Position numbers and translations under genes: made by a program. A stretch of DNA of 64,000 nucleotides from Thermodesulforhabdaceae bacterium (GTDB lineage: Bacteria; Desulfobacterota; Syntrophobacteria; Syntrophobacterales; Thermodesulforhabdaceae): contig JBBFKT010000001.1 in the NCBI GenBank assembly GCA_037482015.1, forward strand, positions 1-64,000, read 5' to 3'. The notes beneath the pieces were generated by a model. The model had not been told where the DNA came from. It worked only from the letters and a program-made list of their open reading frames with translations, and did not search any database. Below, in pieces: positions 1 through 64,000 of the stretch (positions are counted from its first letter, which is position 1; every line of letters begins with the position of its first letter).

Positions 1-1314
1 GGGGGAGATAGTGGTGAGAGGGGCCATTCCATCGCCCTTGACAGTAATGGGAATGTCTATGTGACGGGATATACAGGGTCATCCGACTATCCCACCACAA
101 CAGATGCTTACGATAAAAGCTCTAGTGGTTTGGACGTCTTTGTCTCGAAGCTGGATGCCAATCTTTCTTCACCACTTGCACAATACACCCTTACGGTGAC
201 CAAATCGGGCGCAGGAAGTGGCACTGTGACGGCGACGGGTTGCACTTTAAGCTGGACGGGAAATACAGGAACCTGCACGGCGGCTTCTGGGACATCCATA
301 ACTTTAAGTGCCTCTCCTTCTTCGGGTTCAACCTTTGCAGGCTGGTCTAACGGGACGGGGTCAGCGGTAGGTTGCTCAGGCACGGGGACCTGCAGTTTCA
401 CGATAACGGAGAACTCAGGGGTAACAGCGACCTTTACATTGAACCAGTATCAGGTCACAGCCAGTGCAAGTGGCAATGGGAGCGGGAGTATAAGCTCGAA
501 TCCATCAGGGATAAGCTTTAACTACCCGGCTAACAGTTCAGGAAGTGCGGGTTTTGACCATGGCACAACCGTAACGCTCACAGCATCGGCCTCAACGGGC
601 TCAACGGTGGCATGGACGAGTTGCTCAGGAACGACGTCAGGAAATGGCACAACAGCGGCGACATGCACATTCAGTAATCTTGATGGCTCAAAAGAAGCAA
701 CCGCAAGATTCACACTCAATCAATACACCATCACGACTTCGGCAAATCCATCTGGAGGTGGTAGTGTCTCGTGCGATCCGAATCCGGTTAATCACGGTTC
801 AAGCTCCACATGCACGATAACGGCGAATGTGGGTTATACGCTTCAGTCTGTAGGAGGGAGCTGTGGTGGTAGTCTCAATGGTAACATTTACACGACAAAT
901 CCTGTGACCTCAGCCTGCACGGTGGTGGCAAACTTTGCTGTAAGCGCTTACACACTGACGGTGACGAAGTCTGGAAGTGGAAGCGGTGATGTTACGGCGA
1001 CGGGGTGTACTTTAAGCTGGACGGGGAATACGGGAACCTGCACGGCCTCTCATGGGACTTCCATAACCTTGAGTGCAACACCATCTTCGGGTTCAACCTT
1101 TGCAGGGTGGTCTAACGGGACGGGTTCTGCTTCGGGTTGCAGTGGCACAGGGACCTGCAGTTTCACGATAACCCAGAACTCCAGTATAACCGCCACCTTT
1201 AACCAGTCTCAGGGGGCGGTGGTAGTGCCTACGATGACTGAATGGGGCATGATGGTATTTATGGTGATTGCGGGTCTTGGATCTGTTTATTACCTGAGAA
1301 GAAAAGGCATTTAG
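1..1314 (+). CDS. SBBP/InlB-type repeat surface protein with IPTL-CTERM tail (5' truncated)
   Basis: The frame is open from base 1, so the gene begins upstream of the window. Its first residues ([16 protein letters not shown], bases 34-81) match the SBBP beta-propeller repeat. Four bacterial-repeat (divergent InlB B-repeat-like) modules follow, rich in Gly, Ser, Thr and paired Cys. The last 30 residues (about 1225-1311) are a sorting tail: VPTMTEWG, a hydrophobic helix, then YYLRRK. This is the IPTL-CTERM (IPTLxxWG) arrangement, which in known systems is cut and anchored by exosortase H, encoded just downstream. The product is therefore probably an exported, cell-surface-anchored protein; its ligand cannot be read from the sequence. 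The first and last repeat modules are almost identical while the middle two are divergent. The stop is TAG at 1312. Confidence 0.85.
184..441 (+). repeat. InlB-like repeat module, copy 1
   Basis: This module starts YTLTVTKSG and contains [18 protein letters not shown] and [15 protein letters not shown]. It is about 90% identical at protein level to 949-1200 and clearly similar at DNA level, pointing to recent internal duplication or conversion. Confidence 0.8.
949..1200 (+). repeat. InlB-like repeat module, copy 2
   Basis: This is the near-identical partner of 184-441, separated from it by two divergent modules. It directly precedes the sorting tail. Confidence 0.8.
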
Positions 1315-1326
1315 CTGATACATTGA

Positions 1327-1352
1327 AGGGCAGACTTTCCAACGTCTGCCCT
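1327..1352 (+). terminator. Hairpin after the surface protein gene
   Basis: A perfect 9-bp stem AGGGCAGAC/GTCTGCCCT with an 8-base loop lies 12 bases after the stop. The downstream U-tract is weak (ATTCTC), so termination strength is uncertain. Confidence 0.5.
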
Positions 1353-1534
1353 ATTCTCAAGCTTTATTGCAAATGAAAGGGAAATAGATGGCTGGTTGTT
1401 CTTTTCAGGGGAGCTTTTCTGATTTCCAGCTTTCCTCGGCAAAGAAAAGATTGAAAGAAAATTTAAAAGATTGATAAGTAAAAAGATGGTAATGAAGCGG
1501 GATAAGTTAAGTAATAGAAAGAAGCATAATCTCG

Positions 1535-2089
1535 ATGGGCACAAAAAAAGAATCAAAAGTTGGCACTTCTTCTAAAAAGTCTCATATTAATCTCAAGCGG
1601 TTTCTTGTCACTTACATCTTGCTTATGGGAAGCTTTTTTCTACTTATAGGTTTGACGCCAATTCAGAGAATTGTGGATCTTAACGGTCTTTATACAAAAG
1701 GTGTTGTTTTCCTCACAACAGAAGTTCTTAACCTTGTTGACATTGCCTCTATTCGGGATGGCTCGATAATACATCTTCCTGGCATCTCTTTAGACATAAG
1801 ATTTGGTTGTAACGGCTTGGAGGCAGTCTTAATATATACGGTATCCGTGATTGCCTTTCCATCATCATGGCGAAACAGATTATACGGGATTTTTCTGGGA
1901 TTTTTGGTTATACAGATTGTAAATATATTGAGGATTGTAGGTCTTGCTTATACGGGTATACATTTCAGGGAATTTTTTGAATATATTCATATATACGTAG
2001 CCCAGGGTATGATGATTGCTGTATCGTTAGGTGTTTTTTTCCTGTATTTGAGCTGGATAAATGAAGAGAAAAGGTCTGAGAAAGCATGA
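1535..2089 (+). CDS. xrtH: Exosortase H (IPTLxxWG-CTERM-specific)
   Basis: This 184-residue multi-pass membrane protein has the exosortase/archaeosortase catalytic layout: Cys92 in RFGCNGLEA, Arg133 in NILRIVGL and His152 in YIHIYVAQ, each next to a hydrophobic segment. Such enzymes are proposed to be membrane transpeptidases that remove C-terminal sorting signals from exported proteins. The length fits the short XrtH type, and the gene directly upstream encodes a protein with a matching IPTL-CTERM tail, so enzyme and substrate are side by side. The ATG at 1535 is the only good start in frame; its ribosome site (AGAAAGAAG) is weak. The stop overlaps the next start (ATGA), implying translational coupling. 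Confidence 0.88.
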   Translation: MGTKKESKVGTSSKKSHINLKRFLVTYILLMGSFFLLIGLTPIQRIVDLNGLYTKGVVFLTTEVLNLVDIASIRDGSIIHLPGISLDIRFGCNGLEAVLIYTVSVIAFPSSWRNRLYGIFLGFLVIQIVNILRIVGLAYTGIHFREFFEYIHIYVAQGMMIAVSLGVFFLYLSWINEEKRSEKA

Positions 2090-2658
2090 AATTTCCCAGA
2101 GGATTGGCAAAAAAGACGTTGATATTCCTGGGTTCTTACTTCCTGTTTTTGATAAGCTGGTTTCAAGTAAAGGACTATTATGGTATGGCGACAGTAGCCC
2201 TGGCGTCGAAGATTGTTACAGGAATAAAGGATGTGAAATATGAATATAAGGTTCGAAAAGGCGATGTTATAGAGGTGATCTTTAAACCGCTACGGCATAG
2301 GGAAAACATTCTTATAGGTATTCCCGTGAAGACATCCTTTTATACCTTCAATGTGCCGTTGACCTTGTCCATAATGGTAATACTTTATCCTATATTAAGG
2401 AAAAAATTGAGGGCTTATGGAGAAGCTCTTATGCTTCTTTTTTCTGCCCATCTTCTTTACGTGTTTTCTCTCGAGGCTAATGAACTAACCAATGCCTTTA
2501 TCATGCGAGGATACGAATTTGAAAATATGCGTTCTCTAATCTTTTACCAGTTTTTATGGGGTTTTACGGACAACATGGTAATCAGGTTCGAGCCGTATCT
2601 TATCGGTATCTACTTATTTCTAAGATACAGTAAAGAGCGGGTCGCTAATAAAGCTTAG
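2086..2658 (+). CDS. Exosortase H-associated membrane protein
   Basis: This 190-residue protein has an N-terminal membrane segment (about 8-25), a short extracytoplasmic stretch, and further hydrophobic segments at about 85-105, 115-130 and 160-180. It is coupled to xrtH by a 4-base ATGA overlap. Position, size and topology fit the family of small membrane proteins found directly after xrtH genes. Its biochemical role is not established; a helper in substrate presentation or anchoring is inference. No catalytic motif was seen. Confidence 0.7.
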   Translation: MKFPRGLAKKTLIFLGSYFLFLISWFQVKDYYGMATVALASKIVTGIKDVKYEYKVRKGDVIEVIFKPLRHRENILIGIPVKTSFYTFNVPLTLSIMVILYPILRKKLRAYGEALMLLFSAHLLYVFSLEANELTNAFIMRGYEFENMRSLIFYQFLWGFTDNMVIRFEPYLIGIYLFLRYSKERVANKA

Positions 2659-2806
2659 AAGCATTTTTTCCTTTCACGGGAGAACATTGTGAGCGCTGTC
2701 GATTTGTGGCGTTAATCCGTCATGATGTTAGTTTTGCTTTACGGTAAATCAATCTCCGTCTGCGAAGGTAATCGACCAGAACGTACCACCAAATTAGACT
2801 AAAGAC

Positions 2807-3115
2807 TTATCGATAGTGTTCCAGATAAGCTTTAAGCAGTGTCCGAAACAGTGGACCATGGTTTGGCACTTTGGCGTGCAGCAGTTCATGAACGATCACC
2901 TCGGCGCGGAACTTAGCAGGTTGTTTCAGCAACTCCAGGTCGAACGTTAGCCTGCCTTTAGATGAATAGCTCGCCCATTTCCTCTTCATCCTTCGAACGT
3001 GGATTTCTCTAACTTCAACGCCAATCCGTTTTGCCCACTCCTGGACTTCGGCTTTGAAAAGTTCAACGGGAACCTCATGTTCTAAAGGCTGCCAATCCTG
3101 ACCGTTTCGATTCAT
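2807..3115 (-). CDS. Small M48/YgjP-type zinc metallopeptidase
   Basis: This 102-residue protein carries the zinc-protease signature HELLH (IVHELLHAKVPNHG) followed by GPLFRTLLKAYL, as in the YgjP/WLM-type metallopeptidase domain. It is about half the usual family length and corresponds to the C-terminal catalytic part only. Its ATG overlaps the hsdR stop (ATGA), so it is the last, translationally coupled cistron of the restriction operon. Small proteases of this kind are often seen at the end of type I restriction loci. A role in controlling HsdR level is possible but is inference. Confidence 0.8.
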   Translation of the reverse strand: MNRNGQDWQPLEHEVPVELFKAEVQEWAKRIGVEVREIHVRRMKRKWASYSSKGRLTFDLELLKQPAKFRAEVIVHELLHAKVPNHGPLFRTLLKAYLEHYR

Positions 3116-6003
3116 TCTCCAAAACCTCGCATTAGAACTAGCAGTTTTTCAGCCACCGGCACAGGATTATCCACCCCGGCATTCAGAAGAACTTTGTAAA
3201 TTTCCTTACGAACTTCACGTTCATGCTGCTCGCTTGATTGCCGGTGAGGAAAGCGTTCAAGAGCATCAGCAATCCGGCGTGCCGCCTCTTTAGCATCGGT
3301 TATCTTCTCACGCCTGAACAACCAGTAAATCGTAAATTCCTGCGTGGAAAGTCCGGTTGCTTTTTGCTCTGCTTCAGCCTCCCTGAGTTCGCGAACGGGA
3401 CCCTCCACAAGCTGGCGGAGGGCTTCCTGCGTTGTGATCTGTCGCTCCTCGAACTCTCGCACGATCGCTTCAGCCAGCTCGCCAATGGAAATGAGATAGG
3501 GCTGTTCAGCTCCCTGCCGCTCGATGATCTGTCGTATGGCTTTAATTAAATTGAAAATCTTGACCGTGTCGGGTGAGTCTTCCATGGCGAGCCGTTCAAG
3601 GGTTTCAGATGTAATTCCGTAGATTGCTTCTGGTTCGCGTACCAGAGAGCCCTGAGTGTGTTTCTGAACGAGTTTCGCTGTTTTCTTGAGAAAGTCTATA
3701 GAGGCAACAGGACGTCCTTCATAGCTTGACCGTAGAACCTGATAGATTTCGCTCAAGGCTCGGTAGTCATCAAGAAATGGTCTCAGGAACTCGTCGGGAG
3801 ATAGAATTTCATAGATTTCCTGAACTTCCCGAAAATACCGATAGAATTCGTCGCGCCTTTCTGGATCACGGAAATACTCCAGGACGGCTTCCACAGCCTT
3901 GTCACCTGTGATGCCGCGAACGATGTTGAGATAACTCTGGCGTCCCTGATTTATAAGCCGTTCAAAGCGTTCCTTGAGAATATCCAGACCTTCAACCACG
4001 CCTTCAATTTCTTTTGAATCGAAAGCCAAAGCTTTCTCCAGGTTATCGAATATGCCCACAAAATCCAGAACAAATCCCCCTGGCTTCCTTCGGCCGTTTT
4101 CGTCTTCGTAGGGGCGATTAACTCGAGCGATTGCCTGAAGCAGAACATGATCTCGCATGGGCTTATCAAGATACATGCAGTAGAGTATGGGAGCATCGAA
4201 CCCGGTGAGAAGTTTTTCGGTGACAATCAGGATTTTTGGAAGCTGGTCAGCCTTGCGGAACCCTTCCCGTATGCGGCGCTCTTCATCTTCGCTGAGGTGA
4301 AAAGCACGTAGTTCGGGAGGGTCCTCGGCTCCGGCGCTGATAACAACCCTTGAGTAGTCAGCAGGTAAGTGCTGATCCAATAAAATCTTATATCGACAGC
4401 AAGCTTCTCGATCCACCGCCACGAGGAATCCTTTATAGCCCATTGGTTCGATCTTTTCCTTGAAGTGTTTTGCCACGAAGGCTGCGATTCGCTCCATGCG
4501 CTCGGAGCTTTTTAGCATGTTTTTGAGCGTAACGGCTCGTTCCAGCACGCGGTTTATATCCTCAACATCGCTCACACCCTCAAGTTCAACAAGATTCAGA
4601 AATTCTCGCTCCAGTACATCCCGGTCAACCTTGAGTTCATTCGGCGCCAGTGCGTAGTGAAGCGGTACCGTGGTGCCATCCTGAATAGAGTCGCGAATTG
4701 AATAGCGATCAAGGTAGCCATGTGGGGGGTCATCAACACCGAAGACTTTGAATGTCCCTTTACCATAAGCTGTTCGGTCGATTGGTGTGCCCGTGAAGCC
4801 GATGTAGGTTGCTTTGGGAAGAGCGCCCATAAGGTAGTTACCGAGGTCAGCCCCTGTGGATCTGTGCGCCTCATCCACGAGAACGAAAACATTGGTTCGA
4901 GAGCAGATGTTTGCCGGTATGTCCTTGAATTTCTGAATCGTTGAAACGATAAGCCCGCGGCGGTCTGATCGAAGAAGTTCAAGAAGGTGTTTCCTGCTGT
5001 CGGCGATTTCGGCGTGAGCGAACCCCACCGCCTGGAGATTGGAAAAAAGTTGCTGCTCCAGTTCATTTCGATCAACAAGCATTATAACTGTTGGGTTTGC
5101 AAAGGCAGGATCCTGTATCAACCGACGAGCCACAGTGATCATGGTGTAAGTTTTTCCCGATCCCTGGGTATGCCATACAAGGCCACGGCGCTTTTTGGGG
5201 TCTCTAGCGCGCTGTATGACTCGCTCCACAGCTCGCATCTGATGGGGTCTCAGAACCACTTTGGAAAGTTCTCCGTCTCGTCGAACAAAGAGAATGAATT
5301 CCGTAAGTAGTCTGATTGTTCGAGAAGGTGCGATGAAGGTCTTAACCAGTGTTTCAAAATCTCCTGCCAGTTCGTCTCGCCAGTTCAGGATGTTCTTGTG
5401 TGATAGGTTCCATGTGGCGGCATACAGGAATTGAACCAGGTGCGTTAGTGCATAAAGCTGAGCCAGAGCCATGAATTCGGGTCCATCCTCGTGATAGCGG
5501 CGGATCTGTTCAAGCGCTCGAATCATTCCATCGATGCGTTTCGAAGACTTGGTTTCCACTACGAGGACAGGGATTCCGTTCACGAAGAAAACAAGGTCGA
5601 ATCGGATGCGGCGGGTTCCGCTCTGGAAAGGCACTTCGTCGCTCACATGGAAGGAGTTGGCATCGATGCCCAACGGATCCAGCAGGCGCACATTTCGTTC
5701 CCGCCTTTCTTCAGGGATGAATACGGTCTTAAGCCCCTTGAGGAATTCCCATGTCTCCAGATTTCCTTCGATGTTCGGGCGGACACGAATCACTCTGTTC
5801 GCCACATCATCCGCTCGCTGTAAATCCACCACGCCGGGGTTGAGGGCTTGTAATTGCCGGACAAGGACTTCATGGAGAACCAAACCAGTCTCACCACGCC
5901 GGAGACGCTTTGCCTCCTCGGGTGGTAGATATTTCCATCCCGCCTCCTGGGCGTAGCGGAGGAAGGGGTTCTGAACGGTGTGGCGTTCACTGAAAATGGT
6001 CAT
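3112..6003 (-). CDS. hsdR: Type I restriction enzyme, R subunit
   Basis: This is the motor and nuclease subunit of a type I restriction system. The N-terminal nuclease domain shows the PD-(D/E)xK residues (Asp136, then VVETKSS with Glu150 and Lys152). The superfamily 2 translocase follows: Walker A TQGSGKT (about 279-285), DEAH (377-380) and GFTGTP (402-407). The C-terminal third is helical, as in subunits that dock onto the HsdM2-HsdS core. At 963 residues it is normal length and appears intact. The ATG at 6003 has GAGGA upstream. It is encoded after hsdM and hsdS on the same strand, but the transposase gene lies between hsdS and hsdR. Confidence 0.95.
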   Translation of the reverse strand: MTIFSERHTVQNPFLRYAQEAGWKYLPPEEAKRLRRGETGLVLHEVLVRQLQALNPGVVDLQRADDVANRVIRVRPNIEGNLETWEFLKGLKTVFIPEERRERNVRLLDPLGIDANSFHVSDEVPFQSGTRRIRFDLVFFVNGIPVLVVETKSSKRIDGMIRALEQIRRYHEDGPEFMALAQLYALTHLVQFLYAATWNLSHKNILNWRDELAGDFETLVKTFIAPSRTIRLLTEFILFVRRDGELSKVVLRPHQMRAVERVIQRARDPKKRRGLVWHTQGSGKTYTMITVARRLIQDPAFANPTVIMLVDRNELEQQLFSNLQAVGFAHAEIADSRKHLLELLRSDRRGLIVSTIQKFKDIPANICSRTNVFVLVDEAHRSTGADLGNYLMGALPKATYIGFTGTPIDRTAYGKGTFKVFGVDDPPHGYLDRYSIRDSIQDGTTVPLHYALAPNELKVDRDVLEREFLNLVELEGVSDVEDINRVLERAVTLKNMLKSSERMERIAAFVAKHFKEKIEPMGYKGFLVAVDREACCRYKILLDQHLPADYSRVVISAGAEDPPELRAFHLSEDEERRIREGFRKADQLPKILIVTEKLLTGFDAPILYCMYLDKPMRDHVLLQAIARVNRPYEDENGRRKPGGFVLDFVGIFDNLEKALAFDSKEIEGVVEGLDILKERFERLINQGRQSYLNIVRGITGDKAVEAVLEYFRDPERRDEFYRYFREVQEIYEILSPDEFLRPFLDDYRALSEIYQVLRSSYEGRPVASIDFLKKTAKLVQKHTQGSLVREPEAIYGITSETLERLAMEDSPDTVKIFNLIKAIRQIIERQGAEQPYLISIGELAEAIVREFEERQITTQEALRQLVEGPVRELREAEAEQKATGLSTQEFTIYWLFRREKITDAKEAARRIADALERFPHRQSSEQHEREVRKEIYKVLLNAGVDNPVPVAEKLLVLMRGFGE

Positions 6004-6028
6004 GGTTTCTCATCCTCTTCTAAATGGC

Positions 6029-6700
6029 TCAATTGGGGTTTGTAGTGGCACAGGGCTGTGCGGTTCCATAGAGTATATTTTTGCTAGGCGTCCGCCGATT
6101 GGTCATCATGCGCCAGATCTCACGCGCCAGAGGATCGTGATCGGTAGCGTCCGGGTTATAACGGTCCATGTGCCATCGCAGGGGGTTGTCGCGGATGTAC
6201 TGGCGGATAGCGTTCAAAACCCGTTCGGTGCGGATGATGTGTTCGTAATAATTGCGTTGCCAGACGAGTGCACCAGGCGTCCCACGGTATTGGTTGATGC
6301 GGTGTGTAACGGCGGATTTGAACGACCGGACGATGGTAGGGATGGAACCCAGCACCGGTTGACCGAATTGTTCCATGGTTTTCCGCACGGCCGATTGTAG
6401 GGGCACGGCATGCCGTGCCCCTACGTCACCCACGATCCAGATGATGCCGTGCACATGATTGGGCATAATGACGAATTCGTCCAATTCCGTGTGCGGGAAA
6501 TGGTTGGGGATGGCCAACCAGCACTGGCGGGCAATTTCCCCCAACGCATTCAACACCATTGCCCCATTGTCTACATAACCAAACAACTGTGCTCGTTCAT
6601 ACGTGCACAGAGTGATGAAATACGCGCCCGGTTGGGTGTAATCGTAGTTTTTTAGTCGGATGGACTGGCGATGATGGTGTTGAGGGTCATACAGCGGCAT
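6029..6700 (-). mobile_element. REP-associated tyrosine transposase (RAYT, Y1/IS200-like)
   Basis: The protein of about 223 residues has the Y1 HUH-nuclease features: YFITLCTYER near the N terminus, the metal-binding MPNHVHGI (HxH), and the C-terminal catalytic tyrosine in QYIRDNPLRW. I chose the ATG at 6700 because MPLYDPQHHHRQSIRLKNYD is the usual family start; a further ATG at 6733 lies deeper inside hsdS. The start overlaps the end of hsdS by 14 bases. RAYTs are single-copy, domesticated IS200/IS605 relatives that process REP palindromes. A 28-bp perfect palindrome lies in frame within this gene and resembles intergenic palindromes elsewhere in the window. The frame is intact. Confidence 0.88.
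6397..6424. repeat. REP-like perfect 28-bp palindrome inside the RAYT gene
   Basis: The half-site is GTAGGGGCACGGCA followed directly by its reverse complement. Read on the minus strand it encodes VGARHAVPL within the transposase, between the HxH motif and the catalytic helix. It matches in form the intergenic palindromes at 10649-10666, 20729-20748, 21114-21147 and the degenerate one at 51279-51331. Confidence 0.85.
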
Positions 6701-7385
6701 GATCTTCTCCGGCAAATTGTTGCACAAACTCATGCGGCAGGCGGATTTTTGCCGTCATAAGGTTATGTAACAGCGACCGAAACAAGCCCTCCAGGGCCTG
6801 TTTGCGGGCTTCTTCAGCGCGAATTTTTTCATCAACTGATTGGAGAATGCGGGCAATTTCCTGCTGTTCGGGGAGGGGAGGGAGGGGGATAACAGCCTGA
6901 CTGAGCGCTTTCCAAGATGTGCGTGGGTGATTGACCCCTGTGGTTGTGGCTATGGCATGTAACAAAATATGATTGGAGTGCATCAGATAGGCGAGAAAGT
7001 AGTTATCAATAATGTCAGGTTTACCTACCAAGACCAAAATATCTGTTGAGCAAATGCCTTCCCATTTAGCAATAGCCGCTTTGTCCAAGTAAGGGCGGAG
7101 TTTACCGTAAAGAATATCGCCTGGCTTGAAAACCGCTTTAGCACTTTTGATTTCAGTGGCGAACCCGTGTCTTCGGATGAAAATATCCCCGGAATCAAGA
7201 TGTTCTAATCCAATATACTTTGCATTGCCTGCTTCTGTTGGTAAAACGGTGCCTACTCGTAAAGTTACTACCTCCCCCAACCTCACCACCTGCCAATCTT
7301 CCGGCAAAGGACCAAGTTCGGTCATGTGGTAGCCTGCGGGGAATTCTACGCCGCTTAAGTGGTTTGCATGTTGAATCTCAGACAT
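6687..7385 (-). CDS. hsdS: Type I restriction specificity subunit, single-TRD (half-size)
   Basis: At 232 residues this is about half a normal HsdS. It has one target-recognition domain opening with the typical MTELGPLPEDWQVVRLGEV (about 21-39), then one conserved helical arm (IPLPPLPEQQEIARIL to SLLHNLMTAKIRLP). Half-size S proteins of known systems dimerise to recognise a symmetric bipartite site, so this need not be a broken gene. The ATG at 7385 is preceded by AGGAGG at good spacing, and the ending LMTAKIRLP is the natural C terminus, arguing against truncation by the adjacent transposase. It sets the DNA sequence methylated by HsdM and restricted by HsdR. Confidence 0.88.
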   Translation of the reverse strand: MSEIQHANHLSGVEFPAGYHMTELGPLPEDWQVVRLGEVVTLRVGTVLPTEAGNAKYIGLEHLDSGDIFIRRHGFATEIKSAKAVFKPGDILYGKLRPYLDKAAIAKWEGICSTDILVLVGKPDIIDNYFLAYLMHSNHILLHAIATTTGVNHPRTSWKALSQAVIPLPPLPEQQEIARILQSVDEKIRAEEARKQALEGLFRSLLHNLMTAKIRLPHEFVQQFAGEDHAAV

Positions 7386-7534
7386 GCTGTTTGCCTCCTG
7401 CCATATTCGCTAAATTTGCGGCAATTGTGCCTATCGCTTGCGTCACCGGAACTTTACGTCCCTTAAATTTCCGTATGGTCCTGATATATCCGAAATTGTG
7501 TATGTTAATATAACCTTTTTGCCCAATTCGTGCC

Positions 7535-8896
7535 CTATTTTTGCCCAATTTGCCCAATTTGTGCCCTATAGGCAGTCCCACGCCCCCTCTGACCGCCTGT
7601 TTTGATCAAAATGCCCTTCTGGACGAGATCGGTTAGATCATCCGATGCGGTGCGCTTGCTAATTCCCGCAAGTGCCTGGTATTCCTGGTTCGTGATACTA
7701 CCGCGCTCTTTGACATACATCACAGCCTTGATCTGCCGCTCATTAAGCCCCATCTTCCGTAGCCGTTCCGGCGTGTATGGGTCTTTGAAGAAAATCACTC
7801 GCACGCCGCCTTGCCAGTTAGTAAACTCCGGTTGCGGCAAATCCTGTGCCCGGCAAAGATCCACGATGCGTGTTGTGCCGCTTCCCCAGCGCTCGATGAC
7901 TCCAGCAAAGTAGAAAGCCTGGGCGATCAGCGGATTGCGAAGCACGGAGGCATGCGGACCGTAGAGTGCCTGCGGAGTCAGCGGGGGCGGCAGTTCGCCC
8001 GGGTTCCATATTTCCAGGCGGTCTTCTTCCAGCCGAATCTGGATGTCAGCCGGATAGGTGTAATCGCGGTGGATGAGCGCGTTCACTACCGCTTCGCGCA
8101 GGGCTTCCAGCGGGTATTCCCAAATTTCGCGGCGCTGTAACCCTTCAAGTGAAAGTTCTTCTACTCGAATGTCAAAACGGACCTTCAGCACCTGGCGGAA
8201 GCGTTCCATCGCTCCGTCCAGTTGCTTCCACAGAGTGCCCTGAAAATCATGACTGTCCAGGATTTGATTTCCCCTGAAAATACCTATTCTAATTTGCGCC
8301 AGTGGAAATATACGCTGCGGGTATCTGGCAAACAGCAAAATCCCTGCGTTTTTGAGTTTCCCTTCCTTAACCAAACCAAGGTTTTCCAGCAGGAGTTCCG
8401 GTTGGGTGGGATCAATGTGAGGCAGGCGGTTACGAGCAAGGCTGGCGAAATGGGCGATGGCTTCCGAATCAACTTCGTCTGCACTCCATTCACTGAGCAG
8501 CCCGTCCCAGGTATGACCGGAGCGCGCCAGGATGTGGCGGGCTAGCTCCTCTGGGGCAAAATCTCGGTTGGTAGATCCTACTCGTCGGAAATAACGACCA
8601 CCATAGGCGACCAGGTGCGCTGCGGGTTGCACAGTGATCTTGATCACCGGGCACCCTTCTATGTTGATAACATCGATCGTCGGTGTGATGCCTAAGTGAG
8701 ATACAATAAGATTTGCGATGCGCTGGAGTTCTCGATCATCGGCTTTAACGCCAACTATCTCCCTATCATCGCGAATACCGATCAGCAAAGTGCCACCGTC
8801 TGTGTTGGCAAAAGCCGCCAGGTCTTCCAGTGCGCGATCGGTCCACTCACGTTTGAATTCCAGCCTCTGCCCCTCTGTTTGATTAAACACTGACAT
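7535..8896 (-). CDS. AlbA_2/Schlafen-like DNA-binding protein with HATPase_c_4 and winged helix
   Basis: About 453 residues from the ATG at 8896, chosen because GGGAGGGATCA precedes it. The N-terminal part (EGQRLEFKRE to GGTLLIGIRDD) is an AlbA_2/Schlafen-like DNA-binding domain. The middle (REAVVNALIHRDY, then ERWGSGTTRI) matches the HATPase_c_4 domain of RecG-like predicted regulators. The C terminus has a winged helix (LNERQIKAVMYVKERG onwards). It overlaps the 3' end of hsdM by 14 bases and sits between hsdM and hsdS, a placement also seen in other type I restriction loci. It may regulate the operon or add a defence function; no enzymatic role can be claimed. The C-terminal coding end contains short tandem runs of TGCCCAATTT (about 7517-7566). 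Confidence 0.85.
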   Translation of the reverse strand: MSVFNQTEGQRLEFKREWTDRALEDLAAFANTDGGTLLIGIRDDREIVGVKADDRELQRIANLIVSHLGITPTIDVINIEGCPVIKITVQPAAHLVAYGGRYFRRVGSTNRDFAPEELARHILARSGHTWDGLLSEWSADEVDSEAIAHFASLARNRLPHIDPTQPELLLENLGLVKEGKLKNAGILLFARYPQRIFPLAQIRIGIFRGNQILDSHDFQGTLWKQLDGAMERFRQVLKVRFDIRVEELSLEGLQRREIWEYPLEALREAVVNALIHRDYTYPADIQIRLEEDRLEIWNPGELPPPLTPQALYGPHASVLRNPLIAQAFYFAGVIERWGSGTTRIVDLCRAQDLPQPEFTNWQGGVRVIFFKDPYTPERLRKMGLNERQIKAVMYVKERGSITNQEYQALAGISKRTASDDLTDLVQKGILIKTGGQRGRGTAYRAQIGQIGQK

Positions 8897-10442
8897 TGAT
8901 CCCTCCCAGGTTGAGCATTTGCAACACTTCATTGAGCTGCTGATCGGCTCGAGCGCGCTCCTCCTCGGCTTCTTTCAAAAGCACCATCGCTTCCTCCAGA
9001 GGTAGCACTTCTTCTTTGTCGTTCAAAGTTACATAACGACTGGGCGAGAGATTGTAGTCGTTCCGTGCGGCTTCTTCACGGGTAATTATCGCAGAGAGTC
9101 CCTCCTCTGCTTTCCATTCCTTGTAGAGACGATCGATTGTTTCCACATGTTCATCAGCCAGATAGTTTTTGGGACGTCCCTTGGTGAAGAGCCTGGATCC
9201 ATTGATGAGCAAAATTTCGCCAATATGGCGCTTGCGGCGGTTTATCACAAGGATTATGCCCGGTGCGGTAGTGTTGTAAAATAGATTTTCGGGCAGAAGA
9301 ATGACAGCTTCGATCAGGTCGGCTTCTACAAAAGCCTTTCGGATATCGCGCTCACGGTTGGAGCCCTGGTTTCCGCTCCCTCGGCTGACAGCACCCGTGT
9401 CAAGGACGACAGCCATTCTTCCGCCGTCTTTAAGGGATGCGAGCATGTGTTGAAGCCAGCCCCAGTCAGCGCTTGAAGCTGGTGGTGCCCCGTAGCCGAA
9501 GCGCTCAAAGGGATCATGCTGGTAGATGCTGGCATCCTTAAAATCCTGGTTCCACATGGGATTAGCTGTTACAATGTCGAATTGGCGGAGCCGACCATCG
9601 GGGTCTAAAAAAGCGGGTCGCCGCATAGTGTCACCAGGGCTAATGTCTGCTTCCATGTCGTGTATGACGGCATTCATCCGGGCGATGGCGAATGTCGCTG
9701 GATTGATCTCTTGACCGTAGATGTGTAGGGGCTTGACGTCCCGTGGTAACTGCAGACGTCCATTTTTCTGTTCACCGTGAGTTTCTAATAGGCGGAGATG
9801 ACACTTGATAAGAAGGCCTCCTGATCCACAGCAAGGGTCATAGACTTCCATACCGGGCTGAGGCTCAAGGATACGCGCCATGAGTATCGCAACCTCTCGT
9901 GGAGTATAGAACTCACCGGCGCTTTGGCCCTGACCTTCGGCGAACTTGCGGAGCAGATATTCATAGGCACGTCCGAGAATGTCGGGTTCGACATCGTTTA
10001 GCCCCAGTCTGTGGCGACTTAAAGTTTGCACAAGTGCAGCAAGGGGTTCGTCGTCCAGAATTCGCTGACCTGCTGTAGTGGCGTTGAAATCTACGGTATC
10101 AATGACTCCATGGAGCTTTGGGTTTTCGCGCGAAACGGCACGAACTGCGTCGGTGAGATGCTGTCCAATGCCCGAGGTTATGCGAGAAATTGTTGACCAG
10201 CGAGCTTCGGGAGGAATGTAAAAACGAACCAGCTTGTGATCCTGCTCGACGAGTTTTTCCGTTACTGAACGCCCTCCCATTTCTTTGCTCAGATTTTCTA
10301 TTTCATCCTCGAAGACATCCGAAAGGCGCTTGAGAAAGACTAGGGGCAGAATATAATCCTTGAATTTAGGTGCATCAACCGGCCCACGAATGACGCAGGC
10401 GGCATCCCAGAGCCAGGTTTCTAATGTTTGAATATCCAGCAT
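8883..10442 (-). CDS. hsdM: Type I restriction-modification DNA methyltransferase, M subunit
   Basis: This 519-residue N6-adenine methyltransferase pairs with HsdS to protect host DNA. The N-terminal helical HsdM domain (about 5-145) is followed by the SAM-binding motif DPCCGSGG (202-209) and motif IV as NPMW (294-297). The latter departs from the commoner NPPF/Y; from memory the form ANPMWNQDF recurs in one HsdM subgroup, so it is probably active. The ATG at 10442 has AGGAGG upstream. It is the first gene of the minus-strand hsd operon; the sequence upstream holds a REP-like element rather than an obvious strong promoter. Confidence 0.95.
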   Translation of the reverse strand: MLDIQTLETWLWDAACVIRGPVDAPKFKDYILPLVFLKRLSDVFEDEIENLSKEMGGRSVTEKLVEQDHKLVRFYIPPEARWSTISRITSGIGQHLTDAVRAVSRENPKLHGVIDTVDFNATTAGQRILDDEPLAALVQTLSRHRLGLNDVEPDILGRAYEYLLRKFAEGQGQSAGEFYTPREVAILMARILEPQPGMEVYDPCCGSGGLLIKCHLRLLETHGEQKNGRLQLPRDVKPLHIYGQEINPATFAIARMNAVIHDMEADISPGDTMRRPAFLDPDGRLRQFDIVTANPMWNQDFKDASIYQHDPFERFGYGAPPASSADWGWLQHMLASLKDGGRMAVVLDTGAVSRGSGNQGSNRERDIRKAFVEADLIEAVILLPENLFYNTTAPGIILVINRRKRHIGEILLINGSRLFTKGRPKNYLADEHVETIDRLYKEWKAEEGLSAIITREEAARNDYNLSPSRYVTLNDKEEVLPLEEAMVLLKEAEEERARADQQLNEVLQMLNLGGINVSV

Positions 10443-10725
10443 CTAAAACCTCCTGAACATGCTTTGCTGGGATAAAATAAGTTCCGAGATAAAATTCTTA
10501 TATCTAGCGACGTCCATCAGGTATGATCTGATCTAAGTTTTTATAAATTGTCCCTAAGATATTTTTTGAATATCCTCCGCAAATGTTGAGGCTGTTCGAA
10601 AATTTTTTCCATACGGGGTTGTTCTGGCAACAGGCTCACAAGTTGCAAGGCGACGCATGCGTCGCCCCTACATTTATCTGGCGAATTACATATTGAGTCG
10701 TTTTTTAACTGCTTGTCGCAAATGC
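10443..10725. other. Non-coding stretch between hsdM and rplM
   Basis: No gene was seen here. It holds the REP-like element at 10593-10670 and must contain the minus-strand promoter of the hsd operon, which I could not identify with confidence. It marks the boundary between the G+C-richer restriction island and the housekeeping block. Confidence 0.6.
10593..10670. repeat. REP-like element A (partial copy of the 20671 block's left end)
   Basis: This 78-bp stretch closely matches 20672-20750: both start GTTCGAAAATTTTT, share a middle close to CTCTGGCAATAGGCTCACA (here TTCTGGCAACAGGCTCACA), and end in the palindrome GGCGACGCATGCGTCGCC (here 10649-10666). The right-hand part of the longer block is not present here. 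Confidence 0.85.
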
Positions 10726-10754
10726 TTGACAAAACTGGTTTCATTTCTTATAAG
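10726..10754 (+). promoter_or_regulatory. Sigma-70 type promoter for rplM-rpsI
   Basis: TTGACA (10726-10731), a 17-base spacer, then TATAAG (10749-10754). The predicted leader is about 88 bases and contains a 7-bp hairpin (GTTGCTT/AAGCAAC, 10797-10813) upstream of the rplM ribosome site, a possible site for ribosomal-protein feedback (inference). Confidence 0.75.
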
Positions 10755-10849
10755 CAATTGCTCCAAGGTTCTTTATTCCTGGATTAATGTAACGCAGTTG
10801 CTTTGAAAGCAACAGGGATATAATAGCTGTTAGCTGGAGAGAGGGAAAG

Positions 10850-11278
10850 ATGAAAACAGAGAGTGCTAAATTTGATCCAAATGGTCGCCGATGGATTCTG
10901 GTAGATGCAACGGGGCAGGTGCTGGGACGTCTTGCTAGCCAGATTGCAGTGCGTTTGAGAGGCAAACACTTGCCGACCTTCACTCCCCATGTGGACAATG
11001 GGGATTTTGTTGTGGTAATCAACGCCGAGAAAATCCGCCTTACAGGGAAAAAGTGGGATCAGAAGATTTATCGCAGGCACAGTGGTTATATGGGTGGTCT
11101 TAAGGAAACTACAGCCAGAAAGATGCTTCAGGAACATCCTGAGCGACTTATTTATTATGCCGTCAAAGGGATGCTTCCCAAAAATCGTCTGGGACGTAAG
11201 CTTCTCAAAAAGCTGAAAATCTATGTGGGGTCGAAGCATCCTCACGAGGCTCAACAGCCCCAAATGATGTCTTTTTAA
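10850..11278 (+). CDS. rplM: 50S ribosomal protein L13
   Basis: The 142-residue protein has the L13 hallmarks: [18 protein letters not shown] near the start, [13 protein letters not shown] in the middle and the basic [20 protein letters not shown] towards the end. L13 binds 23S rRNA early in large-subunit assembly. The ATG at 10850 follows GGAGAGAGGG at good spacing. It forms the near-universal pair with rpsI 64 bases downstream, and a good promoter lies upstream at 10726. Confidence 0.98.
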
Positions 11279-11342
11279 TGATCTGAGTTCTGAATTTTTG
11301 CTTAGCTCAGGATGGTATTAAAAGATAAGGAGAAAGTGGGAT

Positions 11343-11738
11343 ATGGTGGAACAAAAAAGATTTTATGCAGCGGGAAGACGTAAAAGTTCTGTTGCTAGAG
11401 TGTGGATATTTCCGGGAGATGGTAAGATCACAGTTAATTATGAACCGCTTGATCAATTTGTAAAGCTGGATACTCAAAGGGCTCTCATCTGTCAGCCTTT
11501 AATGTTGACCGGGACATACGGCAAGGTAGATGTCTATGCTACTGTATCCGGCGGCGGTTATATGGGCCAGGCTGGCGCTCTCAGGCATGGTATCGCTAAA
11601 GCTCTCGTGGAATATAACCCAGAGCTTAGGGATATTCTTAAGAAACATGGACTGCTCACCAGAGATGCTAGAGCAAAGGAAAGGAAGAAATACGGACTTC
11701 GAGGGGCGAGAAGGGCCTGTCAGTACTCCAAACGATAA
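11343..11738 (+). CDS. rpsI: 30S ribosomal protein S9
   Basis: This 131-residue protein has typical S9 features: [14 protein letters not shown] at the N terminus, [20 protein letters not shown] in the middle, and the C-terminal tail [19 protein letters not shown] ending in YSKR, the residues that reach the tRNA anticodon region of the P site. The ATG follows AAGGAGAAAGTGGG. It is cotranscribed with rplM and followed by an intrinsic terminator. Confidence 0.98.
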
Positions 11739-11778
11739 TTTGGTTCTTCGAAGTTACTGTTCTAGAATTTCCGTTAAC

Positions 11779-11806
11779 AAGGCGCCTCTAAGGTGCCTTT
11801 TTATTT
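11779..11806 (+). terminator. Intrinsic terminator after rpsI
   Basis: The stem AAGGCGCC/GGTGCCTT (one G-T pair) with loop TCTAA is followed by TTTTTATTT. It ends only about 15 bases before the argC start, so it could also limit read-through into argC. Confidence 0.8.
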
Positions 11807-11820
11807 CGGTGAGGATTTAA

Positions 11821-12876
11821 ATGAGCGGGCAAGAAGTTAGAGTGGCGATATTGGGCGCGTCCGGTTACACGGGGTTTGAGCTGGTAAGAATTTTGGTGAG
11901 TCATCCTCGAGTAAAAATAACTTTTGTTTCATCAAGGACTCAGGAAGGAACACTGCTTTCCAGTCATTATCCGGCTTTTAAAGGCATGGCGGATATATAC
12001 TATTCGCCTGTGGATGTGGATCGAATTGCTGAAGAGGCCGATTTTGCCTTTGCCGCTCTTCCTCATGGTGCTTCCATGGATGTGGTGCCGGATCTTCTAA
12101 AGCGTGGTTTAAAAGTTGTAGATCTCAGCGCAGATTACCGTTTGCGAAGTAAAGAACTCTATCAAGAATGGTATGGCCAGCATAAAAGTCCAGAGTTACT
12201 TGATCAGGCGGTGTATGGTCTTCCAGAGCTTTACCGAGGCGCAATTAAAAGAGCCAATCTTGTAGCAAATCCGGGCTGTTATCCTACAAGCATTATACTT
12301 GCTGTGGCACCTCTTCTTAAGTATGGTCTTATCGAAACCGATTCTATAATCGCTGATTCTAAATCGGGTGTTACCGGTGCTGGAAGAGGACTTTCGCTTG
12401 GCACGCATTTTTGCGAAGTAAATGAGTCTTTTAAGGCTTATAAGGTCGGGGGAGTGCATCGCCACATTCCTGAAATAGAACAGGAGCTAAGCCTAATTGC
12501 AAAGACCCAAATCCAGATATCCTTTACACCCCATCTGGTTCCTATGTCTCGAGGGATCCTGAGCACGGTTTATGTTCGACCACGAGATGGCGTTGGGGAA
12601 AAGAATATAGAAGAAGCTTTTCGAACTTTCTATCGAGATGAAGCTTTTGTAAGACTTTTTGGCTCTGATGAAGAATTACCTTCCACTTTGCAGGTGAGAG
12701 GCAGTAACTACTGTGATATAGGTTGGCGCCTTGATAGGAGAACCGGAAGACTCATTGTCGTTTCCGCAATTGATAATTTGACCCGTGGAGCCTCAGGCCA
12801 GGCTGTGTGCAATATGAACATTATGGTCGGATTTCCCGAAACCATGGGACTTCAATATGCACCGTGGCAACCATAA
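11821..12876 (+). CDS. argC: N-acetyl-gamma-glutamyl-phosphate reductase
   Basis: This 351-residue enzyme performs the NADPH-dependent third step of arginine synthesis (N-acetylglutamyl phosphate to the semialdehyde). The Rossmann motif GASGYTG is at 12-18, the catalytic Cys153 lies in NPGCYPTS, and the conserved HFCEVNESFKAYKVGGVHRH and PHLVPMSRGI blocks are present. The length is typical. The ATG follows GGTGAGGATTTA. It lies directly behind the ribosomal pair, an order also found in other Desulfobacterota, and 9 bases ahead of truA. No other arginine gene is in the window. Confidence 0.97.
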   Translation: MSGQEVRVAILGASGYTGFELVRILVSHPRVKITFVSSRTQEGTLLSSHYPAFKGMADIYYSPVDVDRIAEEADFAFAALPHGASMDVVPDLLKRGLKVVDLSADYRLRSKELYQEWYGQHKSPELLDQAVYGLPELYRGAIKRANLVANPGCYPTSIILAVAPLLKYGLIETDSIIADSKSGVTGAGRGLSLGTHFCEVNESFKAYKVGGVHRHIPEIEQELSLIAKTQIQISFTPHLVPMSRGILSTVYVRPRDGVGEKNIEEAFRTFYRDEAFVRLFGSDEELPSTLQVRGSNYCDIGWRLDRRTGRLIVVSAIDNLTRGASGQAVCNMNIMVGFPETMGLQYAPWQP

Positions 12877-12885
12877 ACCCTTGCT

Positions 12886-13728
12886 ATGAGTCATTACCAG
12901 GAAAGAAATTTTAAGCTTGTGCTTGAATATGATGGCAGTGGTTACCATGGGTGGCAGAGACAAAAGGGAGTTTTAACTGTTCAAGAAGTGGTGGAATCCT
13001 GTCTTGCGACGATTTTAGGAAAAGAAGTGCATGTGCGAGCGGCGGGAAGGACGGATGCAGGAGTTCATGCCCACGGGCAGGTGATTAACTTTTATGCTAA
13101 AACACGACTTCAGCCTGTTGATATTCAACGTGCTCTAAACAGTCTGCTTCCTGAGGATATCGTAGTAAAGGATGCCGAAGAAGTAGATGCTTCTTTCCAT
13201 GCTCGCTACAGTGCAAAACGAAAAGTCTATAAGTATTGCGTTCTAAATCGTCCTCTTCCTTCCGCACTATGGCGTAAGTATGCCTGGCATGTGCCTTATA
13301 ATCTAAATTTCGATGGCATGAAGATCGCTCTTTCATATCTGGAGGGGGAACATGATTTTTCATCCTTTAGAGCAGCTCGGTCATCGGTCAAATCTTCCAT
13401 TCGGACGCTTTATCAAGCCTCCTTTACCGTTAACCAGAATGGTCTGATAGTTTTTTCGTTTTCGGGCAATGGTTTTCTTCGTCATATGGTTAGGATTATT
13501 GTTGGAACAGTTATAGAAGTAGGCGTGGGCAAAAAATCCTGTCATGATATGCCGGCAATTCTTGAGGGAAGAGATAGAAACCTTGCTGGAATTACAGCCC
13601 CCGCTCATGGACTTTACCTGGTAAGAGTTTATTACGATAACGAAAAAGAAATACCAGAAGGGGAAGGAGAAAATGAAACTGGCAAAGAGAGTATCGGAAA
13701 TACGCCCTTCGGCTACGCTGAGTATTAA
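12886..13728 (+). CDS. truA: tRNA pseudouridine(38-40) synthase
   Basis: TruA converts uridines 38-40 of tRNA anticodon stems to pseudouridine. The nucleophile is Asp57 in AAGRTDAGVHAHGQV; LVLEYDGSGYHGWQRQ and FLRHMVRIIVG are also characteristic. The 280-residue length is slightly long because of an acidic, Glu-rich C-terminal tail (EKEIPEGEGENETGKES) whose last 56 bases are shared with the start of the aminotransferase gene. It is probably transcribed with argC. Confidence 0.97.
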   Translation: MSHYQERNFKLVLEYDGSGYHGWQRQKGVLTVQEVVESCLATILGKEVHVRAAGRTDAGVHAHGQVINFYAKTRLQPVDIQRALNSLLPEDIVVKDAEEVDASFHARYSAKRKVYKYCVLNRPLPSALWRKYAWHVPYNLNFDGMKIALSYLEGEHDFSSFRAARSSVKSSIRTLYQASFTVNQNGLIVFSFSGNGFLRHMVRIIVGTVIEVGVGKKSCHDMPAILEGRDRNLAGITAPAHGLYLVRVYYDNEKEIPEGEGENETGKESIGNTPFGYAEY

Positions 13729-14869
13729 TGCTAAGGCGCAGGAATTAAGAAAGAAAGGAATTAAGGTCATAAGTTTTGCTGTGGGAGAGCCTGATTTTAA
13801 TACGCCCCTTAATGTGAAGCAAATGGCTATTCAGGCTGTTGTGCGTAATCAGAGTCGTTACACGCCGGCGAGTGGAATGGAAGCCCTGAAAGAAGCTGTG
13901 TGCCTCTGGGTTGAGAACAATTACGGGCTACGTTACAGTCCTTCCAATGTGCTTATAAGTTGTGGAGGCAAGCACGCTCTTTATAACGTCTTTCAGGCTA
14001 TTCTTGATCCGGGAGATGAAGTTCTTATCCCGGCACCCTACTGGGTGTCTTATCCGGATATGGTTGTTCTTGCAGGTGGAGTTCCTTCGATAGCTTACAC
14101 CTCTTTCGATGACAAATATAAAATCACACCTGAACTTCTAAGGAAATCTATAACGGAAAAGACAAAGGCATTGATTATAAACAGCCCTTCAAACCCTACG
14201 GGAGTTCACTACAGCGAGGATGAACTCAGGGCTCTTGCAAAAGTTTTGCTGGATTATCCCGACTTGTGGATTATTTCTGATGATATTTATTCTCACATTC
14301 TTTTTAATGGCAACAAATGGACAAACATAGTGATGGTGGAACCGTCCCTTAAGGAGCGAACTGTTATAATTCATGGAGTCAGCAAAACTTATGCAATGAC
14401 TGGATGGCGAATCGGCTTTGCCATAGGAAGTAAAGAGCTTATCAAGGCTGCGTCCAACATCCAGAGTCAATCCACAAGCAATCCATGCTCAATTGCTCAA
14501 TGGGCTTCTCTGGCGGCGCTGTTAGGTGATCAGAGCGATGTAAAAGTCATGGTTAAGTCTTTCGAATCTCGATGTGGTTATGTTATGGAACGGCTTAAAG
14601 CTATTTCTGGAGTGCGTTTTGTTGAGCCTCAGGGTGCCTTTTATATTTTCCCGGATGTAAGTGCTTTTTATGGAAGGAGTTTCGAGGATGGAAAGATAAA
14701 AGATTCTGCGAGCATGGCAAATTATCTTATGGATAAAGCTCATATTGCTGTAGTGCCGGGAATAGAGTTCGGAGACGATCGATGCATTAGGCTTTCCTAT
14801 GCTTTGTCAATGAAGGATCTTGAAGAAGGATGTAACCGTCTTAAGACAGCTCTGGAAGCACTTAGATAA
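13673..14869 (+). CDS. Class I PLP-dependent aminotransferase (aspartate aminotransferase type)
   Basis: The 398-residue fold-type I aminotransferase has GEPDFNTP near the N terminus, SPSNPTG in the cofactor domain, the PLP lysine Lys238 in HGVSKTYAMTGWR, and the substrate-binding Arg in IRLSYA. It resembles the thermophile/alpha-type aspartate aminotransferases (AspC/AatA group) more than the E. coli enzyme. The ATG at 13673 gives the standard start (MKLAKRVSEIRPSATL) and is preceded by GGGGAAGGAGAAA inside the end of truA. Substrate range (aspartate, prephenate or others) cannot be set from the sequence. Confidence 0.92.
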   Translation: MKLAKRVSEIRPSATLSINAKAQELRKKGIKVISFAVGEPDFNTPLNVKQMAIQAVVRNQSRYTPASGMEALKEAVCLWVENNYGLRYSPSNVLISCGGKHALYNVFQAILDPGDEVLIPAPYWVSYPDMVVLAGGVPSIAYTSFDDKYKITPELLRKSITEKTKALIINSPSNPTGVHYSEDELRALAKVLLDYPDLWIISDDIYSHILFNGNKWTNIVMVEPSLKERTVIIHGVSKTYAMTGWRIGFAIGSKELIKAASNIQSQSTSNPCSIAQWASLAALLGDQSDVKVMVKSFESRCGYVMERLKAISGVRFVEPQGAFYIFPDVSAFYGRSFEDGKIKDSASMANYLMDKAHIAVVPGIEFGDDRCIRLSYALSMKDLEEGCNRLKTALEALR

Positions 14870-14873
14870 ACTA

Positions 14874-14902
14874 CTCGTGGGGCTCTGTGAAAGAGCCCCG
14901 AG
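14874..14902. terminator. Shared terminator between convergent genes
   Basis: The stem GGGGCTCT/AGAGCCCC has an outer CTC/GAG extension. It lies between the aminotransferase (plus) and the BON protein gene (minus). Flanking U-runs are short in both directions. Confidence 0.6.
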
Positions 14903-14916
14903 TTTACCAAGTCCCA

Positions 14917-15231
14917 CTAATACTTTTTTATCTCTAGTAAATTGTTGACTTTTCTCACTCCCACAATTGATTCCGCAATAGCCTTCGCTCGGTCCTTTTC
15001 AAACTGGTTATCCACAGCTCCCGTCAAAGTTACCTCTCCCTTGAATGTAGTTACAGATATAGCAAAACCGCTTAGATAGGGATCTTCAAATAACTTTCTT
15101 TTGATGGTTGCTGTAATATTGGTATCATCTACCACTTCGCCGGGCGTTCTACCTGCAGGGGTTGTGCACGAAATTAGAAGCTGAATCAGAATGAGTATTA
15201 ACAAAAATCGAAATAGTTTTTCCCTGGCCAT
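14917..15231 (-). CDS. BON-domain lipoprotein
   Basis: This 104-residue protein has a hydrophobic N-terminal signal ending in the lipobox LLISC (Cys22), so it is probably lipid-anchored in the envelope. Residues about 35-104 form one BON domain: DDTNITATIKRKLFEDP, VTTFKGEVTLTGAV and VRKVNNLLEI. BON domains bind membranes or phospholipids, and related single-BON or OsmY-like proteins act in envelope stress. It is 30 bases downstream of the dehydrogenase gene on the same strand but probably not functionally linked to it. Confidence 0.85.
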   Translation of the reverse strand: MAREKLFRFLLILILIQLLISCTTPAGRTPGEVVDDTNITATIKRKLFEDPYLSGFAISVTTFKGEVTLTGAVDNQFEKDRAKAIAESIVGVRKVNNLLEIKKY

Positions 15232-15261
15232 AATCGGTCTCCTCTTTAGGAGTTTATAGGA

Positions 15262-16269
15262 TTATCCTTTTTCAAAAATCAACACACCTGTTCCCTGAAT
15301 AGCATCTCTTTTTAACATTATCAAGGCTTCATTAGCTTGTTCCAGTGGAAAGGTTGTTATGTGAGGTTTGATTGGAATTTCGGCAGCAAGTTGCAGAAGT
15401 TCGTGCCCATCCATTCTGGTGTTTGCTGTGACGCTATGGACGTTTTTTTCGTAGAAAAGATGACGTTCATAATCGAGGGAAGGGATAGGCGTCATGTAGA
15501 TTCCTGCAAGAGCTAATGTGCCGCCTTTTTTAAGATGGGCTAGAGCCTGAGGAACAATTTCTCCGGCTGGAGCGAAAATAATTGCAGAGTCCACTTTTTC
15601 TGGCATTTCTTCGGGAGATGTTCCAACCCAGTGAGCGCCCATAGAACGAGCTAGCTCCTGATGCTTTGCTCCTCTGGATACGACGAAAACCTTGCAATTC
15701 CAGTGAAGCAGGATTTGGATGAGAATGTGAGCAGAGGAACCAAATCCGTAGAGAGCGATAGTATCGCCAGGGCGACATCCACTCCGTTTGAGCGCTCGAT
15801 AGCCTATTATGCCAGCGCAGAGAAGAGGCGTTGCTTCTGTCGATTTGAATACGGACGGTATTGGATAGGCAAATGTTTCTGATACGACGGCATACTCAGC
15901 AAATCCACCCGGTTCGTGATAACCGGTAAAGCGCTGATGTTCACAGAGGTTTTCTCTGTCATTTTTGCAGAATTGGCATGCTCCGCAAGTGTGCCTTAGC
16001 CATGCGATACCAACTCTGTCTCCCTCTCGAAAAAGTTTAACTCCTCGCCCAATCATGTCAACCGTCCCGACTATTTGATGACCCGGTATTACCGGATGTG
16101 GAAGAGGCGGTAGCTCGCCTTCGATGATGTGAAGATCGGTGCGGCAAATTCCGCAGGCTTCAACTTTGATTCTAATTTCTCCTTCTCCAGGTAGTGGATC
16201 CGGTATTTCTTCGAGCTCGAGAGGATGATTCTCAACAGGGGCGCACTTTTTCAAAACCATTGCTTTCAT
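15262..16269 (-). CDS. Zinc-dependent alcohol dehydrogenase
   Basis: This 335-residue medium-chain dehydrogenase has catalytic-zinc ligands Cys39 (ACGICRTDLH) and His64 (IPGHQIVG), structural-zinc cysteines at 95, 98, 101 and 109 (CGACQFCKNDRENLC), and a nucleotide-binding turn (LYGFGSSAHI). The GHQ in place of GHE is usual for this AdhA/YahK-like group. It probably interconverts aldehydes and primary alcohols with NAD(P)H. The ATG at 16269 follows GAGAGGAAAAGAGC. It is transcribed divergently from tamB across a 116-base A+T-rich gap. Confidence 0.92.
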   Translation of the reverse strand: MKAMVLKKCAPVENHPLELEEIPDPLPGEGEIRIKVEACGICRTDLHIIEGELPPLPHPVIPGHQIVGTVDMIGRGVKLFREGDRVGIAWLRHTCGACQFCKNDRENLCEHQRFTGYHEPGGFAEYAVVSETFAYPIPSVFKSTEATPLLCAGIIGYRALKRSGCRPGDTIALYGFGSSAHILIQILLHWNCKVFVVSRGAKHQELARSMGAHWVGTSPEEMPEKVDSAIIFAPAGEIVPQALAHLKKGGTLALAGIYMTPIPSLDYERHLFYEKNVHSVTANTRMDGHELLQLAAEIPIKPHITTFPLEQANEALIMLKRDAIQGTGVLIFEKG

Positions 16270-16385
16270 GCTCTTTTCCTCTCTTGTTTAAACATTGATA
16301 TGTTTTTACTTTGATGTGAATTTGCTATATTTTTAGCCATAATCTAAATAAAAATCCACATACTTTATAGCAGGGAAGGTGTCAT

Positions 16386-19300
16386 ATGGGCAATGTTAAG
16401 AAGGCTTTTTCCATCGCTGCCGGAATTTTAATAACTCTTATTTTTTTAGGGATATTAGTTATCCAGTGGGGACCATTTCAGGAATATCTGGCAAAGCGCA
16501 TCGTTAAGTTTGCAACCGAGCAAACAGGCTGGTATGTGGATTTCAAACTAGTTAAATGGCTTCCCTTTTCTGAAGCTCAGATTACTTCCTTGGTAGTATA
16601 TGCCCATGGCAAGCAGGTAGTTTCTGCCCGAAAAGTAACTTTTTCTTATGAATTGTCTTTTAAGAAGCCTTTCATTGTTCCCAGGAAGGTGTTGATCGAT
16701 AAACCTTTAGTTGTGGGGGAATTGGACGAGGCAGGAAGAATTGTTAATTTCCCGGAAGGTTCCGGAAAAACTACATCTGAGAAAAAGCCCTTGATTAATT
16801 TCCCTTCTCCTGATGTTGAGATAGAAAATGGGCGAATTGTGGCTATCAAGGATGGCGTTGTTGTGGCTTCGCTGAAGGATGTTTCGACCAGAGCGAAAAT
16901 TGCTGTTTCTCCGGGCGAAAATAAAATCCAGGTAAAGGTTTCCGATGGTAGTTTTTTCGCAGAAAAACCTCTTCTTGAAACCTTGAGATGGAGCGGGGTT
17001 GTTACAGTTTCAAAGGACGGCATTATTCTTCGGAGCTTTTCCGCTTTTTCTAAACATTGGGGCGTCTTAGTAGGATCGGGTTATTGGGACCTTATAACAA
17101 AACGAGGTTTTTTTAGATTTTCAATTCAGGATCTTACTCTTTCCACCATCTCGGCCGTAACAACTCCTTTTGTTAGATACCTTGGAACTACATCTTACGA
17201 TGGAGAAGTTACGATAACGCCTTCATCCATCGAAATGGACTATAATGTTCGTGATTCTAAAGCCGGACAAATCAACGGTGTTCTGGCGATTAAATTGGGA
17301 GAAAGACTTCGTATTGATAACAGAGCCAACTTTAGCCTGAGTTCTTCTTTTGAGACATCTTATTTTGCCTTAAAGGGTAGATTTACGACCAGTCTGGAAG
17401 TGGCTTCTGGTAAGGATATTGCTGGATATGGTGATATTTCTCTGGACTCTTCTGAAATTGGCGCAGGTCCGTCAACTTTTGTTTTTATCAATCGTGGGGT
17501 TATAAAATGGAAATTTAGTGACAGATCCTTGGAATTGGAAAAAATAGACATTGTGGGATCTTTCGGTGAACTGGTCGCTAGAGCGGATCTTCAGAGGGAT
17601 CATGGGCTTAAAGCCCTGCTTGAATGGAAGATTATAGCAAATCAGGGCGAAAATTTTGGAAATGGTTATCAAACCAGGTCGTTAAATGCTTTTCTGGCAA
17701 AAAATGAGATCCCGATCAACAGGAGTTCAGGCATACTGAATGTTCGTTGTGGAGATCTTTTATGTCGTGACATAAGATCTATTCGAACGTCTGGTAAGGT
17801 GATTTTTGTATCGCCTGGGACAACATTTCTTGCAGAAGGGAATCTTTCAAAAGATACTGTCGCTCTTTTGGTGCAAGGCAAAACTGATCGTCTTTCGGAA
17901 TGGGCTCCTTTGCTAGGGATTTCTTCCAGTGTCTCGGGATTAGTTGAATTTAATGGGACGTTCAGTGGTTCTATAGATTATGTTGGTTTTCAGTTAAAAA
18001 GCGTTTTAACAGATGGGCGTGTTGGTAGTTTTATAGTAAAGCGTTTGGCTTATGAATCCAGGGGACGAATTCAATCATGTCGATCTGCCACAACATCCCG
18101 ATGTCAGGGGATTGATATTGGCAATGTGATTTACGTTGTCGATCATAACGGGCAGGTTATATTCGATAAGATTCAAAAGCAAGGTAATAATAGATTCTTT
18201 AGTGGGTTATTAACGATTTTCCAGGAGAAATCTAACGCCAGGGTCTCTGGAAATGTTAAATCGGGGGATGGCGCTTACTCCGGAAACTTTGTCGCTCATA
18301 TTGAAAATATTTGGAAACGTCCGTTATTTTCTGTTGCCGATTCTAAATTTACCTTTCCTGGGCTTGAGAGTCTTACGCTGAACATGCGCGGGACTTTCAC
18401 GGACAGTGAAGGGGTTAGCATTGAGAGTTTCAAGATTAGTAAAGCTGATCAGGTTATCAACGGCTCCCTTAATATTTCTAAATCCGGGAACATAAAAGGT
18501 AGAGTTAAAGCGGATAACCTGGCTATCTTTGAACAATTTTTGGCTTCCAAAGGTATAAAACTTTCAGGCGGTCAAATCGGTGGGGAACTCTTGATCGATG
18601 GATCGCTTGAAAGACCTGCACTTTTAGCGTCTATTGGAGTTAAGCCTGGAAGTCTCTTATGGGAGAAGGGAACTCACAGTCGTTTTAGCTGGAATCGATT
18701 TGTAGTTGAATCCAGATTGGACCGAGGCACTATGTCTGGTAAGATTCTGGTGGAATCTCCAGAAGTTAGCAAGCCTTTACAGATACAGGGAACAATTCCT
18801 GTGCAGTTAAGCCTTCATCCGTTTAGTTTTTCTGTTCCGAAAAACAAACCCATCTCGGGCGTGGTCGATCTATCAGAGATGAACTTTGCTCATGTGGTTT
18901 TATGGTTTTTACATGCAGAGCGAGTGCAGGGAGCATTTAGTCTTCACGCTAGGTTTTCGGGGACAATTGCAAATCCTAAGGTTGAAGGAGAAGGGGTTAT
19001 TCGTGAAGGCGAAATAGAGCTTAAAAAGGGCTATGTTCTTTCGAACATAGATGGTCTGTTCAAATTTGAGCCTCAAGGAATAAACATTGTAAAGTTAACA
19101 ACCAAGGGCTTTGGCGGTGAAGCTTTTCTACAGGGGGTTATACCATACAGTAACTGGCAGCAGCTTACGATTTCTGGAGTGTGCAAAGATGTGGTGGTTC
19201 CAAGATTTTATGGAATTACGGGACGAGGATCAGGACAGGCTGTTTTGACTATTGTTCAAGGCCATCCTTTTGTGGAAGGAAACTTTAAGATTGCTGAAGC

Positions 19301-20126
19301 CTCTATGGATCTTGGTTTGTTAAAAGATACCCTTAAAAAAAATATTGATGTAGTCAGTGCTTCCGATAGATCTTCTTCCGGGCTTCAAGGTGGAACGACC
19401 TTGGACTTTGGACTTAAGCTCTTTCTTGATCTTTCGGAAGCTAGAGCTAAAGTAGTGGGATTAGGTCTTCATGATGAAGTGGTTGGTAAGTTATGGGTTG
19501 TAAAAAATCTCGGAGGTAAAGTGGGACTTGAAGGGAAGATTGAGCATCGAAGGGGATGGTTTGAATTTGGCGATGCAAAGGTCGAATTTTCAGAAGGATA
19601 TGCCCTTTTTAAGGGATCGCCTGATCCAGATCTTTTTCTTGTAGGAAACAAAAAGGTTGGAGACATTGAAATCACGGTTAAAGTTATAGGTAAAGGTTCT
19701 GAACCTGAAGTAGTTATGACGAGCGATCCTCCTCTTGATCGAATTGACATGGTGTCCTATTTGCTTTTCAATAGACCTGCGACGGGTCTTACAGGTGGCG
19801 AAGGTCTTACTCTTGAGACTCAGGCGGCTGCTTTCCTTGGATCGCAGGCTTCCAGAATCTTGAAGAAATCCATCGGTGATACACCTTTTACGCCGGATGT
19901 GGTTCAAATGAGAGGAAGCGATTCGGGGCAGAGTAGTGTTATAGAAATAGGCAAATACGTTACCCCCGATTTTTATGTGACTTATGAAAAGGATTTGAGA
20001 TCTAGCGGGGGAGAAAATTTCAAGGTGGAATACAGACTAAACCGTCACATGTCTATTCAGAGTCAGATAGGGAGCCAGAATCGAAGTGGAGTGGATGTGT
20101 TGTGGCGGTATGATTTTGGAAAATGA
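16386..20126 (+). CDS. tamB: Translocation/assembly module TamB family (AsmA-like) protein
   Basis: This 1246-residue envelope protein has one N-terminal membrane anchor (about 8-27), a very long repetitive beta-rich body and the C-terminal TamB/DUF490 domain, which includes IEIGKYVTPDFYVTYEKD and ends in an aromatic-rich strand (VLWRYDFGK). Such proteins bridge inner and outer membranes as beta grooves and act in phospholipid transport or outer-membrane protein assembly. The usual BamA-type partner TamA is not adjacent: upstream is a divergent dehydrogenase. The ATG follows GGGAAGGTGTCAT. Confidence 0.92.
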   Translation: MGNVKKAFSIAAGILITLIFLGILVIQWGPFQEYLAKRIVKFATEQTGWYVDFKLVKWLPFSEAQITSLVVYAHGKQVVSARKVTFSYELSFKKPFIVPRKVLIDKPLVVGELDEAGRIVNFPEGSGKTTSEKKPLINFPSPDVEIENGRIVAIKDGVVVASLKDVSTRAKIAVSPGENKIQVKVSDGSFFAEKPLLETLRWSGVVTVSKDGIILRSFSAFSKHWGVLVGSGYWDLITKRGFFRFSIQDLTLSTISAVTTPFVRYLGTTSYDGEVTITPSSIEMDYNVRDSKAGQINGVLAIKLGERLRIDNRANFSLSSSFETSYFALKGRFTTSLEVASGKDIAGYGDISLDSSEIGAGPSTFVFINRGVIKWKFSDRSLELEKIDIVGSFGELVARADLQRDHGLKALLEWKIIANQGENFGNGYQTRSLNAFLAKNEIPINRSSGILNVRCGDLLCRDIRSIRTSGKVIFVSPGTTFLAEGNLSKDTVALLVQGKTDRLSEWAPLLGISSSVSGLVEFNGTFSGSIDYVGFQLKSVLTDGRVGSFIVKRLAYESRGRIQSCRSATTSRCQGIDIGNVIYVVDHNGQVIFDKIQKQGNNRFFSGLLTIFQEKSNARVSGNVKSGDGAYSGNFVAHIENIWKRPLFSVADSKFTFPGLESLTLNMRGTFTDSEGVSIESFKISKADQVINGSLNISKSGNIKGRVKADNLAIFEQFLASKGIKLSGGQIGGELLIDGSLERPALLASIGVKPGSLLWEKGTHSRFSWNRFVVESRLDRGTMSGKILVESPEVSKPLQIQGTIPVQLSLHPFSFSVPKNKPISGVVDLSEMNFAHVVLWFLHAERVQGAFSLHARFSGTIANPKVEGEGVIREGEIELKKGYVLSNIDGLFKFEPQGINIVKLTTKGFGGEAFLQGVIPYSNWQQLTISGVCKDVVVPRFYGITGRGSGQAVLTIVQGHPFVEGNFKIAEASMDLGLLKDTLKKNIDVVSASDRSSSGLQGGTTLDFGLKLFLDLSEARAKVVGLGLHDEVVGKLWVVKNLGGKVGLEGKIEHRRGWFEFGDAKVEFSEGYALFKGSPDPDLFLVGNKKVGDIEITVKVIGKGSEPEVVMTSDPPLDRIDMVSYLLFNRPATGLTGGEGLTLETQAAAFLGSQASRILKKSIGDTPFTPDVVQMRGSDSGQSSVIEIGKYVTPDFYVTYEKDLRSSGGENFKVEYRLNRHMSIQSQIGSQNRSGVDVLWRYDFGK

Positions 20127-20170
20127 AACTGTGATTAAATCAAATCGAAAATAAGAAGGAGATTAAAATT

Positions 20171-20641
20171 ATGAGTCGTGGTGTTAATAAGGTGATTCTT
20201 GTAGGACGGTTGGGTTCAGATCCTGATCTTAGATTTACTCCCACAGGGTCAGCTATTGCCAGGTTTAATATTGCCACCACGGAGCGAGTGTTGACAGGAG
20301 AAGGTAATTGGGAAGATAGAACAGAATGGCATAGAATTGTGGTATTTGGAAAACTTGCTGAAACCTGTGGAAACTATTTAGCTAAGGGGCGCCTTGTTTA
20401 TATTGAAGGACGATTGCGAACTCAACAATGGGAAGATAATCAAGGTGTAAAACGTTTCACTACCGAAATTGTAGCAAAAGATATTCAATTTTTGGATTCT
20501 GGCGGAGCCGTTCAAAGAGAAACATCGGTACCCTCTCAGGGACAAGGGCGAGAAGCCAAAAACAGTTATCCCGAATCCAATACGATGCCAGAATCTTTGC
20601 CAAGTGTTCCATCTGTTGACGAGGATGATATACCATTTTGA
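20171..20641 (+). CDS. ssb: Single-stranded DNA-binding protein
   Basis: The 156-residue protein has an OB fold at about 4-108 (VNKVILVGRLGSDPDLRFTP, TEWHRIVVFGKLAE, LVYIEGRLRTQQWED), a flexible linker, and the acidic tip DEDDIPF that recruits partner proteins of replication and repair. The start follows AAGGAGATTAAAATT. Immediately downstream begins a long palindrome-rich non-coding block with no normal terminator. Confidence 0.97.
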   Translation: MSRGVNKVILVGRLGSDPDLRFTPTGSAIARFNIATTERVLTGEGNWEDRTEWHRIVVFGKLAETCGNYLAKGRLVYIEGRLRTQQWEDNQGVKRFTTEIVAKDIQFLDSGGAVQRETSVPSQGQGREAKNSYPESNTMPESLPSVPSVDEDDIPF

Positions 20642-20728
20642 AGGATTATATAATGCCCGAAGTTGTGAGAGTGTTCGAAAATTTTTCCCCTTGCAGGGTT
20701 ACTCTGGCAATAGGCTCACAGGTTGTAG

Positions 20729-20748
20729 GGGCGACGCATGCGTCGCCC
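20729..20748. repeat. Perfect 20-bp palindrome
   Basis: GGGCGACGCATGCGTCGCCC; its inner 18 bp recurs at 10649-10666. Confidence 0.85.
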
Positions 20749-21113
20749 ATTTAATTTGGTGCGCCCATGCCGGGCGCACCAGAGAACGGACGGTGAGGAC
20801 GCCGTCCCTCCCAGGACGGCGGTAGTATATTGGGAGGGTCGCCGTCCTCGGCGACCGATGCATTTGAAATTTTACGGTTTCCTGTGGCCATTAGTAATAT
20901 GAAGGAAAGATAGGGACGGTCAATTTGACCGATCCATTCCCACACCACCCGGCATGAGAGTTTGCACCGGGCGGTTCGAGAAATGTAGGGGCAACCCCCG
21001 TGGTTGCCCCGTAATCGGGCAGGCACACGGCCCTGGGATTGGTCAGGCACAAGGCCTGCCCCTACGGGACGGTTATCGTTATCTCCGGCTCACCACCGTC
21101 ACCATTTCAGGCG

Positions 21114-21147
21114 CACGTAGGGGCGAAAAATTTTTCGCCCCTACGTG
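21114..21147. repeat. Perfect 34-bp palindrome
   Basis: The half-site CACGTAGGGGCGAAAAA is followed directly by its reverse complement, with no loop. The GTAGGGGC edge is shared with the palindrome inside the transposase gene (6397-6424). Confidence 0.9.
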
Positions 21148-21260
21148 ATGCACAACCGCCGAATTTACGCCACTTCGTCCTGTTCCGACGTCCTCAAAAC
21201 GCAGGGAGATTAAAAAGATTCCAAATAAGGGATAATTTTCGAACACCCTCCCCAAAGTTG

Positions 21261-21289
21261 TTGACCCTCTGGACGTTATCTAATATCTT
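21261..21289 (+). promoter_or_regulatory. Possible promoter for the 21353-24401 gene string
   Basis: TTGACC, a 17-base spacer and TATCTT, just right of the palindrome block and about 60 bases before the phosphoesterase start. The -10 match is moderate. Confidence 0.4.
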
Positions 21290-21352
21290 TCATGATCTTA
21301 ATGGTGTTGCTGATTTAGGAAATTGCAATATAGATAATTGGTGGTTACGAAA

Positions 21353-21829
21353 GTGAAAGTAGCAGTTATTTCCGATACTCACCTTGTTGATGTGAGTCCA
21401 GAGTTTGAAAAAATATGCCAGAGTTATCTCAAAGGCGTTGACCTTGTCATTCATCTCGGAGACTGGACTGAGGTAAGAATACTTGATTACCTTAGTCAAT
21501 TTCCTCTTCTGGGCGTTTCGGGAAATAGCGATAATGATGCTATAAAAAGAGCACTTCCAGCCAAGAGAGTTGTAAGAATACACGGATACAGAGTGGGAAT
21601 GACCCATGGCTGGGGATCGCCTTATGATCTACTATCTAGGTTAAGAAAAGAGTTTAAAGAAGTGGATGTAGTGCTTTTTGGCCACAGTCATATTCCATTT
21701 CAGATGATGGAGAATGGAGTTCTTTGGTTAAATCCCGGATCGGTATTTCACGGGAGAGGCAATGTAGATCGGAGTTTGGCTCTGTTGTATCTTGAAGAAC
21801 GTATCTGGGCTGAAATAATAATGTTATAA
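21353..21829 (+). CDS. YfcE/MJ0936-type metallophosphoesterase
   Basis: About 158 residues with the binuclear metallophosphoesterase motifs in order: VISDTHL, HLGDWTEV, VSGNSDND, THGWG and GHSHIP, then LNPGS. Family members hydrolyse phosphodiesters in vitro; the physiological substrate is unknown. I chose GTG at 21353 because VKVAVISDTHL is the family's usual beginning and GGTGG lies upstream. TTG at 21338 or GTG at 21341 would add four or five residues. It is the first gene of a plus-strand string running to 25135. Confidence 0.88.
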   Translation: MKVAVISDTHLVDVSPEFEKICQSYLKGVDLVIHLGDWTEVRILDYLSQFPLLGVSGNSDNDAIKRALPAKRVVRIHGYRVGMTHGWGSPYDLLSRLRKEFKEVDVVLFGHSHIPFQMMENGVLWLNPGSVFHGRGNVDRSLALLYLEERIWAEIIML

Positions 21830-21848
21830 AGAGAGGAGAAAATCTGAG

Positions 21849-22340
21849 GTGAAAAATCTCTGGGCACCATGGCGCATTGATTACATCCTTGGAGAGCGGG
21901 AGCCTTACTGCATATTTTGTCCCGAAGGAGGAGGTAAAAGCGACGAAGAGCGGCTTATTTTATATCGCGGGGATCGAGTGATGGTGGTAATGAACAAATA
22001 TCCTTATAACAGCGGTCATTTGCTCGTAGCTCCCTGGCGACATGTTGCAGATATTGAAGATTTAACTGAACCTGAAATGCTCGATATCATGAAAACAATT
22101 AAATGGTGCCTCAAGATTCTGCGAAAAGTTATGAGACCAGATGGGTTCAATGTAGGAGTTAACTTAGGAGTTGTTGCGGGGGCTGGCATAGAAGAACATC
22201 TCCATTTCCACATAGTACCAAGATGGAATGGAGATACGAATTTCATTGCAGTCTTGGGAGATGTGCGAACTATCCCTGAGCACATTAGAGAAACCTACAA
22301 AAAATTACTTCCACACTTTAGGGAGGTGTTTAACCAATGA
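21849..22340 (+). CDS. HIT-family nucleotide hydrolase/transferase
   Basis: The 163-residue protein has the histidine triad HLHFHIVPRW (HxHxH) and the N-terminal LWAPWRIDYI and CIFC of the Fhit-like/AP4A phosphorylase-like HIT branch common in deltaproteobacteria and actinobacteria. These enzymes act on nucleoside polyphosphates or nucleotidyl amides by way of a nucleotidyl-histidine. It starts with GTG at 21849 after GAGGAG, and its stop overlaps the next start (ATGA). Confidence 0.92.
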   Translation: MKNLWAPWRIDYILGEREPYCIFCPEGGGKSDEERLILYRGDRVMVVMNKYPYNSGHLLVAPWRHVADIEDLTEPEMLDIMKTIKWCLKILRKVMRPDGFNVGVNLGVVAGAGIEEHLHFHIVPRWNGDTNFIAVLGDVRTIPEHIRETYKKLLPHFREVFNQ

Positions 22341-22678
22341 AAACGATAAAGGTCATTTTTTGGCTTGTTGTTATTGGTTTCTTGGGGCTTGCAGTTTATC
22401 AAAATCGCCAGACCCTTTCTATAAACCTGCCTTTTTCACTAAATGTTTATTTTCGTCCCGAAGTTAGTTGGTCGTATCCGGTTGGTAACATTATGGGATT
22501 TTCTGCATTTATAGGGTTTATCGTAGGCTCATGGACATTTTTCAGACTTTATTGGAGAAAACGCAGAGAACTTAAACAATGTATGGACTCTTTGCGCGAA
22601 ATATCTTTGACTTCCAGTCTTGAAAATAAACCAGTAGAAGAAGGAACCTCACCTAAAGATGAGACTCCATCATCTTAA
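22337..22678 (+). CDS. LapA-domain small membrane protein
   Basis: This 113-residue protein has two hydrophobic helices (about 4-22 and 49-70) joined by a short segment (RQTLSINLPFSLNVYF), then a basic coiled stretch (RKRRELKQCMDSLRE) and a polar tail. The pattern matches LapA/DUF1049 proteins, inner-membrane proteins that work with LapB in LPS level control in enterobacteria. Here no lapB-like TPR gene follows, so that function is only suggested. It is coupled to the HIT gene (ATGA overlap). Confidence 0.75.
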   Translation: MKTIKVIFWLVVIGFLGLAVYQNRQTLSINLPFSLNVYFRPEVSWSYPVGNIMGFSAFIGFIVGSWTFFRLYWRKRRELKQCMDSLREISLTSSLENKPVEEGTSPKDETPSS

Positions 22679-22698
22679 AAGTTCTAGAAGGATATGCT

Positions 22699-23544
22699 AT
22701 GACTTTGCCAGCACTTCTTAAAAAAATTGTGATGGTAACAGGTGACCTTCCAACTATTCCTTATACAGCTCAAGCGGTGCTTCAAAAACTTTCTGATCCT
22801 CAGGCTACGTCAAAAGAGATAGAAGATATCATTATCCGCGATCCCTCTTTAACCGCCCGTATTCTCAAGCTTGCCAATTCTCCTTTTTATGCTCAGGCTA
22901 GAACAATTAAGACCATCAAGGAAGCTACGACAGTTATAGGTTTTAACACTCTAAGATCCTTAGTGTTGGCTTCCGCTGTTCGGGAAATGTTTAAAGTTTT
23001 TGGTCTGGTTGAAAAAATGTTATGGGAACATGCTGTAACTGTTGGTTTTATTTCCAGGTTCATAGCCTTAAAGATATCGCATAGAAGTAGCGAAGAATAT
23101 TTTATTGCTGGTTTGCTTCACGATATAGGCAAGATTGTGCTTCAGATAAAGGTCCCTGATCGTATGGCTCAGGTTATAGAAGAGCTTTATGAAGAAGAGC
23201 GTGATGACTCTACAATAGTAGAAACAAAAGTATTTGGTTTTAATCACGCTCACGTAGGACAGTTAATTGCAAAAAAATGGCTTTTTTCACAGGAAATAGA
23301 AGAAGCCATTGGCTATCATCATTGGCCTGGGCGAGCAAAAATCAATCCTTCGATGTGTTACGCAGTCCATCTTGCTAATGCAATATCTCATAAGCTTGAA
23401 ATCGGACCAATAAAAACCCCGCATGTCGATTTGTCCAAAACGATCAGTGCTGCGTTTTTTCATCTTTCTCCAGAGGAACTTGAAAAATTGGTTGAAGAAT
23501 GCCACCAGATGCTCCAGGTTGAAGCAGGGGATATGTTTAAATGA
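22699..23544 (+). CDS. HDOD-domain signalling protein
   Basis: The 281-residue protein is essentially one HDOD domain: LPTIPYTAQAVLQKLSDP, IIIRDPSLTARILKLANSPFY, and then AGLLHDIGKIV and YHHWPG in the HD-like core. HDOD proteins are non-catalytic relatives of HD phosphohydrolases found in chemotaxis, nucleotide-second-messenger and stress circuits; no output domain is attached. The HD residues in LLHDIGK look better preserved than in many HDODs, so residual metal binding is possible. It overlaps the ABC ATPase start (ATGA). Confidence 0.9.
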   Translation: MTLPALLKKIVMVTGDLPTIPYTAQAVLQKLSDPQATSKEIEDIIIRDPSLTARILKLANSPFYAQARTIKTIKEATTVIGFNTLRSLVLASAVREMFKVFGLVEKMLWEHAVTVGFISRFIALKISHRSSEEYFIAGLLHDIGKIVLQIKVPDRMAQVIEELYEEERDDSTIVETKVFGFNHAHVGQLIAKKWLFSQEIEEAIGYHHWPGRAKINPSMCYAVHLANAISHKLEIGPIKTPHVDLSKTISAAFFHLSPEELEKLVEECHQMLQVEAGDMFK

Positions 23545-24404
23545 ACGGAGATAACGGGAAAACGGCGATTGAACTTGTCGATCTTCGTAAAAACTACGGA
23601 AAAGTGGAAGCTCTTAAAGGGGTCAGTCTAAAGGTTCGGGAAGGAGAACTCTTTGCCTACCTTGGTCCCAACGGATCCGGAAAAACTACAACTATTAAGA
23701 TTTTGACCGGCCTTGCTCGTGCTTCGGCAGGCACTGCTTACGTAAATGGCTTCAATGTAGAAAAAGATTCCATGCAGGCTAAACGTCAATGCGGGTATGT
23801 GCCTCAAGCTCTGAATCTGGATAACGAACTCACAGTTGAACAGAATCTATTCATCCACGGATGGCTCTTCCGCCTTGATAGAAACTTTACAAAAGCCAGA
23901 ATAGCTGAACTTCTTGATTATATTGGACTTTCTGATAGAGCGAAAAGCCCGGTAAAGGAACTTTCAGGTGGGATGAAACGTCGAGTCATGATTGCTCGCG
24001 CTCTTCTCCATGAACCCAAGATTTTATTCCTTGACGAACCCACCGTTGGGCTTGATCCTTCAATACGCCGTAAAATTTGGGCTTTGATTAAGAGAATTCA
24101 GATGGATGGCACTACGATTTTTTTGACCACCCATTACATTGAAGAGGCTGAGTTCCTTGCAGATAGGGTGGCTTTCCTTGCGGAAGGAAACCTTATTACC
24201 GTGGGCACTTCTCGTGAGCTTATAGAAACTCTAGGGCAATGGGCACTTGATATTGTTGATGGTGAGCATATGAAAACTCTTTATTTCTCGACCCAAGAAG
24301 AAGCTAAAAGAAATGCCCTACAATATCCTGGTTCTTTTTCTGTTAGACCGGTGAACCTGGAAGATGTCTTCATTGCTATGACCGGAAAAAGAGTGCAGTC
24401 ATGA
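23541..24404 (+). CDS. ABC transporter ATP-binding protein (ABC-2 type)
   Basis: The 287-residue ATPase has Walker A GPNGSGKTT (42-50), Q-loop CGYVPQALNL, signature LSGGMKRR, Walker B ILFLDEP and the switch His in LTTHYIEEAE. The sequence is of the drug/daunorubicin-resistance (DrrA/NatA-like) exporter group, with a short C-terminal regulatory segment. It is coupled at both ends by ATGA overlaps: upstream to the HDOD gene and downstream to the permease at 24401, with which it forms the exporter. Confidence 0.93.
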   Translation: MNGDNGKTAIELVDLRKNYGKVEALKGVSLKVREGELFAYLGPNGSGKTTTIKILTGLARASAGTAYVNGFNVEKDSMQAKRQCGYVPQALNLDNELTVEQNLFIHGWLFRLDRNFTKARIAELLDYIGLSDRAKSPVKELSGGMKRRVMIARALLHEPKILFLDEPTVGLDPSIRRKIWALIKRIQMDGTTIFLTTHYIEEAEFLADRVAFLAEGNLITVGTSRELIETLGQWALDIVDGEHMKTLYFSTQEEAKRNALQYPGSFSVRPVNLEDVFIAMTGKRVQS

Positions 24405-25135
24405 GAGGCTGGATGGCGATATACTACAGGGAAATTCTGATTCTTAAACAGAGGTTCTTTCGTCAGTTGGCATCTATGTCCGTTATGCCGCTTCTTTATA
24501 TAGTGGCTTTTGGCTATGGGGTTGGCGAAAAGGTTACTGTGGACGGCGTTAGTTACATGATGTTTATGGTTCCGGGACTGCTTGCCATGAACAGTATGGT
24601 GCAGGGATTTAGTATAGCCGCTGAAATTAACATTGCCAGGTTTTACTGGAGAGTCTTCGAAGAGTTTCAAGCCGCACCCATAAGTCATGTGGCGTATGTT
24701 ACAGGGGAAGTGCTTTTTGGGATTACAAAAGCCCTGATGGGGGCCGGGGTTATAATCATACTGAGCTGGTTTTTTGGAGTTAGATTTTCTTATAACGTAT
24801 ATTTCTGGCTGGCTCTTTTCCTGAATGCCTTTCTTTTTGCTTCAATTGCAGTGAGTCTTGCTATGCTGGTAAAGTCTCATGCTGATCAGGCGCTTCTTGT
24901 AAACTTTATTATAACGCCCATGGGATTTCTGGGTGGTACTTTTTTTCCTCTTGAGCGCATGCCCCATATTTTGAGAGAAGTGCTTGATTATTTGCCAATA
25001 ACCCACGCTGCTAAAGCTATTCGACAGGCTTTGTTTAATCAGCCGCCAGCTTTTGATTCTTACGCGGTTTTACTGGTTTTGGGGGTTGTGTTTTTTATAG
25101 CGGCCGTGTTTTGTGTGGATCGAGCTAAAGAATAA
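24401..25135 (+). CDS. ABC-2 type transporter permease
   Basis: The 244-residue protein has six predicted membrane helices and the ABC-2 motif region FIITPMGFLGGTFFPLERMP before the last helices. It is the membrane partner of the ATPase encoded just upstream (4-base overlap). The substrate is unknown; related DrrB/NodJ-like permeases export lipids, drugs or oligosaccharides. It is the last gene of the plus-strand string. Confidence 0.92.
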   Translation: MRGWMAIYYREILILKQRFFRQLASMSVMPLLYIVAFGYGVGEKVTVDGVSYMMFMVPGLLAMNSMVQGFSIAAEINIARFYWRVFEEFQAAPISHVAYVTGEVLFGITKALMGAGVIIILSWFFGVRFSYNVYFWLALFLNAFLFASIAVSLAMLVKSHADQALLVNFIITPMGFLGGTFFPLERMPHILREVLDYLPITHAAKAIRQALFNQPPAFDSYAVLLVLGVVFFIAAVFCVDRAKE

Positions 25136-25138
25136 AAA

Positions 25139-25164
25139 GCGCAGGCTTAAAAGTTTGCCTGCGC
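25139..25164 (-). terminator. Intrinsic terminator for the minus-strand gene at 25177
   Basis: The 8-bp stem GCGCAGGC/GCCTGCGC is followed on the minus strand by TTTTTATTC. The plus strand lacks a U-run, so the main direction is minus, although the hairpin also ends the ABC operon region. Confidence 0.75.
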
Positions 25165-25176
25165 GGAGAGAAGCTT

Positions 25177-25536
25177 TTAGCTATTAAAAAGGGTATAGAC
25201 CACTCTGTCTCCCTGTTTTGATGCTTTACAAAGTTCCATGTGTCTCAATACGGCAAAGGCTGTGCGAAAATCATCTTCTGTTATAGAAAGTTCCGAACAG
25301 ATGGTTTCCATATCCGAAGGTCCGCGATGGGAGATAAAGTCGTAAATTTTCTGTTGAAGTGGGGTAAGGCTCGGGTTTTTATCAATTGTTCGCTTTGCGG
25401 TATAGACCGCCCATGGGTCGCAAGTTTTTGGGGTTGCCATACGATCTATGTAGCAGTCTTCGCATAGTGTTTGCCCAGCAAATTCGTAGGTGTCTCCTTG
25501 AGATAATGCACTTCCACAACGATCACATTTGATCAT
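25177..25536 (-). CDS. Small zinc-ribbon plus winged-helix protein
   Basis: About 119 residues. The N terminus has two CxxC pairs in a LIM/zinc-ribbon-like arrangement (KCDRCGS and LCEDCY). The C-terminal half (LTPLQQKIYDFISHRGP, ICSELSITEDDFRTAFAVLRHME, DRVVYTLF) looks like a winged helix. I chose the ATG at 25536, directly before IKCDRCG and behind GGGGGG/AGGAG; an upstream TTG (25578) seems unlikely. I do not know a named family; a small DNA-binding metal-sensing regulator is a reasonable guess. It has its own terminator. Confidence 0.7.
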   Translation of the reverse strand: MIKCDRCGSALSQGDTYEFAGQTLCEDCYIDRMATPKTCDPWAVYTAKRTIDKNPSLTPLQQKIYDFISHRGPSDMETICSELSITEDDFRTAFAVLRHMELCKASKQGDRVVYTLFNS

Positions 25537-25642
25537 TTCTCCTATCCCCCCTTTCTTTTGGTTTGTTTCCAGAAGCAAAAATAATGCTCATCAGGAGTTC
25601 TGGCAACCTGATTAGTATTCATAGAGAGGGCATAGATCTTTT

Positions 25643-26032
25643 CTATTTCTCATCAGATTTAATCAACTTATGAACTGCTTCAGAAATCATATCAGCCGGT
25701 ATGGCTTCAAAAACCTGACCATTTCTCTCTAAGGTTCGGCATTTGGTGGGGGAGCCAAGAATATCACTACAGGAGTCACAACAATTTTCTGATTTGGTTG
25801 TATTAGGTAGCAGGTTTTCAATAGCGATGCCGTTTATATAAAGACTATTAGATTCCGAAATTTCCTGCTCTGTAAGAATTGTCTCTTTGAAAACGATTTT
25901 CCAGCCCTTTGGCTCCAGTTCTTTGGCCAATTTTTCATGAACGATCTGAACTGCTTTGCCGGTTTCTGAACATCTGCAACAGGTTTTGCCGTCTTTTTCC
26001 AGATGTCGCCATTCAATTTCTAAACGCTTCAT
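25643..26032 (-). CDS. DUF2703-family cysteine-rich protein
   Basis: The 129-residue protein begins with the DUF2703 pattern MKRLEIEWRHL...GKTCCRCSETG and has a second cysteine cluster NCCDSC in the C-terminal half. The fold is thought to be thioredoxin-like, and genes of this family are often near arsenic or metal functions in anaerobes; the biochemical role is unknown. The ATG follows AGGAGGATAAG, and a good promoter lies 41-70 bases upstream. Confidence 0.85.
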   Translation of the reverse strand: MKRLEIEWRHLEKDGKTCCRCSETGKAVQIVHEKLAKELEPKGWKIVFKETILTEQEISESNSLYINGIAIENLLPNTTKSENCCDSCSDILGSPTKCRTLERNGQVFEAIPADMISEAVHKLIKSDEK

Positions 26033-26072
26033 ATCTTATCCTCCTGCGCCTTGTTTATTTTTGTTTATCTAC

Positions 26073-26102
26073 AGTATAGGCAAACATTGAAACATAGATC
26101 AA
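26073..26102 (-). promoter_or_regulatory. Promoter for the DUF2703 gene
   Basis: On the minus strand: TTGATC, an 18-base spacer, TATACT. The predicted start of transcription is about 35 bases before the ATG. Confidence 0.55.
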
Positions 26103-26487
26103 GGTTAGAATTGTTACAATCAATAGCTCTCCGACGGATACGTCAGCAAGAGACGTGAATCGCTACAGATCGATGACTCGTTATGCTGTTATGGGAATCG
26201 TGTCGGTAATTGTTTCGAATGAATGTAATAAAGACCGGTCCAAGACGCACCTGAAAGCTCTCTGTGGCGGTTTCAAAAGGAGATGTTTTTTCACTCGATA
26301 GTGAGGTTATCATCTCGCAGAGACATGACATGCCCTTATGCTAAATAAGAATAACCACTAGATCTATTACTGTAATTTTTCTCGAATATCCTTAGCATAA
26401 TTGGGAAAGGAATATTTGGTGCTCCACTTTCTCCAGGAAAGAGGGTAGAATGTTTTTGAAACAATTTAAAAATTAAAGGGCATTAGC
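26103..26487. other. Non-coding stretch without recognised content
   Basis: I see no supportable gene, tRNA, hairpin array or known riboswitch here. A 62-codon minus-strand frame (26143-26331) has no ribosome site and no recognisable protein features. Confidence 0.5.
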
Positions 26488-26877
26488 ATGAATAGATGGA
26501 GAGACTGGATAGAACAGTCTAAAAGAGACTTTGAGCGGGCAAAATTAGATCTTGAATATAAATATTTTGAATGGGCATGTTTTACTTCACAACAGGCGGC
26601 AGAAAAGGCTTTGAAAGCTCTAGCTCTGAAGCTAGGTTTAATTCTGTGGGGACATTCTCTTGTGGAAATAACAAATATTTTATCGACAAAAATTAATATA
26701 CCTGAAGATTTGAAGGACAAGGCAAAGCTGCTTGATATTTATTACATTCCCTCAAGGTATCCTAATGGGTTTCCTTCTGGAAAACCCGCAGATTACTTTA
26801 CCCAAAAACAGGCGAAGGAAGCAATAGATGCGGCAGATGATATTATCAGGTTCTGTGCAGGCCATCTTTATAAATAG
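26488..26877 (+). CDS. HEPN-domain protein (MNT-associated)
   Basis: The 129-residue helical protein matches the PF05168-type HEPN domain: DWIEQSKRDFERAKLDLE, ACFTSQQAAEKALKAL, GHSLVEI and YYIPSRYPNGFPSGKPADYF. It precedes and overlaps a minimal nucleotidyltransferase gene. HEPN/MNT pairs are toxin-antitoxin modules in the characterised cases, with HEPN as an RNase neutralised by nucleotide addition. The canonical RNase motif R-x4-6-H is not visible here, so catalytic activity is doubtful. The ribosome site is weak (AAAGGG). Confidence 0.85.
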   Translation: MNRWRDWIEQSKRDFERAKLDLEYKYFEWACFTSQQAAEKALKALALKLGLILWGHSLVEITNILSTKINIPEDLKDKAKLLDIYYIPSRYPNGFPSGKPADYFTQKQAKEAIDAADDIIRFCAGHLYK

Positions 26878-27184
26878 AGAAAAAGTTTTGGATAATTTGA
26901 AAGAACTAAGCAGACAGGCTTTGTCTAAATTTCCAGAGATAAAAGAAATAAGGTTGTTTGGCTCCTTTGCGAAAGGGGAAGAGACGGGACTAAGTGATAT
27001 TGATTTATTTATCGTGGCTGAAGACCAACCTGAAAATCCTGTTGACCGAGTTAAACGATATTACAGTTTCTTTTTGGACGGGCTTAAAATAGCTACGGAT
27101 ATAATTGTGGCAATGCCACATGAATTAGAGAATTTTGGATACATGTTAAAAGGAAGTATGATTTTGGTCAGCAGAGAATCATAG
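26828..27184 (+). CDS. Minimal nucleotidyltransferase (MNT), partner of the HEPN gene
   Basis: The nucleotidyltransferase signature GSFAKGE...SDIDLFIV (GS...DxD) is clear, followed by a helical tail; the downstream third catalytic carboxylate is probably in ATDIIV. The start is uncertain. The frame opens at ATG 26828, with GTG at 26855 and TTG at 26888 as alternatives. The last is just after the HEPN stop and gives the usual spacing to the GS motif. In known pairs (MntA/HepT) the MNT adds AMP to HEPN. Confidence 0.85.
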   Translation: MRQMILSGSVQAIFINREKVLDNLKELSRQALSKFPEIKEIRLFGSFAKGEETGLSDIDLFIVAEDQPENPVDRVKRYYSFFLDGLKIATDIIVAMPHELENFGYMLKGSMILVSRES

Positions 27185-27198
27185 TAAAGATAAAGATT

Positions 27199-28248
27199 TC
27201 ATGGAGATCCGTAGGTGAGCATCTCAGGACTTCCAGAATTTGATAAATGTATAAACACGGTGAAAGGTGGAATTGGCCGCCTATTTTGAACTATCTGAAG
27301 CGGAGAGAAAAACCGAAGGTCTCCTATTTCGACAATCTTATCTTTCCCCCAAAACCGTTGGTAGGGATAAACGGCAAACCATTGATAAGTTCGGAAAGAA
27401 GAAAGTTTTTCAAAAGCTTTTTTGGCTAGATTGCCATCAAGGGGAGTGAAGGTCTGATCTGAGAAGGTTATTTTTCTGTCAACTATATTCACTGAAGCAA
27501 CTTTATAGGTATTGTCTTCCAACGTGATAAGTTTCCAAACGAAAGGAGTCCCAAGGTCTGGCATTAAATACCATTTAGAATGAAGTTTTTCTGAATTGTT
27601 AATCCATGCTGACGTAAGTGCCTTCGCGGTAGCACAAAAGAGAGGATAAACTATTATCCATAGAATAAAAGCCACAACGAACATTTTTCTTAAGAGGATA
27701 ACCTTCTGAGAAAGTTGAGAGGGAGATTGTTCATTGTAAGAGAGTTGAAAAGAGAAATCGAATTTTGGTTTTTTAATAAATAAAGCGGATCCGAGAAGAA
27801 CAAAAATTATTCCGATTGTGTATATGGGATCCACTATGAAAACCCAATCTAGGCGTAAGCGTGCGTTGGTAAAGGGCCAGAACAGTTGAGTGCCGTAAGA
27901 TGTTATTAAATCCATGTAAAGATGAAATGTTGTGCCTATAAGCACTGAGAAGAAAATACCGGGTGCAGGAGCCCACTTCAGGAACCTGCCAAATAAAAAT
28001 CCAAAAATGGAAGCTATAATCACCATGAAGAGGATAGAATGAGTCATGCCGCGGTGATGAATTATATAAGCTTCCATGCCCCACAAACGTGATATGTTGT
28101 CAAAGTCCGGTAAAACTGAGGCCAAAAAGAAAAAACTTCCACAAATTGTAAGAGCCTGTTCTTTCCAACCGTTTGTCCAGGGCAGGCTCTGAGTTCTTAT
28201 TATCCTGTATCCGGTAGCTCCTGTAACAATGTGAGTTATATAGTCCAT
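27199..28248 (-). CDS. YdjM-like membrane-bound metal-dependent hydrolase
   Basis: The 349-residue protein matches the predicted inner-membrane hydrolase family PF04307: an N-terminal MDYITHIVTGATGY, the His-rich IIHHRGMTHSILF in the first loop, several hydrophobic helices and HLYMDLITSYGTQLF. The C-terminal third (about 220-349) is a hydrophilic domain lacking an obvious homologue, longer than in E. coli YdjM. The substrate is unknown. It is a single gene on the minus strand after a strong terminator. Confidence 0.82.
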   Translation of the reverse strand: MDYITHIVTGATGYRIIRTQSLPWTNGWKEQALTICGSFFFLASVLPDFDNISRLWGMEAYIIHHRGMTHSILFMVIIASIFGFLFGRFLKWAPAPGIFFSVLIGTTFHLYMDLITSYGTQLFWPFTNARLRLDWVFIVDPIYTIGIIFVLLGSALFIKKPKFDFSFQLSYNEQSPSQLSQKVILLRKMFVVAFILWIIVYPLFCATAKALTSAWINNSEKLHSKWYLMPDLGTPFVWKLITLEDNTYKVASVNIVDRKITFSDQTFTPLDGNLAKKAFEKLSSFRTYQWFAVYPYQRFWGKDKIVEIGDLRFFSPLQIVQNRRPIPPFTVFIHLSNSGSPEMLTYGSP

Positions 28249-28267
28249 GGAAGAAGGCTCTATAATA

Positions 28268-28312
28268 AAAAATGAGCCGAAATCTTCACTTGAAGATCAA
28301 CGGCTCATTTTT
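28268..28312 (-). terminator. Strong bidirectional-looking terminator
   Basis: A 12-bp perfect stem (AAAAATGAGCCG/CGGCTCATTTTT) contains an inner ATCTTC/GAAGAT stem, followed on the minus strand by TTTTTTATTA. It ends the small gene at 28325. Confidence 0.85.
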
Positions 28313-28324
28313 CTTTCCTAGTTT

Positions 28325-28549
28325 TTATAGCTTGCTGACGTCTATATTACGGATAAACTGCTTAATATTTTCCATACACCTATTAAGCCATATTTCCCTT
28401 TCTGTGAGTTGTTTTTCCTTTTCACAAACATCACCATTTAGGGATTCTACAGGCTCTGTAGTGAGGAGGTTGTTACCTATAGGTGCAGCTTCCCGCTGAT
28501 CGACATCAGCAGCCACCATGGTTTTGTTAAGATATACATTTCTGATCAT
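28325..28549 (-). CDS. Hypothetical 74-residue protein
   Basis: A small, mostly polar protein with a charged, probably helical C-terminal half (EKEKQLTEREIWLNRCMENI). I do not recognise it. Support for coding comes from GAGGAGGG at ideal distance before the ATG and from the strong terminator 13 bases after the stop, so it looks like a genuine monocistronic small gene. It has no signal peptide or membrane segment. Confidence 0.6.
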   Translation of the reverse strand: MIRNVYLNKTMVAADVDQREAAPIGNNLLTTEPVESLNGDVCEKEKQLTEREIWLNRCMENIKQFIRNIDVSKL

Positions 28550-28629
28550 TGGAACCCTCCTCTTTATTGCATATTTTTCTGATTCCTCTTAGAAAATAAT
28601 CACTCTTTTGAGGTAGTAAAGCGCCACGG

Positions 28630-30753
28630 TTAGTTTTCTTCAGGCACGGTGCGCCATATCCCACCGTAAGCCGGGTGATAGTATAAAAGTTCAAAGTCGC
28701 TGCGGTAATTATCCGGTCGCAAATACAACTTAAGAGCAGCACTTTCAGATAAATTTTCCCCAACCAACATCGCTACGCCAGGTATGGTGAGTAGAAGCGT
28801 TGCAGAATGTTTAGGAGCTACAATAACTTCCTGTGGATGTTCCCCTTTTTGGGATATGGCGTATTTTTTAAAAAGTGCTTTCCTTCCGTCTAAAGTAGTA
28901 AGGTAACCTTCTTTAAAGTTAATGTTGATAAACCACTGAGAAAAAGGAAAGAGTAGTGGATGAACGCCTTTAGCAAGATCATAGTCCCAGGTGCCATAGT
29001 AATACCACCAGTAGGATTTTTTTAGAAAATCCACAGGAATGAAAACAAAAACGTTTGTTTTTGGAAAAAGCATCTTCTGCCATAGCTTTTCATTATGTCC
29101 CTGCTGATATTTCTGGAGCACATCTTGTAAATTATTTCGTTCGGAAAGAGCTTCCTTCATAAAAGACAGAGCCTTTGCTTTGCTACCAAACTCTTGTTCG
29201 GCTTGTACTAGGGGAATAAGGTCGTTATGAGCGAAACAGTTGATCCAATTTTTTGCTGCTACCACGTCCTCCATCGCAAAACCGTAAGCGGAAACAATAA
29301 TTCTTGGTGGTCCCTGGATGCCTCCGTCAATAAAGGTTTTCTTCTTTGAGTAATACTGTAGTAAATATCCGTAATCCCACCATGCCCATACTGGGCTATT
29401 TTGCGGTTCCATAGTTCCCAGAACCTTTGCCATATGAACAAGTTCTGATTTAATATTGGGTATAACTTGCGTGCGAAGATTGGTAATAACATTTGGTAGC
29501 GCAAAAATTATCGCTAAAGCCACTCCAATTATCCACTTCCATTTTGGTTTTATCTTGAAAAACCTTTTTTCCTGCGTAAACCAAACGGTTGGAATAAATG
29601 CAAGCCCGAAGGCAAGAGGAGGAACAAGGAAAATAAGAAATCTGGTTGAAAAAAAGCCGATTATTCCAAGAGCTAAAAAAGGTGCCCATAGAATTGCAAA
29701 AAAAGGTCGTGTGATAATAGTTAAAGCGGCTCCCAGTATAGCTGGTATGGCGAGAATAGCAGATCCAAACATCCGGGTTGCGGCTTGTGATAGGTCAAGC
29801 TGTTTAAGTTCTGAAATTGAAGTTCCCACCGATGGTTCTGTTGATTCGGTCTTGAAGATTAGATCAGCATAGCCGTCGAGATATTTCAAAAAGCCTGGAA
29901 CTGGCAGGTAATGGGATCTATGTAACACTATAAGACTGGCTACGATTAAAGTTCCGGTGAGAATGACTATTTTTAAGACCTTTTCCCATCTATTTCCCGG
30001 TATGAAAAATATGGAAATGCCGTAGGTACCAAGAGCCAAAATGATCCCGATGTTGTATCCCTGAGGCCACCAAAGATGCCACAAAAAGACGCTCACTACG
30101 ATGCCTAAAAAGCCGGCAAGTTTTTTTATCAAGCTACGACCGGTCAGAAACAAAAAAATTGATGCACTTAAAACGCCTGGAAAGAAAAGGTTAAGGCTGT
30201 CAGTGTCAAAGCGTCCCAGTGATGTTCTCCGGAACCAAATATTAGCTGTAGAACCGATAATTGAAGAAATTACAAACAGAAAGGGACTTTGAAAAAATCT
30301 AGCCCAATAGGCGTAGATGAGAACTGTAAAAGATGCCAGAAAAGGAGGAAGAAGCCATGCTACGTATTCCATACTTAAACCAGTAAGAGAACGTATCAAT
30401 CCGGCAATTTGCACTAAAAGCGGAACTTGTAATGGTTTTGATACACCTCCACCACGAAGGGTATCTTCGGATGAGTAGTTTCCGCTGAGATAATCGTCCG
30501 TAAGACGCATGAAATAATAGGCATCAAAGGTTGCCATGGTAGGTTTGCCTTCGTAAAAGCAGGCATCCTTTGCTTCATGCCAGTCTTTTATGTGGTAAAG
30601 AAAAAAGAAAAGGCAAAGTAGAAAACTTGCTAATATGGCTGTGATCCAGAAAAAATTAGAGTTTTTCGAGATGAAGGCGGCTAAAGACCTATTTTCTGGA
30701 AAAGAAGCATAAGTAGCCTGTTGGAGTTTTGTTTTTACCTTTTGTCCTTTCAT
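28630..30753 (-). CDS. STT3/PglB-type oligosaccharyltransferase
   Basis: About 707 residues with some 11-13 membrane helices, then a soluble C-terminal part. Catalytic features of STT3/PglB/AglB enzymes are visible: an N-terminal acidic motif in TFDAYYFMRL, the second in GRFDTDSL, and WWDYGY (around 29370-29390), the WWDYG sequon-binding motif. It should transfer a lipid-linked glycan to Asn-x-Ser/Thr of exported proteins. I chose the ATG at 30753, which overlaps the upstream stop (ATGA). No pgl-like glycan-assembly genes are adjacent, so the glycan donor is made elsewhere. Confidence 0.9.
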   Translation of the reverse strand: MKGQKVKTKLQQATYASFPENRSLAAFISKNSNFFWITAILASFLLCLFFFLYHIKDWHEAKDACFYEGKPTMATFDAYYFMRLTDDYLSGNYSSEDTLRGGGVSKPLQVPLLVQIAGLIRSLTGLSMEYVAWLLPPFLASFTVLIYAYWARFFQSPFLFVISSIIGSTANIWFRRTSLGRFDTDSLNLFFPGVLSASIFLFLTGRSLIKKLAGFLGIVVSVFLWHLWWPQGYNIGIILALGTYGISIFFIPGNRWEKVLKIVILTGTLIVASLIVLHRSHYLPVPGFLKYLDGYADLIFKTESTEPSVGTSISELKQLDLSQAATRMFGSAILAIPAILGAALTIITRPFFAILWAPFLALGIIGFFSTRFLIFLVPPLAFGLAFIPTVWFTQEKRFFKIKPKWKWIIGVALAIIFALPNVITNLRTQVIPNIKSELVHMAKVLGTMEPQNSPVWAWWDYGYLLQYYSKKKTFIDGGIQGPPRIIVSAYGFAMEDVVAAKNWINCFAHNDLIPLVQAEQEFGSKAKALSFMKEALSERNNLQDVLQKYQQGHNEKLWQKMLFPKTNVFVFIPVDFLKKSYWWYYYGTWDYDLAKGVHPLLFPFSQWFININFKEGYLTTLDGRKALFKKYAISQKGEHPQEVIVAPKHSATLLLTIPGVAMLVGENLSESAALKLYLRPDNYRSDFELLYYHPAYGGIWRTVPEEN

Positions 30754-31577
30754 GACATTCGAATTCTCACTTCCTCCAAACATCCTACGGATAGTTTTTC
30801 CGCCGCATTTCCTTCATTTACGGAAATTTCAAGATGATCGCTACTTCCCCATAGAGCCAGCAGGTGACCCTTTGGAACGGAACCGTAGGTTTTTTCAATA
30901 TGCATTAGGTTAGACTTTATTTCAACTATCGGTGATTGAGGCGAAAAAGTCTTAGGAAAGTGATGGGTTTTCCAGGAAAGATAAAAATTTTTTGTAATGT
31001 TAGTGACAAGATTTCCAAATCTATCTACGTGAATAACACAACCTCTAATGGACTTTTCGTCTGCTTGAGGATAACGCCATTCTCCTGTAACTGGAGCATT
31101 CGCTGCAGGAACGCTAAGTTTTTCAGGAGGGATTCCATTTACTATATGAGCAGCAATAGGGGCGAAGATGTCCCTTCCGTGAAAGGTCGAACTTACTTTA
31201 GAGTTAACATAGGGTGCGGAACTACCTTCAGGATCGATCCAGAAAATTTCTGATGATTCTGGATCAAGAATCCATGAAAATATGCCGTTGTCTGGACCGA
31301 TAAAAATCTTGTCAGAGCTTCGCACTATAAGCCCCTTTCTTTCAGTTCCTACACCGGGGTCAACAACGGCAACAAATATAGTTCCCGGAGGGAAGTAAGG
31401 AACAACAGAAGCAAGAACATAAGCTCCGGAAGCTACGCAAAAGGGATCGATTTCATGGCTTATGTCAATCACCGTGACATGAGACGCTATAGAAATTATC
31501 ACTCCCTTCATCGCCCCAACATAGCCATCACGTAAGCCAAAGTCTGTGAGAAGGCAAATAATCCCAGTTTTGTTCAT
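30750..31577 (-). CDS. SAM hydroxide adenosyltransferase (DUF62/SAM hydrolase)
   Basis: The 275-residue protein has the signature N terminus ICLLTDFGLRDGYVGAMKGVI, then VVDPGVGTERKG, GPDNGIFSW and DRFGNLVTNI, all typical of the DUF62 family related to fluorinase and chlorinase. Characterised bacterial and archaeal members split S-adenosylmethionine to adenosine and methionine with water. Both ends overlap neighbours by four bases (ATGA), so it is embedded in a coupled operon between an EamA permease and the oligosaccharyltransferase. Confidence 0.92.
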   Translation of the reverse strand: MNKTGIICLLTDFGLRDGYVGAMKGVIISIASHVTVIDISHEIDPFCVASGAYVLASVVPYFPPGTIFVAVVDPGVGTERKGLIVRSSDKIFIGPDNGIFSWILDPESSEIFWIDPEGSSAPYVNSKVSSTFHGRDIFAPIAAHIVNGIPPEKLSVPAANAPVTGEWRYPQADEKSIRGCVIHVDRFGNLVTNITKNFYLSWKTHHFPKTFSPQSPIVEIKSNLMHIEKTYGSVPKGHLLALWGSSDHLEISVNEGNAAEKLSVGCLEEVRIRMS

Positions 31578-32533
31578 TGCTTAGCCGCTTGCCGTCTAAT
31601 AATTTCGGGCGTTTCTCTATCTTCTTCTTTCTTCAATTGGAGGATAATAACCGATGATATAACGAGAATACCACCTATAATTTGCGCTATCCCGAGTTTT
31701 TCTCCCAGGAATATCCAGGAAATTACAGCGGCGGTTATGGGTTCTAACGTCGCTGTGATGCTTGCTCTGGATGCTCGAATTAAGTTGATCCCCTCAAAAT
31801 ATAGCCCAAAGGGAATTACCGTTCCGAATAGAACGATATAAAAAACGAGCGCCCATCCTGTTGCATCAAAACGATGTTCAAAGGATTTAAGCGGGGGATA
31901 GAGTATGTTCCAGAGAATGCAGGCAAAAAAAAGCGCGTAAAAGAGAACCGTCCAGGGATGGTAGCGCCGCATGCCTCGCTCCCCATACAGAGAATACCAT
32001 GCAAATGAAACGGCCGAACCTATACCGGCCATAATTCCTTGTTTGTTTATTGAAAGCAAATCCAAGTTGTAAGCACCTACAACCAGATAGCATCCAGCAA
32101 TAGCGCTAACGAGAGCGACAATGACTGATGCACGGGGCTTTTCCCTCAAGATAATGAGACTATAAAGAGTTATAATAAGCGGCGCGAGATATTCAAGCAA
32201 AATAGCCGATGCCACAGGGATTTTACTAATGGCATAAAAATAGGTGAACTGAACCATTCCCATGCCCAGCATTCCAAGAGCGGCAAAATATAGAATATCC
32301 TGCCTGGAAATTTTTAGAAGAGACGGTTTTTTTACAAAAAGATAGGCGCCCAATGTAATTACTGACAGAGAAAGTCTAATCTGAACCAGTTCATAAGGAG
32401 TAATTCCATGCTGAAATAAATATTTACCAGCTGTGCCGGAAACAGCCCAGCATACCGCCGCAAGGATTACATAGAAATAACCTTTTCGGGGAATTCTGTA
32501 AGACTGAATCGGCTGAAAACTTGAAGATTTCAT
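31574..32533 (-). CDS. EamA/DMT-family permease
   Basis: The 319-residue protein shows the tenfold membrane helix pattern of drug/metabolite transporters with two EamA repeats (about 18-150 and 165-300). Characteristic fragments are ASAILLEYLAPLIITLYSLI and ASITATLEPITAAVISWIFLGE, the latter being the family's conserved end-of-repeat motif. The substrate is not predictable. Coupled (ATGA) to the histidine kinase-like gene upstream and the SAM hydrolase gene downstream. Confidence 0.9.
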   Translation of the reverse strand: MKSSSFQPIQSYRIPRKGYFYVILAAVCWAVSGTAGKYLFQHGITPYELVQIRLSLSVITLGAYLFVKKPSLLKISRQDILYFAALGMLGMGMVQFTYFYAISKIPVASAILLEYLAPLIITLYSLIILREKPRASVIVALVSAIAGCYLVVGAYNLDLLSINKQGIMAGIGSAVSFAWYSLYGERGMRRYHPWTVLFYALFFACILWNILYPPLKSFEHRFDATGWALVFYIVLFGTVIPFGLYFEGINLIRASRASITATLEPITAAVISWIFLGEKLGIAQIIGGILVISSVIILQLKKEEDRETPEIIRRQAAKQ

Positions 32534-33219
32534 TTGGCCACAGACAGATGTGTACCCGGATCAAGATCCCTAATAAGTAGCTTTAGCGTCTTTTCTTCAT
32601 CATCGAAGAACCACTGTGCTTCAAATTCTTTAAGAATAGGCTCTACCGAAAGGCTAAACTGTTTAACGATGGCACTGAATTGTGATATGCCTCTGGAATC
32701 TTCGGAAGCAAAGCAGATCATAGCGATGTTCCCGTTCTTATTCGTTTTTATTGTTATGGAAGAACCGGGGGATAATTGGCTCATGAGAACATCCAATATC
32801 TCGAAAACAACCATATATAAGTAAAAAGGAGATGTTGTAAGATGAATATTTTGTTTACCTTCCGGAATCTGCTGTTCCACTTTAATCTGTTTCAGGTGAA
32901 TGATGTGGCTACATAACCTGATAAGATGCTGGATGGAGTCACAGAGGTTTATCCTCTTCGTAGGGTTATCCAGAATGTGCGCAAAGCGATTGTAATCATC
33001 TGCTAAGTTGATGCCTTTTGCAACCTGAGCATTAACAGTGGTTAATGACTTTTTAATCTTTCCCAGATACTTATCCGGTGGGACATCTTGTAATGGCATG
33101 TTGGCGAGGTCTTCCAGAAGCCCGATAGTTTCGCTAATGACGGCTAGAATGTTTTTAAGTTCGTGAGTTATTGCCGCGGCTATTCGTCCCATGAAGTAGG
33201 CTTCTTGCTGAGGTTTCAC
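32530..33219 (-). CDS. Histidine kinase-like phosphoacceptor protein with degenerate ATPase domain
   Basis: The 229-residue protein has a HisKA-type dimerisation helix with an H-box (AAAITHELKNILAVI, His19) but no sensor. The C-terminal half is placed like a HATPase domain, yet the N-box Asn (expected in the FEILDVLMSQL helix) and the G1 DxGxG motif (ASEDSRG) are missing. It may be a phosphotransferase or scaffold rather than an active kinase. It starts with GTG, whose GTGA overlaps the stop of the response regulator gene, so it should be made together with that regulator. Confidence 0.75.
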   Translation of the reverse strand: MKPQQEAYFMGRIAAAITHELKNILAVISETIGLLEDLANMPLQDVPPDKYLGKIKKSLTTVNAQVAKGINLADDYNRFAHILDNPTKRINLCDSIQHLIRLCSHIIHLKQIKVEQQIPEGKQNIHLTTSPFYLYMVVFEILDVLMSQLSPGSSITIKTNKNGNIAMICFASEDSRGISQFSAIVKQFSLSVEPILKEFEAQWFFDDEEKTLKLLIRDLDPGTHLSVAK

Positions 33220-33599
33220 GGCGTTTCCTGCGAGTTTTTCTGGTGAAGGTAATGTTGGATTTTTGCGGTTAATTCAGTAATGTCAACCGGTTTCATCAAA
33301 AAGTCTACTGCACCATACTTCATGCCTTCTATGGCGTCTCTTACGCTTCCGTGTCCAGAAAGAAGGATAACAGGAAGTTCTGGAAACTGGCGTTTTATTC
33401 GTTTTAAAACCTCTGTTCCGCTTATGCCCGGCATAAGAATGTCCAGGATAACGATATCCGGCTGCCACTGTTCTAGCTCCATGAGGCCCCCTTCGCCATC
33501 GAAAGCGTATTTGACATCAAATCCTCTAAGGGTTAGCCTTTCAGCTAGAGTTGTCGTGAATTCTTCTTCGTCGTCGATAAGAAGGACCTTTTTAGCCAT
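33216..33599 (-). CDS. CheY-like single-domain response regulator
   Basis: The 127-residue receiver domain is complete: acidic pair LLIDDEEEF, phosphoacceptor Asp53 in IVILDILMPG, LLSGHGSV with the switch residue and the conserved Lys in FLMKPVDI. It has no output domain, so it probably works in a phosphorelay or through a protein partner. It sits 9 bases after the sensor kinase gene and overlaps the degenerate kinase gene. Confidence 0.95.
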   Translation of the reverse strand: MAKKVLLIDDEEEFTTTLAERLTLRGFDVKYAFDGEGGLMELEQWQPDIVILDILMPGISGTEVLKRIKRQFPELPVILLSGHGSVRDAIEGMKYGAVDFLMKPVDITELTAKIQHYLHQKNSQETP

Positions 33600-33608
33600 A
33601 ATTCACCT

Positions 33609-35324
33609 TTACACTGTTTCTTTGGGTTTTTTCGGCAGGAACACAATGAAAGTCGTTCCTTCACCTTCTTTGCTGGTTACTTTTATGTCTCCTCCAAGCT
33701 TTTTAACGATACCATAAGTTATAGAAAGTCCCAAACCCGTTCCGTAACCTTTTTTGGTTGTAAAAAACGGCTCAAAGATGTGAGCAAGCACTTCCTTAGA
33801 CATTCCTTTGCCGTTATCTTTAATCGTTACCGCCACCGTGTCCATATCCGGTTCCCACGTGGCAATATATACTTCTCCGCCTTCGTCAACGGCATCGAAG
33901 GCATTGTTAATTATGTTTAAGAATACCTGCTGGAGTTGACCTCGATCTGAAGAAATACGAAGATTGTCACCAAGATTCAAACGAATTTTAATGTTACGAT
34001 ACAAAGCTTCTTTTTCAAGGAAGCTCAAAGTTTCTTTGATGACATCATTCAGGTCGAGAATTTCCATCTTAACATCCATTCTTCTTGCAAAACCCAGCAG
34101 ACGATGAGTGATGTCCCGGCATCGATCAACGGACTTTATTATGGAATCGACTAATGAAATGAATTTTTCATTTTCAGGGAATGACTGTCTGGTTGTAAGA
34201 AGATCCTTCATTAAACCAGCTTTCTCGCTAATAATAGAGAGAGGATTGTTAATTTCGTGGGCGACTCCTGCTGCAAGACGCCCTATTGAAGAAAGCTTCT
34301 GAGAGTGTTGCATTTCTCTGAAGGCTAATTCTCGTTTTTCGTCAGATTCCTTTATATGGCGCATCAAGATAGAAGTGAGTTGGAAAATGAAACCAACGAT
34401 TAGTATAAAACTTATCGTAAAGACAATAAAAAAGTCCTTTCTTAAAGAATACCAGGCCGTAAGAACTCTGGCTTCTGGTTTGACGATAACCAGGATGTAT
34501 TCTGGGTGAGTGAAATATATGTAAGAAACATAGTAGGTTTGGTTTTGGTAACTTACTGTGATAGTTGCTGGGTCGTAGCTTACAGGCAATGTTCCTAATT
34601 GAGATGGTTCAAGAATCTTACAGAAACTTTTAGAACTTGTCTGGCAGATTCCTTGATGATTTATTAGAAAAGATTCTGAATCAGGTTCAAGCCCCATAGA
34701 GCTTATGAGTTCGTTGAAGTGGTCTATGTTTATTGTCATTCTGAGTATCCACCGCTTTCCTGGTTCTTCCCATTGTTGAATGGCTATAGCAACATGAGGA
34801 AATCGGCGGTACCCTAGAAATACATCGCTAATGTAAGAGCCTCTAATTTGAACTTCGTTAAACCAATGTTGGTCACGGTAATTTTTTCCCTTGAGATCAT
34901 AGGGTCCAGCGTAAGAAACCTGATTGCCGCTATCATCAATAAGTCCTATATCAACAACCCCGCTGTATTCTTTCCTGATTACATGGTATAGTCGGTTTAG
35001 GGTCTCATCATCCGAGAGTTCTCTGAAGCTATAAACAGAGGCTAGCAGCTTCATTGCTGACATTCTTTCTCTAAGGTAAAGTTCGAAGGAGTGGCGAGTT
35101 TTATTAATGATCATTCGTAGAGGGGAAAATACTTCTCCTTTTATGGCGCTCTGGTATTGATGATAATTTAGAATGGCCATAATTGTTATGGGCACGACAG
35201 TCACAATAAGCATTAACGCCAGTATATTACGCTTCAGGATGTCATAGCGAATGGAAGGTTCAACATCTTCGGGTATAGTCAAAAAACTTGAAATGATCTT
35301 TTCAATTTTTTCAAATAGGTACAT
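33609..35324 (-). CDS. Membrane sensor histidine kinase (dCache-type)
   Basis: The 571-residue kinase has transmembrane segments at about 33-52 and 300-320 flanking an extracytoplasmic Cache-like sensor (YSGVVDIGLIDDSGNQVSYAG, FLGYRRFPHVAIAIQ). HisKA follows with the H-box GVAHEINNPLSII, then HATPase_c with N-box INNAFDAV, DNGKGM and GTGLGLSI. All catalytic motifs are intact. It is the likely phosphodonor for the response regulator encoded directly downstream. The ligand is unknown. Confidence 0.94.
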   Translation of the reverse strand: MYLFEKIEKIISSFLTIPEDVEPSIRYDILKRNILALMLIVTVVPITIMAILNYHQYQSAIKGEVFSPLRMIINKTRHSFELYLRERMSAMKLLASVYSFRELSDDETLNRLYHVIRKEYSGVVDIGLIDDSGNQVSYAGPYDLKGKNYRDQHWFNEVQIRGSYISDVFLGYRRFPHVAIAIQQWEEPGKRWILRMTINIDHFNELISSMGLEPDSESFLINHQGICQTSSKSFCKILEPSQLGTLPVSYDPATITVSYQNQTYYVSYIYFTHPEYILVIVKPEARVLTAWYSLRKDFFIVFTISFILIVGFIFQLTSILMRHIKESDEKRELAFREMQHSQKLSSIGRLAAGVAHEINNPLSIISEKAGLMKDLLTTRQSFPENEKFISLVDSIIKSVDRCRDITHRLLGFARRMDVKMEILDLNDVIKETLSFLEKEALYRNIKIRLNLGDNLRISSDRGQLQQVFLNIINNAFDAVDEGGEVYIATWEPDMDTVAVTIKDNGKGMSKEVLAHIFEPFFTTKKGYGTGLGLSITYGIVKKLGGDIKVTSKEGEGTTFIVFLPKKPKETV

Positions 35325-35336
35325 GGCAAATTAACC

Positions 35337-35663
35337 TCAGGCTAGAAGTTTTCCCGGAGTTAGCGTTCCCTTAGCGAAATGTTGAATTGCTTCTGTAGCC
35401 ATTCCGATTACAGAATCAAAAACCTTGATCTTTTTCCAGACCAGATACTGAAAATATTCTTCCTCAATCGCACCGCATATAACAACATCAACTTTTTCTT
35501 TAACAATAAAATGGCATAGATCATCGGCGGAAGCCTGCGGGAGAACGATAACCTTGGCATCTTCGATCTCACCCTGCTTGCTACAGATGGCTATCAAAAC
35601 TTCTGTCGTTAGATCAAAACGGGGAGCTATTTCCTGACCACTTAAGGTAACAAGAATTTTCAC
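35337..35663 (-). CDS. NifX/NafY-like dinitrogenase cofactor-family protein
   Basis: This 108-residue protein matches the PF02579 fold (KILVTLSGQEIAPRFDLTTEVLI, VDVVICGAIEEEYFQYL). NifX, NafY and NifB C-terminal domains bind FeMo-cofactor precursors, but free-standing members are common in non-fixing anaerobes. There are no nif genes in the window. It starts with GTG at 35663 behind GGGGAG, and heads the minus-strand operon of the sensor kinase. Confidence 0.85.
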   Translation of the reverse strand: MKILVTLSGQEIAPRFDLTTEVLIAICSKQGEIEDAKVIVLPQASADDLCHFIVKEKVDVVICGAIEEEYFQYLVWKKIKVFDSVIGMATEAIQHFAKGTLTPGKLLA

Positions 35664-35702
35664 TTTTTATCTTTTCTCCCCTTACATTAAAAACTTCAAT
35701 TC

Positions 35703-35711
35703 ATTATAACA
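35703..35711 (-). promoter_or_regulatory. Extended -10 promoter for the 35663-28630 operon
   Basis: On the minus strand: TGTTATAAT (TGn extension plus consensus TATAAT), about 40 bases before the GTG. No good -35 box was found, as is common for extended -10 promoters. Confidence 0.55.
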
Positions 35712-35747
35712 TGCATAACTTTAGAGTAAGTATGAAAAATAAAGACC

Positions 35748-35779
35748 CAGGGAAAACCGAATTTAATCGGCTTTCCCTG
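35748..35779 (-). terminator. Intrinsic terminator after the TauE-associated gene
   Basis: The stem CAGGGAAA-CCGA/TCGG-TTTCCCTG with one internal mismatch and loop ATTTAA is followed on the minus strand by TCTTTATTTTT. Confidence 0.75.
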
Positions 35780-35795
35780 TGAATGGCAAGGTATT

Positions 35796-36221
35796 TTAGT
35801 GACCACCGGTTTTAAGAATGCCAGATGCGGCTAGAATGAGGACAAGCACTTCGATAATTGATATTATGGTGAACAATGTGTCTTTTTTCTTTATATACGC
35901 TGGGACGAGGGAAATAAATCCAATAATTGTAAGAGCCCCTAGTAGCACGATACCGATGAAATTCAAAAAGTCAGCTTTGCCTATAAGCGTCAGCCATCCC
36001 CATCCTGTGGGAATGCGCGCTTCTTCGACATAGTGATGAACATTTTTAGACCAATGAAGAGGAACATCCTTAAGGGGTATGTAAGGATCAAGGACACCGA
36101 CTATGTAAAGTATGTATGTAATAGTCATAATAGCAATAGCCGACCAGCTTCCATAAAATAAGATGTCGGCGTAAATGATTTGTTCTGGAGCCGCTTTGGT
36201 TTCAATCGCCTTTTTTTCCAT
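35796..36221 (-). CDS. Small membrane protein associated with TauE/SafE transporter
   Basis: The 141-residue protein has three clear hydrophobic helices (about 22-42, 85-107 and 115-136) and a hydrophilic first loop (KDVPLHWSKNVHHYVEEARIP). It follows the TauE/SafE gene by 35 bases and shares its terminator, so the two are probably one transcription unit. It may belong to the DUF1634-like proteins that accompany TauE/SafE permeases, but I am not sure of that assignment. Its function is unknown. Confidence 0.65.
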   Translation of the reverse strand: MEKKAIETKAAPEQIIYADILFYGSWSAIAIMTITYILYIVGVLDPYIPLKDVPLHWSKNVHHYVEEARIPTGWGWLTLIGKADFLNFIGIVLLGALTIIGFISLVPAYIKKKDTLFTIISIIEVLVLILAASGILKTGGH

Positions 36222-36256
36222 TCTTAATGCCCTCTCTTATTTCAAATTTCCCTAAA

Positions 36257-37228
36257 TTAACCCATTAGCCCCTTGAGGAGAGCCCTGATGCCTGCAAAAA
36301 GTAGCACGGCTATGACCATATAACGGATGAACTTTGGTTTTGCAACGGCAAGAAGTCTTACTCCAACAAATGATCCTAGCATAAGTCCGATAATTGATGG
36401 TATAGCCATTAGAGGAATAACACAGCCCTGATTCAGATAAATCCATGCTGCCGAAGTATCCGTTATAGAGAGAAGGAACTTACTGGTTCCAACGGCTATC
36501 TTTAACGGGACGCCCATAATTAGATTCAACACAGGCACATTTGCCCATCCGGCTCCCAAACCAAACATACCAGCCATTATACCAATGATGATAAACAGTA
36601 ATAAACCCTTAAGCGTTCTATGAGTTTTCCACTCAACAACCTCCCTGGTGGACTCTTCCACATAAGCTCCCGACATACCAAGAGCAAGTCCTATAGCATC
36701 CTGTTGCTTGACCTCCGGTCTTTCAAGGTTTTTGGATGTTGCCAGGATGATCGATATCAAAATAATTGTTGAACCTAGACAGATCTGCACGACTTTTGTG
36801 GGAAGAGCTAAGCCCATGAAAGCTCCCACAATGGCGCAAGATGATGCAATAAGTGCTACTGGTAAAGCGAGCCGAAGATTTGCAAGATTTCTCCTTAGAA
36901 GACCCGGTCCTGCCGCTAGCGCTCCAGCAAGAGCCACCAACAATCCTGCTCCTCTGACAAAGTCAAGATGAAACGGGAAAAAGCCACTTACCAGAGGAAC
37001 AAACAATACTCCTCCTCCCACCCCGGCAAGCACGGCAATTATTCCAAGAATGAAGCAGAAAATAAACAAAACAATAACCCAAAACCACCAAGGTTTTGTG
37101 CTTCCTCCTGCCATGCCTTCAACCGTTTTTTCGGCTGCGTAAGCTAGCACAGGATGGGATAAGACAAAACAAACAACAAAAGAAAACCACAAGAACAACC
37201 ACTTAGATAAGTTAAATCTCTGCACCAT
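36257..37228 (-). CDS. TauE/SafE family sulfur-anion exporter
   Basis: About 323 residues. After an N-terminal hydrophobic segment ending at ...PVLAYA (signal-like), there are two halves with the TauE/SafE glycine-rich pattern (AVLAGVGGGVLFVPLVSGFF and GMFGLGAGWANVPVLNLIMG). The family exports sulfite, sulfoacetate or related organosulfur anions. I chose the ATG at 37228, five bases after AAGGGGG. It has a strong promoter at 37269-37298 and is followed by a small membrane partner gene. Confidence 0.9.
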   Translation of the reverse strand: MVQRFNLSKWLFLWFSFVVCFVLSHPVLAYAAEKTVEGMAGGSTKPWWFWVIVLFIFCFILGIIAVLAGVGGGVLFVPLVSGFFPFHLDFVRGAGLLVALAGALAAGPGLLRRNLANLRLALPVALIASSCAIVGAFMGLALPTKVVQICLGSTIILISIILATSKNLERPEVKQQDAIGLALGMSGAYVEESTREVVEWKTHRTLKGLLLFIIIGIMAGMFGLGAGWANVPVLNLIMGVPLKIAVGTSKFLLSITDTSAAWIYLNQGCVIPLMAIPSIIGLMLGSFVGVRLLAVAKPKFIRYMVIAVLLFAGIRALLKGLMG

Positions 37229-37268
37229 CATAACCCCCTTTACATTAATAAAATTGACCCGGTCCGGG

Positions 37269-37298
37269 ATTATAAAAAAATTCACAAATAGTTGTCAA
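37269..37298 (-). promoter_or_regulatory. Consensus sigma-70 promoter for the TauE/SafE operon
   Basis: On the minus strand: TTGACA, an 18-base A+T-rich spacer, TATAAT. Both boxes match consensus fully. A partly palindromic GACCCGGTCCGGG lies in the initially transcribed region. Confidence 0.8.
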
Positions 37299-37592
37299 AA
37301 TGAAAATGAAATACAAACAAAACAGACTAGCTTTTTGTTAGCAATGGAACATATAAAAATTGAGATGAAAGGGTGTTCTAAAAGTTCGCAGGATGCAAAC
37401 CAGAAGACCCAATTTTAAACTTGCACCTTCTGGTTGACTCATTAGAAGCTAAAAGGGTAAGCAGCAGATACTGCTAGATTTCATCCAGGGTATGGTATTT
37501 CAAACGGCTTTACTAAGATGTTGATGTTACAACTGTTTACTGGCATATCACTCCTCCGGAAAATAAATTTTGTTTGAAAAAGGAGAGTCAAA
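37299..37592. other. Non-coding region upstream of the radical SAM gene
   Basis: No gene was seen. It contains a 9-bp inverted repeat AACCAGAAG/CTTCTGGTT (37398-37406 and 37427-37435) next to GGGTGTTCTAAAAG (around 37372), which is reminiscent of the GTGTTCGAAAA ends of the 20671 block but degenerate. I cannot assign a function. Confidence 0.5.
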
Positions 37593-38477
37593 ATGAAAGG
37601 AGAAGACCTTCATTACGAGGGAATTATCATCAGACCGCCGAGTGAAGCTCAGAGTATAATCCTTCAGGTAACCGTTGGCTGCTCCCATAACAAATGCACC
37701 TTTTGCGGCACCTACAAAGGAGTGCGATTCAGGATAAAAGATGACACTATTATTGAAAAAGACATTATTCTGGCTTCTCAGCAATTTCCTTTCCTGAGAA
37801 GAGTTTTTCTGTGCGATGGAGATGCTCTCATAATGCCTCATAAAAAACTTGTTTGGATTTTACAGCTTATCCGCAAACATATGCCCTGGGTTCAGCGAGT
37901 TGGGCTTTACGGAAACGCTAAAAGCATTCTCCGCAAATCACCAAGCGAACTTGAAGAACTTAGAGATCTTGGGCTTGGAATAATCTATCTTGGAGTGGAA
38001 AGCGGCGATAGGGAGACTCTTCAGGCAATTAGAAAAGGCGTTTCTCCAGAACGCATGATTGAAGCTGGAAAACGCGTCAAAGAAGCTGGCATTACGCTAT
38101 CTGTTACAGTGCTTCTTGGCATTGCTGGAATAGAACGCTCCCTTGAACACGCCGCAGCAACAGGATGGATTCTTAGCGAGATGGATCCACACTATGTGGG
38201 AGCTCTCACCTTGATGATTCTTCCAAACACGCCTCTTGGGGAGGATTATATTAGAGGCGATTTCCGCATGCCCGATTCCAAGGGACTACTTTGCGAACTT
38301 AGAGAGATGATCATGAACACCCATCTTTCCCGAGGTCTTTTCATGTCTAACCATGCTTCTAACTATCTACCGCTCAAAGTGAGATTTCCAAAAGGCAAGG
38401 ATGAAGCTATAAAAACCATTGATGCTGCATTGAAAGGAGAAATTTCCTTAAAACCAGAATGGCTAAGAGCTTTGTGA
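37593..38477 (+). CDS. Radical SAM protein (Elp3/MiaB-like fold)
   Basis: The 294-residue protein has the iron-sulfur motif GCSHNKCTFCGTYKG near residue 30 (C-x4-C-x2-C, the variant usual for this uncharacterised group), followed by radical SAM barrel elements (VFLCDGDALIMP, LGLGIIYLGVESG, VSVTVLLGIAG). It is probably an oxygen-sensitive enzyme of unknown substrate. The ATG follows AAAGGAGAGTCAAA. Its 3' end overlaps the convergent nadK gene by 15 bases. Confidence 0.88.
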   Translation: MKGEDLHYEGIIIRPPSEAQSIILQVTVGCSHNKCTFCGTYKGVRFRIKDDTIIEKDIILASQQFPFLRRVFLCDGDALIMPHKKLVWILQLIRKHMPWVQRVGLYGNAKSILRKSPSELEELRDLGLGIIYLGVESGDRETLQAIRKGVSPERMIEAGKRVKEAGITLSVTVLLGIAGIERSLEHAAATGWILSEMDPHYVGALTLMILPNTPLGEDYIRGDFRMPDSKGLLCELREMIMNTHLSRGLFMSNHASNYLPLKVRFPKGKDEAIKTIDAALKGEISLKPEWLRAL

Positions 38478-39350
38478 AAAAATCCTGGACTGTTTTGCGC
38501 TTTGCCCCCACTTGAGCTTTGTTCGGAGAATTTCAAAGTAGTTGACGTTAAGGGGTTTCATAAATTTTAGAAAGTCTGAAGATGGAGTAATTAGGATGGA
38601 GTCTTCAAACGCAACGGCGGTTCCTACCTGACCGTCGCAGGTTAAAAAAACTTCCTGATCCTGGCTTTCTAGGAAGATATTTATTTCAAAAGGTGTAGAA
38701 ATAACAATAGGGCGGTCGGTCAAGTTAAAGGAACAAATAGGAGTAATTACTGCAACGTGAGCCGTGGGGCAGATTATGGGCCCCCCGGCAGAAAGATTAT
38801 AAGCCGTCGAACCCGTAGGGGTGGAAACAATTAAGCCGTCAGCTCTGTAGTAGTTTAAGTATTGCTTGTTTACTGATACGTGAAAGTCGATGATTCTAGC
38901 CAGAGCGCCCTTGTTTATAACCACATCGTTGATAGCAGATTGGCGGAAACAAACAGTATTATTTCTGAAAACGGTCACTTCCATCTTTAGTCTCTCTTCG
39001 GTCGCATAGTGCCCTTCCAGGATACCATTTAATTCTTCGAAGCATCTGTCCCTGGGAATTTCAGTGAGAAATCCCAACCCACCAAAGTTTATGCCAACAA
39101 TAGGAACATTGTATGAATGTAACCATCTGGCAGCGCTTAGAAAGGTTCCGTCTCCTCCTATCACTATGGCGATAGTTTCCGAGTGATCAAGATACGCCAT
39201 TATGCTTTTTGGATCTGGAGGATTCTCCACATTGATGTAAAAACATGAAGAAATCCCTTTGGAGCTAAGAAATTCTTCCATCTTTACAGTAAATTCCAAA
39301 CATTCTGGATGATTTTTATAAAACAACACACCGTGTCTAGCCCACACCAT
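38463..39350 (-). CDS. nadK: NAD kinase
   Basis: The 295-residue enzyme makes NADP from NAD with ATP or polyphosphate. The GGDGTFL motif (65-71), NFGGLGFLTE and the NAD-binding TPTGSTAYNLSAGGPI are intact. Length is standard. The ATG at 39350 follows GAGGATTCAAG. The leader contains an 11-bp inverted repeat (39372-39382 with 39413-39423). Confidence 0.96.
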   Translation of the reverse strand: MVWARHGVLFYKNHPECLEFTVKMEEFLSSKGISSCFYINVENPPDPKSIMAYLDHSETIAIVIGGDGTFLSAARWLHSYNVPIVGINFGGLGFLTEIPRDRCFEELNGILEGHYATEERLKMEVTVFRNNTVCFRQSAINDVVINKGALARIIDFHVSVNKQYLNYYRADGLIVSTPTGSTAYNLSAGGPIICPTAHVAVITPICSFNLTDRPIVISTPFEINIFLESQDQEVFLTCDGQVGTAVAFEDSILITPSSDFLKFMKPLNVNYFEILRTKLKWGQSAKQSRIFSQSS

Positions 39351-39870
39351 CTTGAATCCTCGAAAGCTGTTTTTTTCTTGCTCTTCACTTCTACTTGAAC
39401 AATAGCTCTGATAGCAAGAAAAATTAAAATACCATAATTCACGACAACTCTCTGAATAAATTGATCTTATTGCCCTTTGACTAAATAAGCCCTGCGGAAG
39501 ATTGTTCTATTTGTAACAACCTAAAAAGACTTGTATTTTTGTCTTGACTTACGAAGGTCCTTTTGGATAGAAAGACAACAGGAATGGAAGGTGGTAGGTG
39601 TTCAAAGTATGGCTAACCTAGCAACCGAGAGGAGGTGAGCAAGAAAGAGGGAGGGAGAGAATTTTAGCAAGGGTCTTTTTCCTGCGTCTTTATGGTGCTC
39701 ATTAGAGTTCTCCACAAAAGCAATTCATTAAGGGTTTTGATTCAAGCACTTATTTCAAACTTCCTGGTGTTTCACGAAGTCCAATTTCGCCAGAACGTCT
39801 CCGTAAAAGGTTTTTTTAAGGTAAAGGGTTTAAAGGTTAGTCTTTTTACCAGAGGAAAGGAGGCGTAATT
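39351..39870. other. Long divergent intergenic region (nadK / OFA transporter)
   Basis: No coding frame was seen in 520 bases. It holds an inverted repeat TTTTTCTTGCT/AGCAAGAAAAA (39372-39423) in the nadK leader, a purine-rich GAGAGGAGGTGAGC run at about 39629, and possible weak -35 boxes TTGACT near 39478 and 39544. The leader of the transporter gene may be several hundred bases long; I found no known riboswitch consensus. Confidence 0.5.
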
Positions 39871-41133
39871 ATGGCAAATGCTCAACCCGTTGCAAAAGAG
39901 CCTGGGAAAGCGTGGCAAGTCGTTTTTGCTGGTATGACGGTCAATCTTTGTTTGGGGTGTTTGTATGCCTGGAGCGTGTGGGTTAAGTATCTTACCGATG
40001 CTAAGTTTATGACCGCTCAGGGCTGGACACCTCTTACCGCAGAGCAGGCATCAAACCCCGCATCATTGTGTATATTAATTTTTGCTCTTCTTATGATCCC
40101 TGGAGGTAGAATTCAGGACAAATATGGTCCAACCGTTGCGGCATCCATTGGTGGTGTTGCTATTGGAGCTGGTCTTATCCTGTCGGGCATAATGAAAACA
40201 TATGCAGGCATACTTTTAGGTTTCGGGGTTCTCGGCGGCATTGGAATGGGAGTTGGTTATGCAGCCCCTACACCCGCAGCAGTTAAATGGTTTGGACCAC
40301 ATAAAAGAGGAATGATTGCTGGAATAGTCGTTGGTGGTTACGGTCTGGCGGCTTTTTACGTCGCTCCAGTTGCTAAGTGGCTTATTACAACTTACAGCAT
40401 GAGCGCATCTTTTTACGTGCTTGGTATTGTATATTTGATCGTAATTTTAATTGCTGCTCAACTACTTGCATGGCCTGAACCTGGTTATGTGCCTCCTCCA
40501 CCTCCAGCTACCGCTCAGTCGGCTGCAAGAGCTGCAACTCAGACTCGCTTCGACTGGACTGCAGGGGAAATGGTGAGAACCTGGCAGTTCTATGCTCTCA
40601 TGATTATGTTTACAATTAATACCCAGGCAGGACTTCTCCTTATCGGTCATGCAGCAAAGATGATCGAAAAAATTATGGCAGCAGGTTATCTACTCGTGTC
40701 CTGGGGTGCCGTCTTCAACACCGTTGGTCGTATTGGAACGGGTATTATCTCCGACAAAATCGGACGTATGAACGCTCTTATAATCAACTACATAGCGGCT
40801 TGTATCGTAATGTTTGCATTTCCCTATCTTTTGAGCATTAAAAATGTTGTCCTGCTTTTCATTGCTACGGCTATCGGTTTCTGGTGCTACGGTGGTGGGC
40901 TTGCTCTGTTCCCATCCTTTACCGCAGACTTCTATGGTCCTAAGAACCTCGGTTTTAACTACGGTCTGGTATTCATCGGTTGGGGTCTTGGGGCCTTCAT
41001 GCCAAAGCTTGCCGGTTACATCTACGACAAGTATAAATCATATGATTACGCTTTCTATATTGCCGGTCTTCTTATCATCCTCGGTATAATAATCGCCCTC
41101 GTGACCAAGAGACCTCGTTACGCAAAGGAATAG
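39871..41133 (+). CDS. OFA-family major facilitator (oxalate/formate antiporter-like)
   Basis: The 420-residue protein has 12 membrane helices and OFA/MFS features: NLCLGCLYAWSVW in helix 1, GRIQDKYGP after helix 2, GIGMGVGYAAPTPAAVKWF in helix 4 and GRIGTGIISDKIGR in the second half. Family members exchange or co-transport small carboxylates (oxalate, formate, lactate, pyruvate). The actual substrate is open. The ATG follows GGAAAGGAGGCGTAATT, a very strong ribosome site, and a strong terminator follows, so it is monocistronic. Confidence 0.92.
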   Translation: MANAQPVAKEPGKAWQVVFAGMTVNLCLGCLYAWSVWVKYLTDAKFMTAQGWTPLTAEQASNPASLCILIFALLMIPGGRIQDKYGPTVAASIGGVAIGAGLILSGIMKTYAGILLGFGVLGGIGMGVGYAAPTPAAVKWFGPHKRGMIAGIVVGGYGLAAFYVAPVAKWLITTYSMSASFYVLGIVYLIVILIAAQLLAWPEPGYVPPPPPATAQSAARAATQTRFDWTAGEMVRTWQFYALMIMFTINTQAGLLLIGHAAKMIEKIMAAGYLLVSWGAVFNTVGRIGTGIISDKIGRMNALIINYIAACIVMFAFPYLLSIKNVVLLFIATAIGFWCYGGGLALFPSFTADFYGPKNLGFNYGLVFIGWGLGAFMPKLAGYIYDKYKSYDYAFYIAGLLIILGIIIALVTKRPRYAKE

Positions 41134-41173
41134 ATGCTTTGCTCTTAACTTGATCTCCTTGATCTGCTAACAT

Positions 41174-41210
41174 AAAGGGGGTTCTGAGATATTTCAGAAC
41201 CCCCTTTTTA
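41174..41210 (+). terminator. Strong intrinsic terminator after the OFA transporter
   Basis: A 14-bp perfect stem (AAAGGGGGTTCTGA and its complement), a 6-base loop, ending in TTTTTA. Confidence 0.92.
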
Positions 41211-41238
41211 ATCTAAAACGATTTGAGGATAGCCTGCG

Positions 41239-42528
41239 GTGCAAAAAATAGCACTTCTGTTGATAGATCTTCATGACTCGCTCCAGATGAAATTAACTAG
41301 AATTTTATCAGAGAATTTTCCCCAGATAGATTTCGAGATTTTCTTTGACGAAGGTCGTTTGAGGACATCCTCGGCTATTGCATTCGTATTATGGAAAGGA
41401 GACGCTTCCAAATTCGATGCCTTGAAAAACTTCCCACTCTTTGTTTTCCTGGATCCTTCTTCTCAGGAAAATTTCCCAGCTTTGGAGTTTGCAGAACGAT
41501 ATCCCGTATTCGATTATGCCTCTAGCGAAGATTCAGAATCTATGCTTAAAGGACGCCTCCTGTTGTTCGTGAAAAAAGCTGTAGATTTTTTAGAAAATCC
41601 TTCGACTGGTGAACAAAAGAGATCGAGTAAACTAGAAAACTTCGGCTCCTTTATTAAACATATTATGTCAGTTCTTTTCCGTTCTCGAGCCATTTCCCAA
41701 GCGGTGGAATGTTCCCCGATTATCGGCGGCAAATGGGTTCGAATACGAAGACTGGGATTCGGAAGTTTCGGTGAAGTGTGGCTAGTCCAGCGTAAAGGAA
41801 CTATTAGCGAACATTTCGCTGTAGCAAAAATTCCCCACGATGAAAAAGCCAATCCCAAGTTTTTGCAGGAAGCAGAAATTCTTAAGAAACTTCAAGATCA
41901 TCCCAATGCGGTTAAGGTTATCGAAGTGTTGGAACAAGAAGGGAAAACAATCATTATAGAAGAGTTTGTTGAAGGTAAAACTCTTCAGCAGTTAATGGAT
42001 GAGGGAATGACTCCATCTGAAAAAGAACAGGTTTTTCTGCAAGTTCTTGATATGGTAGCATACGCTCACGACCATCACATTATGCATCGAGATCTAAAGC
42101 CTGAAAATATCATAGTAACTTCAAGAGGTATTGCCAAAGTGCTCGATTTTGGAACCGCTAAGGATGTGAGTCGCAGAAGTATAAGTAGCACCGTTATAGG
42201 TTCTCGACCCTACATGGCACCAGAGCAGATTCGGGGAGAAAGCCGTATAGCAAGTGACGTGTGGGCTCTTGGTGTTATCCTTTACGCTTTGGTAACTGAT
42301 TATGTGCCTTTCTATTCCGAAAATGAAAAAGAACTTATGGACATGATCTTGGAATCTCCTCCCGAGCCTCCAAGTGTCCATGCTCCAGGGCTATCGCCCA
42401 ACCTTGAAGCCTTGATTCTCAAATGTCTTGAAAAAAATTGGAAAGCAAGATTTCATAATGCCCGCGAGCTTCAAAAAGCTCTACTTGCCGATTTTCCTGA
42501 TTTCGGAAAGGGATGGCATATCCCTTAA
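41239..42528 (+). CDS. Serine/threonine protein kinase with N-terminal receiver-like domain
   Basis: The 429-residue protein has a C-terminal Hanks-type kinase (about 165-425) with all key motifs: [12 protein letters not shown], Lys in [23 protein letters not shown] and APEQIRG. The first 110 or so residues ([21 protein letters not shown], then FVLWKGD and FVFLDP) resemble a response-regulator receiver, but a clear phosphoacceptor Asp in the right place is not evident, so it may be a pseudo-receiver. There is no membrane segment, unlike PknB types. Starts with GTG at 41239 after GAGGAT. Confidence 0.88.
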
Positions 42529-42533
42529 AATTC

Positions 42534-43133
42534 TTAGAAATTCATTATTCGCTCCGGGGCGTTTGTTCCGCTTTTTTTAAGCCATCTTGCATCAAAATAG
42601 TGTTCAATATCGCAAACCATAATGAGTATATCTACATTATTGCCTCTAAGGTCTTTTACAAGCCCCTCAACGACAGCTTTGCAACGAAATCCGGCATTTT
42701 TGAAAGCCTTGACCGCTGCTACTGAATCAAGAGGAACTTCTGCCCAGAGCTTTTCAAGTCCAAGTTCGGCACCAAGTTCCACCAGTTCGTTGAGGATAGC
42801 CGTTGCTACTCCCTGTCCGTGATAGGCCGGATCGACAACGATTCTTACCTGACCAATGTGCCGCTTCCATCCGTAAGGTATCCTGTGAAGCGTAACATCC
42901 GCAACAATCCTATCTCCATCAAGAGCGATAATAGGTAAAACTCGGTCATAATTGAGATGTTCAGCCCATTCTTTAACAATCTGCGGGTCTTTTACATTAT
43001 GTCTAATGAACATCAGAAGTTCGTCTGGAAGCCTTGAAAAAAACTCAAACAGCCCCTTCTCGTCTTCTTTAACCATAGGTCGAATGATCAGCTTTTTTCC
43101 TGTCCTTGTAACGATTTCCTTCGATCCAAACAT
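42534..43133 (-). CDS. GNAT-family N-acetyltransferase
   Basis: About 199 residues with the acetyl-CoA-binding GNAT motif VDPAYHGQGVATAILNELV and the beta-strand/helix order of the family; the end (about 170-199) is an extra tail. I prefer the ATG at 43133, ten bases after GAGGAGG; an ATG at 43142 is too close to that site. The substrate is unknown. It is the last gene of the minus-strand run with the helicase and phosphoesterase genes. Confidence 0.88.
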   Translation of the reverse strand: MFGSKEIVTRTGKKLIIRPMVKEDEKGLFEFFSRLPDELLMFIRHNVKDPQIVKEWAEHLNYDRVLPIIALDGDRIVADVTLHRIPYGWKRHIGQVRIVVDPAYHGQGVATAILNELVELGAELGLEKLWAEVPLDSVAAVKAFKNAGFRCKAVVEGLVKDLRGNNVDILIMVCDIEHYFDARWLKKSGTNAPERIMNF

Positions 43134-43213
43134 ACGCCCCATTCCTCCTCATTATATATTTTTGATTATTCCCTAATCCCCAATCCCTAACACTAACTAT
43201 TCCTCAAATTCTG

Positions 43214-43960
43214 TTAAATTCCCTCTGCCAGTCGCAGAGCCAAAAACTCCGGCAGTTGAGCTTTTAAGATCTTTTCCTGAGCCTTGTGAATATCATATGG
43301 AACAGACCTAAAAATGATCTTTCGATCCGAAAAATCAAAAATAAGATAATGGGCTCGGTTGTCTCGCTGCCGAGGTTGTCCTACACTACCAGGGTTTACC
43401 AGATATATCCCGTCTTCCTTGAGCGTCACTATATCCGATTCTATTGGTATGCTTCTTACTTTTCCAACTCTGTCCCTGTGCCAGAGTCTTCTTAAGTGAG
43501 TGTGTCCGAAAAAGGCTATGCGCACAGAAACGAGTTGTTTCATGATGTAGTTGAAAGCTCGTTTGGCTTGGTAGATGTTCATAATGTAAGTGTTCACGTT
43601 TTCCGGCGATCCGTGGAAGAAGGCTATTTCTCCCTCCAGAATAAGACAAAAGGGAAGTCGTTCCAAATATTTTCTTGAACTGTCATCGATCTGGGATCTA
43701 GTAAAAAGAATCGCCTGATAGGCAAGAATGTTAAAACCTTCCGACATGGCAAGATCTAGCGCTGCAAGATCATGATTTCCATGCACACCCTGCATTCCTT
43801 CCTGTCTTGCCAGATCGATACATTCTCGAGGATTGGCATTATACCCTACAAGATCCCCCAGATGAATAATGCGATCCACACGCCAGGTGCTGATATCTCT
43901 CAGCACGGCTTCAAAGGCCTCAATATTAGAATGAATATCTGAAATAATTGCCCATTTCAT
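43214..43960 (-). CDS. Metallophosphoesterase (calcineurin-like)
   Basis: The 248-residue protein has the five phosphoesterase motifs: ISDIHSN, HLGDLVGYN, VHGNHD, GHTHLRR and NPGSVGQPR, plus AFFHGSP. It resembles the DUF-type bacterial phosphodiesterases acting on small phosphoesters. The start lies 3 bases after the helicase stop, so the two genes are cotranscribed; a shared role in nucleic-acid turnover is possible but not shown. Confidence 0.9.
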   Translation of the reverse strand: MKWAIISDIHSNIEAFEAVLRDISTWRVDRIIHLGDLVGYNANPRECIDLARQEGMQGVHGNHDLAALDLAMSEGFNILAYQAILFTRSQIDDSSRKYLERLPFCLILEGEIAFFHGSPENVNTYIMNIYQAKRAFNYIMKQLVSVRIAFFGHTHLRRLWHRDRVGKVRSIPIESDIVTLKEDGIYLVNPGSVGQPRQRDNRAHYLIFDFSDRKIIFRSVPYDIHKAQEKILKAQLPEFLALRLAEGI

Positions 43961-43963
43961 TTT

Positions 43964-46645
43964 TTATAGCACCGTAATGACCGGTTCTTTCATTATGGCA
44001 AGACGTGCTGCCCTTGCTGATTCGGCGAGAGTTGGGTGAGTGCTGTAAAGAGATTCAATCTGGTTGAGATGGTCAGCAGTTCGGACAATGAGCATTACCA
44101 GGTCGCCTTCATCCATGCCCGTGACGTCTCTCGCAAGTTCCCACGGTTCCCCTTTCGCCCACAGGTAAAGAGTAACCACAGTCCAGAAGGGAAGAGGAGG
44201 CGTCGAAAACCCCCAACTCTGAAGCCGCATCCTTATGCCCTGAAGCCCTCTTAGTAACGTGAAGTAACGTTCGTAAAGTTCGGGATACCGATAGGCAAGT
44301 GATGTGAGTTCCATGTCCTGCCCGCGGTCTCTATCCATAACAAAAGGTGCAATTAGAGCTGCTAGAAGAGCAGGGTCATCTTCAGGGAAAAGCCCCAGCC
44401 GGATCCCTTCGGATATGAGAAGAGGCTGATCAAGTCTCAGTTTCGATGCCCAGAGCCCATCCGCAGTAAGAGATCCCCTCTCATCCACGTAACCTTCTTG
44501 AAGTAAAAATCGGAAATAATATTGAAAGGATCTCCATAGCTGCTCCTGAACAGAGGCGATCCTTCCAGCAAGAGATTCACACCTGTGCATAATTCTCGTG
44601 AAAGGATGATCTGTTTCTTTAATGCAAGGCCCATATAAAGTACATCCAGAACAGGGCATCTTATCTCGAAGCTCCATAAGTGCGCGAATCTCTTTCTCCG
44701 CAGCATCAAAGGGATTTTCGAAAAGTTCTCCGGATGATCCCAAGGATTTGTTCAGAGAAAGATTCTGTATGATTTCTTCCCACTTTTCTTTTTCGGTTGG
44801 TTCTGGAAGTTGATCAATATGGTGATGCAGGTATGCTATGCTAGAAAACTTGATCCTCGAAATCTTTACAATGTTTTTACGAGTTTTCAAGGGCAGAGTA
44901 AGCCTAATAGCTTTAACCTGTTTATCATCTAGCCTTGGTCTTTCAACAAGCACATAAGGCACCTTTTGCCTGGTTGTAAAAATTCTTCCTCGCACAAGAA
45001 GATGTTGCATAGCGGTTGGAACGGCTTTTTTGGATTTTGATGCTCTAAGGTGGGAAATTCGAGCGGAAAGTTGTTTGTGTTGACGCCTTATGTCCACAAA
45101 ATTTAAGCCCGCCTTGCAGGCCATATCTTCTGACCATTCTGAAATTTCCTTTTCTACTCGCTGACGAAGCTTTTTGACCTTGGGTTTTTCTTCAGAGACA
45201 TGCTGAAATGTGGCAAGCGATAGCGCAAAGAGATCTCTTATGTCTTCTGGCTTGTGAGAAAGAAGCAGGTTAAGCACCATAGAAAAATTTACTCTGACCT
45301 TGCTTTCTATAGGCTCCGGTGGACTTCCCAGCAAATCATGAATATAACGCGGATCCTGATAAGGTCCTGGAACAACAAGCACAAAACCGGCTTCATCCAT
45401 CCCTCGTCGCCCGGCTCGACCAGTCATCTGATGAAGTTCCGTAGCCGTAAGCGCCACAAACTCATGACCATTGAATCGATCGCTTTGAGTTATCACCACC
45501 GTTCGAGCAGGAAAGTTCACGCCGGCGGCTACTGTAGATGTGGAAAAGATAGCTTCCAGGTATCCGCCCTGCATGAGCTTCTCAAGAAGTATTTTCCACT
45601 GGGGAAGCTGTCCACCGTGGTGAGCCCCTACTCGAGAAGCTCTGAGAATTTCCAGATGCTTGTGATCCCTTAGGTAGGGATATTTATCTAGTAATTCCTC
45701 CAGAACTTCCTCAAACTCTTCCCGACTCGTGCTGAGACTCGTTTCATAAACCGGAGGACAAAGTGAAATGGCTTTCTCGCAGTCCGCTCTGGATTTGAGG
45801 AAAAATATCGCCGGCAGAAGGTTTGCCTTGCGAAGAGCTTCCATAATGTGAGGAATGTCTGGAAAGTGAGTCCTTTCAAAATTCTTCGGCTTTATTGTAT
45901 CGATCTTTTCGAAAAATCCCTTATTGGTTGCAAGAGGCACGAGTTCCCCTTCGGGGAACAAAAAGAGAGGATAAAGAGGCACAGGGCGCTCATTTGCTGA
46001 AACCCATTTGCAGGGAGTTTTCCGGAGCCAGCCCAACCAGTCGCAAATTTCCTGAGCGTTCTGTATCGTCGCCGATAGAAGCAAAATGCGAACTCGGCTG
46101 GGAAGATATATAAGCACTTCCTCCCAAACCACGCCTCGATCTTCATCTCCCAGATAGTGAGCTTCGTCCATAACTACAAGATCAACATTGAGGTATTCTC
46201 CCTGATGCATTACGTCGTAGAGTTGATTACGGAGAATTTCGGTTGTTCCCACAATAATAGGAGCTTCAGGATTTTCTTTACGATCACCCGTTAGGATTCC
46301 CACATTTTCAGCGCCAAAAATTTCCGAAAATTCGGCATATTTGGAATTTGATAAAGCCTTGAGCGGTGATGCATACCAGGAATAACCACCCTTCGAAAAA
46401 ACCTTTTTTATAGCTTCTATAGCGATATAAGTTTTACCGGCACCCGTTGGAGCCGTAACCAATACATCGTATTTATCTACGAGTGTTATCGCTTCTACTT
46501 GAAAAGGATCCGGCGTAAAGGGGCGTTTTTCCGGCGTGCCTATAAGATCAAGCAACTTCTGAGCCTGTCTGTGGATGGTAAAATTAAACTTTTTTTTTGA
46601 TTCTCTAGGCTTGTGCGATCTTTTAGACCAGCTTAGAGTCTTCAT
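43964..46645 (-). CDS. Ski2-like DEAD/DEAH-box helicase
   Basis: The 893-residue superfamily 2 helicase has motif I VTAPTGAGKT, motif II MDEAHYLGDED, motif III LSATIQNAQEI and motif VI QMTGRAGRRGMDEAG, with the spacing of the Ski2/Mtr4 group rather than of ordinary DEAD-box proteins. The C-terminal half carries a possible metal site (MPCSGCTLYGPC) and a helical domain. Ski2-like enzymes unwind structured RNA or DNA; this bacterial subgroup is poorly studied. It heads a three-gene minus-strand unit. Confidence 0.9.
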   Translation of the reverse strand: MKTLSWSKRSHKPRESKKKFNFTIHRQAQKLLDLIGTPEKRPFTPDPFQVEAITLVDKYDVLVTAPTGAGKTYIAIEAIKKVFSKGGYSWYASPLKALSNSKYAEFSEIFGAENVGILTGDRKENPEAPIIVGTTEILRNQLYDVMHQGEYLNVDLVVMDEAHYLGDEDRGVVWEEVLIYLPSRVRILLLSATIQNAQEICDWLGWLRKTPCKWVSANERPVPLYPLFLFPEGELVPLATNKGFFEKIDTIKPKNFERTHFPDIPHIMEALRKANLLPAIFFLKSRADCEKAISLCPPVYETSLSTSREEFEEVLEELLDKYPYLRDHKHLEILRASRVGAHHGGQLPQWKILLEKLMQGGYLEAIFSTSTVAAGVNFPARTVVITQSDRFNGHEFVALTATELHQMTGRAGRRGMDEAGFVLVVPGPYQDPRYIHDLLGSPPEPIESKVRVNFSMVLNLLLSHKPEDIRDLFALSLATFQHVSEEKPKVKKLRQRVEKEISEWSEDMACKAGLNFVDIRRQHKQLSARISHLRASKSKKAVPTAMQHLLVRGRIFTTRQKVPYVLVERPRLDDKQVKAIRLTLPLKTRKNIVKISRIKFSSIAYLHHHIDQLPEPTEKEKWEEIIQNLSLNKSLGSSGELFENPFDAAEKEIRALMELRDKMPCSGCTLYGPCIKETDHPFTRIMHRCESLAGRIASVQEQLWRSFQYYFRFLLQEGYVDERGSLTADGLWASKLRLDQPLLISEGIRLGLFPEDDPALLAALIAPFVMDRDRGQDMELTSLAYRYPELYERYFTLLRGLQGIRMRLQSWGFSTPPLPFWTVVTLYLWAKGEPWELARDVTGMDEGDLVMLIVRTADHLNQIESLYSTHPTLAESARAARLAIMKEPVITVL

Positions 46646-46742
46646 TAGTGTTTTTTAGTCCTTTCTCTCTATGATGTAGCCCGACAAGGGCTTAACTTAG
46701 AACTGTTATTTCAAGAGATTCATTCCGTCTTAGTAAAATTCG

Positions 46743-46771
46743 TGGACAGAATTTTTCAATCTTTATAGTAT
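46743..46771 (+). promoter_or_regulatory. Possible promoter for the thioesterase gene
   Basis: TGGACA, a 17-base spacer, TAGTAT, 98 bases before the chosen ATG, in the divergent gap with the helicase gene. Confidence 0.45.
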
Positions 46772-46869
46772 AAATTTCCTGCGAAAAAAGAAAGCCTAAG
46801 AAAAAGCGGGAACAGAATAATGTTGGCGAATTGGGATTTTTGGAAGAGACTCAGGGAGACAGAAAATCC

Positions 46870-47331
46870 ATGGAAAAAATGAAGCCTCGATTCTTCGAAC
46901 CAAGTCATCGCACAGTTCTTCGAGTGCCCCTGTATGAGATTGACATAGGAGGTGGAGTTTATCACGGTAATTATTTCCATTTTTTTGAAATAGCTCGTGA
47001 CGATTTTTTCCGCCACATAGGTTTTCCCTACCGACGCCTTATGGACGAATACGGTATGCATCTTACCGTCGCTCAGCTTACCTGCGCCTACTTCAATCCG
47101 CTTAATTACGATGACGTCGTAAATGTTGCCACAGGCATTGAAGAATTGAGAAGCCGAAGCATTGTGGTTATTCAGCGTATAGATCGAGAAAGTCCTGGCG
47201 GTGAAGTCATTCCCTGCGTTCAAGCAATATTTGCTCTGGTCTGCGTAGGGGGAGAGCAACGCAAAGTTTCAACCATTCCTGAGCCGCTACGTAAGGCTAT
47301 TAATTCGTGGCTTGAAAACCCATCTTCCTGA
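46870..47331 (+). CDS. YbgC/4HBT-family acyl-CoA thioesterase
   Basis: About 153 residues forming one hotdog fold. The catalytic region YEIDIGGGVYHGNYFHFFEIARDDFFR parallels the DxxGxxxxxxY...E pattern of YbgC-type thioesterases, with the Asp in YEID. I chose the ATG at 46870 (AGGGAG upstream); an open frame extends to a TTG at 46831 without family support. It is convergent with kdsB and overlaps it by 32 bases. Confidence 0.88.
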   Translation: MEKMKPRFFEPSHRTVLRVPLYEIDIGGGVYHGNYFHFFEIARDDFFRHIGFPYRRLMDEYGMHLTVAQLTCAYFNPLNYDDVVNVATGIEELRSRSIVVIQRIDRESPGGEVIPCVQAIFALVCVGGEQRKVSTIPEPLRKAINSWLENPSS

Positions 47332-48055
47332 CATAATTTTTGAACTGTTCAACATCTTCGGCTGTATCAATGCCGATGGTGTCTTTAGGCGAAGGCACAA
47401 CAAGGATGGAATAACCATGTTCCAGAACCCTTAACTGCTCTAGCTTTTCACATTGCTCCAGTTCTGATTGTGGGATCGCAGTGAATTTCTTTAAAAAGCC
47501 ATAGCGGTAAGCATAAAATCCCTGATGCTTCCAGAAGGACCCTTCTTTCCAACCGTCTCGATTAAAAGGGATAGAAGCGCGAGAAAAATAAAGAGCTCGC
47601 ATATTCTTATCGCAAACAACTTTGACAACATTGGGATTCTGAAAGTCCTCAAAAAAAGATGATCTAAAAGCCAGAGTCGCCATCGATATTTGATGATTTT
47701 TCAGAAGAGCTTCAACCAGTAGATCGACCATCTGGCCGGTAACAAGCGGTTCATCACCCTGAACATTTACGATGATGTCGCTTTCATCACAGCCCAGATT
47801 GAAACAGGCTTCGGCTACTCGATCTGTGCCGCTTTTATGATCGCTTCGAGTAAAAATGACTCTAGCTCCAAACTTTCTGCAGGCTTCTTCGATGCGCCTG
47901 TCATCCGTTGCGACAAATACATCGTCCACAAGTTTTGCTTCCAGAACCCCCTCATAAACCCACTGAATAAGCGGACGTCCGAAGAGGTCGAGAAGCACTT
48001 TCCCGGGAAGTCTTGACGAATCGTATCTACAGGGAATGATTACATATCGCTTCAT
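47300..48055 (-). CDS. kdsB: 3-deoxy-manno-octulosonate cytidylyltransferase
   Basis: The 251-residue enzyme activates KDO as CMP-KDO for the LPS inner core. Family motifs are IPCRYDSSRLPGKVLLDLFGRPLI, VATDDRRI, SGTDRVAEA and VNVQGDEPLV, followed by the C-terminal IDTAEDVE. It confirms an LPS-bearing outer membrane. Other KDO genes (kdsA, kdsD, waaA) are not in the window. Confidence 0.96.
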   Translation of the reverse strand: MKRYVIIPCRYDSSRLPGKVLLDLFGRPLIQWVYEGVLEAKLVDDVFVATDDRRIEEACRKFGARVIFTRSDHKSGTDRVAEACFNLGCDESDIIVNVQGDEPLVTGQMVDLLVEALLKNHQISMATLAFRSSFFEDFQNPNVVKVVCDKNMRALYFSRASIPFNRDGWKEGSFWKHQGFYAYRYGFLKKFTAIPQSELEQCEKLEQLRVLEHGYSILVVPSPKDTIGIDTAEDVEQFKNYVRKMGFQATN

Positions 48056-48106
48056 GTTTGAACTCCCGTGAATGCAAGATAATTTCCAGACAGCCCTGAA
48101 ATAAGC

Positions 48107-48136
48107 TTGTCAACAGAGTCTAAAGTTGACCATAAT
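48107..48136 (+). promoter_or_regulatory. Promoter for leuS
   Basis: TTGTCA, an 18-base spacer, CATAAT, about 70 bases before the leuS ATG; each box has one mismatch to consensus. Confidence 0.5.
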
Positions 48137-48213
48137 ACAGCTTCCCTGGCAAGGGAATTTGGATGACGATTTCTATCGCATTGAATATTGAATAAGGGAG
48201 AAGGGAGTCAAAT

Positions 48214-50727
48214 ATGGAGGTTAAATACCATCCGCACAGGATTGAAGAAAAATGGCAGAAAATCTGGGATGAGCGGAACGTCTTTGCGGTGAAGGCAGAT
48301 GACAGTAAGCCAAAGTTTTATCTTCTTGAAATGTTCCCTTACCCTTCCGGACGCATTCACATGGGACACGTAAGAAACTACACCATTGGCGACGTGGTGG
48401 CTCGATTTCTCCGCATGCAGGGCTATAACGTCCTTCATCCTATGGGTTGGGATGCCTTCGGAATGCCTGCAGAAAACGCCGCTATAAAGGCTCAAACTCA
48501 CCCCGCTAAATGGACCTACGACAACATAGCTTACATGAAAAAACAGCTAAAAAGACTGGGTTTTTCTTACGACTGGTCCAGAGAATTCGCTACCTGTGAT
48601 CCGTCCTATTACCGCTGGGAACAGCTTTTCTTCATAAAAATGTTTGAAAAAGGGCTGGCTTATCGAAGAAAAGCCTACGTTAACTGGTGTGAAAGCTGCC
48701 ATACCGTGCTCGCTAATGAACAGGTGGAAGGTGGAGCCTGCTGGAGATGCGGAACCACCGTTATTCAGAAGGAAATGGAACAGTGGTTCCTGAAGATTAC
48801 CAACTACGCTGACGAACTGCTGGATTATACCTATAAGCTGGATGGCTGGCCCGAACGAGTCCTTGTGATGCAGCGTAACTGGATCGGTAAAAGCTACGGA
48901 AGCGAGATAGACTTTCCTGTGGAAGGCATGGATGGAACGAAGATCACCGTTTTTACGACTCGAGCCGACACGCTTTTTGGAGCCACCTTCATGAGTCTTG
49001 CTCCGGAACATCCTCTCGTGCCCGAACTTTGCCGGAACACTGAACATGAAGCTAAAGTGATGGCTTTTGTTGAGGAAGCCAAAAAAGCAAAAAGAACTGC
49101 TCGCACGGAGGAACTTCTCGAAAAGGAAGGAGTCTTCACAGGGCGCTACTGCATTAATCCCATGACCGGTCATCGCATGCCCATTTATGTAGCTAACTTC
49201 GTTGTGATGGAATACGGCACGGGAGCGGTTATGGCGGTGCCGGCCCACGATCAGCGAGATTTTGAGTTTGCGAAAAAATACGGCTTGCCTCTAAGAGTCG
49301 TCATACGCCCGACCGATTCAGATAGAATTCCCGATCCTTCAGAACTAACTGCCGCTTACGAAGAGGACGGCATTCTTGTCAATTCCGGCTCCTTTGACGG
49401 CTTGACCTCAGAAGAAGCTCGGAAGGCTATCACCGAAGATCTGGCAAAGCGAGGACTTGGACGGTTCAGCGTGCAATACAGACTTCGAGACTGGGGCATA
49501 TCAAGACAGCGCTATTGGGGAGCTCCCATACCCGTAGTTTACTGCGACAGTTGCGGTATCGTCCCTGTCCCGGAAAAGGATCTTCCTGTTGTGTTGCCTC
49601 TTGATCTCGAACTTCTTCCAAACGGTGGATCGCCTCTTCCTGTGACCCCGAGCTTCTACCAGACAAAATGCCCCAAATGCGGCGGATCTGCCAGGCGAGA
49701 AACCGACACAATGGACACCTTCGTTGAATCAAGCTGGTATTTTATTCGATTTGCTTGTGCTCAGGAACATACCAAACCTTTCGATGATGCTATGGTCTCT
49801 TATTGGCTTCCGGTTGATCAATACATCGGTGGAATTGAACATGCAGTGCTCCATCTGCTCTATTCTCGCTTTTTCACTAAGGTGTTAAGAGATCTTGGCT
49901 ACGTTAACCTAGATGAACCCTTTAAGCGGCTTCTGACTCAAGGGATGGTCATAAAAGACGGCGCTAAGATGAGTAAATCCAAGGGGAACGTCGTCGATCC
50001 CGATGATATGGTAAACGCTTACGGCGCCGATACCGTGAGACTTTTCTGTCTTTTCGCCGCTCCGCCAGAAAAAGATCTTGAATGGAGCGATCAGGGAGTG
50101 GAAGGTGCTTACAGGTTTCTTACTCGAGTTTGGCGGCTTGTGGCGGAAAATATCAATGAACTGAAAGCCGCTAGCAAATTCGATGGATCAATCGATCAGC
50201 TGGATGGCGCTCTCCGCAATCTATACCGTAAGACTCATCAAACTATCAAAAAGGTTACGGAAGATATTCGTGATCGCTATCATTTCAACACAGCCATTGC
50301 GGCGATCATGGAGCTTGTGAATACCATCTATCAGACAAAGGATGTTATGGGTTCTTCTGAAAACTCGGATCCCAACTTCTGGCCCGTGATGCGCTACGCC
50401 GTAGAATCTGTTGTCATAATGCTTTCTCCCATTTCGCCACATATTGCTGAAGAACTATGGCGCGAACTGGGTTACTCATCTCTTCTTTTCGATACTTCTT
50501 GGCCCTCGTGGGACGAAAAAGCTCTGGTGGCGGAAGAAGTGCTTATCGTTGTGCAGGTAAATGGCAAGCTGAGAGACAAGATTGTGGTATCGGCTGACGC
50601 CACCGACGAAGAAATAAAAGAACTGGCACTTGCTCGGGAAAAGGTTCAGCAGTTTGTAACTGGTGGCGAAATAAAGAACATCGTCGTAGTGCCAAAGAAG
50701 TTAGTAAACATAGTGGTCAAAAAGTAA
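48214..50727 (+). CDS. leuS: Leucyl-tRNA synthetase
   Basis: The 837-residue class I synthetase has [17 protein letters not shown] (HMGH, 45-60 region), the CP1 editing domain ([35 protein letters not shown]), zinc-type cysteines ([15 protein letters not shown] and CDSCG...CPKCGG), the KMSKSKGN loop and the anticodon-binding C-terminal region. It appears complete. The ATG follows GGGAGAAGGGAG. It precedes lptE and holA, a gene order conserved in many Gram-negatives. Confidence 0.98.
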
Positions 50728-50749
50728 CCTGGATTTTCAGGCATAACAG

Positions 50750-51274
50750 ATGGAAATGCTCAGAAAATTTATCGTTATACTTTTAGTGGCTATCACTGCG
50801 GGAGGGTGCGGTTACCAAATTGTGGGAACCGAAAAACTTGCCTCTCGTGGTGTTTATGCCGTAGCTGTGCCGGTGTTTGATAACAGAACCACAGAGCCGG
50901 AAGCTGAATTCATATTTACCGAAGCTTTGAGACAGGAATTTCTTAAGCGCGGTGGAGTGAAGCTTACGGATGTAAAAAATGCCGATGTTATTTTTAGGGG
51001 AAAGATCATCAGGCTTGCCGCTACGGATGTTGCTCATAATCGCTTCAACCAGGCGATAGAATCTCGCTTTTTTGTAACGGTTGATGTTCGTTGCGAAGAT
51101 CGCCGCACTGGAAAAATACTGTGGCAGGATAACCAGCTCACCTTTTCGAGATCCTATCCCTATGGAACCACGGCTTTTGACTCTTATCAGGGAAGACGGG
51201 CAGCTCTTGAATACATTGCTCAACAAATCGCCGAGCGAATTTACGATCGTTTCATGGTGGCTTTGCGGCAATAG
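50750..51274 (+). CDS. lptE: LPS-assembly lipoprotein LptE
   Basis: The 174-residue protein has a signal sequence with the lipobox TAGGC (Cys20), then GYQIVGTEKL and the beta-rich LptE fold (VAVPVFDNRTTEPEAE, LTFSRSYPYGTTAFDS). LptE plugs the LptD barrel in the outer membrane for LPS insertion. Its place between leuS and holA is the conserved one. An ATG two codons later (50756) is an alternative start. Confidence 0.92.
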   Translation: MEMLRKFIVILLVAITAGGCGYQIVGTEKLASRGVYAVAVPVFDNRTTEPEAEFIFTEALRQEFLKRGGVKLTDVKNADVIFRGKIIRLAATDVAHNRFNQAIESRFFVTVDVRCEDRRTGKILWQDNQLTFSRSYPYGTTAFDSYQGRRAALEYIAQQIAERIYDRFMVALRQ

Positions 51275-51278
51275 TCAG

Positions 51279-51331
51279 AAAGAGGTTATTGTAGGGTAGC
51301 GGTATGCCGTGCCTTACACAATAACCTCTTT
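51279..51331. repeat. Long hairpin with degenerate REP-type core between lptE and holA
   Basis: The arms AAAGAGGTTATTGT and ACAATAACCTCTTT (51279-51292 and 51318-51331) pair perfectly. The core GTAGGG.AGCGGTA/TGCCGTGCCTTAC is a decayed form of the 28-bp palindrome inside the transposase gene. Starting 4 bases after the lptE stop, it may also act as a terminator or RNA stabiliser. Confidence 0.75.
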
Positions 51332-51350
51332 CTTCCCACGGTAGAAAAGG

Positions 51351-52367
51351 ATGAACGGATCAGGTGAACAGGTCTTTTTGAGAAGCCTTGAGAATGGCGA
51401 GTTCTTTCCGATTTATGTATTCGAAGGAGAGCGGTTTTTTATTGAACAGGGCTGGAAGGATCTCGGGGATGCTCTTGAGCGGGTTTATGGGGTGGGAAGA
51501 GTTTTTCGTAAAAAGATCTCTTTAGCAAACATTGGCGAAGAAGAGCTTGCGAGTTTTTTATACACCTCACCTTTAGGATATTCTGGAAAACTTATTTGGC
51601 TGGACGATCTTCGGGGCATCGGTAAGGAAGTCCTTAAGGTTTTGATGCGATTCTTCGATCGCCCGGCATCTAGAACTTACCTTGTGGTTACTCTGGATGC
51701 GGATTCGAAGACCACAAAAGAACTTATCGACGCTGCCCGCAAAGCCAATTCTCTTTACGTGAAGTTTTCTGCCCCGAAGTCACATCAACTTCCACGCTGG
51801 ATTCAGGCTAGAGCGAAACGCTTTGGGAAGCAGATTTCTCCTGAAGGCGCCCGCTTGATCGCCGAAGTTACAGGTGCCGACTTTTACGCCATTGATTCCG
51901 AACTTGAAAAGCTTGCTGTCGCTGTGGGTAATCGTAAGGTTATAACCGAAGATGATCTGGCACTTTTTCTCTCCGGCGCGAGATTGTCATCTTCTTTTGA
52001 AGTGATGGATCTTCTGGCTTCGGGAAGGCGAGGAGATGCTCTTCTTATGCTTTCGGAACTTCTGGAAAGGGGCGAGCAGCCCATAGCTTTTCTTGGACTT
52101 CTTGCACGTCATGTGCGGCTTTTGTGGCAGGTTAAGTCTGCTGAAAGTTGTGGTAAAAGTCTTGAGGAAATCAAGCTTCTTGTGGGGCTTCCCGAGTTTG
52201 TAGTTTCACGGCTTATGGAGCAGGGCAGGTCTTTTACGGAAACCCAGCTTCGAGAACTCCACAGAGGGCTTTACGAAGCGGATTTGAAGCTTAAGACCAC
52301 GTCTATTCCTCCTCTGCACGTCTTGACCCCAATTCTGGAACGCATGAAAAAGACGGCTTGGAAATGA
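51351..52367 (+). CDS. holA: DNA polymerase III, delta subunit
   Basis: The 338-residue clamp-loader subunit opens the beta clamp. The N-terminal domain (PIYVFEGERFFIEQGW) and the HolA pattern (SPLGYSGKLIWLDDL, RWIQARAKRFGKQISPEGARLIAEVTGAD, DLALFLSGARLSSSFEVMDLL) are clear; the C-terminal collar helices are present. There is no strong ribosome site (AAAAGG abuts the ATG). It is the third gene of the leuS-lptE-holA order. Confidence 0.93.
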   Translation: MNGSGEQVFLRSLENGEFFPIYVFEGERFFIEQGWKDLGDALERVYGVGRVFRKKISLANIGEEELASFLYTSPLGYSGKLIWLDDLRGIGKEVLKVLMRFFDRPASRTYLVVTLDADSKTTKELIDAARKANSLYVKFSAPKSHQLPRWIQARAKRFGKQISPEGARLIAEVTGADFYAIDSELEKLAVAVGNRKVITEDDLALFLSGARLSSSFEVMDLLASGRRGDALLMLSELLERGEQPIAFLGLLARHVRLLWQVKSAESCGKSLEEIKLLVGLPEFVVSRLMEQGRSFTETQLRELHRGLYEADLKLKTTSIPPLHVLTPILERMKKTAWK

Positions 52368-52502
52368 AGGATTCCTGGATGTTGTGGGCAAGTTATACTA
52401 CTTTTTCGGATCTGGCTGCCAATCCCCTTGACAATTTTGTGGGGGAAAGAACAATCTTTAATGGCAATTTACTGAAAAATCAGAGAACGGGGCGGAGTGA
52501 GA

Positions 52503-53303
52503 ATGATATCCATCGGTATGTTAAAGGATGTGTGGGCATTTAGGGGCTTTGTGTTCTCCAGTGTTAAGCGAGAATTTTACTCCCGGTTTGTGAACGCTCG
52601 CTTCGGCATCGTATGGCTTGTGCTTCACCCTCTTGCCATGATTTTGATTTATACGCTTGTCTTTGCTGAACTCATGAAGCCGTCTCTTCCTGGCAAATCT
52701 TCTAAATTTGCTTACAGCGTCTATTTATGTTCGGGACTTCTTACATGGAGTCTTTTTTCTGAACTTCTCAGCCGCTCAATTGGTATCTTTGTCCACAATG
52801 CCCATCTTCTTAAGAAGATCCATTTTCCTAAATTGTGTCTTCCTCTGGTTGTTATCTTTACGAGCCTTCTCGATTTCGCCATTATCATGACTATATTCCT
52901 CGTTTTTCTACTCGCCACCGGAGAATTCCCCGGTGTAGTAGTGATAGGAATTTTCCCGCCTCTTGCGGTTTTGATAGCTTTTACTATCGGGTTTGGAATC
53001 TTTCTGGGGGTTATAAACGTTTTCTACCGTGATGTGGAACAGACCATGAGGATTGTTCTTCAGTTCTGGTTCTGGTTAACACCGATAGTTTACTTTGACA
53101 AAAGCCTTCCCAATGTAGCAAAGCATCTTCTTGCGATAAATCCCGTATGGCCTGTAATTGATGCCATGCACAGGATTTTCGTTGAAGGCGCTTATCCTCA
53201 ATGGGAGACGCTTATTTATCCTTGTGTTCTTTCTGTGGTTATGGTTTTTCTCGGAATGTTTTCTTTCTGGAGGCTTCAGGGCGAAATTGTGGATGAACTG
53301 TGA
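52503..53303 (+). CDS. wzm: O-antigen/polysaccharide ABC exporter permease (Wzm)
   Basis: The 266-residue ABC-2 permease has six hydrophobic helices and the polysaccharide-export signature features: KREFYSRFVNARFGIVWLVLHPL near the start and FWFWLTPIVYF, INPVWPVIDAMH towards the end. It moves undecaprenyl-linked polysaccharide across the inner membrane together with Wzt. I prefer the ATG at 52503 (GGAG five bases before it) over the GTG at 52497. The stop overlaps the wzt start (TGATG). Confidence 0.92.
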   Translation: MISIGMLKDVWAFRGFVFSSVKREFYSRFVNARFGIVWLVLHPLAMILIYTLVFAELMKPSLPGKSSKFAYSVYLCSGLLTWSLFSELLSRSIGIFVHNAHLLKKIHFPKLCLPLVVIFTSLLDFAIIMTIFLVFLLATGEFPGVVVIGIFPPLAVLIAFTIGFGIFLGVINVFYRDVEQTMRIVLQFWFWLTPIVYFDKSLPNVAKHLLAINPVWPVIDAMHRIFVEGAYPQWETLIYPCVLSVVMVFLGMFSFWRLQGEIVDEL

Positions 53304-54565
53304 TGGGATATATCAGGGTTAGAAATTTAGGAAAAGCTTACAAGCGCTACAGATCAAAGTATGGCAGACTGTTGGAATGGCTCAGGCTGGGAGTGCACCA
53401 CGAACTCAGATGGGTGCTTCGAAATGTTAGTTTTGACGTAGAACCCGGCGAAGCCGTTGGTATTATCGGCGTAAACGGGGCGGGAAAGTCCACCCTTCTC
53501 AAGATTATCGCGGGAGTGGTAAAGCCAACCACGGGTTTTGTTGAAGTTGGAGGGCGAGTTTCGGCTCTTTTAGAGCTCGGCACGGGTTTTCATCCTGATT
53601 TTACGGGTCGAGAAAATGTTTATATGTCCGGTCAACTTCGAGGTCTTACCAAAAAAGAGCTGGATGCCAAGATAGAAGAAATAGAAGACTTCGCCGAAAT
53701 TGGCGATTACTTTGACCAGCCTGTGCGTGTTTATTCCAGCGGCATGCAAGTGCGGCTTGCTTTTTCTGTAGCAACGGCAGTAAGACCGGATATTTTGATT
53801 GTGGATGAAGCGCTTAGCGTCGGGGATGCCTACTTTCAGCACAAAAGCTTTGATCGCATTCGGCAGTTTAGAGATGCTGGAACAACTCTTCTTTTTGTAT
53901 CGCACAGCCCTGGAGCTGTAAAAACTCTCTGCAACCGTGCGATACTTCTTGATAGCGGCGTAGTAATTAAAGATGACCTTCCGGATGCTACACTTGATTA
54001 CTACAATGCTCTTATTGCCAAACATGAAGAGCATCGTAAGATAATGCAAGTAGAAATGGAAACGGGCAAGAAATCAACCCGTTCAGGTAATAATAAAGTC
54101 TCTATTTCTTCCGTTGAAATGCTCCAGAATGGTTCGCCGGTGCGAGCGGTAATGAGTGGAGAACCGGTGGTAATCCGTGTTCAGTGTATGTCACATGAGT
54201 TTGTTGATGAACTTACTGTGGGAATTCTGATACGTGATCGCCTGGGAAACGATATTTTCGGGACAAACACCTGGCATTATGACTTGAGTTTGAAAAATGT
54301 AGAACCCGGCAAAACGCTGCAGGTTGATTTTTATTTCCCTCATCTTGACCTTGGTGCTGGAAGCTACAGCCTTACAGTAGCTCTTCATAAGAGTGCCTCT
54401 CATGTGGCGGGTAACTATGATTGGTGGGATAGAGCATTGGTATTCCAGGTGGTGCCTGACAGTGGGCCTCGATTTATAGGGAGTTGTAAACTGGAGGCAA
54501 TTCCTGAATGGCATGAGCCAGTTAACGCAGTATATGATCAATCTGGAGCCGTTAGGAAACTATGA
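53303..54565 (+). CDS. wzt: O-antigen ABC exporter ATPase with C-terminal glycan-binding domain (Wzt)
   Basis: The 420-residue protein has an N-terminal ATPase with Walker A GVNGAGKST (56-64), signature YSSGMQ (144-149), Walker B ILIVDEA (164-170) and H-loop His201. From about 265 to 395 there is a Wzt-type beta-sandwich domain (DIFGTNTW at 317-324, VDFYFPHLDLGAGSY). In E. coli O8/O9a this domain binds the capped end of the finished chain and licenses export. The ATG at 53303 shares TGATG with the wzm stop; its own stop overlaps the next start (ATGA). Confidence 0.94.
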   Translation: MGYIRVRNLGKAYKRYRSKYGRLLEWLRLGVHHELRWVLRNVSFDVEPGEAVGIIGVNGAGKSTLLKIIAGVVKPTTGFVEVGGRVSALLELGTGFHPDFTGRENVYMSGQLRGLTKKELDAKIEEIEDFAEIGDYFDQPVRVYSSGMQVRLAFSVATAVRPDILIVDEALSVGDAYFQHKSFDRIRQFRDAGTTLLFVSHSPGAVKTLCNRAILLDSGVVIKDDLPDATLDYYNALIAKHEEHRKIMQVEMETGKKSTRSGNNKVSISSVEMLQNGSPVRAVMSGEPVVIRVQCMSHEFVDELTVGILIRDRLGNDIFGTNTWHYDLSLKNVEPGKTLQVDFYFPHLDLGAGSYSLTVALHKSASHVAGNYDWWDRALVFQVVPDSGPRFIGSCKLEAIPEWHEPVNAVYDQSGAVRKL

Positions 54566-56226
54566 CTATTAATAGCAATTTTTACAAAGCCTTTGAGGAT
54601 CGTCATCGAGGATCGAGAGAGCTTATCAAAGATCGTCTGAGGCAGTATTTGCCCTTTATAGTGCCTCTTAAAGACATATACGATGAACTGGCAACCTGCG
54701 ATTTGGGATGCGGCCGCGGTGAGTGGCTGGAGTTAATGAAGGAAAACGGTTTTAGTCCTGTTGGAGTTGATATAGATCCTGGAATGCTTGAGGCTTGTTA
54801 TGAAAGAAATCTTCCTGCCATCCATTATGATGCTGTTGAATATCTTAAAACTCTTGAATCTGAAAGCCAGGTGGCTGTAACAGCATTTCATCTTGTAGAG
54901 CATATTCCTTTTGAAAGAGTTCAGGTTATTGTGGAAGAGTCGCTGCGGGTTTTAAAACCGGGGGGGCTTTTGATTTTAGAAACTCCCAACCCTGAAAATA
55001 TCGTGGTTGCTACTCGCAATTTCTATCTAGACCCAACCCATCAGCGACCCATACCTTCAAAGCTGCTTTCTTTTGTGTGTGAATACTACGGATTTGCTCG
55101 AGTAAAGGTTTTGCGTCTTCAGGAAGCAAAAGATGTGGCTCAGAATTTAGCGCCAGACCTTGCAAATGTTTTGTCTAGCGTAAGCCCCGATTATTCTGTT
55201 GTTGCTCAGAAGTCGGCAGATCCAGAGATACTTCGGCTTTTTGATGATGCCTTTAACAGGGAATACGGATTGTCATTGGATACGTTGGTTGATCGCTTCG
55301 ATAATAGATTGGAGCAGGTGGATACTAAAATCTATGAAATTCTGCATGATTTGAAGGAAAAATGGCAAGAAACGGTTAAAAGGAACGAAGAACTTTCTTA
55401 TAAGTTAGGTATTTTGAGTGAAGCTAAGAAGAATGTGGAAGAGAAATTGGAGCGTGAGCGAGAAACATCATCTGAGTTGAAAAGGTTTTTTGATGAAGCA
55501 AGGAAAGAAGTTGAAGATGAGCGGGCGAGGGTACGGGAGCTGGAAGAGAGGTGGAAAGAATCAGAGAGAAGAATCGAAGAACTGTTTTACCAAGTCGGGG
55601 TTTTGAGTGAGGTTAAGAAGAATCTGGAAGAAGAATTGGAGCGTGAACGAAGAGCATCTTCTGAGTTACAGAGGTTTCTTGATGAAGCAAGGAAAGAAGT
55701 TGAAGAGGAGCGGGCGAGGGTACGGAAGGTGGAAGAAGAGCTTGGCTTTGAGAAATCAAGAAGACATGAACTGGAATCAAAATATGCCGCTTTAGAACAC
55801 ACTGTTAATGCCATTTATGATAGCTGGTCCTGGCGAATCACTTACCCTCTTAGACTTGGACTTGATGTTTTAAGAGCAATAAAAAAAGCCTTCTTCTACA
55901 GTGTTTTCAAAATATGGCAGATTGTTACTTATCCGCCCAAATGGATTCTTGCCAGAGCGATTAAGTTTGTTTTGCGTCGCCCAGGGCTAAGAGAATTTCT
56001 CCATAGGCAACAGATCCGCTTTCCGCGGATTTATTGGGGGCTTTACAATTTTGCTGTTAGTAGAGGAATTTTTGCAGATGAAACCATTCAGACAACCATG
56101 AATTCTGTATCTTGCTTACCATCAAATACTGAATCGGATCCTGTGCATAAGCTTAGTCCCAGAGCTTTGCAGATTTATAAAAGGCTGAAAAGGGCTGTTG
56201 AGTATTATCAGAGTAAAGTTAGTTAG
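54562..56226 (+). CDS. WbdD-like methyltransferase with long coiled coil (probable chain terminator)
   Basis: The 554-residue protein starts with a class I SAM methyltransferase (motif I DLGCGRGEW at 47-55, VGVDIDPGML, LKPGGLLILETPNPEN, DPTHQRP). Residues about 255-412 are an almost continuous charged coiled coil containing a tandem duplication (267-329 and 330-392). After that comes an aromatic, partly amphipathic stretch (SWSWRITYPLR, KAFFYSVFKIWQIV) that could bind the membrane. No kinase domain is present, as in the methyl-capping WbdD of E. coli O8. It overlaps wzt (ATGA). The role in terminal methylation and length control is inference from architecture and neighbours. Confidence 0.85.
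   Translation: MTINSNFYKAFEDRHRGSRELIKDRLRQYLPFIVPLKDIYDELATCDLGCGRGEWLELMKENGFSPVGVDIDPGMLEACYERNLPAIHYDAVEYLKTLESESQVAVTAFHLVEHIPFERVQVIVEESLRVLKPGGLLILETPNPENIVVATRNFYLDPTHQRPIPSKLLSFVCEYYGFARVKVLRLQEAKDVAQNLAPDLANVLSSVSPDYSVVAQKSADPEILRLFDDAFNREYGLSLDTLVDRFDNRLEQVDTKIYEILHDLKEKWQETVKRNEELSYKLGILSEAKKNVEEKLERERETSSELKRFFDEARKEVEDERARVRELEERWKESERRIEELFYQVGVLSEVKKNLEEELERERRASSELQRFLDEARKEVEEERARVRKVEEELGFEKSRRHELESKYAALEHTVNAIYDSWSWRITYPLRLGLDVLRAIKKAFFYSVFKIWQIVTYPPKWILARAIKFVLRRPGLREFLHRQQIRFPRIYWGLYNFAVSRGIFADETIQTTMNSVSCLPSNTESDPVHKLSPRALQIYKRLKRAVEYYQSKVS
55360..55737 (+). repeat. Tandem 189-bp duplication encoding 2 x 63 coiled-coil residues
   Basis: Unit 1 is 55360-55548 and unit 2 is 55549-55737. 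Shared stretches include GATGAAGCAAGGAAAGAAGT and GAGCGGGCGAGGGTACGG at equivalent positions, 189 bases apart. Sixty-three residues equals nine heptads, so the coiled-coil register is kept. Confidence 0.88.
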
Positions 56227-56300
56227 TTTTTTGATAAACTTTGGTTGGCTTTACTTAAGTCAATACATAAAAGATAAGACATTAAGGCAGGGATTTTTAT

Positions 56301-59300
56301 ATGCGAATCGTTATTGACATGCAAGGAGCGCAATCAGAGAGTCGTTTTAGAGGTATCGGGCGCTATACCTTGTCTTTTGCTAAGGCAGTTGTTCGCCATC
56401 GGGGTGAACATGAAGTAATCCTTGCCCTTAATGGTTTGTTTTCGGACACCATTGAGCCTGTTCGTGCCGCCTTTGATGGCCTGTTACCTCAGGAAAATAT
56501 CCGTGTATGGCAGGCACCTGGCCCCGTGCGAGAGCGGGAACCTGGAAATCACACCCGCCGTGAAATGGTAGAAAAAATTCGAGAGGCCTTTATAGCAAGT
56601 TTTCAACCCGATGTGATTCACATCTCCAGTCTCTTTGAAGGGTATGTGGATGATGCGGTAACAAGTATAAAGACATTTGACCCCATTACACCTGTAAGTG
56701 TGACGCTCCATGACTTGATTCCTTTGCTAAATCCAGATCATTATCTCAATCCAAATCCTGCTTATCGAGAGTATTATCTTCGCAAGATTAGCCATCTAAA
56801 GAAAGCTGATCTGCTTTTGGGTGTCTCTGAATCTTCCTGTCGTGAAGCTATTAAGTATTTAGATTTCGATCCTGCACGTGTAGTGCATGTGGGTGAAGCG
56901 AGCGGGGGGAATTTTCGTCTAATCGAGATTAAGCCATCTGATGAAAAGTCACTTCGGGACAGACTTGGTCTTCCAAAACCATTTTTGATGTATTTGAGCG
57001 CCTTTGATGAGCGAAAAAATCACCTTCGTCTTATCGAGGCTTGGGCGCGACTTCCGGAGTATGTCCGTAACCAGCACCAATTGACATTAGTTGGAGTGAC
57101 CCCGGAGCATAAGGCGCGTTTTGAAAAATATGCCCAAAAGCTTGGTTTGCGGCAGAGTGACATAGTCATTCTAAGTTGGTTACCTGATGAGCAACTTCTT
57201 CTGCTTCTAAATCTGTGCAAAGCATTTGTGTTCCCCTCATGGCATGAGGGTTTTGACCTATTAGTACTTAAAGCCATGGAGTGTGGCAAAGCAGTAATTG
57301 CAAGTAATACTTCGAGCCTTCCCGAAGTGGTTGGTCGTGAGGATGCTCTTTTCGATCCTTTCGATGTGAAATCAATTGCTAGTAAAATCGAGCAAGTGCT
57401 GGCCGACGAAGACTTTCGCAAAGAACTCGAACGCCATGCTCTGGAGCAGGCGAAAAAATTTAGTTGGGATACCTGCGCGAAACGAGCATGGGAAGCGTGG
57501 GAATCACTTTTGCTCCGGAAAACCAGAATTATCAATGTTTCTAAACCACGGCCTCGGCTAGCATATGTTTCACCTCTACCGCCTGAACGATCTGGCATTG
57601 CAGATTACAGCGCAGAACTTATACCCGAAATTTCTCGCTTTTATGAAATTGACGTGGTCGTTGCTCAACGTGAGGTTCAAGATGACTATATTCGTGCCAA
57701 CTGCTCTATACTTTCCGTGGAAGAATTTCGGAAAGTTGCCCATTCGTATGATCGAGTGCTTTACCATTTTGGAAATTCCGTTTTTCATAGCCACATGTTT
57801 GATTTGCTGGAAGAGATCCCCGGTGTAGTAGTGTTGCATGACTTTTTTCTTTCCGGTATTCAGGCACATAGAGATGTTCACGGCTGGTCACCTCATGCCT
57901 GGGCAAAAGCCTTGTATGCCAGTCATGGCTATAAAGCGGTGTGTGAACGCTACAAAGTAAATGACAAAGCCGAAGTTGTGTGGCGCTATCCTGCTAACTT
58001 ACCAGTTTTGCAAGCTGCTTTGGGTATTATCGTTCACAGTGAATTTTCTCGAACTCTTGCAAGAAGGTGGTATGGCGATGAAGGTGTAAAAGATTGGGTG
58101 GTGATTCCCCTCCTACGCACCCCGGTGGAGAATATAGACCGTGACATAGCACGTCGAGCATTGGGATTTGGTTCTGATGATCTGCTCATCTGTTCTTTTG
58201 GGATGTTGGGACCCACCAAGCTTAACCATCGTTTGCTTGATGCCTGGTTGTCTTCAGAACTTGCTAAAGATCCCAAAGTTCACCTTGTATTTGTAGGGGA
58301 AAACCACGGTGGTGACTATGGACAACAACTTCTCCGCAAAATTGCCGCAAGCAGTGCTTCTGATCGAATCCGTATTACCGGCTGGGCAGAGCATGAGATC
58401 TATCGTCTTTATCTTGCTGCTGCTGACATCGGCGTGCAGTTGCGTGCCCTGTCCCGGGGCGAGACCTCCGGTACGGTTCTAGACTGCATGAATTATAGGT
58501 TGGCAACAGTCGTAAATGCCCATGGAAGCCTGGCTGAACTAGACCGAGAGGCGGTTTGGATGCTTCCTGATGAGTTTTCAGACGATGATCTGATTGAGGC
58601 ACTTACCACACTAGCCCGGGATGCCGATAAACGCCATGCTTTGGGAATGAAGGCACAGGAGGTTATTCGCACACGTCATTCGCCTCGCCGATGTTCAGAA
58701 CAGTATTATGAAGCCATAGAAGGATTTTATCAGCGAGCTCAGGTTGGGTTGACAGGGCTGGTCAACCACTTGGCAAAACAGCATATTTCTGAGAATGATT
58801 TGGTATGTGTTGCTACAAGCCTGGCAAGCAACTTTCCACCTGTGCCGCGGCGGCAATTGCTGGTAGACGTATCCGCACTGGTTCAGACTGATCTTAAAAC
58901 AGGTATTGAACGTGTGACGCGCGCCATTTTACATGAGTGGCTAAATAACCCACCTGAAGGGTTTCAGGTAGAGCCGGTGTATGCCACGATAGAATCGCAA
59001 GGCTATCGATGTGCTCGCCGCTGGACAAGTCGGTTCTTGGGAATTCCAGAAGGCTGGGCTGAGGATACTCCGGTGGATGTCTGGGAGGGAGATGTGTTCA
59101 TAGGGTTGGATTTTCATGCCCATGTTGTTCCAGCGCAACAAAAGTTTTTGCGAGAATGGCATAATAGGGGTGTACTAATTAGTTTTATTGTTCATGATTT
59201 GCTTCCGGTAACTATGCCTTGGGTTTTTCCAGAAGGATCTGGCATTGCTCATAGACGCTGGCTGGAGACGATTAGTGAGTTTGACATTGTGGTTTGTATA

Positions 59301-60440
59301 TCTAGAGCTGTAGCCGATGAAATGGCTAGCTGGGTGACCTCTTATGGACCAAAGCGATACCGGCCTCTATTTATCTATTGTTCATACCATGGCGCAGACT
59401 TTCAGGGCTCTGTACCCACCACCGGTATGCCGCTGGATGCTGAGCAAGTTCTTGAAAAAATTCGCAGTCGCCCGAGCTTTTTGATGGTGGGAACTGTTGA
59501 ACCCCGTAAGGGCTACCTGCAGACTTTAGCGGCATTTGACCAACTCTGGGATGAGAATGTTGATGTTAACCTGGTGATTGTGGGTAATGAGGGATGGAAG
59601 CCTTTGCCTGATCATATGCGGCGCGACATACCGGAGACCGTCAACAAGCTTCGCACCCATTCTGAGCGAGGCAAACGACTTTTCTGGCTGGAAGGCATAA
59701 GCGATGAATACCTGGAGAAGGTCTATTCTGCCAGCACCTGCCTGATTGCTGCTTCCTATGGCGAAGGGTTTGGTTTGCCGCTAATTGAGGCGGCACAGCA
59801 CAAATTGCCTATAATTGCAAGAGATATACCGGTGTTTAGAGAGGTGGCAGGTGAGCATGCCTATTATTTTGAAAACAGTAAAGACCCTGAGGTGATTGCT
59901 GATGCCGTAAAATTTTGGCTTGATCTATATAAAGAAGATAAACATCCGAAATCAGACAATATGCCCTGGCTTACCTGGAAGGAGAGTGCCAGTAATCTAA
60001 TGAATATATTGCTTGGAAAAACCGCGCCGTATAAGCTGGTTCAGCCTGATCCATTCATCGGACCAGGGCAGGAATTGAATTTCAAATCTAACAAACTGCG
60101 TTTTTCGTCCTGGAGCACACCTGAGCCTGATTTCAGATGGTCCTTGGGAAAACAATGCTCGATATACTTTATTCCCGGTTCATATTCTTTTGAGGGAATT
60201 GTTCGCTGTAATTTTAATACACTGGGGCTTCAGAGGATTAAGTTGGGTCTTAATAAAGAAGTTATACTGGATTCAGAGTTCAATGGAATAGATCTTTGGT
60301 TTGAAGCAAGATTTTCACCTGATATATTATGTTCTGGAATAGAAAACGAACTTTTGTTTGAACTACCCGATGCAAGAATGCCTGATAATGGGGATAAAAG
60401 AGTGCTTGGTATTGCCTTAAAAAAGTTGATAATCGTTTGA
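56301..60440 (+). CDS. Three-domain GT4-type glycosyltransferase (WbdA-like polymerase candidate)
   Basis: The 1379-residue protein contains three GT-B glycosyltransferase units. Unit 1 is about 1-405 (RGIGRYTLSFAKAV, SAFDERKNHLRLIEAW), unit 2 about 418-815 (PLPPERSGIADYS, RALSRGETSGTVLDCMNY) and unit 3 about 850-1225 (TGIERVTRAIL, GTVEPRKGY, YGEGFGLPLIEAAQ). Only unit 3 has the canonical GT4 E-x7-E (Glu1155, Glu1163). Unit 1 reads E316-x7-K324 and unit 2 E721-x7-C729. The last 140 residues form a beta-rich accessory domain. By analogy with multi-domain mannosyltransferases such as WbdA it may build the repeat unit; the sugars are unknown. Confidence 0.87.
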   Translation: MRIVIDMQGAQSESRFRGIGRYTLSFAKAVVRHRGEHEVILALNGLFSDTIEPVRAAFDGLLPQENIRVWQAPGPVREREPGNHTRREMVEKIREAFIASFQPDVIHISSLFEGYVDDAVTSIKTFDPITPVSVTLHDLIPLLNPDHYLNPNPAYREYYLRKISHLKKADLLLGVSESSCREAIKYLDFDPARVVHVGEASGGNFRLIEIKPSDEKSLRDRLGLPKPFLMYLSAFDERKNHLRLIEAWARLPEYVRNQHQLTLVGVTPEHKARFEKYAQKLGLRQSDIVILSWLPDEQLLLLLNLCKAFVFPSWHEGFDLLVLKAMECGKAVIASNTSSLPEVVGREDALFDPFDVKSIASKIEQVLADEDFRKELERHALEQAKKFSWDTCAKRAWEAWESLLLRKTRIINVSKPRPRLAYVSPLPPERSGIADYSAELIPEISRFYEIDVVVAQREVQDDYIRANCSILSVEEFRKVAHSYDRVLYHFGNSVFHSHMFDLLEEIPGVVVLHDFFLSGIQAHRDVHGWSPHAWAKALYASHGYKAVCERYKVNDKAEVVWRYPANLPVLQAALGIIVHSEFSRTLARRWYGDEGVKDWVVIPLLRTPVENIDRDIARRALGFGSDDLLICSFGMLGPTKLNHRLLDAWLSSELAKDPKVHLVFVGENHGGDYGQQLLRKIAASSASDRIRITGWAEHEIYRLYLAAADIGVQLRALSRGETSGTVLDCMNYRLATVVNAHGSLAELDREAVWMLPDEFSDDDLIEALTTLARDADKRHALGMKAQEVIRTRHSPRRCSEQYYEAIEGFYQRAQVGLTGLVNHLAKQHISENDLVCVATSLASNFPPVPRRQLLVDVSALVQTDLKTGIERVTRAILHEWLNNPPEGFQVEPVYATIESQGYRCARRWTSRFLGIPEGWAEDTPVDVWEGDVFIGLDFHAHVVPAQQKFLREWHNRGVLISFIVHDLLPVTMPWVFPEGSGIAHRRWLETISEFDIVVCISRAVADEMASWVTSYGPKRYRPLFIYCSYHGADFQGSVPTTGMPLDAEQVLEKIRSRPSFLMVGTVEPRKGYLQTLAAFDQLWDENVDVNLVIVGNEGWKPLPDHMRRDIPETVNKLRTHSERGKRLFWLEGISDEYLEKVYSASTCLIAASYGEGFGLPLIEAAQHKLPIIARDIPVFREVAGEHAYYFENSKDPEVIADAVKFWLDLYKEDKHPKSDNMPWLTWKESASNLMNILLGKTAPYKLVQPDPFIGPGQELNFKSNKLRFSSWSTPEPDFRWSLGKQCSIYFIPGSYSFEGIVRCNFNTLGLQRIKLGLNKEVILDSEFNGIDLWFEARFSPDILCSGIENELLFELPDARMPDNGDKRVLGIALKKLIIV

Positions 60441-60462
60441 AATGAAGGAAGAGTGGGTGACC

Positions 60463-62142
60463 ATGTCCAATAATAAGCGAAAATTGTTTTTTGACCATAT
60501 ACCCAAGGCGGCAGGGACAAGCCTGCAACAATTCTTTGTTGAAGCATTTGGGGAAAGTGAAGTAACATCTACCATAAGAGGACAAAAATTAAACTCGGTC
60601 CTTGCTATGTATGGGGATCTGAGTGTAATCGCCGGCCATTTTGGTTTTGTTCCAGGTGATTCTTTACCGGATGGCTGGGTTTGGGCTACGATCCTGCGCA
60701 ACCCAAGAGAAAGGACTTTATCAGAGTATTTTTATATCTTAAATGATGTGCCACCAACTGGTTGTTCTGACTTTGAGCGAAGGATTAAGATGATGTCTCT
60801 GGAGGATGCGCTTTATGATGGTGAGTTCGCGTCCCGAATTTACAATTATCAGGCTGTTCATTTCGCATCATTTTTTCATCCTACCCCTGCTAAGCTTTCT
60901 TCATCGGAATTATTGCATTTAGCCAAACAAGGGCTTGAGCAGTATCACCTTGTGGGCACCACAGAGCGTTTTGCTGAGTTTGTTGATGAGCTCAAGAGGA
61001 TCTTTAATCTTCCTAGAGAGGCTTTTTTGAAGCGGTATAATGTCACATCCAGTCGTAAGAGATTTGATGAGCTACCTGGAGACATTCAACGGCGCATTGA
61101 TGAACTTACCTCTGTGGATATGGAACTCTGGGAGTATGCAAATTTTTTGTTTGAGACAAAGACTAAGAGATTTGAGTTGTCAGGTGAAGTAGATAAGAAG
61201 TCCTCGCCTGATGATGCAAAAAAGGATAAGACCGCGGTGACCCAAGTCGTGGAAGATGGATCACTTGAGCTTATAAGTGTTACTGTTACGGGTCAATTCA
61301 GAAATGACCTTTCTTTTCTACCCGGGGAAAGAGCAAGTTTGCGTATAGCCTTTCGGGCATTAAAAGATATAGATGACTTAACTATCGGTTACAGCATCCA
61401 TCATGACTCAGGGCTCCATATTTTTGGCACAAATACCAGACTTATGGGAAGAAAGCTTCGAGTCAGCGCTGGCGGTAAGTATCATGTGGACTTTGTATTT
61501 ACCGTGAATCTGGGAATAGGGCAATATTTTGTGAACATCAGTGCCCATTCCGGTCTTACTCACCTGGAAAATTGCTATCTATGGCGTGAAAAGGTGGCCT
61601 GTTTTGGGGTCGCCGGTTTTTTAGATGTGCCTTTTGAGGGATTAGTGAGGCTTATGCCTTCGGTGTATACAGGTATGCTGAGCCTTCAAGGTAAGATCGA
61701 AAGCGAAAATACATCTTTTGAAGCTGTTCAAAGACTTGGTTTGGATACCCCACCGATAGCTGATGCTAAAGGCTTTATCAGGTTGATAAGTGGTGATAGC
61801 AGGATACAAGCAAGGTGTGGGGAACAGCTTGCTTTTGTTGTAGAAGTGATGAATAAAAGTAATCAGACATGGATTACGGAAGGCAACAGGCCGGTTTATT
61901 TAAGTTACCATGTATTAAGAAAAAATACCGAAATGGTTATCTTTGACGGATATAGAACACCTTTGCCTTGTAAGGAGATCCGCCCTGGTGATATTGTTGG
62001 AGCTACAGTGATGGCGGAAGTCCCCAAAGAAGCAGGGGAATATGTTTTGGAGCTTACCATGGTGCAGGAAATGGTCTGCTGGTTTGAAGAAAGGGGCTTT
62101 GATACAGAAAAGGTGATGGTTGAGGTTGTTAGCTATGAGTAG
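60463..62142 (+). CDS. Sulfotransferase fused to a Wzt-type glycan-binding domain
   Basis: About 559 residues. Residues 5-235 form a PAPS-dependent sulfotransferase (5'-phosphosulfate loop PKAAGTS at 14-20; 3'-phosphate region TILRNPRERTLSEYF). Residues about 268-385 resemble the Wzt C-terminal domain in this locus (IFGTNT at 320-325, VDFVFTVNLGIGQYF). Residues about 430-555 form a further Ig-like beta sandwich (GEQLAFVVEVMNKSNQTW). It probably sulfates the exported glycan, perhaps at its end. I prefer the ATG at 60463; an in-frame ATG at 60442 starts right after the previous stop but lacks a ribosome site. It ends inside the next gene. Confidence 0.85.
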   Translation: MSNNKRKLFFDHIPKAAGTSLQQFFVEAFGESEVTSTIRGQKLNSVLAMYGDLSVIAGHFGFVPGDSLPDGWVWATILRNPRERTLSEYFYILNDVPPTGCSDFERRIKMMSLEDALYDGEFASRIYNYQAVHFASFFHPTPAKLSSSELLHLAKQGLEQYHLVGTTERFAEFVDELKRIFNLPREAFLKRYNVTSSRKRFDELPGDIQRRIDELTSVDMELWEYANFLFETKTKRFELSGEVDKKSSPDDAKKDKTAVTQVVEDGSLELISVTVTGQFRNDLSFLPGERASLRIAFRALKDIDDLTIGYSIHHDSGLHIFGTNTRLMGRKLRVSAGGKYHVDFVFTVNLGIGQYFVNISAHSGLTHLENCYLWREKVACFGVAGFLDVPFEGLVRLMPSVYTGMLSLQGKIESENTSFEAVQRLGLDTPPIADAKGFIRLISGDSRIQARCGEQLAFVVEVMNKSNQTWITEGNRPVYLSYHVLRKNTEMVIFDGYRTPLPCKEIRPGDIVGATVMAEVPKEAGEYVLELTMVQEMVCWFEERGFDTEKVMVEVVSYE

Positions 62143-63124
62143 TAAATATTGCGAGATTAACAGGGAAAATCCCAAACTGGCTATAGTGGTGCCCTGTTAC
62201 AATGAAGAAGAAGTTCTAGATAAAACTATAGCTACTTTAAGAAGTGTTTTAAGTGATCTTGTTTCGAGCCGTAAAATTTCTGAAGAAAGCTATATGCTTT
62301 TTGTGGATGATGGTAGTAGAGATCAAACCTGGAACATTATAGTAAATCATTCAAAAAAGTTTCCTGTGGTGAAAGGAATAAAGTTATCAAGAAATAGAGG
62401 GCATCAAATAGCCTTAATTGCTGGAATGCAATATGCAAAAGATAGATGTGATTGCTTGGTTACGATTGATGCTGATTTGCAGGATGATGTCGATGCTATC
62501 AAACAGATGGTAGAAAAATATATTGAAGGCTATGATGTGGTCTATGGTGTAAAATGGGAACGCAGGGCGGATAGTTTTTTTAAGAGATTTACTGCAGAAT
62601 TTTATTATCGCATAATGAATTTGTTTGGAGTAAATTTGGTTTTTAATCACGCAGATTTCAGGTTGCTATCTAGTAAAGCCACACGATATTTGCTAGAATT
62701 TAAAGAAAGAAATGTTTTTATTAGAGGACTGGTTCCTCTAGTTGGTTTAAAGTCAACTTCTGTTTATTATAAAATAAATGAAAGACTTGGAGGGAAATCG
62801 AAGTACACACTTAGGAAAATGTTTAGTCTTGCATGGGATGGTATTACGTCGTTTAGCATATTGCCTCTTAGGGTTATTTCTATCATTGGCTTTTTTATAT
62901 TTATTGTTAGCATATTTATGGAAATTTGGGTTTTGGTGGTAAAGTTATTTACTGATGAAGCACTACCTGGGTGGGCATCAACAGTTTTGCCTATATACTT
63001 TATAGGTGGAGTGCAACTTCTTGCTTTGGGGGTTGTTGGAGAATATATAGGAAAGATGTACTATGAGGTAAAAAATAGACCATTGTATTTTATAGAAGAG
63101 GTAACATGGAATGCAAAAGACTAA
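62135..63124 (+). CDS. GtrB-like polyprenyl-phosphate glycosyltransferase (GT2)
   Basis: The 329-residue protein has a GT2 domain (AIVVPCYNEEEVLDKT, FVDDGSRDQTW, KLSRNRGHQIALIAGMQYA, IDADLQDD) and two C-terminal membrane helices (about 233-258 and 270-300, ending GEYIGKMYYEVKNRPLY). This matches GtrB/DPM1-type enzymes, which make undecaprenyl-phosphate-glucose or similar donors for glycan decoration. The ATG at 62135 overlaps the sulfotransferase end by 8 bases. A GtrA-like flippase gene begins at 63815, supporting the assignment. Confidence 0.9.
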   Translation: MSSKYCEINRENPKLAIVVPCYNEEEVLDKTIATLRSVLSDLVSSRKISEESYMLFVDDGSRDQTWNIIVNHSKKFPVVKGIKLSRNRGHQIALIAGMQYAKDRCDCLVTIDADLQDDVDAIKQMVEKYIEGYDVVYGVKWERRADSFFKRFTAEFYYRIMNLFGVNLVFNHADFRLLSSKATRYLLEFKERNVFIRGLVPLVGLKSTSVYYKINERLGGKSKYTLRKMFSLAWDGITSFSILPLRVISIIGFFIFIVSIFMEIWVLVVKLFTDEALPGWASTVLPIYFIGGVQLLALGVVGEYIGKMYYEVKNRPLYFIEEVTWNAKD

Positions 63125-63812
63125 ATTTGATGATTTCGCCATCAATTACGATGACCTGCTGCAAAAGCAGCATTCAACGTTTGGTGATATTTCTTATTAT
63201 AGCGAATATAAAATTAAGTTGGTTCATCAAATATCGGAGAAATATTTTGGAAAGAATTTGAGGTTAAATATACTGGAATATGGTTGTGGCACCGGTAGAA
63301 ACTTGCAATATTTTAATATGATGTTTCCAGAATCAAATATATTTGGATTTGACATATCAAGAAATAGTTTAGAAATAGCAAAATCTCGAAATGATAAAGC
63401 GATATTTTTGTGGAGCGAAGATGAATTGTTAAAATATTATAATAATTATTTTGATCTTGTATTTGTAGCAGGTGTATATCATCATATCCCTCCTGCTATG
63501 AGAAATTATGTCACGAGCGTTATTAAACATATTACGCAAAGACACGGGATTGTGATGGTCTTTGAACATAATCCATATAATCCTATTACAAGGCATATGG
63601 TAAATACATGCGAATTTGATGATGATGCTATTCTGTTATCGAAAGGTGAATTGATAAATCTTTTTGAGATCCTGGGATTTTATTTCTTAAAAGCTGGATA
63701 TACATTATTTTTCCCTCCCAGATTAAAAAAAGTGAGTTTTATTGAGAAGTTTATACATTGGATTCCACTAGGTGGGCAGTATTATGTTGTTTTTAAAAAG
63801 AGCGAACAATAA
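63111..63812 (+). CDS. Class I SAM-dependent methyltransferase
   Basis: The 233-residue protein has motif I ILEYGCGTGRNLQYF, the acidic end of strand 2 in FGFDISRNSLEIA and DLVFVAGVYHHIPP, as in sugar- or lipid-modifying methyltransferases of polysaccharide clusters. It overlaps the GT2 gene by 14 bases, and the ATG has no strong ribosome site, suggesting coupling. The DNA here is very A+T rich compared with the glycosyltransferase at 56301. The target is unknown. Confidence 0.85.
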   Translation: MQKTKFDDFAINYDDLLQKQHSTFGDISYYSEYKIKLVHQISEKYFGKNLRLNILEYGCGTGRNLQYFNMMFPESNIFGFDISRNSLEIAKSRNDKAIFLWSEDELLKYYNNYFDLVFVAGVYHHIPPAMRNYVTSVIKHITQRHGIVMVFEHNPYNPITRHMVNTCEFDDDAILLSKGELINLFEILGFYFLKAGYTLFFPPRLKKVSFIEKFIHWIPLGGQYYVVFKKSEQ

Positions 63813-63814
63813 AA

Positions 63815-64000
63815 ATGTCATATCAAGCTTTGTTTAATCAATTAAAAAGATTCGAGAATTTTTATAAGTATCTTATTGTTGGTTTTTTAATTACACTTAT
63901 TGGTTATAGTATAATATTCTTGTTGATGTATATTGGTGTATCTCCTGAAACAAGTAATATTATAGGATATGCTGTAGGCATAACGGTATCTTACATTTTG
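63815..64000 (+). CDS. GtrA-like membrane protein (3' truncated by window end)
   Basis: The 62 visible codons start at ATG 63815, two bases after the methyltransferase stop. They encode a short polar N terminus and two hydrophobic helices (YKYLIVGFLITLIGYSIIF; NIIGYAVGITVSYIL), the pattern of GtrA/DPMS-like flippases that pair with GtrB. The gene runs beyond the window. Confidence 0.75.
   Translation, partial: MSYQALFNQLKRFENFYKYLIVGFLITLIGYSIIFLLMYIGVSPETSNIIGYAVGITVSYIL

What the first reader, a model, noticed from the sequence alone, without database searches (positions are those of the whole stretch)
6397..6424. Perfect 28-bp REP-type palindrome in frame inside the RAYT gene
The transposase gene carries, within its coding sequence, a perfect palindrome with the same GTAGGGGC edge as intergenic palindromes in the window. 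It encodes VGARHAVPL between the HxH motif and the catalytic helix. It may be a REP unit inserted into the gene of its own processing enzyme, or a source or self-regulatory site; binding of the protein to its own gene or mRNA would give autoregulation.
Basis: partly seen in the sequence, partly recalled or inferred. Interest (0 to 1): 0.65.

Follow-up and report, generated by a model that had tools for sequence, protein, structure and literature searches.

The report
REP palindrome inside its transposase gene
A short DNA palindrome that this bacterium carries dozens of times also sits in frame inside the gene for the enzyme thought to process such palindromes; related genes in many bacterial phyla do the same, a habit first described in 2018, and here the DNA, not the peptide it encodes, is what is kept.

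Summary
Window 6397-6424 is a perfect 28-bp palindrome with GTAG at both 5' ends, in frame (VGARHAVPL, residues 104-112) in an intact RAYT/TnpAREP gene (6029-6733, minus strand). The genome has 66 GTAGGGGC...GCCCCTAC units, nearly all 28 bp; this core occurs 17 times.

Of 105 RAYT homologue loci, 79 carry a strict palindrome in the same loop (control region of the same genes: 1/105). Fifteen more carry an inverted REP pair and five a degenerate or gapped form; six carry none, or only a fragment. There are 50 distinct cores in 78 loci. Identical cores are read in two different frames (53 against 22; the frame containing TAG is never used). Internal and flanking cores match in 29/40 loci (permuted mean 3.1). 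AlphaFold2 puts the peptide in a disordered loop between the HuH strand and the next helix.

So the DNA palindrome, the enzyme's presumed substrate, is kept, not the peptide. Quentin et al. 2018 already described in-frame 'double-foot' REPs in TnpAREP subclass 2.4: a new member of a known kind. What looks new is near-universality, frame independence, and genomes where the RAYT locus holds the only copies. Autoregulation is untested. This gene lacks the usual REP flanks.

The parts
6397..6424 (-). double-foot REP palindrome GTAGGGGCACGGCATGCCGTGCCCCTAC, in frame, encodes VGARHAVPL (residues 104-112)
   Evidence: perfect self-complementarity; 17 copies of its 22-bp centre in the assembly
6029..6733 (-). 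RAYT/TnpAREP gene, intact, 234 aa
   Evidence: Pfam Y1_Tnp 23.6 bits against cut-off 23; NCBIfam REP_Tyr_transpos 66.5 bits, below its cut-off of 80; Foldseek hit to 4er8, E 7e-7
6449..6457 (-). HuH motif codons H93-V94-H95
   Evidence: H93 and H95 invariant in A1
6344..6433 (-). codons of the loop, residues 101-130, that hosts the palindrome
   Evidence: no secondary structure, pLDDT below 50 at residues 107-119
6185..6199 (-). candidate catalytic Y179 to N183 codons (Y-x-x-x-N helix)
   Evidence: both invariant in A1; assigned as catalytic by analogy with TnpAREP
21117..21144 (.). intergenic palindrome of the same edge, other core (GTAGGGGCGAAAAATTTTTCGCCCCTAC)

Best explanation
The palindrome is a double-foot REP, the presumed cognate substrate of this subclass 2.4-like RAYT, resident in a tolerant, disordered loop of the enzyme's own gene. 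Shown: the element, its genome-wide family, its presence at the same loop in nearly all homologues, its independence of reading frame, its match to flanking REPs and its covariation with the protein's lineage. Inferred: RAYT binds and nicks single-stranded REP hairpins, so the gene carries its own substrate; repeated processing or conversion by the cognate enzyme keeps the internal and flanking copies alike and perfectly palindromic, and the internal copy travels with the gene and can seed new REPs. The loop is where such an element does no harm to the protein; the peptide itself has no role.
For: 79/105 strict palindromes in the loop against 1/105 in a control region of the same genes; 15 more with an inverted REP pair GTAG-hairpin-spacer-hairpin-CTAC at the same site (sequences). 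Same cores in two frames, e.g. ACGGCATGCCGT as VGARHAVPL (L016, L052, L077) and as RGTACRAPT (L055); GTATTGCAATAC as VGAYCNTPL (L112) and as RGVLQYAPT (L033, L089); phases 53: 22: 0. Flank core equals own internal core in 29/40 loci, permuted mean 3.1, maximum 10 in 1000 permutations. RAYT identity outside the loop correlates with core similarity across phyla, r=0.235, 0/5000 permutations. In G249 and G251 the internal copy is the only genome-wide copy of its 22-bp centre; in G233 and G269 both copies lie at the RAYT locus. Disordered loop.
Against: No biochemistry exists for this subclass in what I read. In a perfect palindrome GTAG is base-paired with CTAC, unlike the unpaired foot of E. coli and Stenotrophomonas REPs, and it is strand-symmetric whereas known TnpAREPs are strand-specific (PMC8266576). 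The window gene has no flanking REP. Covariation of core and lineage is weak in absolute terms: only 13-17% of cross-phylum pairs above 60% identity share a core. Conversion of copies is inferred, not observed.
Confidence: 0.7

Rival explanations
1. Autoregulation: the palindrome is an operator or mRNA hairpin in the RAYT gene, bound by RAYT itself or stalling transcription or translation, and is kept because it limits the level of RAYT.
For: Strong RNA hairpin (-31.4 kcal/mol, z -4.4); conserved as a palindrome regardless of sequence and frame; kept where no other copy exists in the genome, so it is not only spill-over from a large REP population.
Against: No excess of G.T over A.C mismatches clear enough to show selection on RNA (23 against 14). 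The site is in mid-gene, not near the start. No paper found reports it.
Confidence: 0.2
2. Passive selfish insertion: abundant REPs land everywhere, and copies survive in coding DNA only where the loop tolerates them; the RAYT gene is not special.
For: Disordered loop; the stop-containing frame is never seen, as purifying selection on the ORF would give; REPs occur in other genes in other species (PMC3733652).
Against: Of 52 own-genome palindromes with context, the RAYT copy is the only convincing intragenic one. About 94% of homologue loci have one at the same place. Some genomes have copies only in or next to the RAYT gene.
Confidence: 0.2
3. The palindrome-encoded peptide itself is functional, for instance as part of REP recognition.
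For: Position in the protein is constant, and many rows begin VGA.
Against: The same cores are read in two frames into unrelated peptides; 50 distinct cores in 78 loci; the loop is predicted disordered. VGA...PL and RG...APT simply follow from GTAGGGGC...GCCCCTAC.
Confidence: 0.03

Closest known systems
TnpAREP subclass 2.4 / RAYT group 4 with double-foot REPs (Quentin et al. 2018, PMC6006769)
   Different: The window gene has no flanking REPs; the subclass profile itself was not available here. Frame independence, flank-internal matching and single-copy genomes are not in the passages I read
REPIN / inverted REP doublet
   Same: Homologues L032, L036, L045, L086, L114, L124, L130 and others carry GTAG-hairpin-spacer-hairpin-CTAC at the same site
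   Different: The window copy is a single palindrome, as if the centre of such a pair had been lost (a derivation proposed by Quentin et al.)
Rickettsia palindromic elements (RPE)
   Same: Palindromic repeats in frame in coding genes
   Different: R. conorii RPE sequences carry CGTC tags according to Di Nocera et al., and they occur in many host genes
GTAG REPs within genes (Di Nocera et al. 2013, PMC3733652)
   Same: GTAG-tagged palindromes in coding sequence
   Different: There in replication, repair and other genes; here in the transposase gene itself

Membership tests
RAYT / TnpAREP (Y1 HuH transposase) | Y1_Tnp domain with HuH and a downstream tyrosine, TnpAREP fold | tested here: met
   Pfam above cut-off; H93, H95, Y179, N183 invariant; Foldseek 4er8 E 7e-7, 2xm3 E 5.8e-7
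RAYT / TnpAREP (Y1 HuH transposase) | NCBIfam equivalog REP_Tyr_transpos at its curated cut-off | tested here: not met
   66.5 bits against 80; the match falls in two stretches
[quoted passage not shown]
   no REP unit between -900 and +1300 of the HuH codons besides the internal one; homologues L034, L035, L041 do have both flanks
TnpAREP subclass 2.4 / group 4 | REP in frame inside the gene between HuH and Y | tested here: met
TnpAREP subclass 2.4 / group 4 | assignment by the subclass sequence profile | not testable with these tools
   Quentin's profiles are not held
double-foot REP | 5' GTAG and 3' CTAC around a G-C based stem, repeated in the genome | tested here: met
REP recognised by its RAYT | binding and cleavage as ssDNA hairpin | not testable with these tools
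   needs biochemistry
RPE (Rickettsia) | CGTC end tag (as described by Di Nocera et al.) | tested here: not met
   ends are GTAG/CTAC

The most novel reading that the evidence does not exclude
In this RAYT subclass the internal REP is an obligatory functional cis-element of the gene, not a tolerated passenger: enzyme and cognate site are packed into one ORF so that they move and change specificity together, with the internal hairpin also acting as a feedback site on the enzyme's own gene or mRNA. Its presence in about 94% of homologue loci, its conservation in either usable frame and its persistence in genomes without other copies are compatible with this.
Probability: 0.22. Interest if true: 0.65.

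Novelty: new member of a known kind. Interest (0 to 1): 0.38.

Why it matters
How REPs spread and what RAYTs do for their hosts is open. Genes that carry their own substrate palindrome let RAYT-REP cognate pairs be read directly from a single ORF, across phyla and even in genomes without a REP population, and give a simple recoding experiment (palindrome removed, peptide kept) to separate passenger, substrate and feedback roles.

Tried and rejected
Peptide-level conservation was rejected because identical cores are read in two frames. An mRNA-specific test by G.T against A.C mismatches was inconclusive. Four other own-genome palindromes in longish open frames were judged spurious ORFs made of intergenic repeats. 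First attempts at the 80-genome search failed on list limits. A first cross-phylum test counted the window's unnamed phylum as distinct and was replaced by one on named genomes only. The phylum of the host organism was not determined.

Full report
Observation. Window 6397-6424 is GTAGGGGCACGGCATGCCGTGCCCCTAC, a perfect 28-bp palindrome with no further extension. It is in frame on the minus strand in ORF 6029-6733, 234 aa, as codons 104-112 (VGARHAVPL). In 20 shuffles of the window no uninterrupted palindrome with arms of 12 or more appeared; the window has two, this one and 21114-21147. The assembly of 2.7 Mb has 66 GTAGGGGC-N(6-30)-GCCCCTAC places, none for the reversed pattern, and nearly all of those listed are exactly 28 bp with a few recurrent palindromic cores. 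The exact 22-bp centre of this one occurs 17 times.

The gene. The protein matches Pfam Y1_Tnp (23.6 bits, cut-off 23) and NCBIfam REP_Tyr_transpos below its cut-off (66.5 against 80, in two stretches). In an alignment of 47 homologues H93, H95, Y179 and N183 are invariant; the tyrosine and asparagine four residues apart fit the catalytic helix of TnpAREP (N119 is named in PMC6006769; the tyrosine by my own knowledge). An AlphaFold2 model (pLDDT 82) finds 4er8, the REP-bound TnpAREP, and the ISDra2 and IS608 transposases among its 30 significant hits. The palindrome-encoded peptide falls in a loop (101-130) without secondary structure and with pLDDT below 50 at 107-119, between the strand that starts at H93 and helix 131-150.

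Homologues. I took RAYT loci from relatives and from one genome per species (none of the search peptides lies in the palindrome). Of 105 loci with a recognisable HuH motif (three from the window's own genome; L028 and L117 are the same genome reached twice), 79 have a palindrome of strict quality in the 120 nt after the motif, against 1 of 105 in an equal stretch before it. Fifteen of the rest carry GTAGGGGC-hairpin-spacer-hairpin-GCCCCTAC, an inverted REP pair, at the same place, and L018, L043, L049, L080 and L101 have degenerate or gapped versions, judged by eye. L047, L048, L074, L088 and L115 have none and L105 a fragment. So about 94% of loci carry REP-derived DNA here, in many phyla. 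That single palindromes and inverted pairs share the site fits the suggestion of Quentin et al. that double-foot REPs arise by central deletion of an inverted pair.

DNA, not peptide. Among 75 units with a clear foot, 53 are read GTA-GGG (VGA...), 22 as xGT-AGG (RG...) and none in the frame where TAG would be a stop. The same core occurs in both frames: ACGGCATGCCGT as VGARHAVPL (window, L052, L077) and RGTACRAPT (L055); GTATTGCAATAC as VGAYCNTPL (L112) and RGVLQYAPT (L033, L089). Of 126 locus pairs with like cores, 45 differ in frame. There are 50 different cores in 78 loci, yet 52 of 92 units are perfect over 28 or 29 nt.

Cognate behaviour. Where a palindrome lies within about 450 nt 5' or 520 nt 3' of the HuH codons, its core equals the internal one in 29 of 40 loci, against a permuted mean of 3.1 and maximum of 10; L034, L035 and L041 have matching copies 5', inside and 3'. 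Protein identity outside the loop correlates with core similarity, also across phyla (r=0.235, 0 of 5000 permutations), and clades of the loop-free tree tend to share a core (deep nodes weakly supported). Genomes whose fetched RAYT has the ACGGCATGCCGT core have further copies of it in 6 of 8 cases against 10 of 72 others (counts; about 6e-4 by a hypergeometric sum done by hand; G231 and G298 among the 72 are one genome). In G249 and G251 the internal copy is the only one; in G233 and G269 both copies are at the RAYT locus. In the window's own genome the other RAYT remnants carry or adjoin other cores of that genome's REPs: GCACGGCCGTGC-like inside L018, GACGCATGCGTC at L019 and L020, ATGGCATGCCAT at L021.

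Is the RAYT gene special? Of 52 own-genome palindromes with context, only the RAYT one is convincingly inside a gene; four others lie in open frames built from repeats, without signs of a real protein (judged by eye).

Mechanism. Known TnpAREPs bind and cleave folded single-stranded REPs, depend on GTAG and cut at CT (PMC8266576). The palindrome contains GTAG on both strands and CT in its 3' foot, and folds strongly as DNA (-18.3 kcal/mol) and RNA (-31.4, z -4.4), both for the palindrome with 10 nt on each side. I infer that the gene carries its own substrate in a harmless loop and that enzyme-driven copying or conversion keeps internal and flanking copies alike. A difficulty is that in a perfect palindrome the foot is paired and the element is strand-symmetric. 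Autoregulation is possible and untested.

Known or new. Quentin et al. 2018 state that in subclass 2.4 REPs, including the double-foot kind, are found inside the tnpAREP genes in frame, between HuH and Y. The finding is therefore a new member of a known kind. The quantitative points above (near-universality, both usable frames, flank matching, genomes with no other copy) are not in the passages I read; the paper's supplements could not be opened. This gene copy is unusual in lacking flanking REPs, which Nunvar et al. 2010 gave as constant for RAYTs.

Noticed in passing
window 3112-7385: The RAYT gene lies between a type I restriction specificity gene (one recognition domain, 6687-7385, Methylase_S) and hsdR (3112-6003), and its start overlaps the end of the hsdS ORF.
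   Followed up: partly
window 20725-21147: Cluster of different palindromes and half-palindromes (GTAGGGGC types plus TGGTGCGCCCATGCCGGGCGCACCA), a mosaic REP cluster.
   Followed up: partly
own genome, L003, L004, L144, L145, L149, L152-L154, L161: Palindromes sit in recurrent flanks (CTCCGTAATAGAATT, AATCGGTGCGCCCGG, AGTTATGTGGTGAAT) in changing combinations; the RAYT copy shares the adjoining CTACAATCGG with a common right flank, perhaps a trace of where it came from or what it seeded.
   Followed up: no
L017-L021 (own genome): Five further RAYT matches, all partial or broken, carrying or near different REP elements.
   Followed up: partly
L057 and L109: Short tandem repeats (TMR TMP..., ARGAET...) after the palindrome in the same loop, in Thermus arciformis and a Chloroflexi MAG.
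   Followed up: no
window 41174-41207: Unrelated hairpin AAAGGGGGTTCTGAGATATTTCAGAACCCCCTTT, perhaps a terminator or another repeat.
   Followed up: no
window 7535-8932: Schlafen AlbA_2 / HATPase_c_4 protein next to the restriction genes.
   Followed up: no
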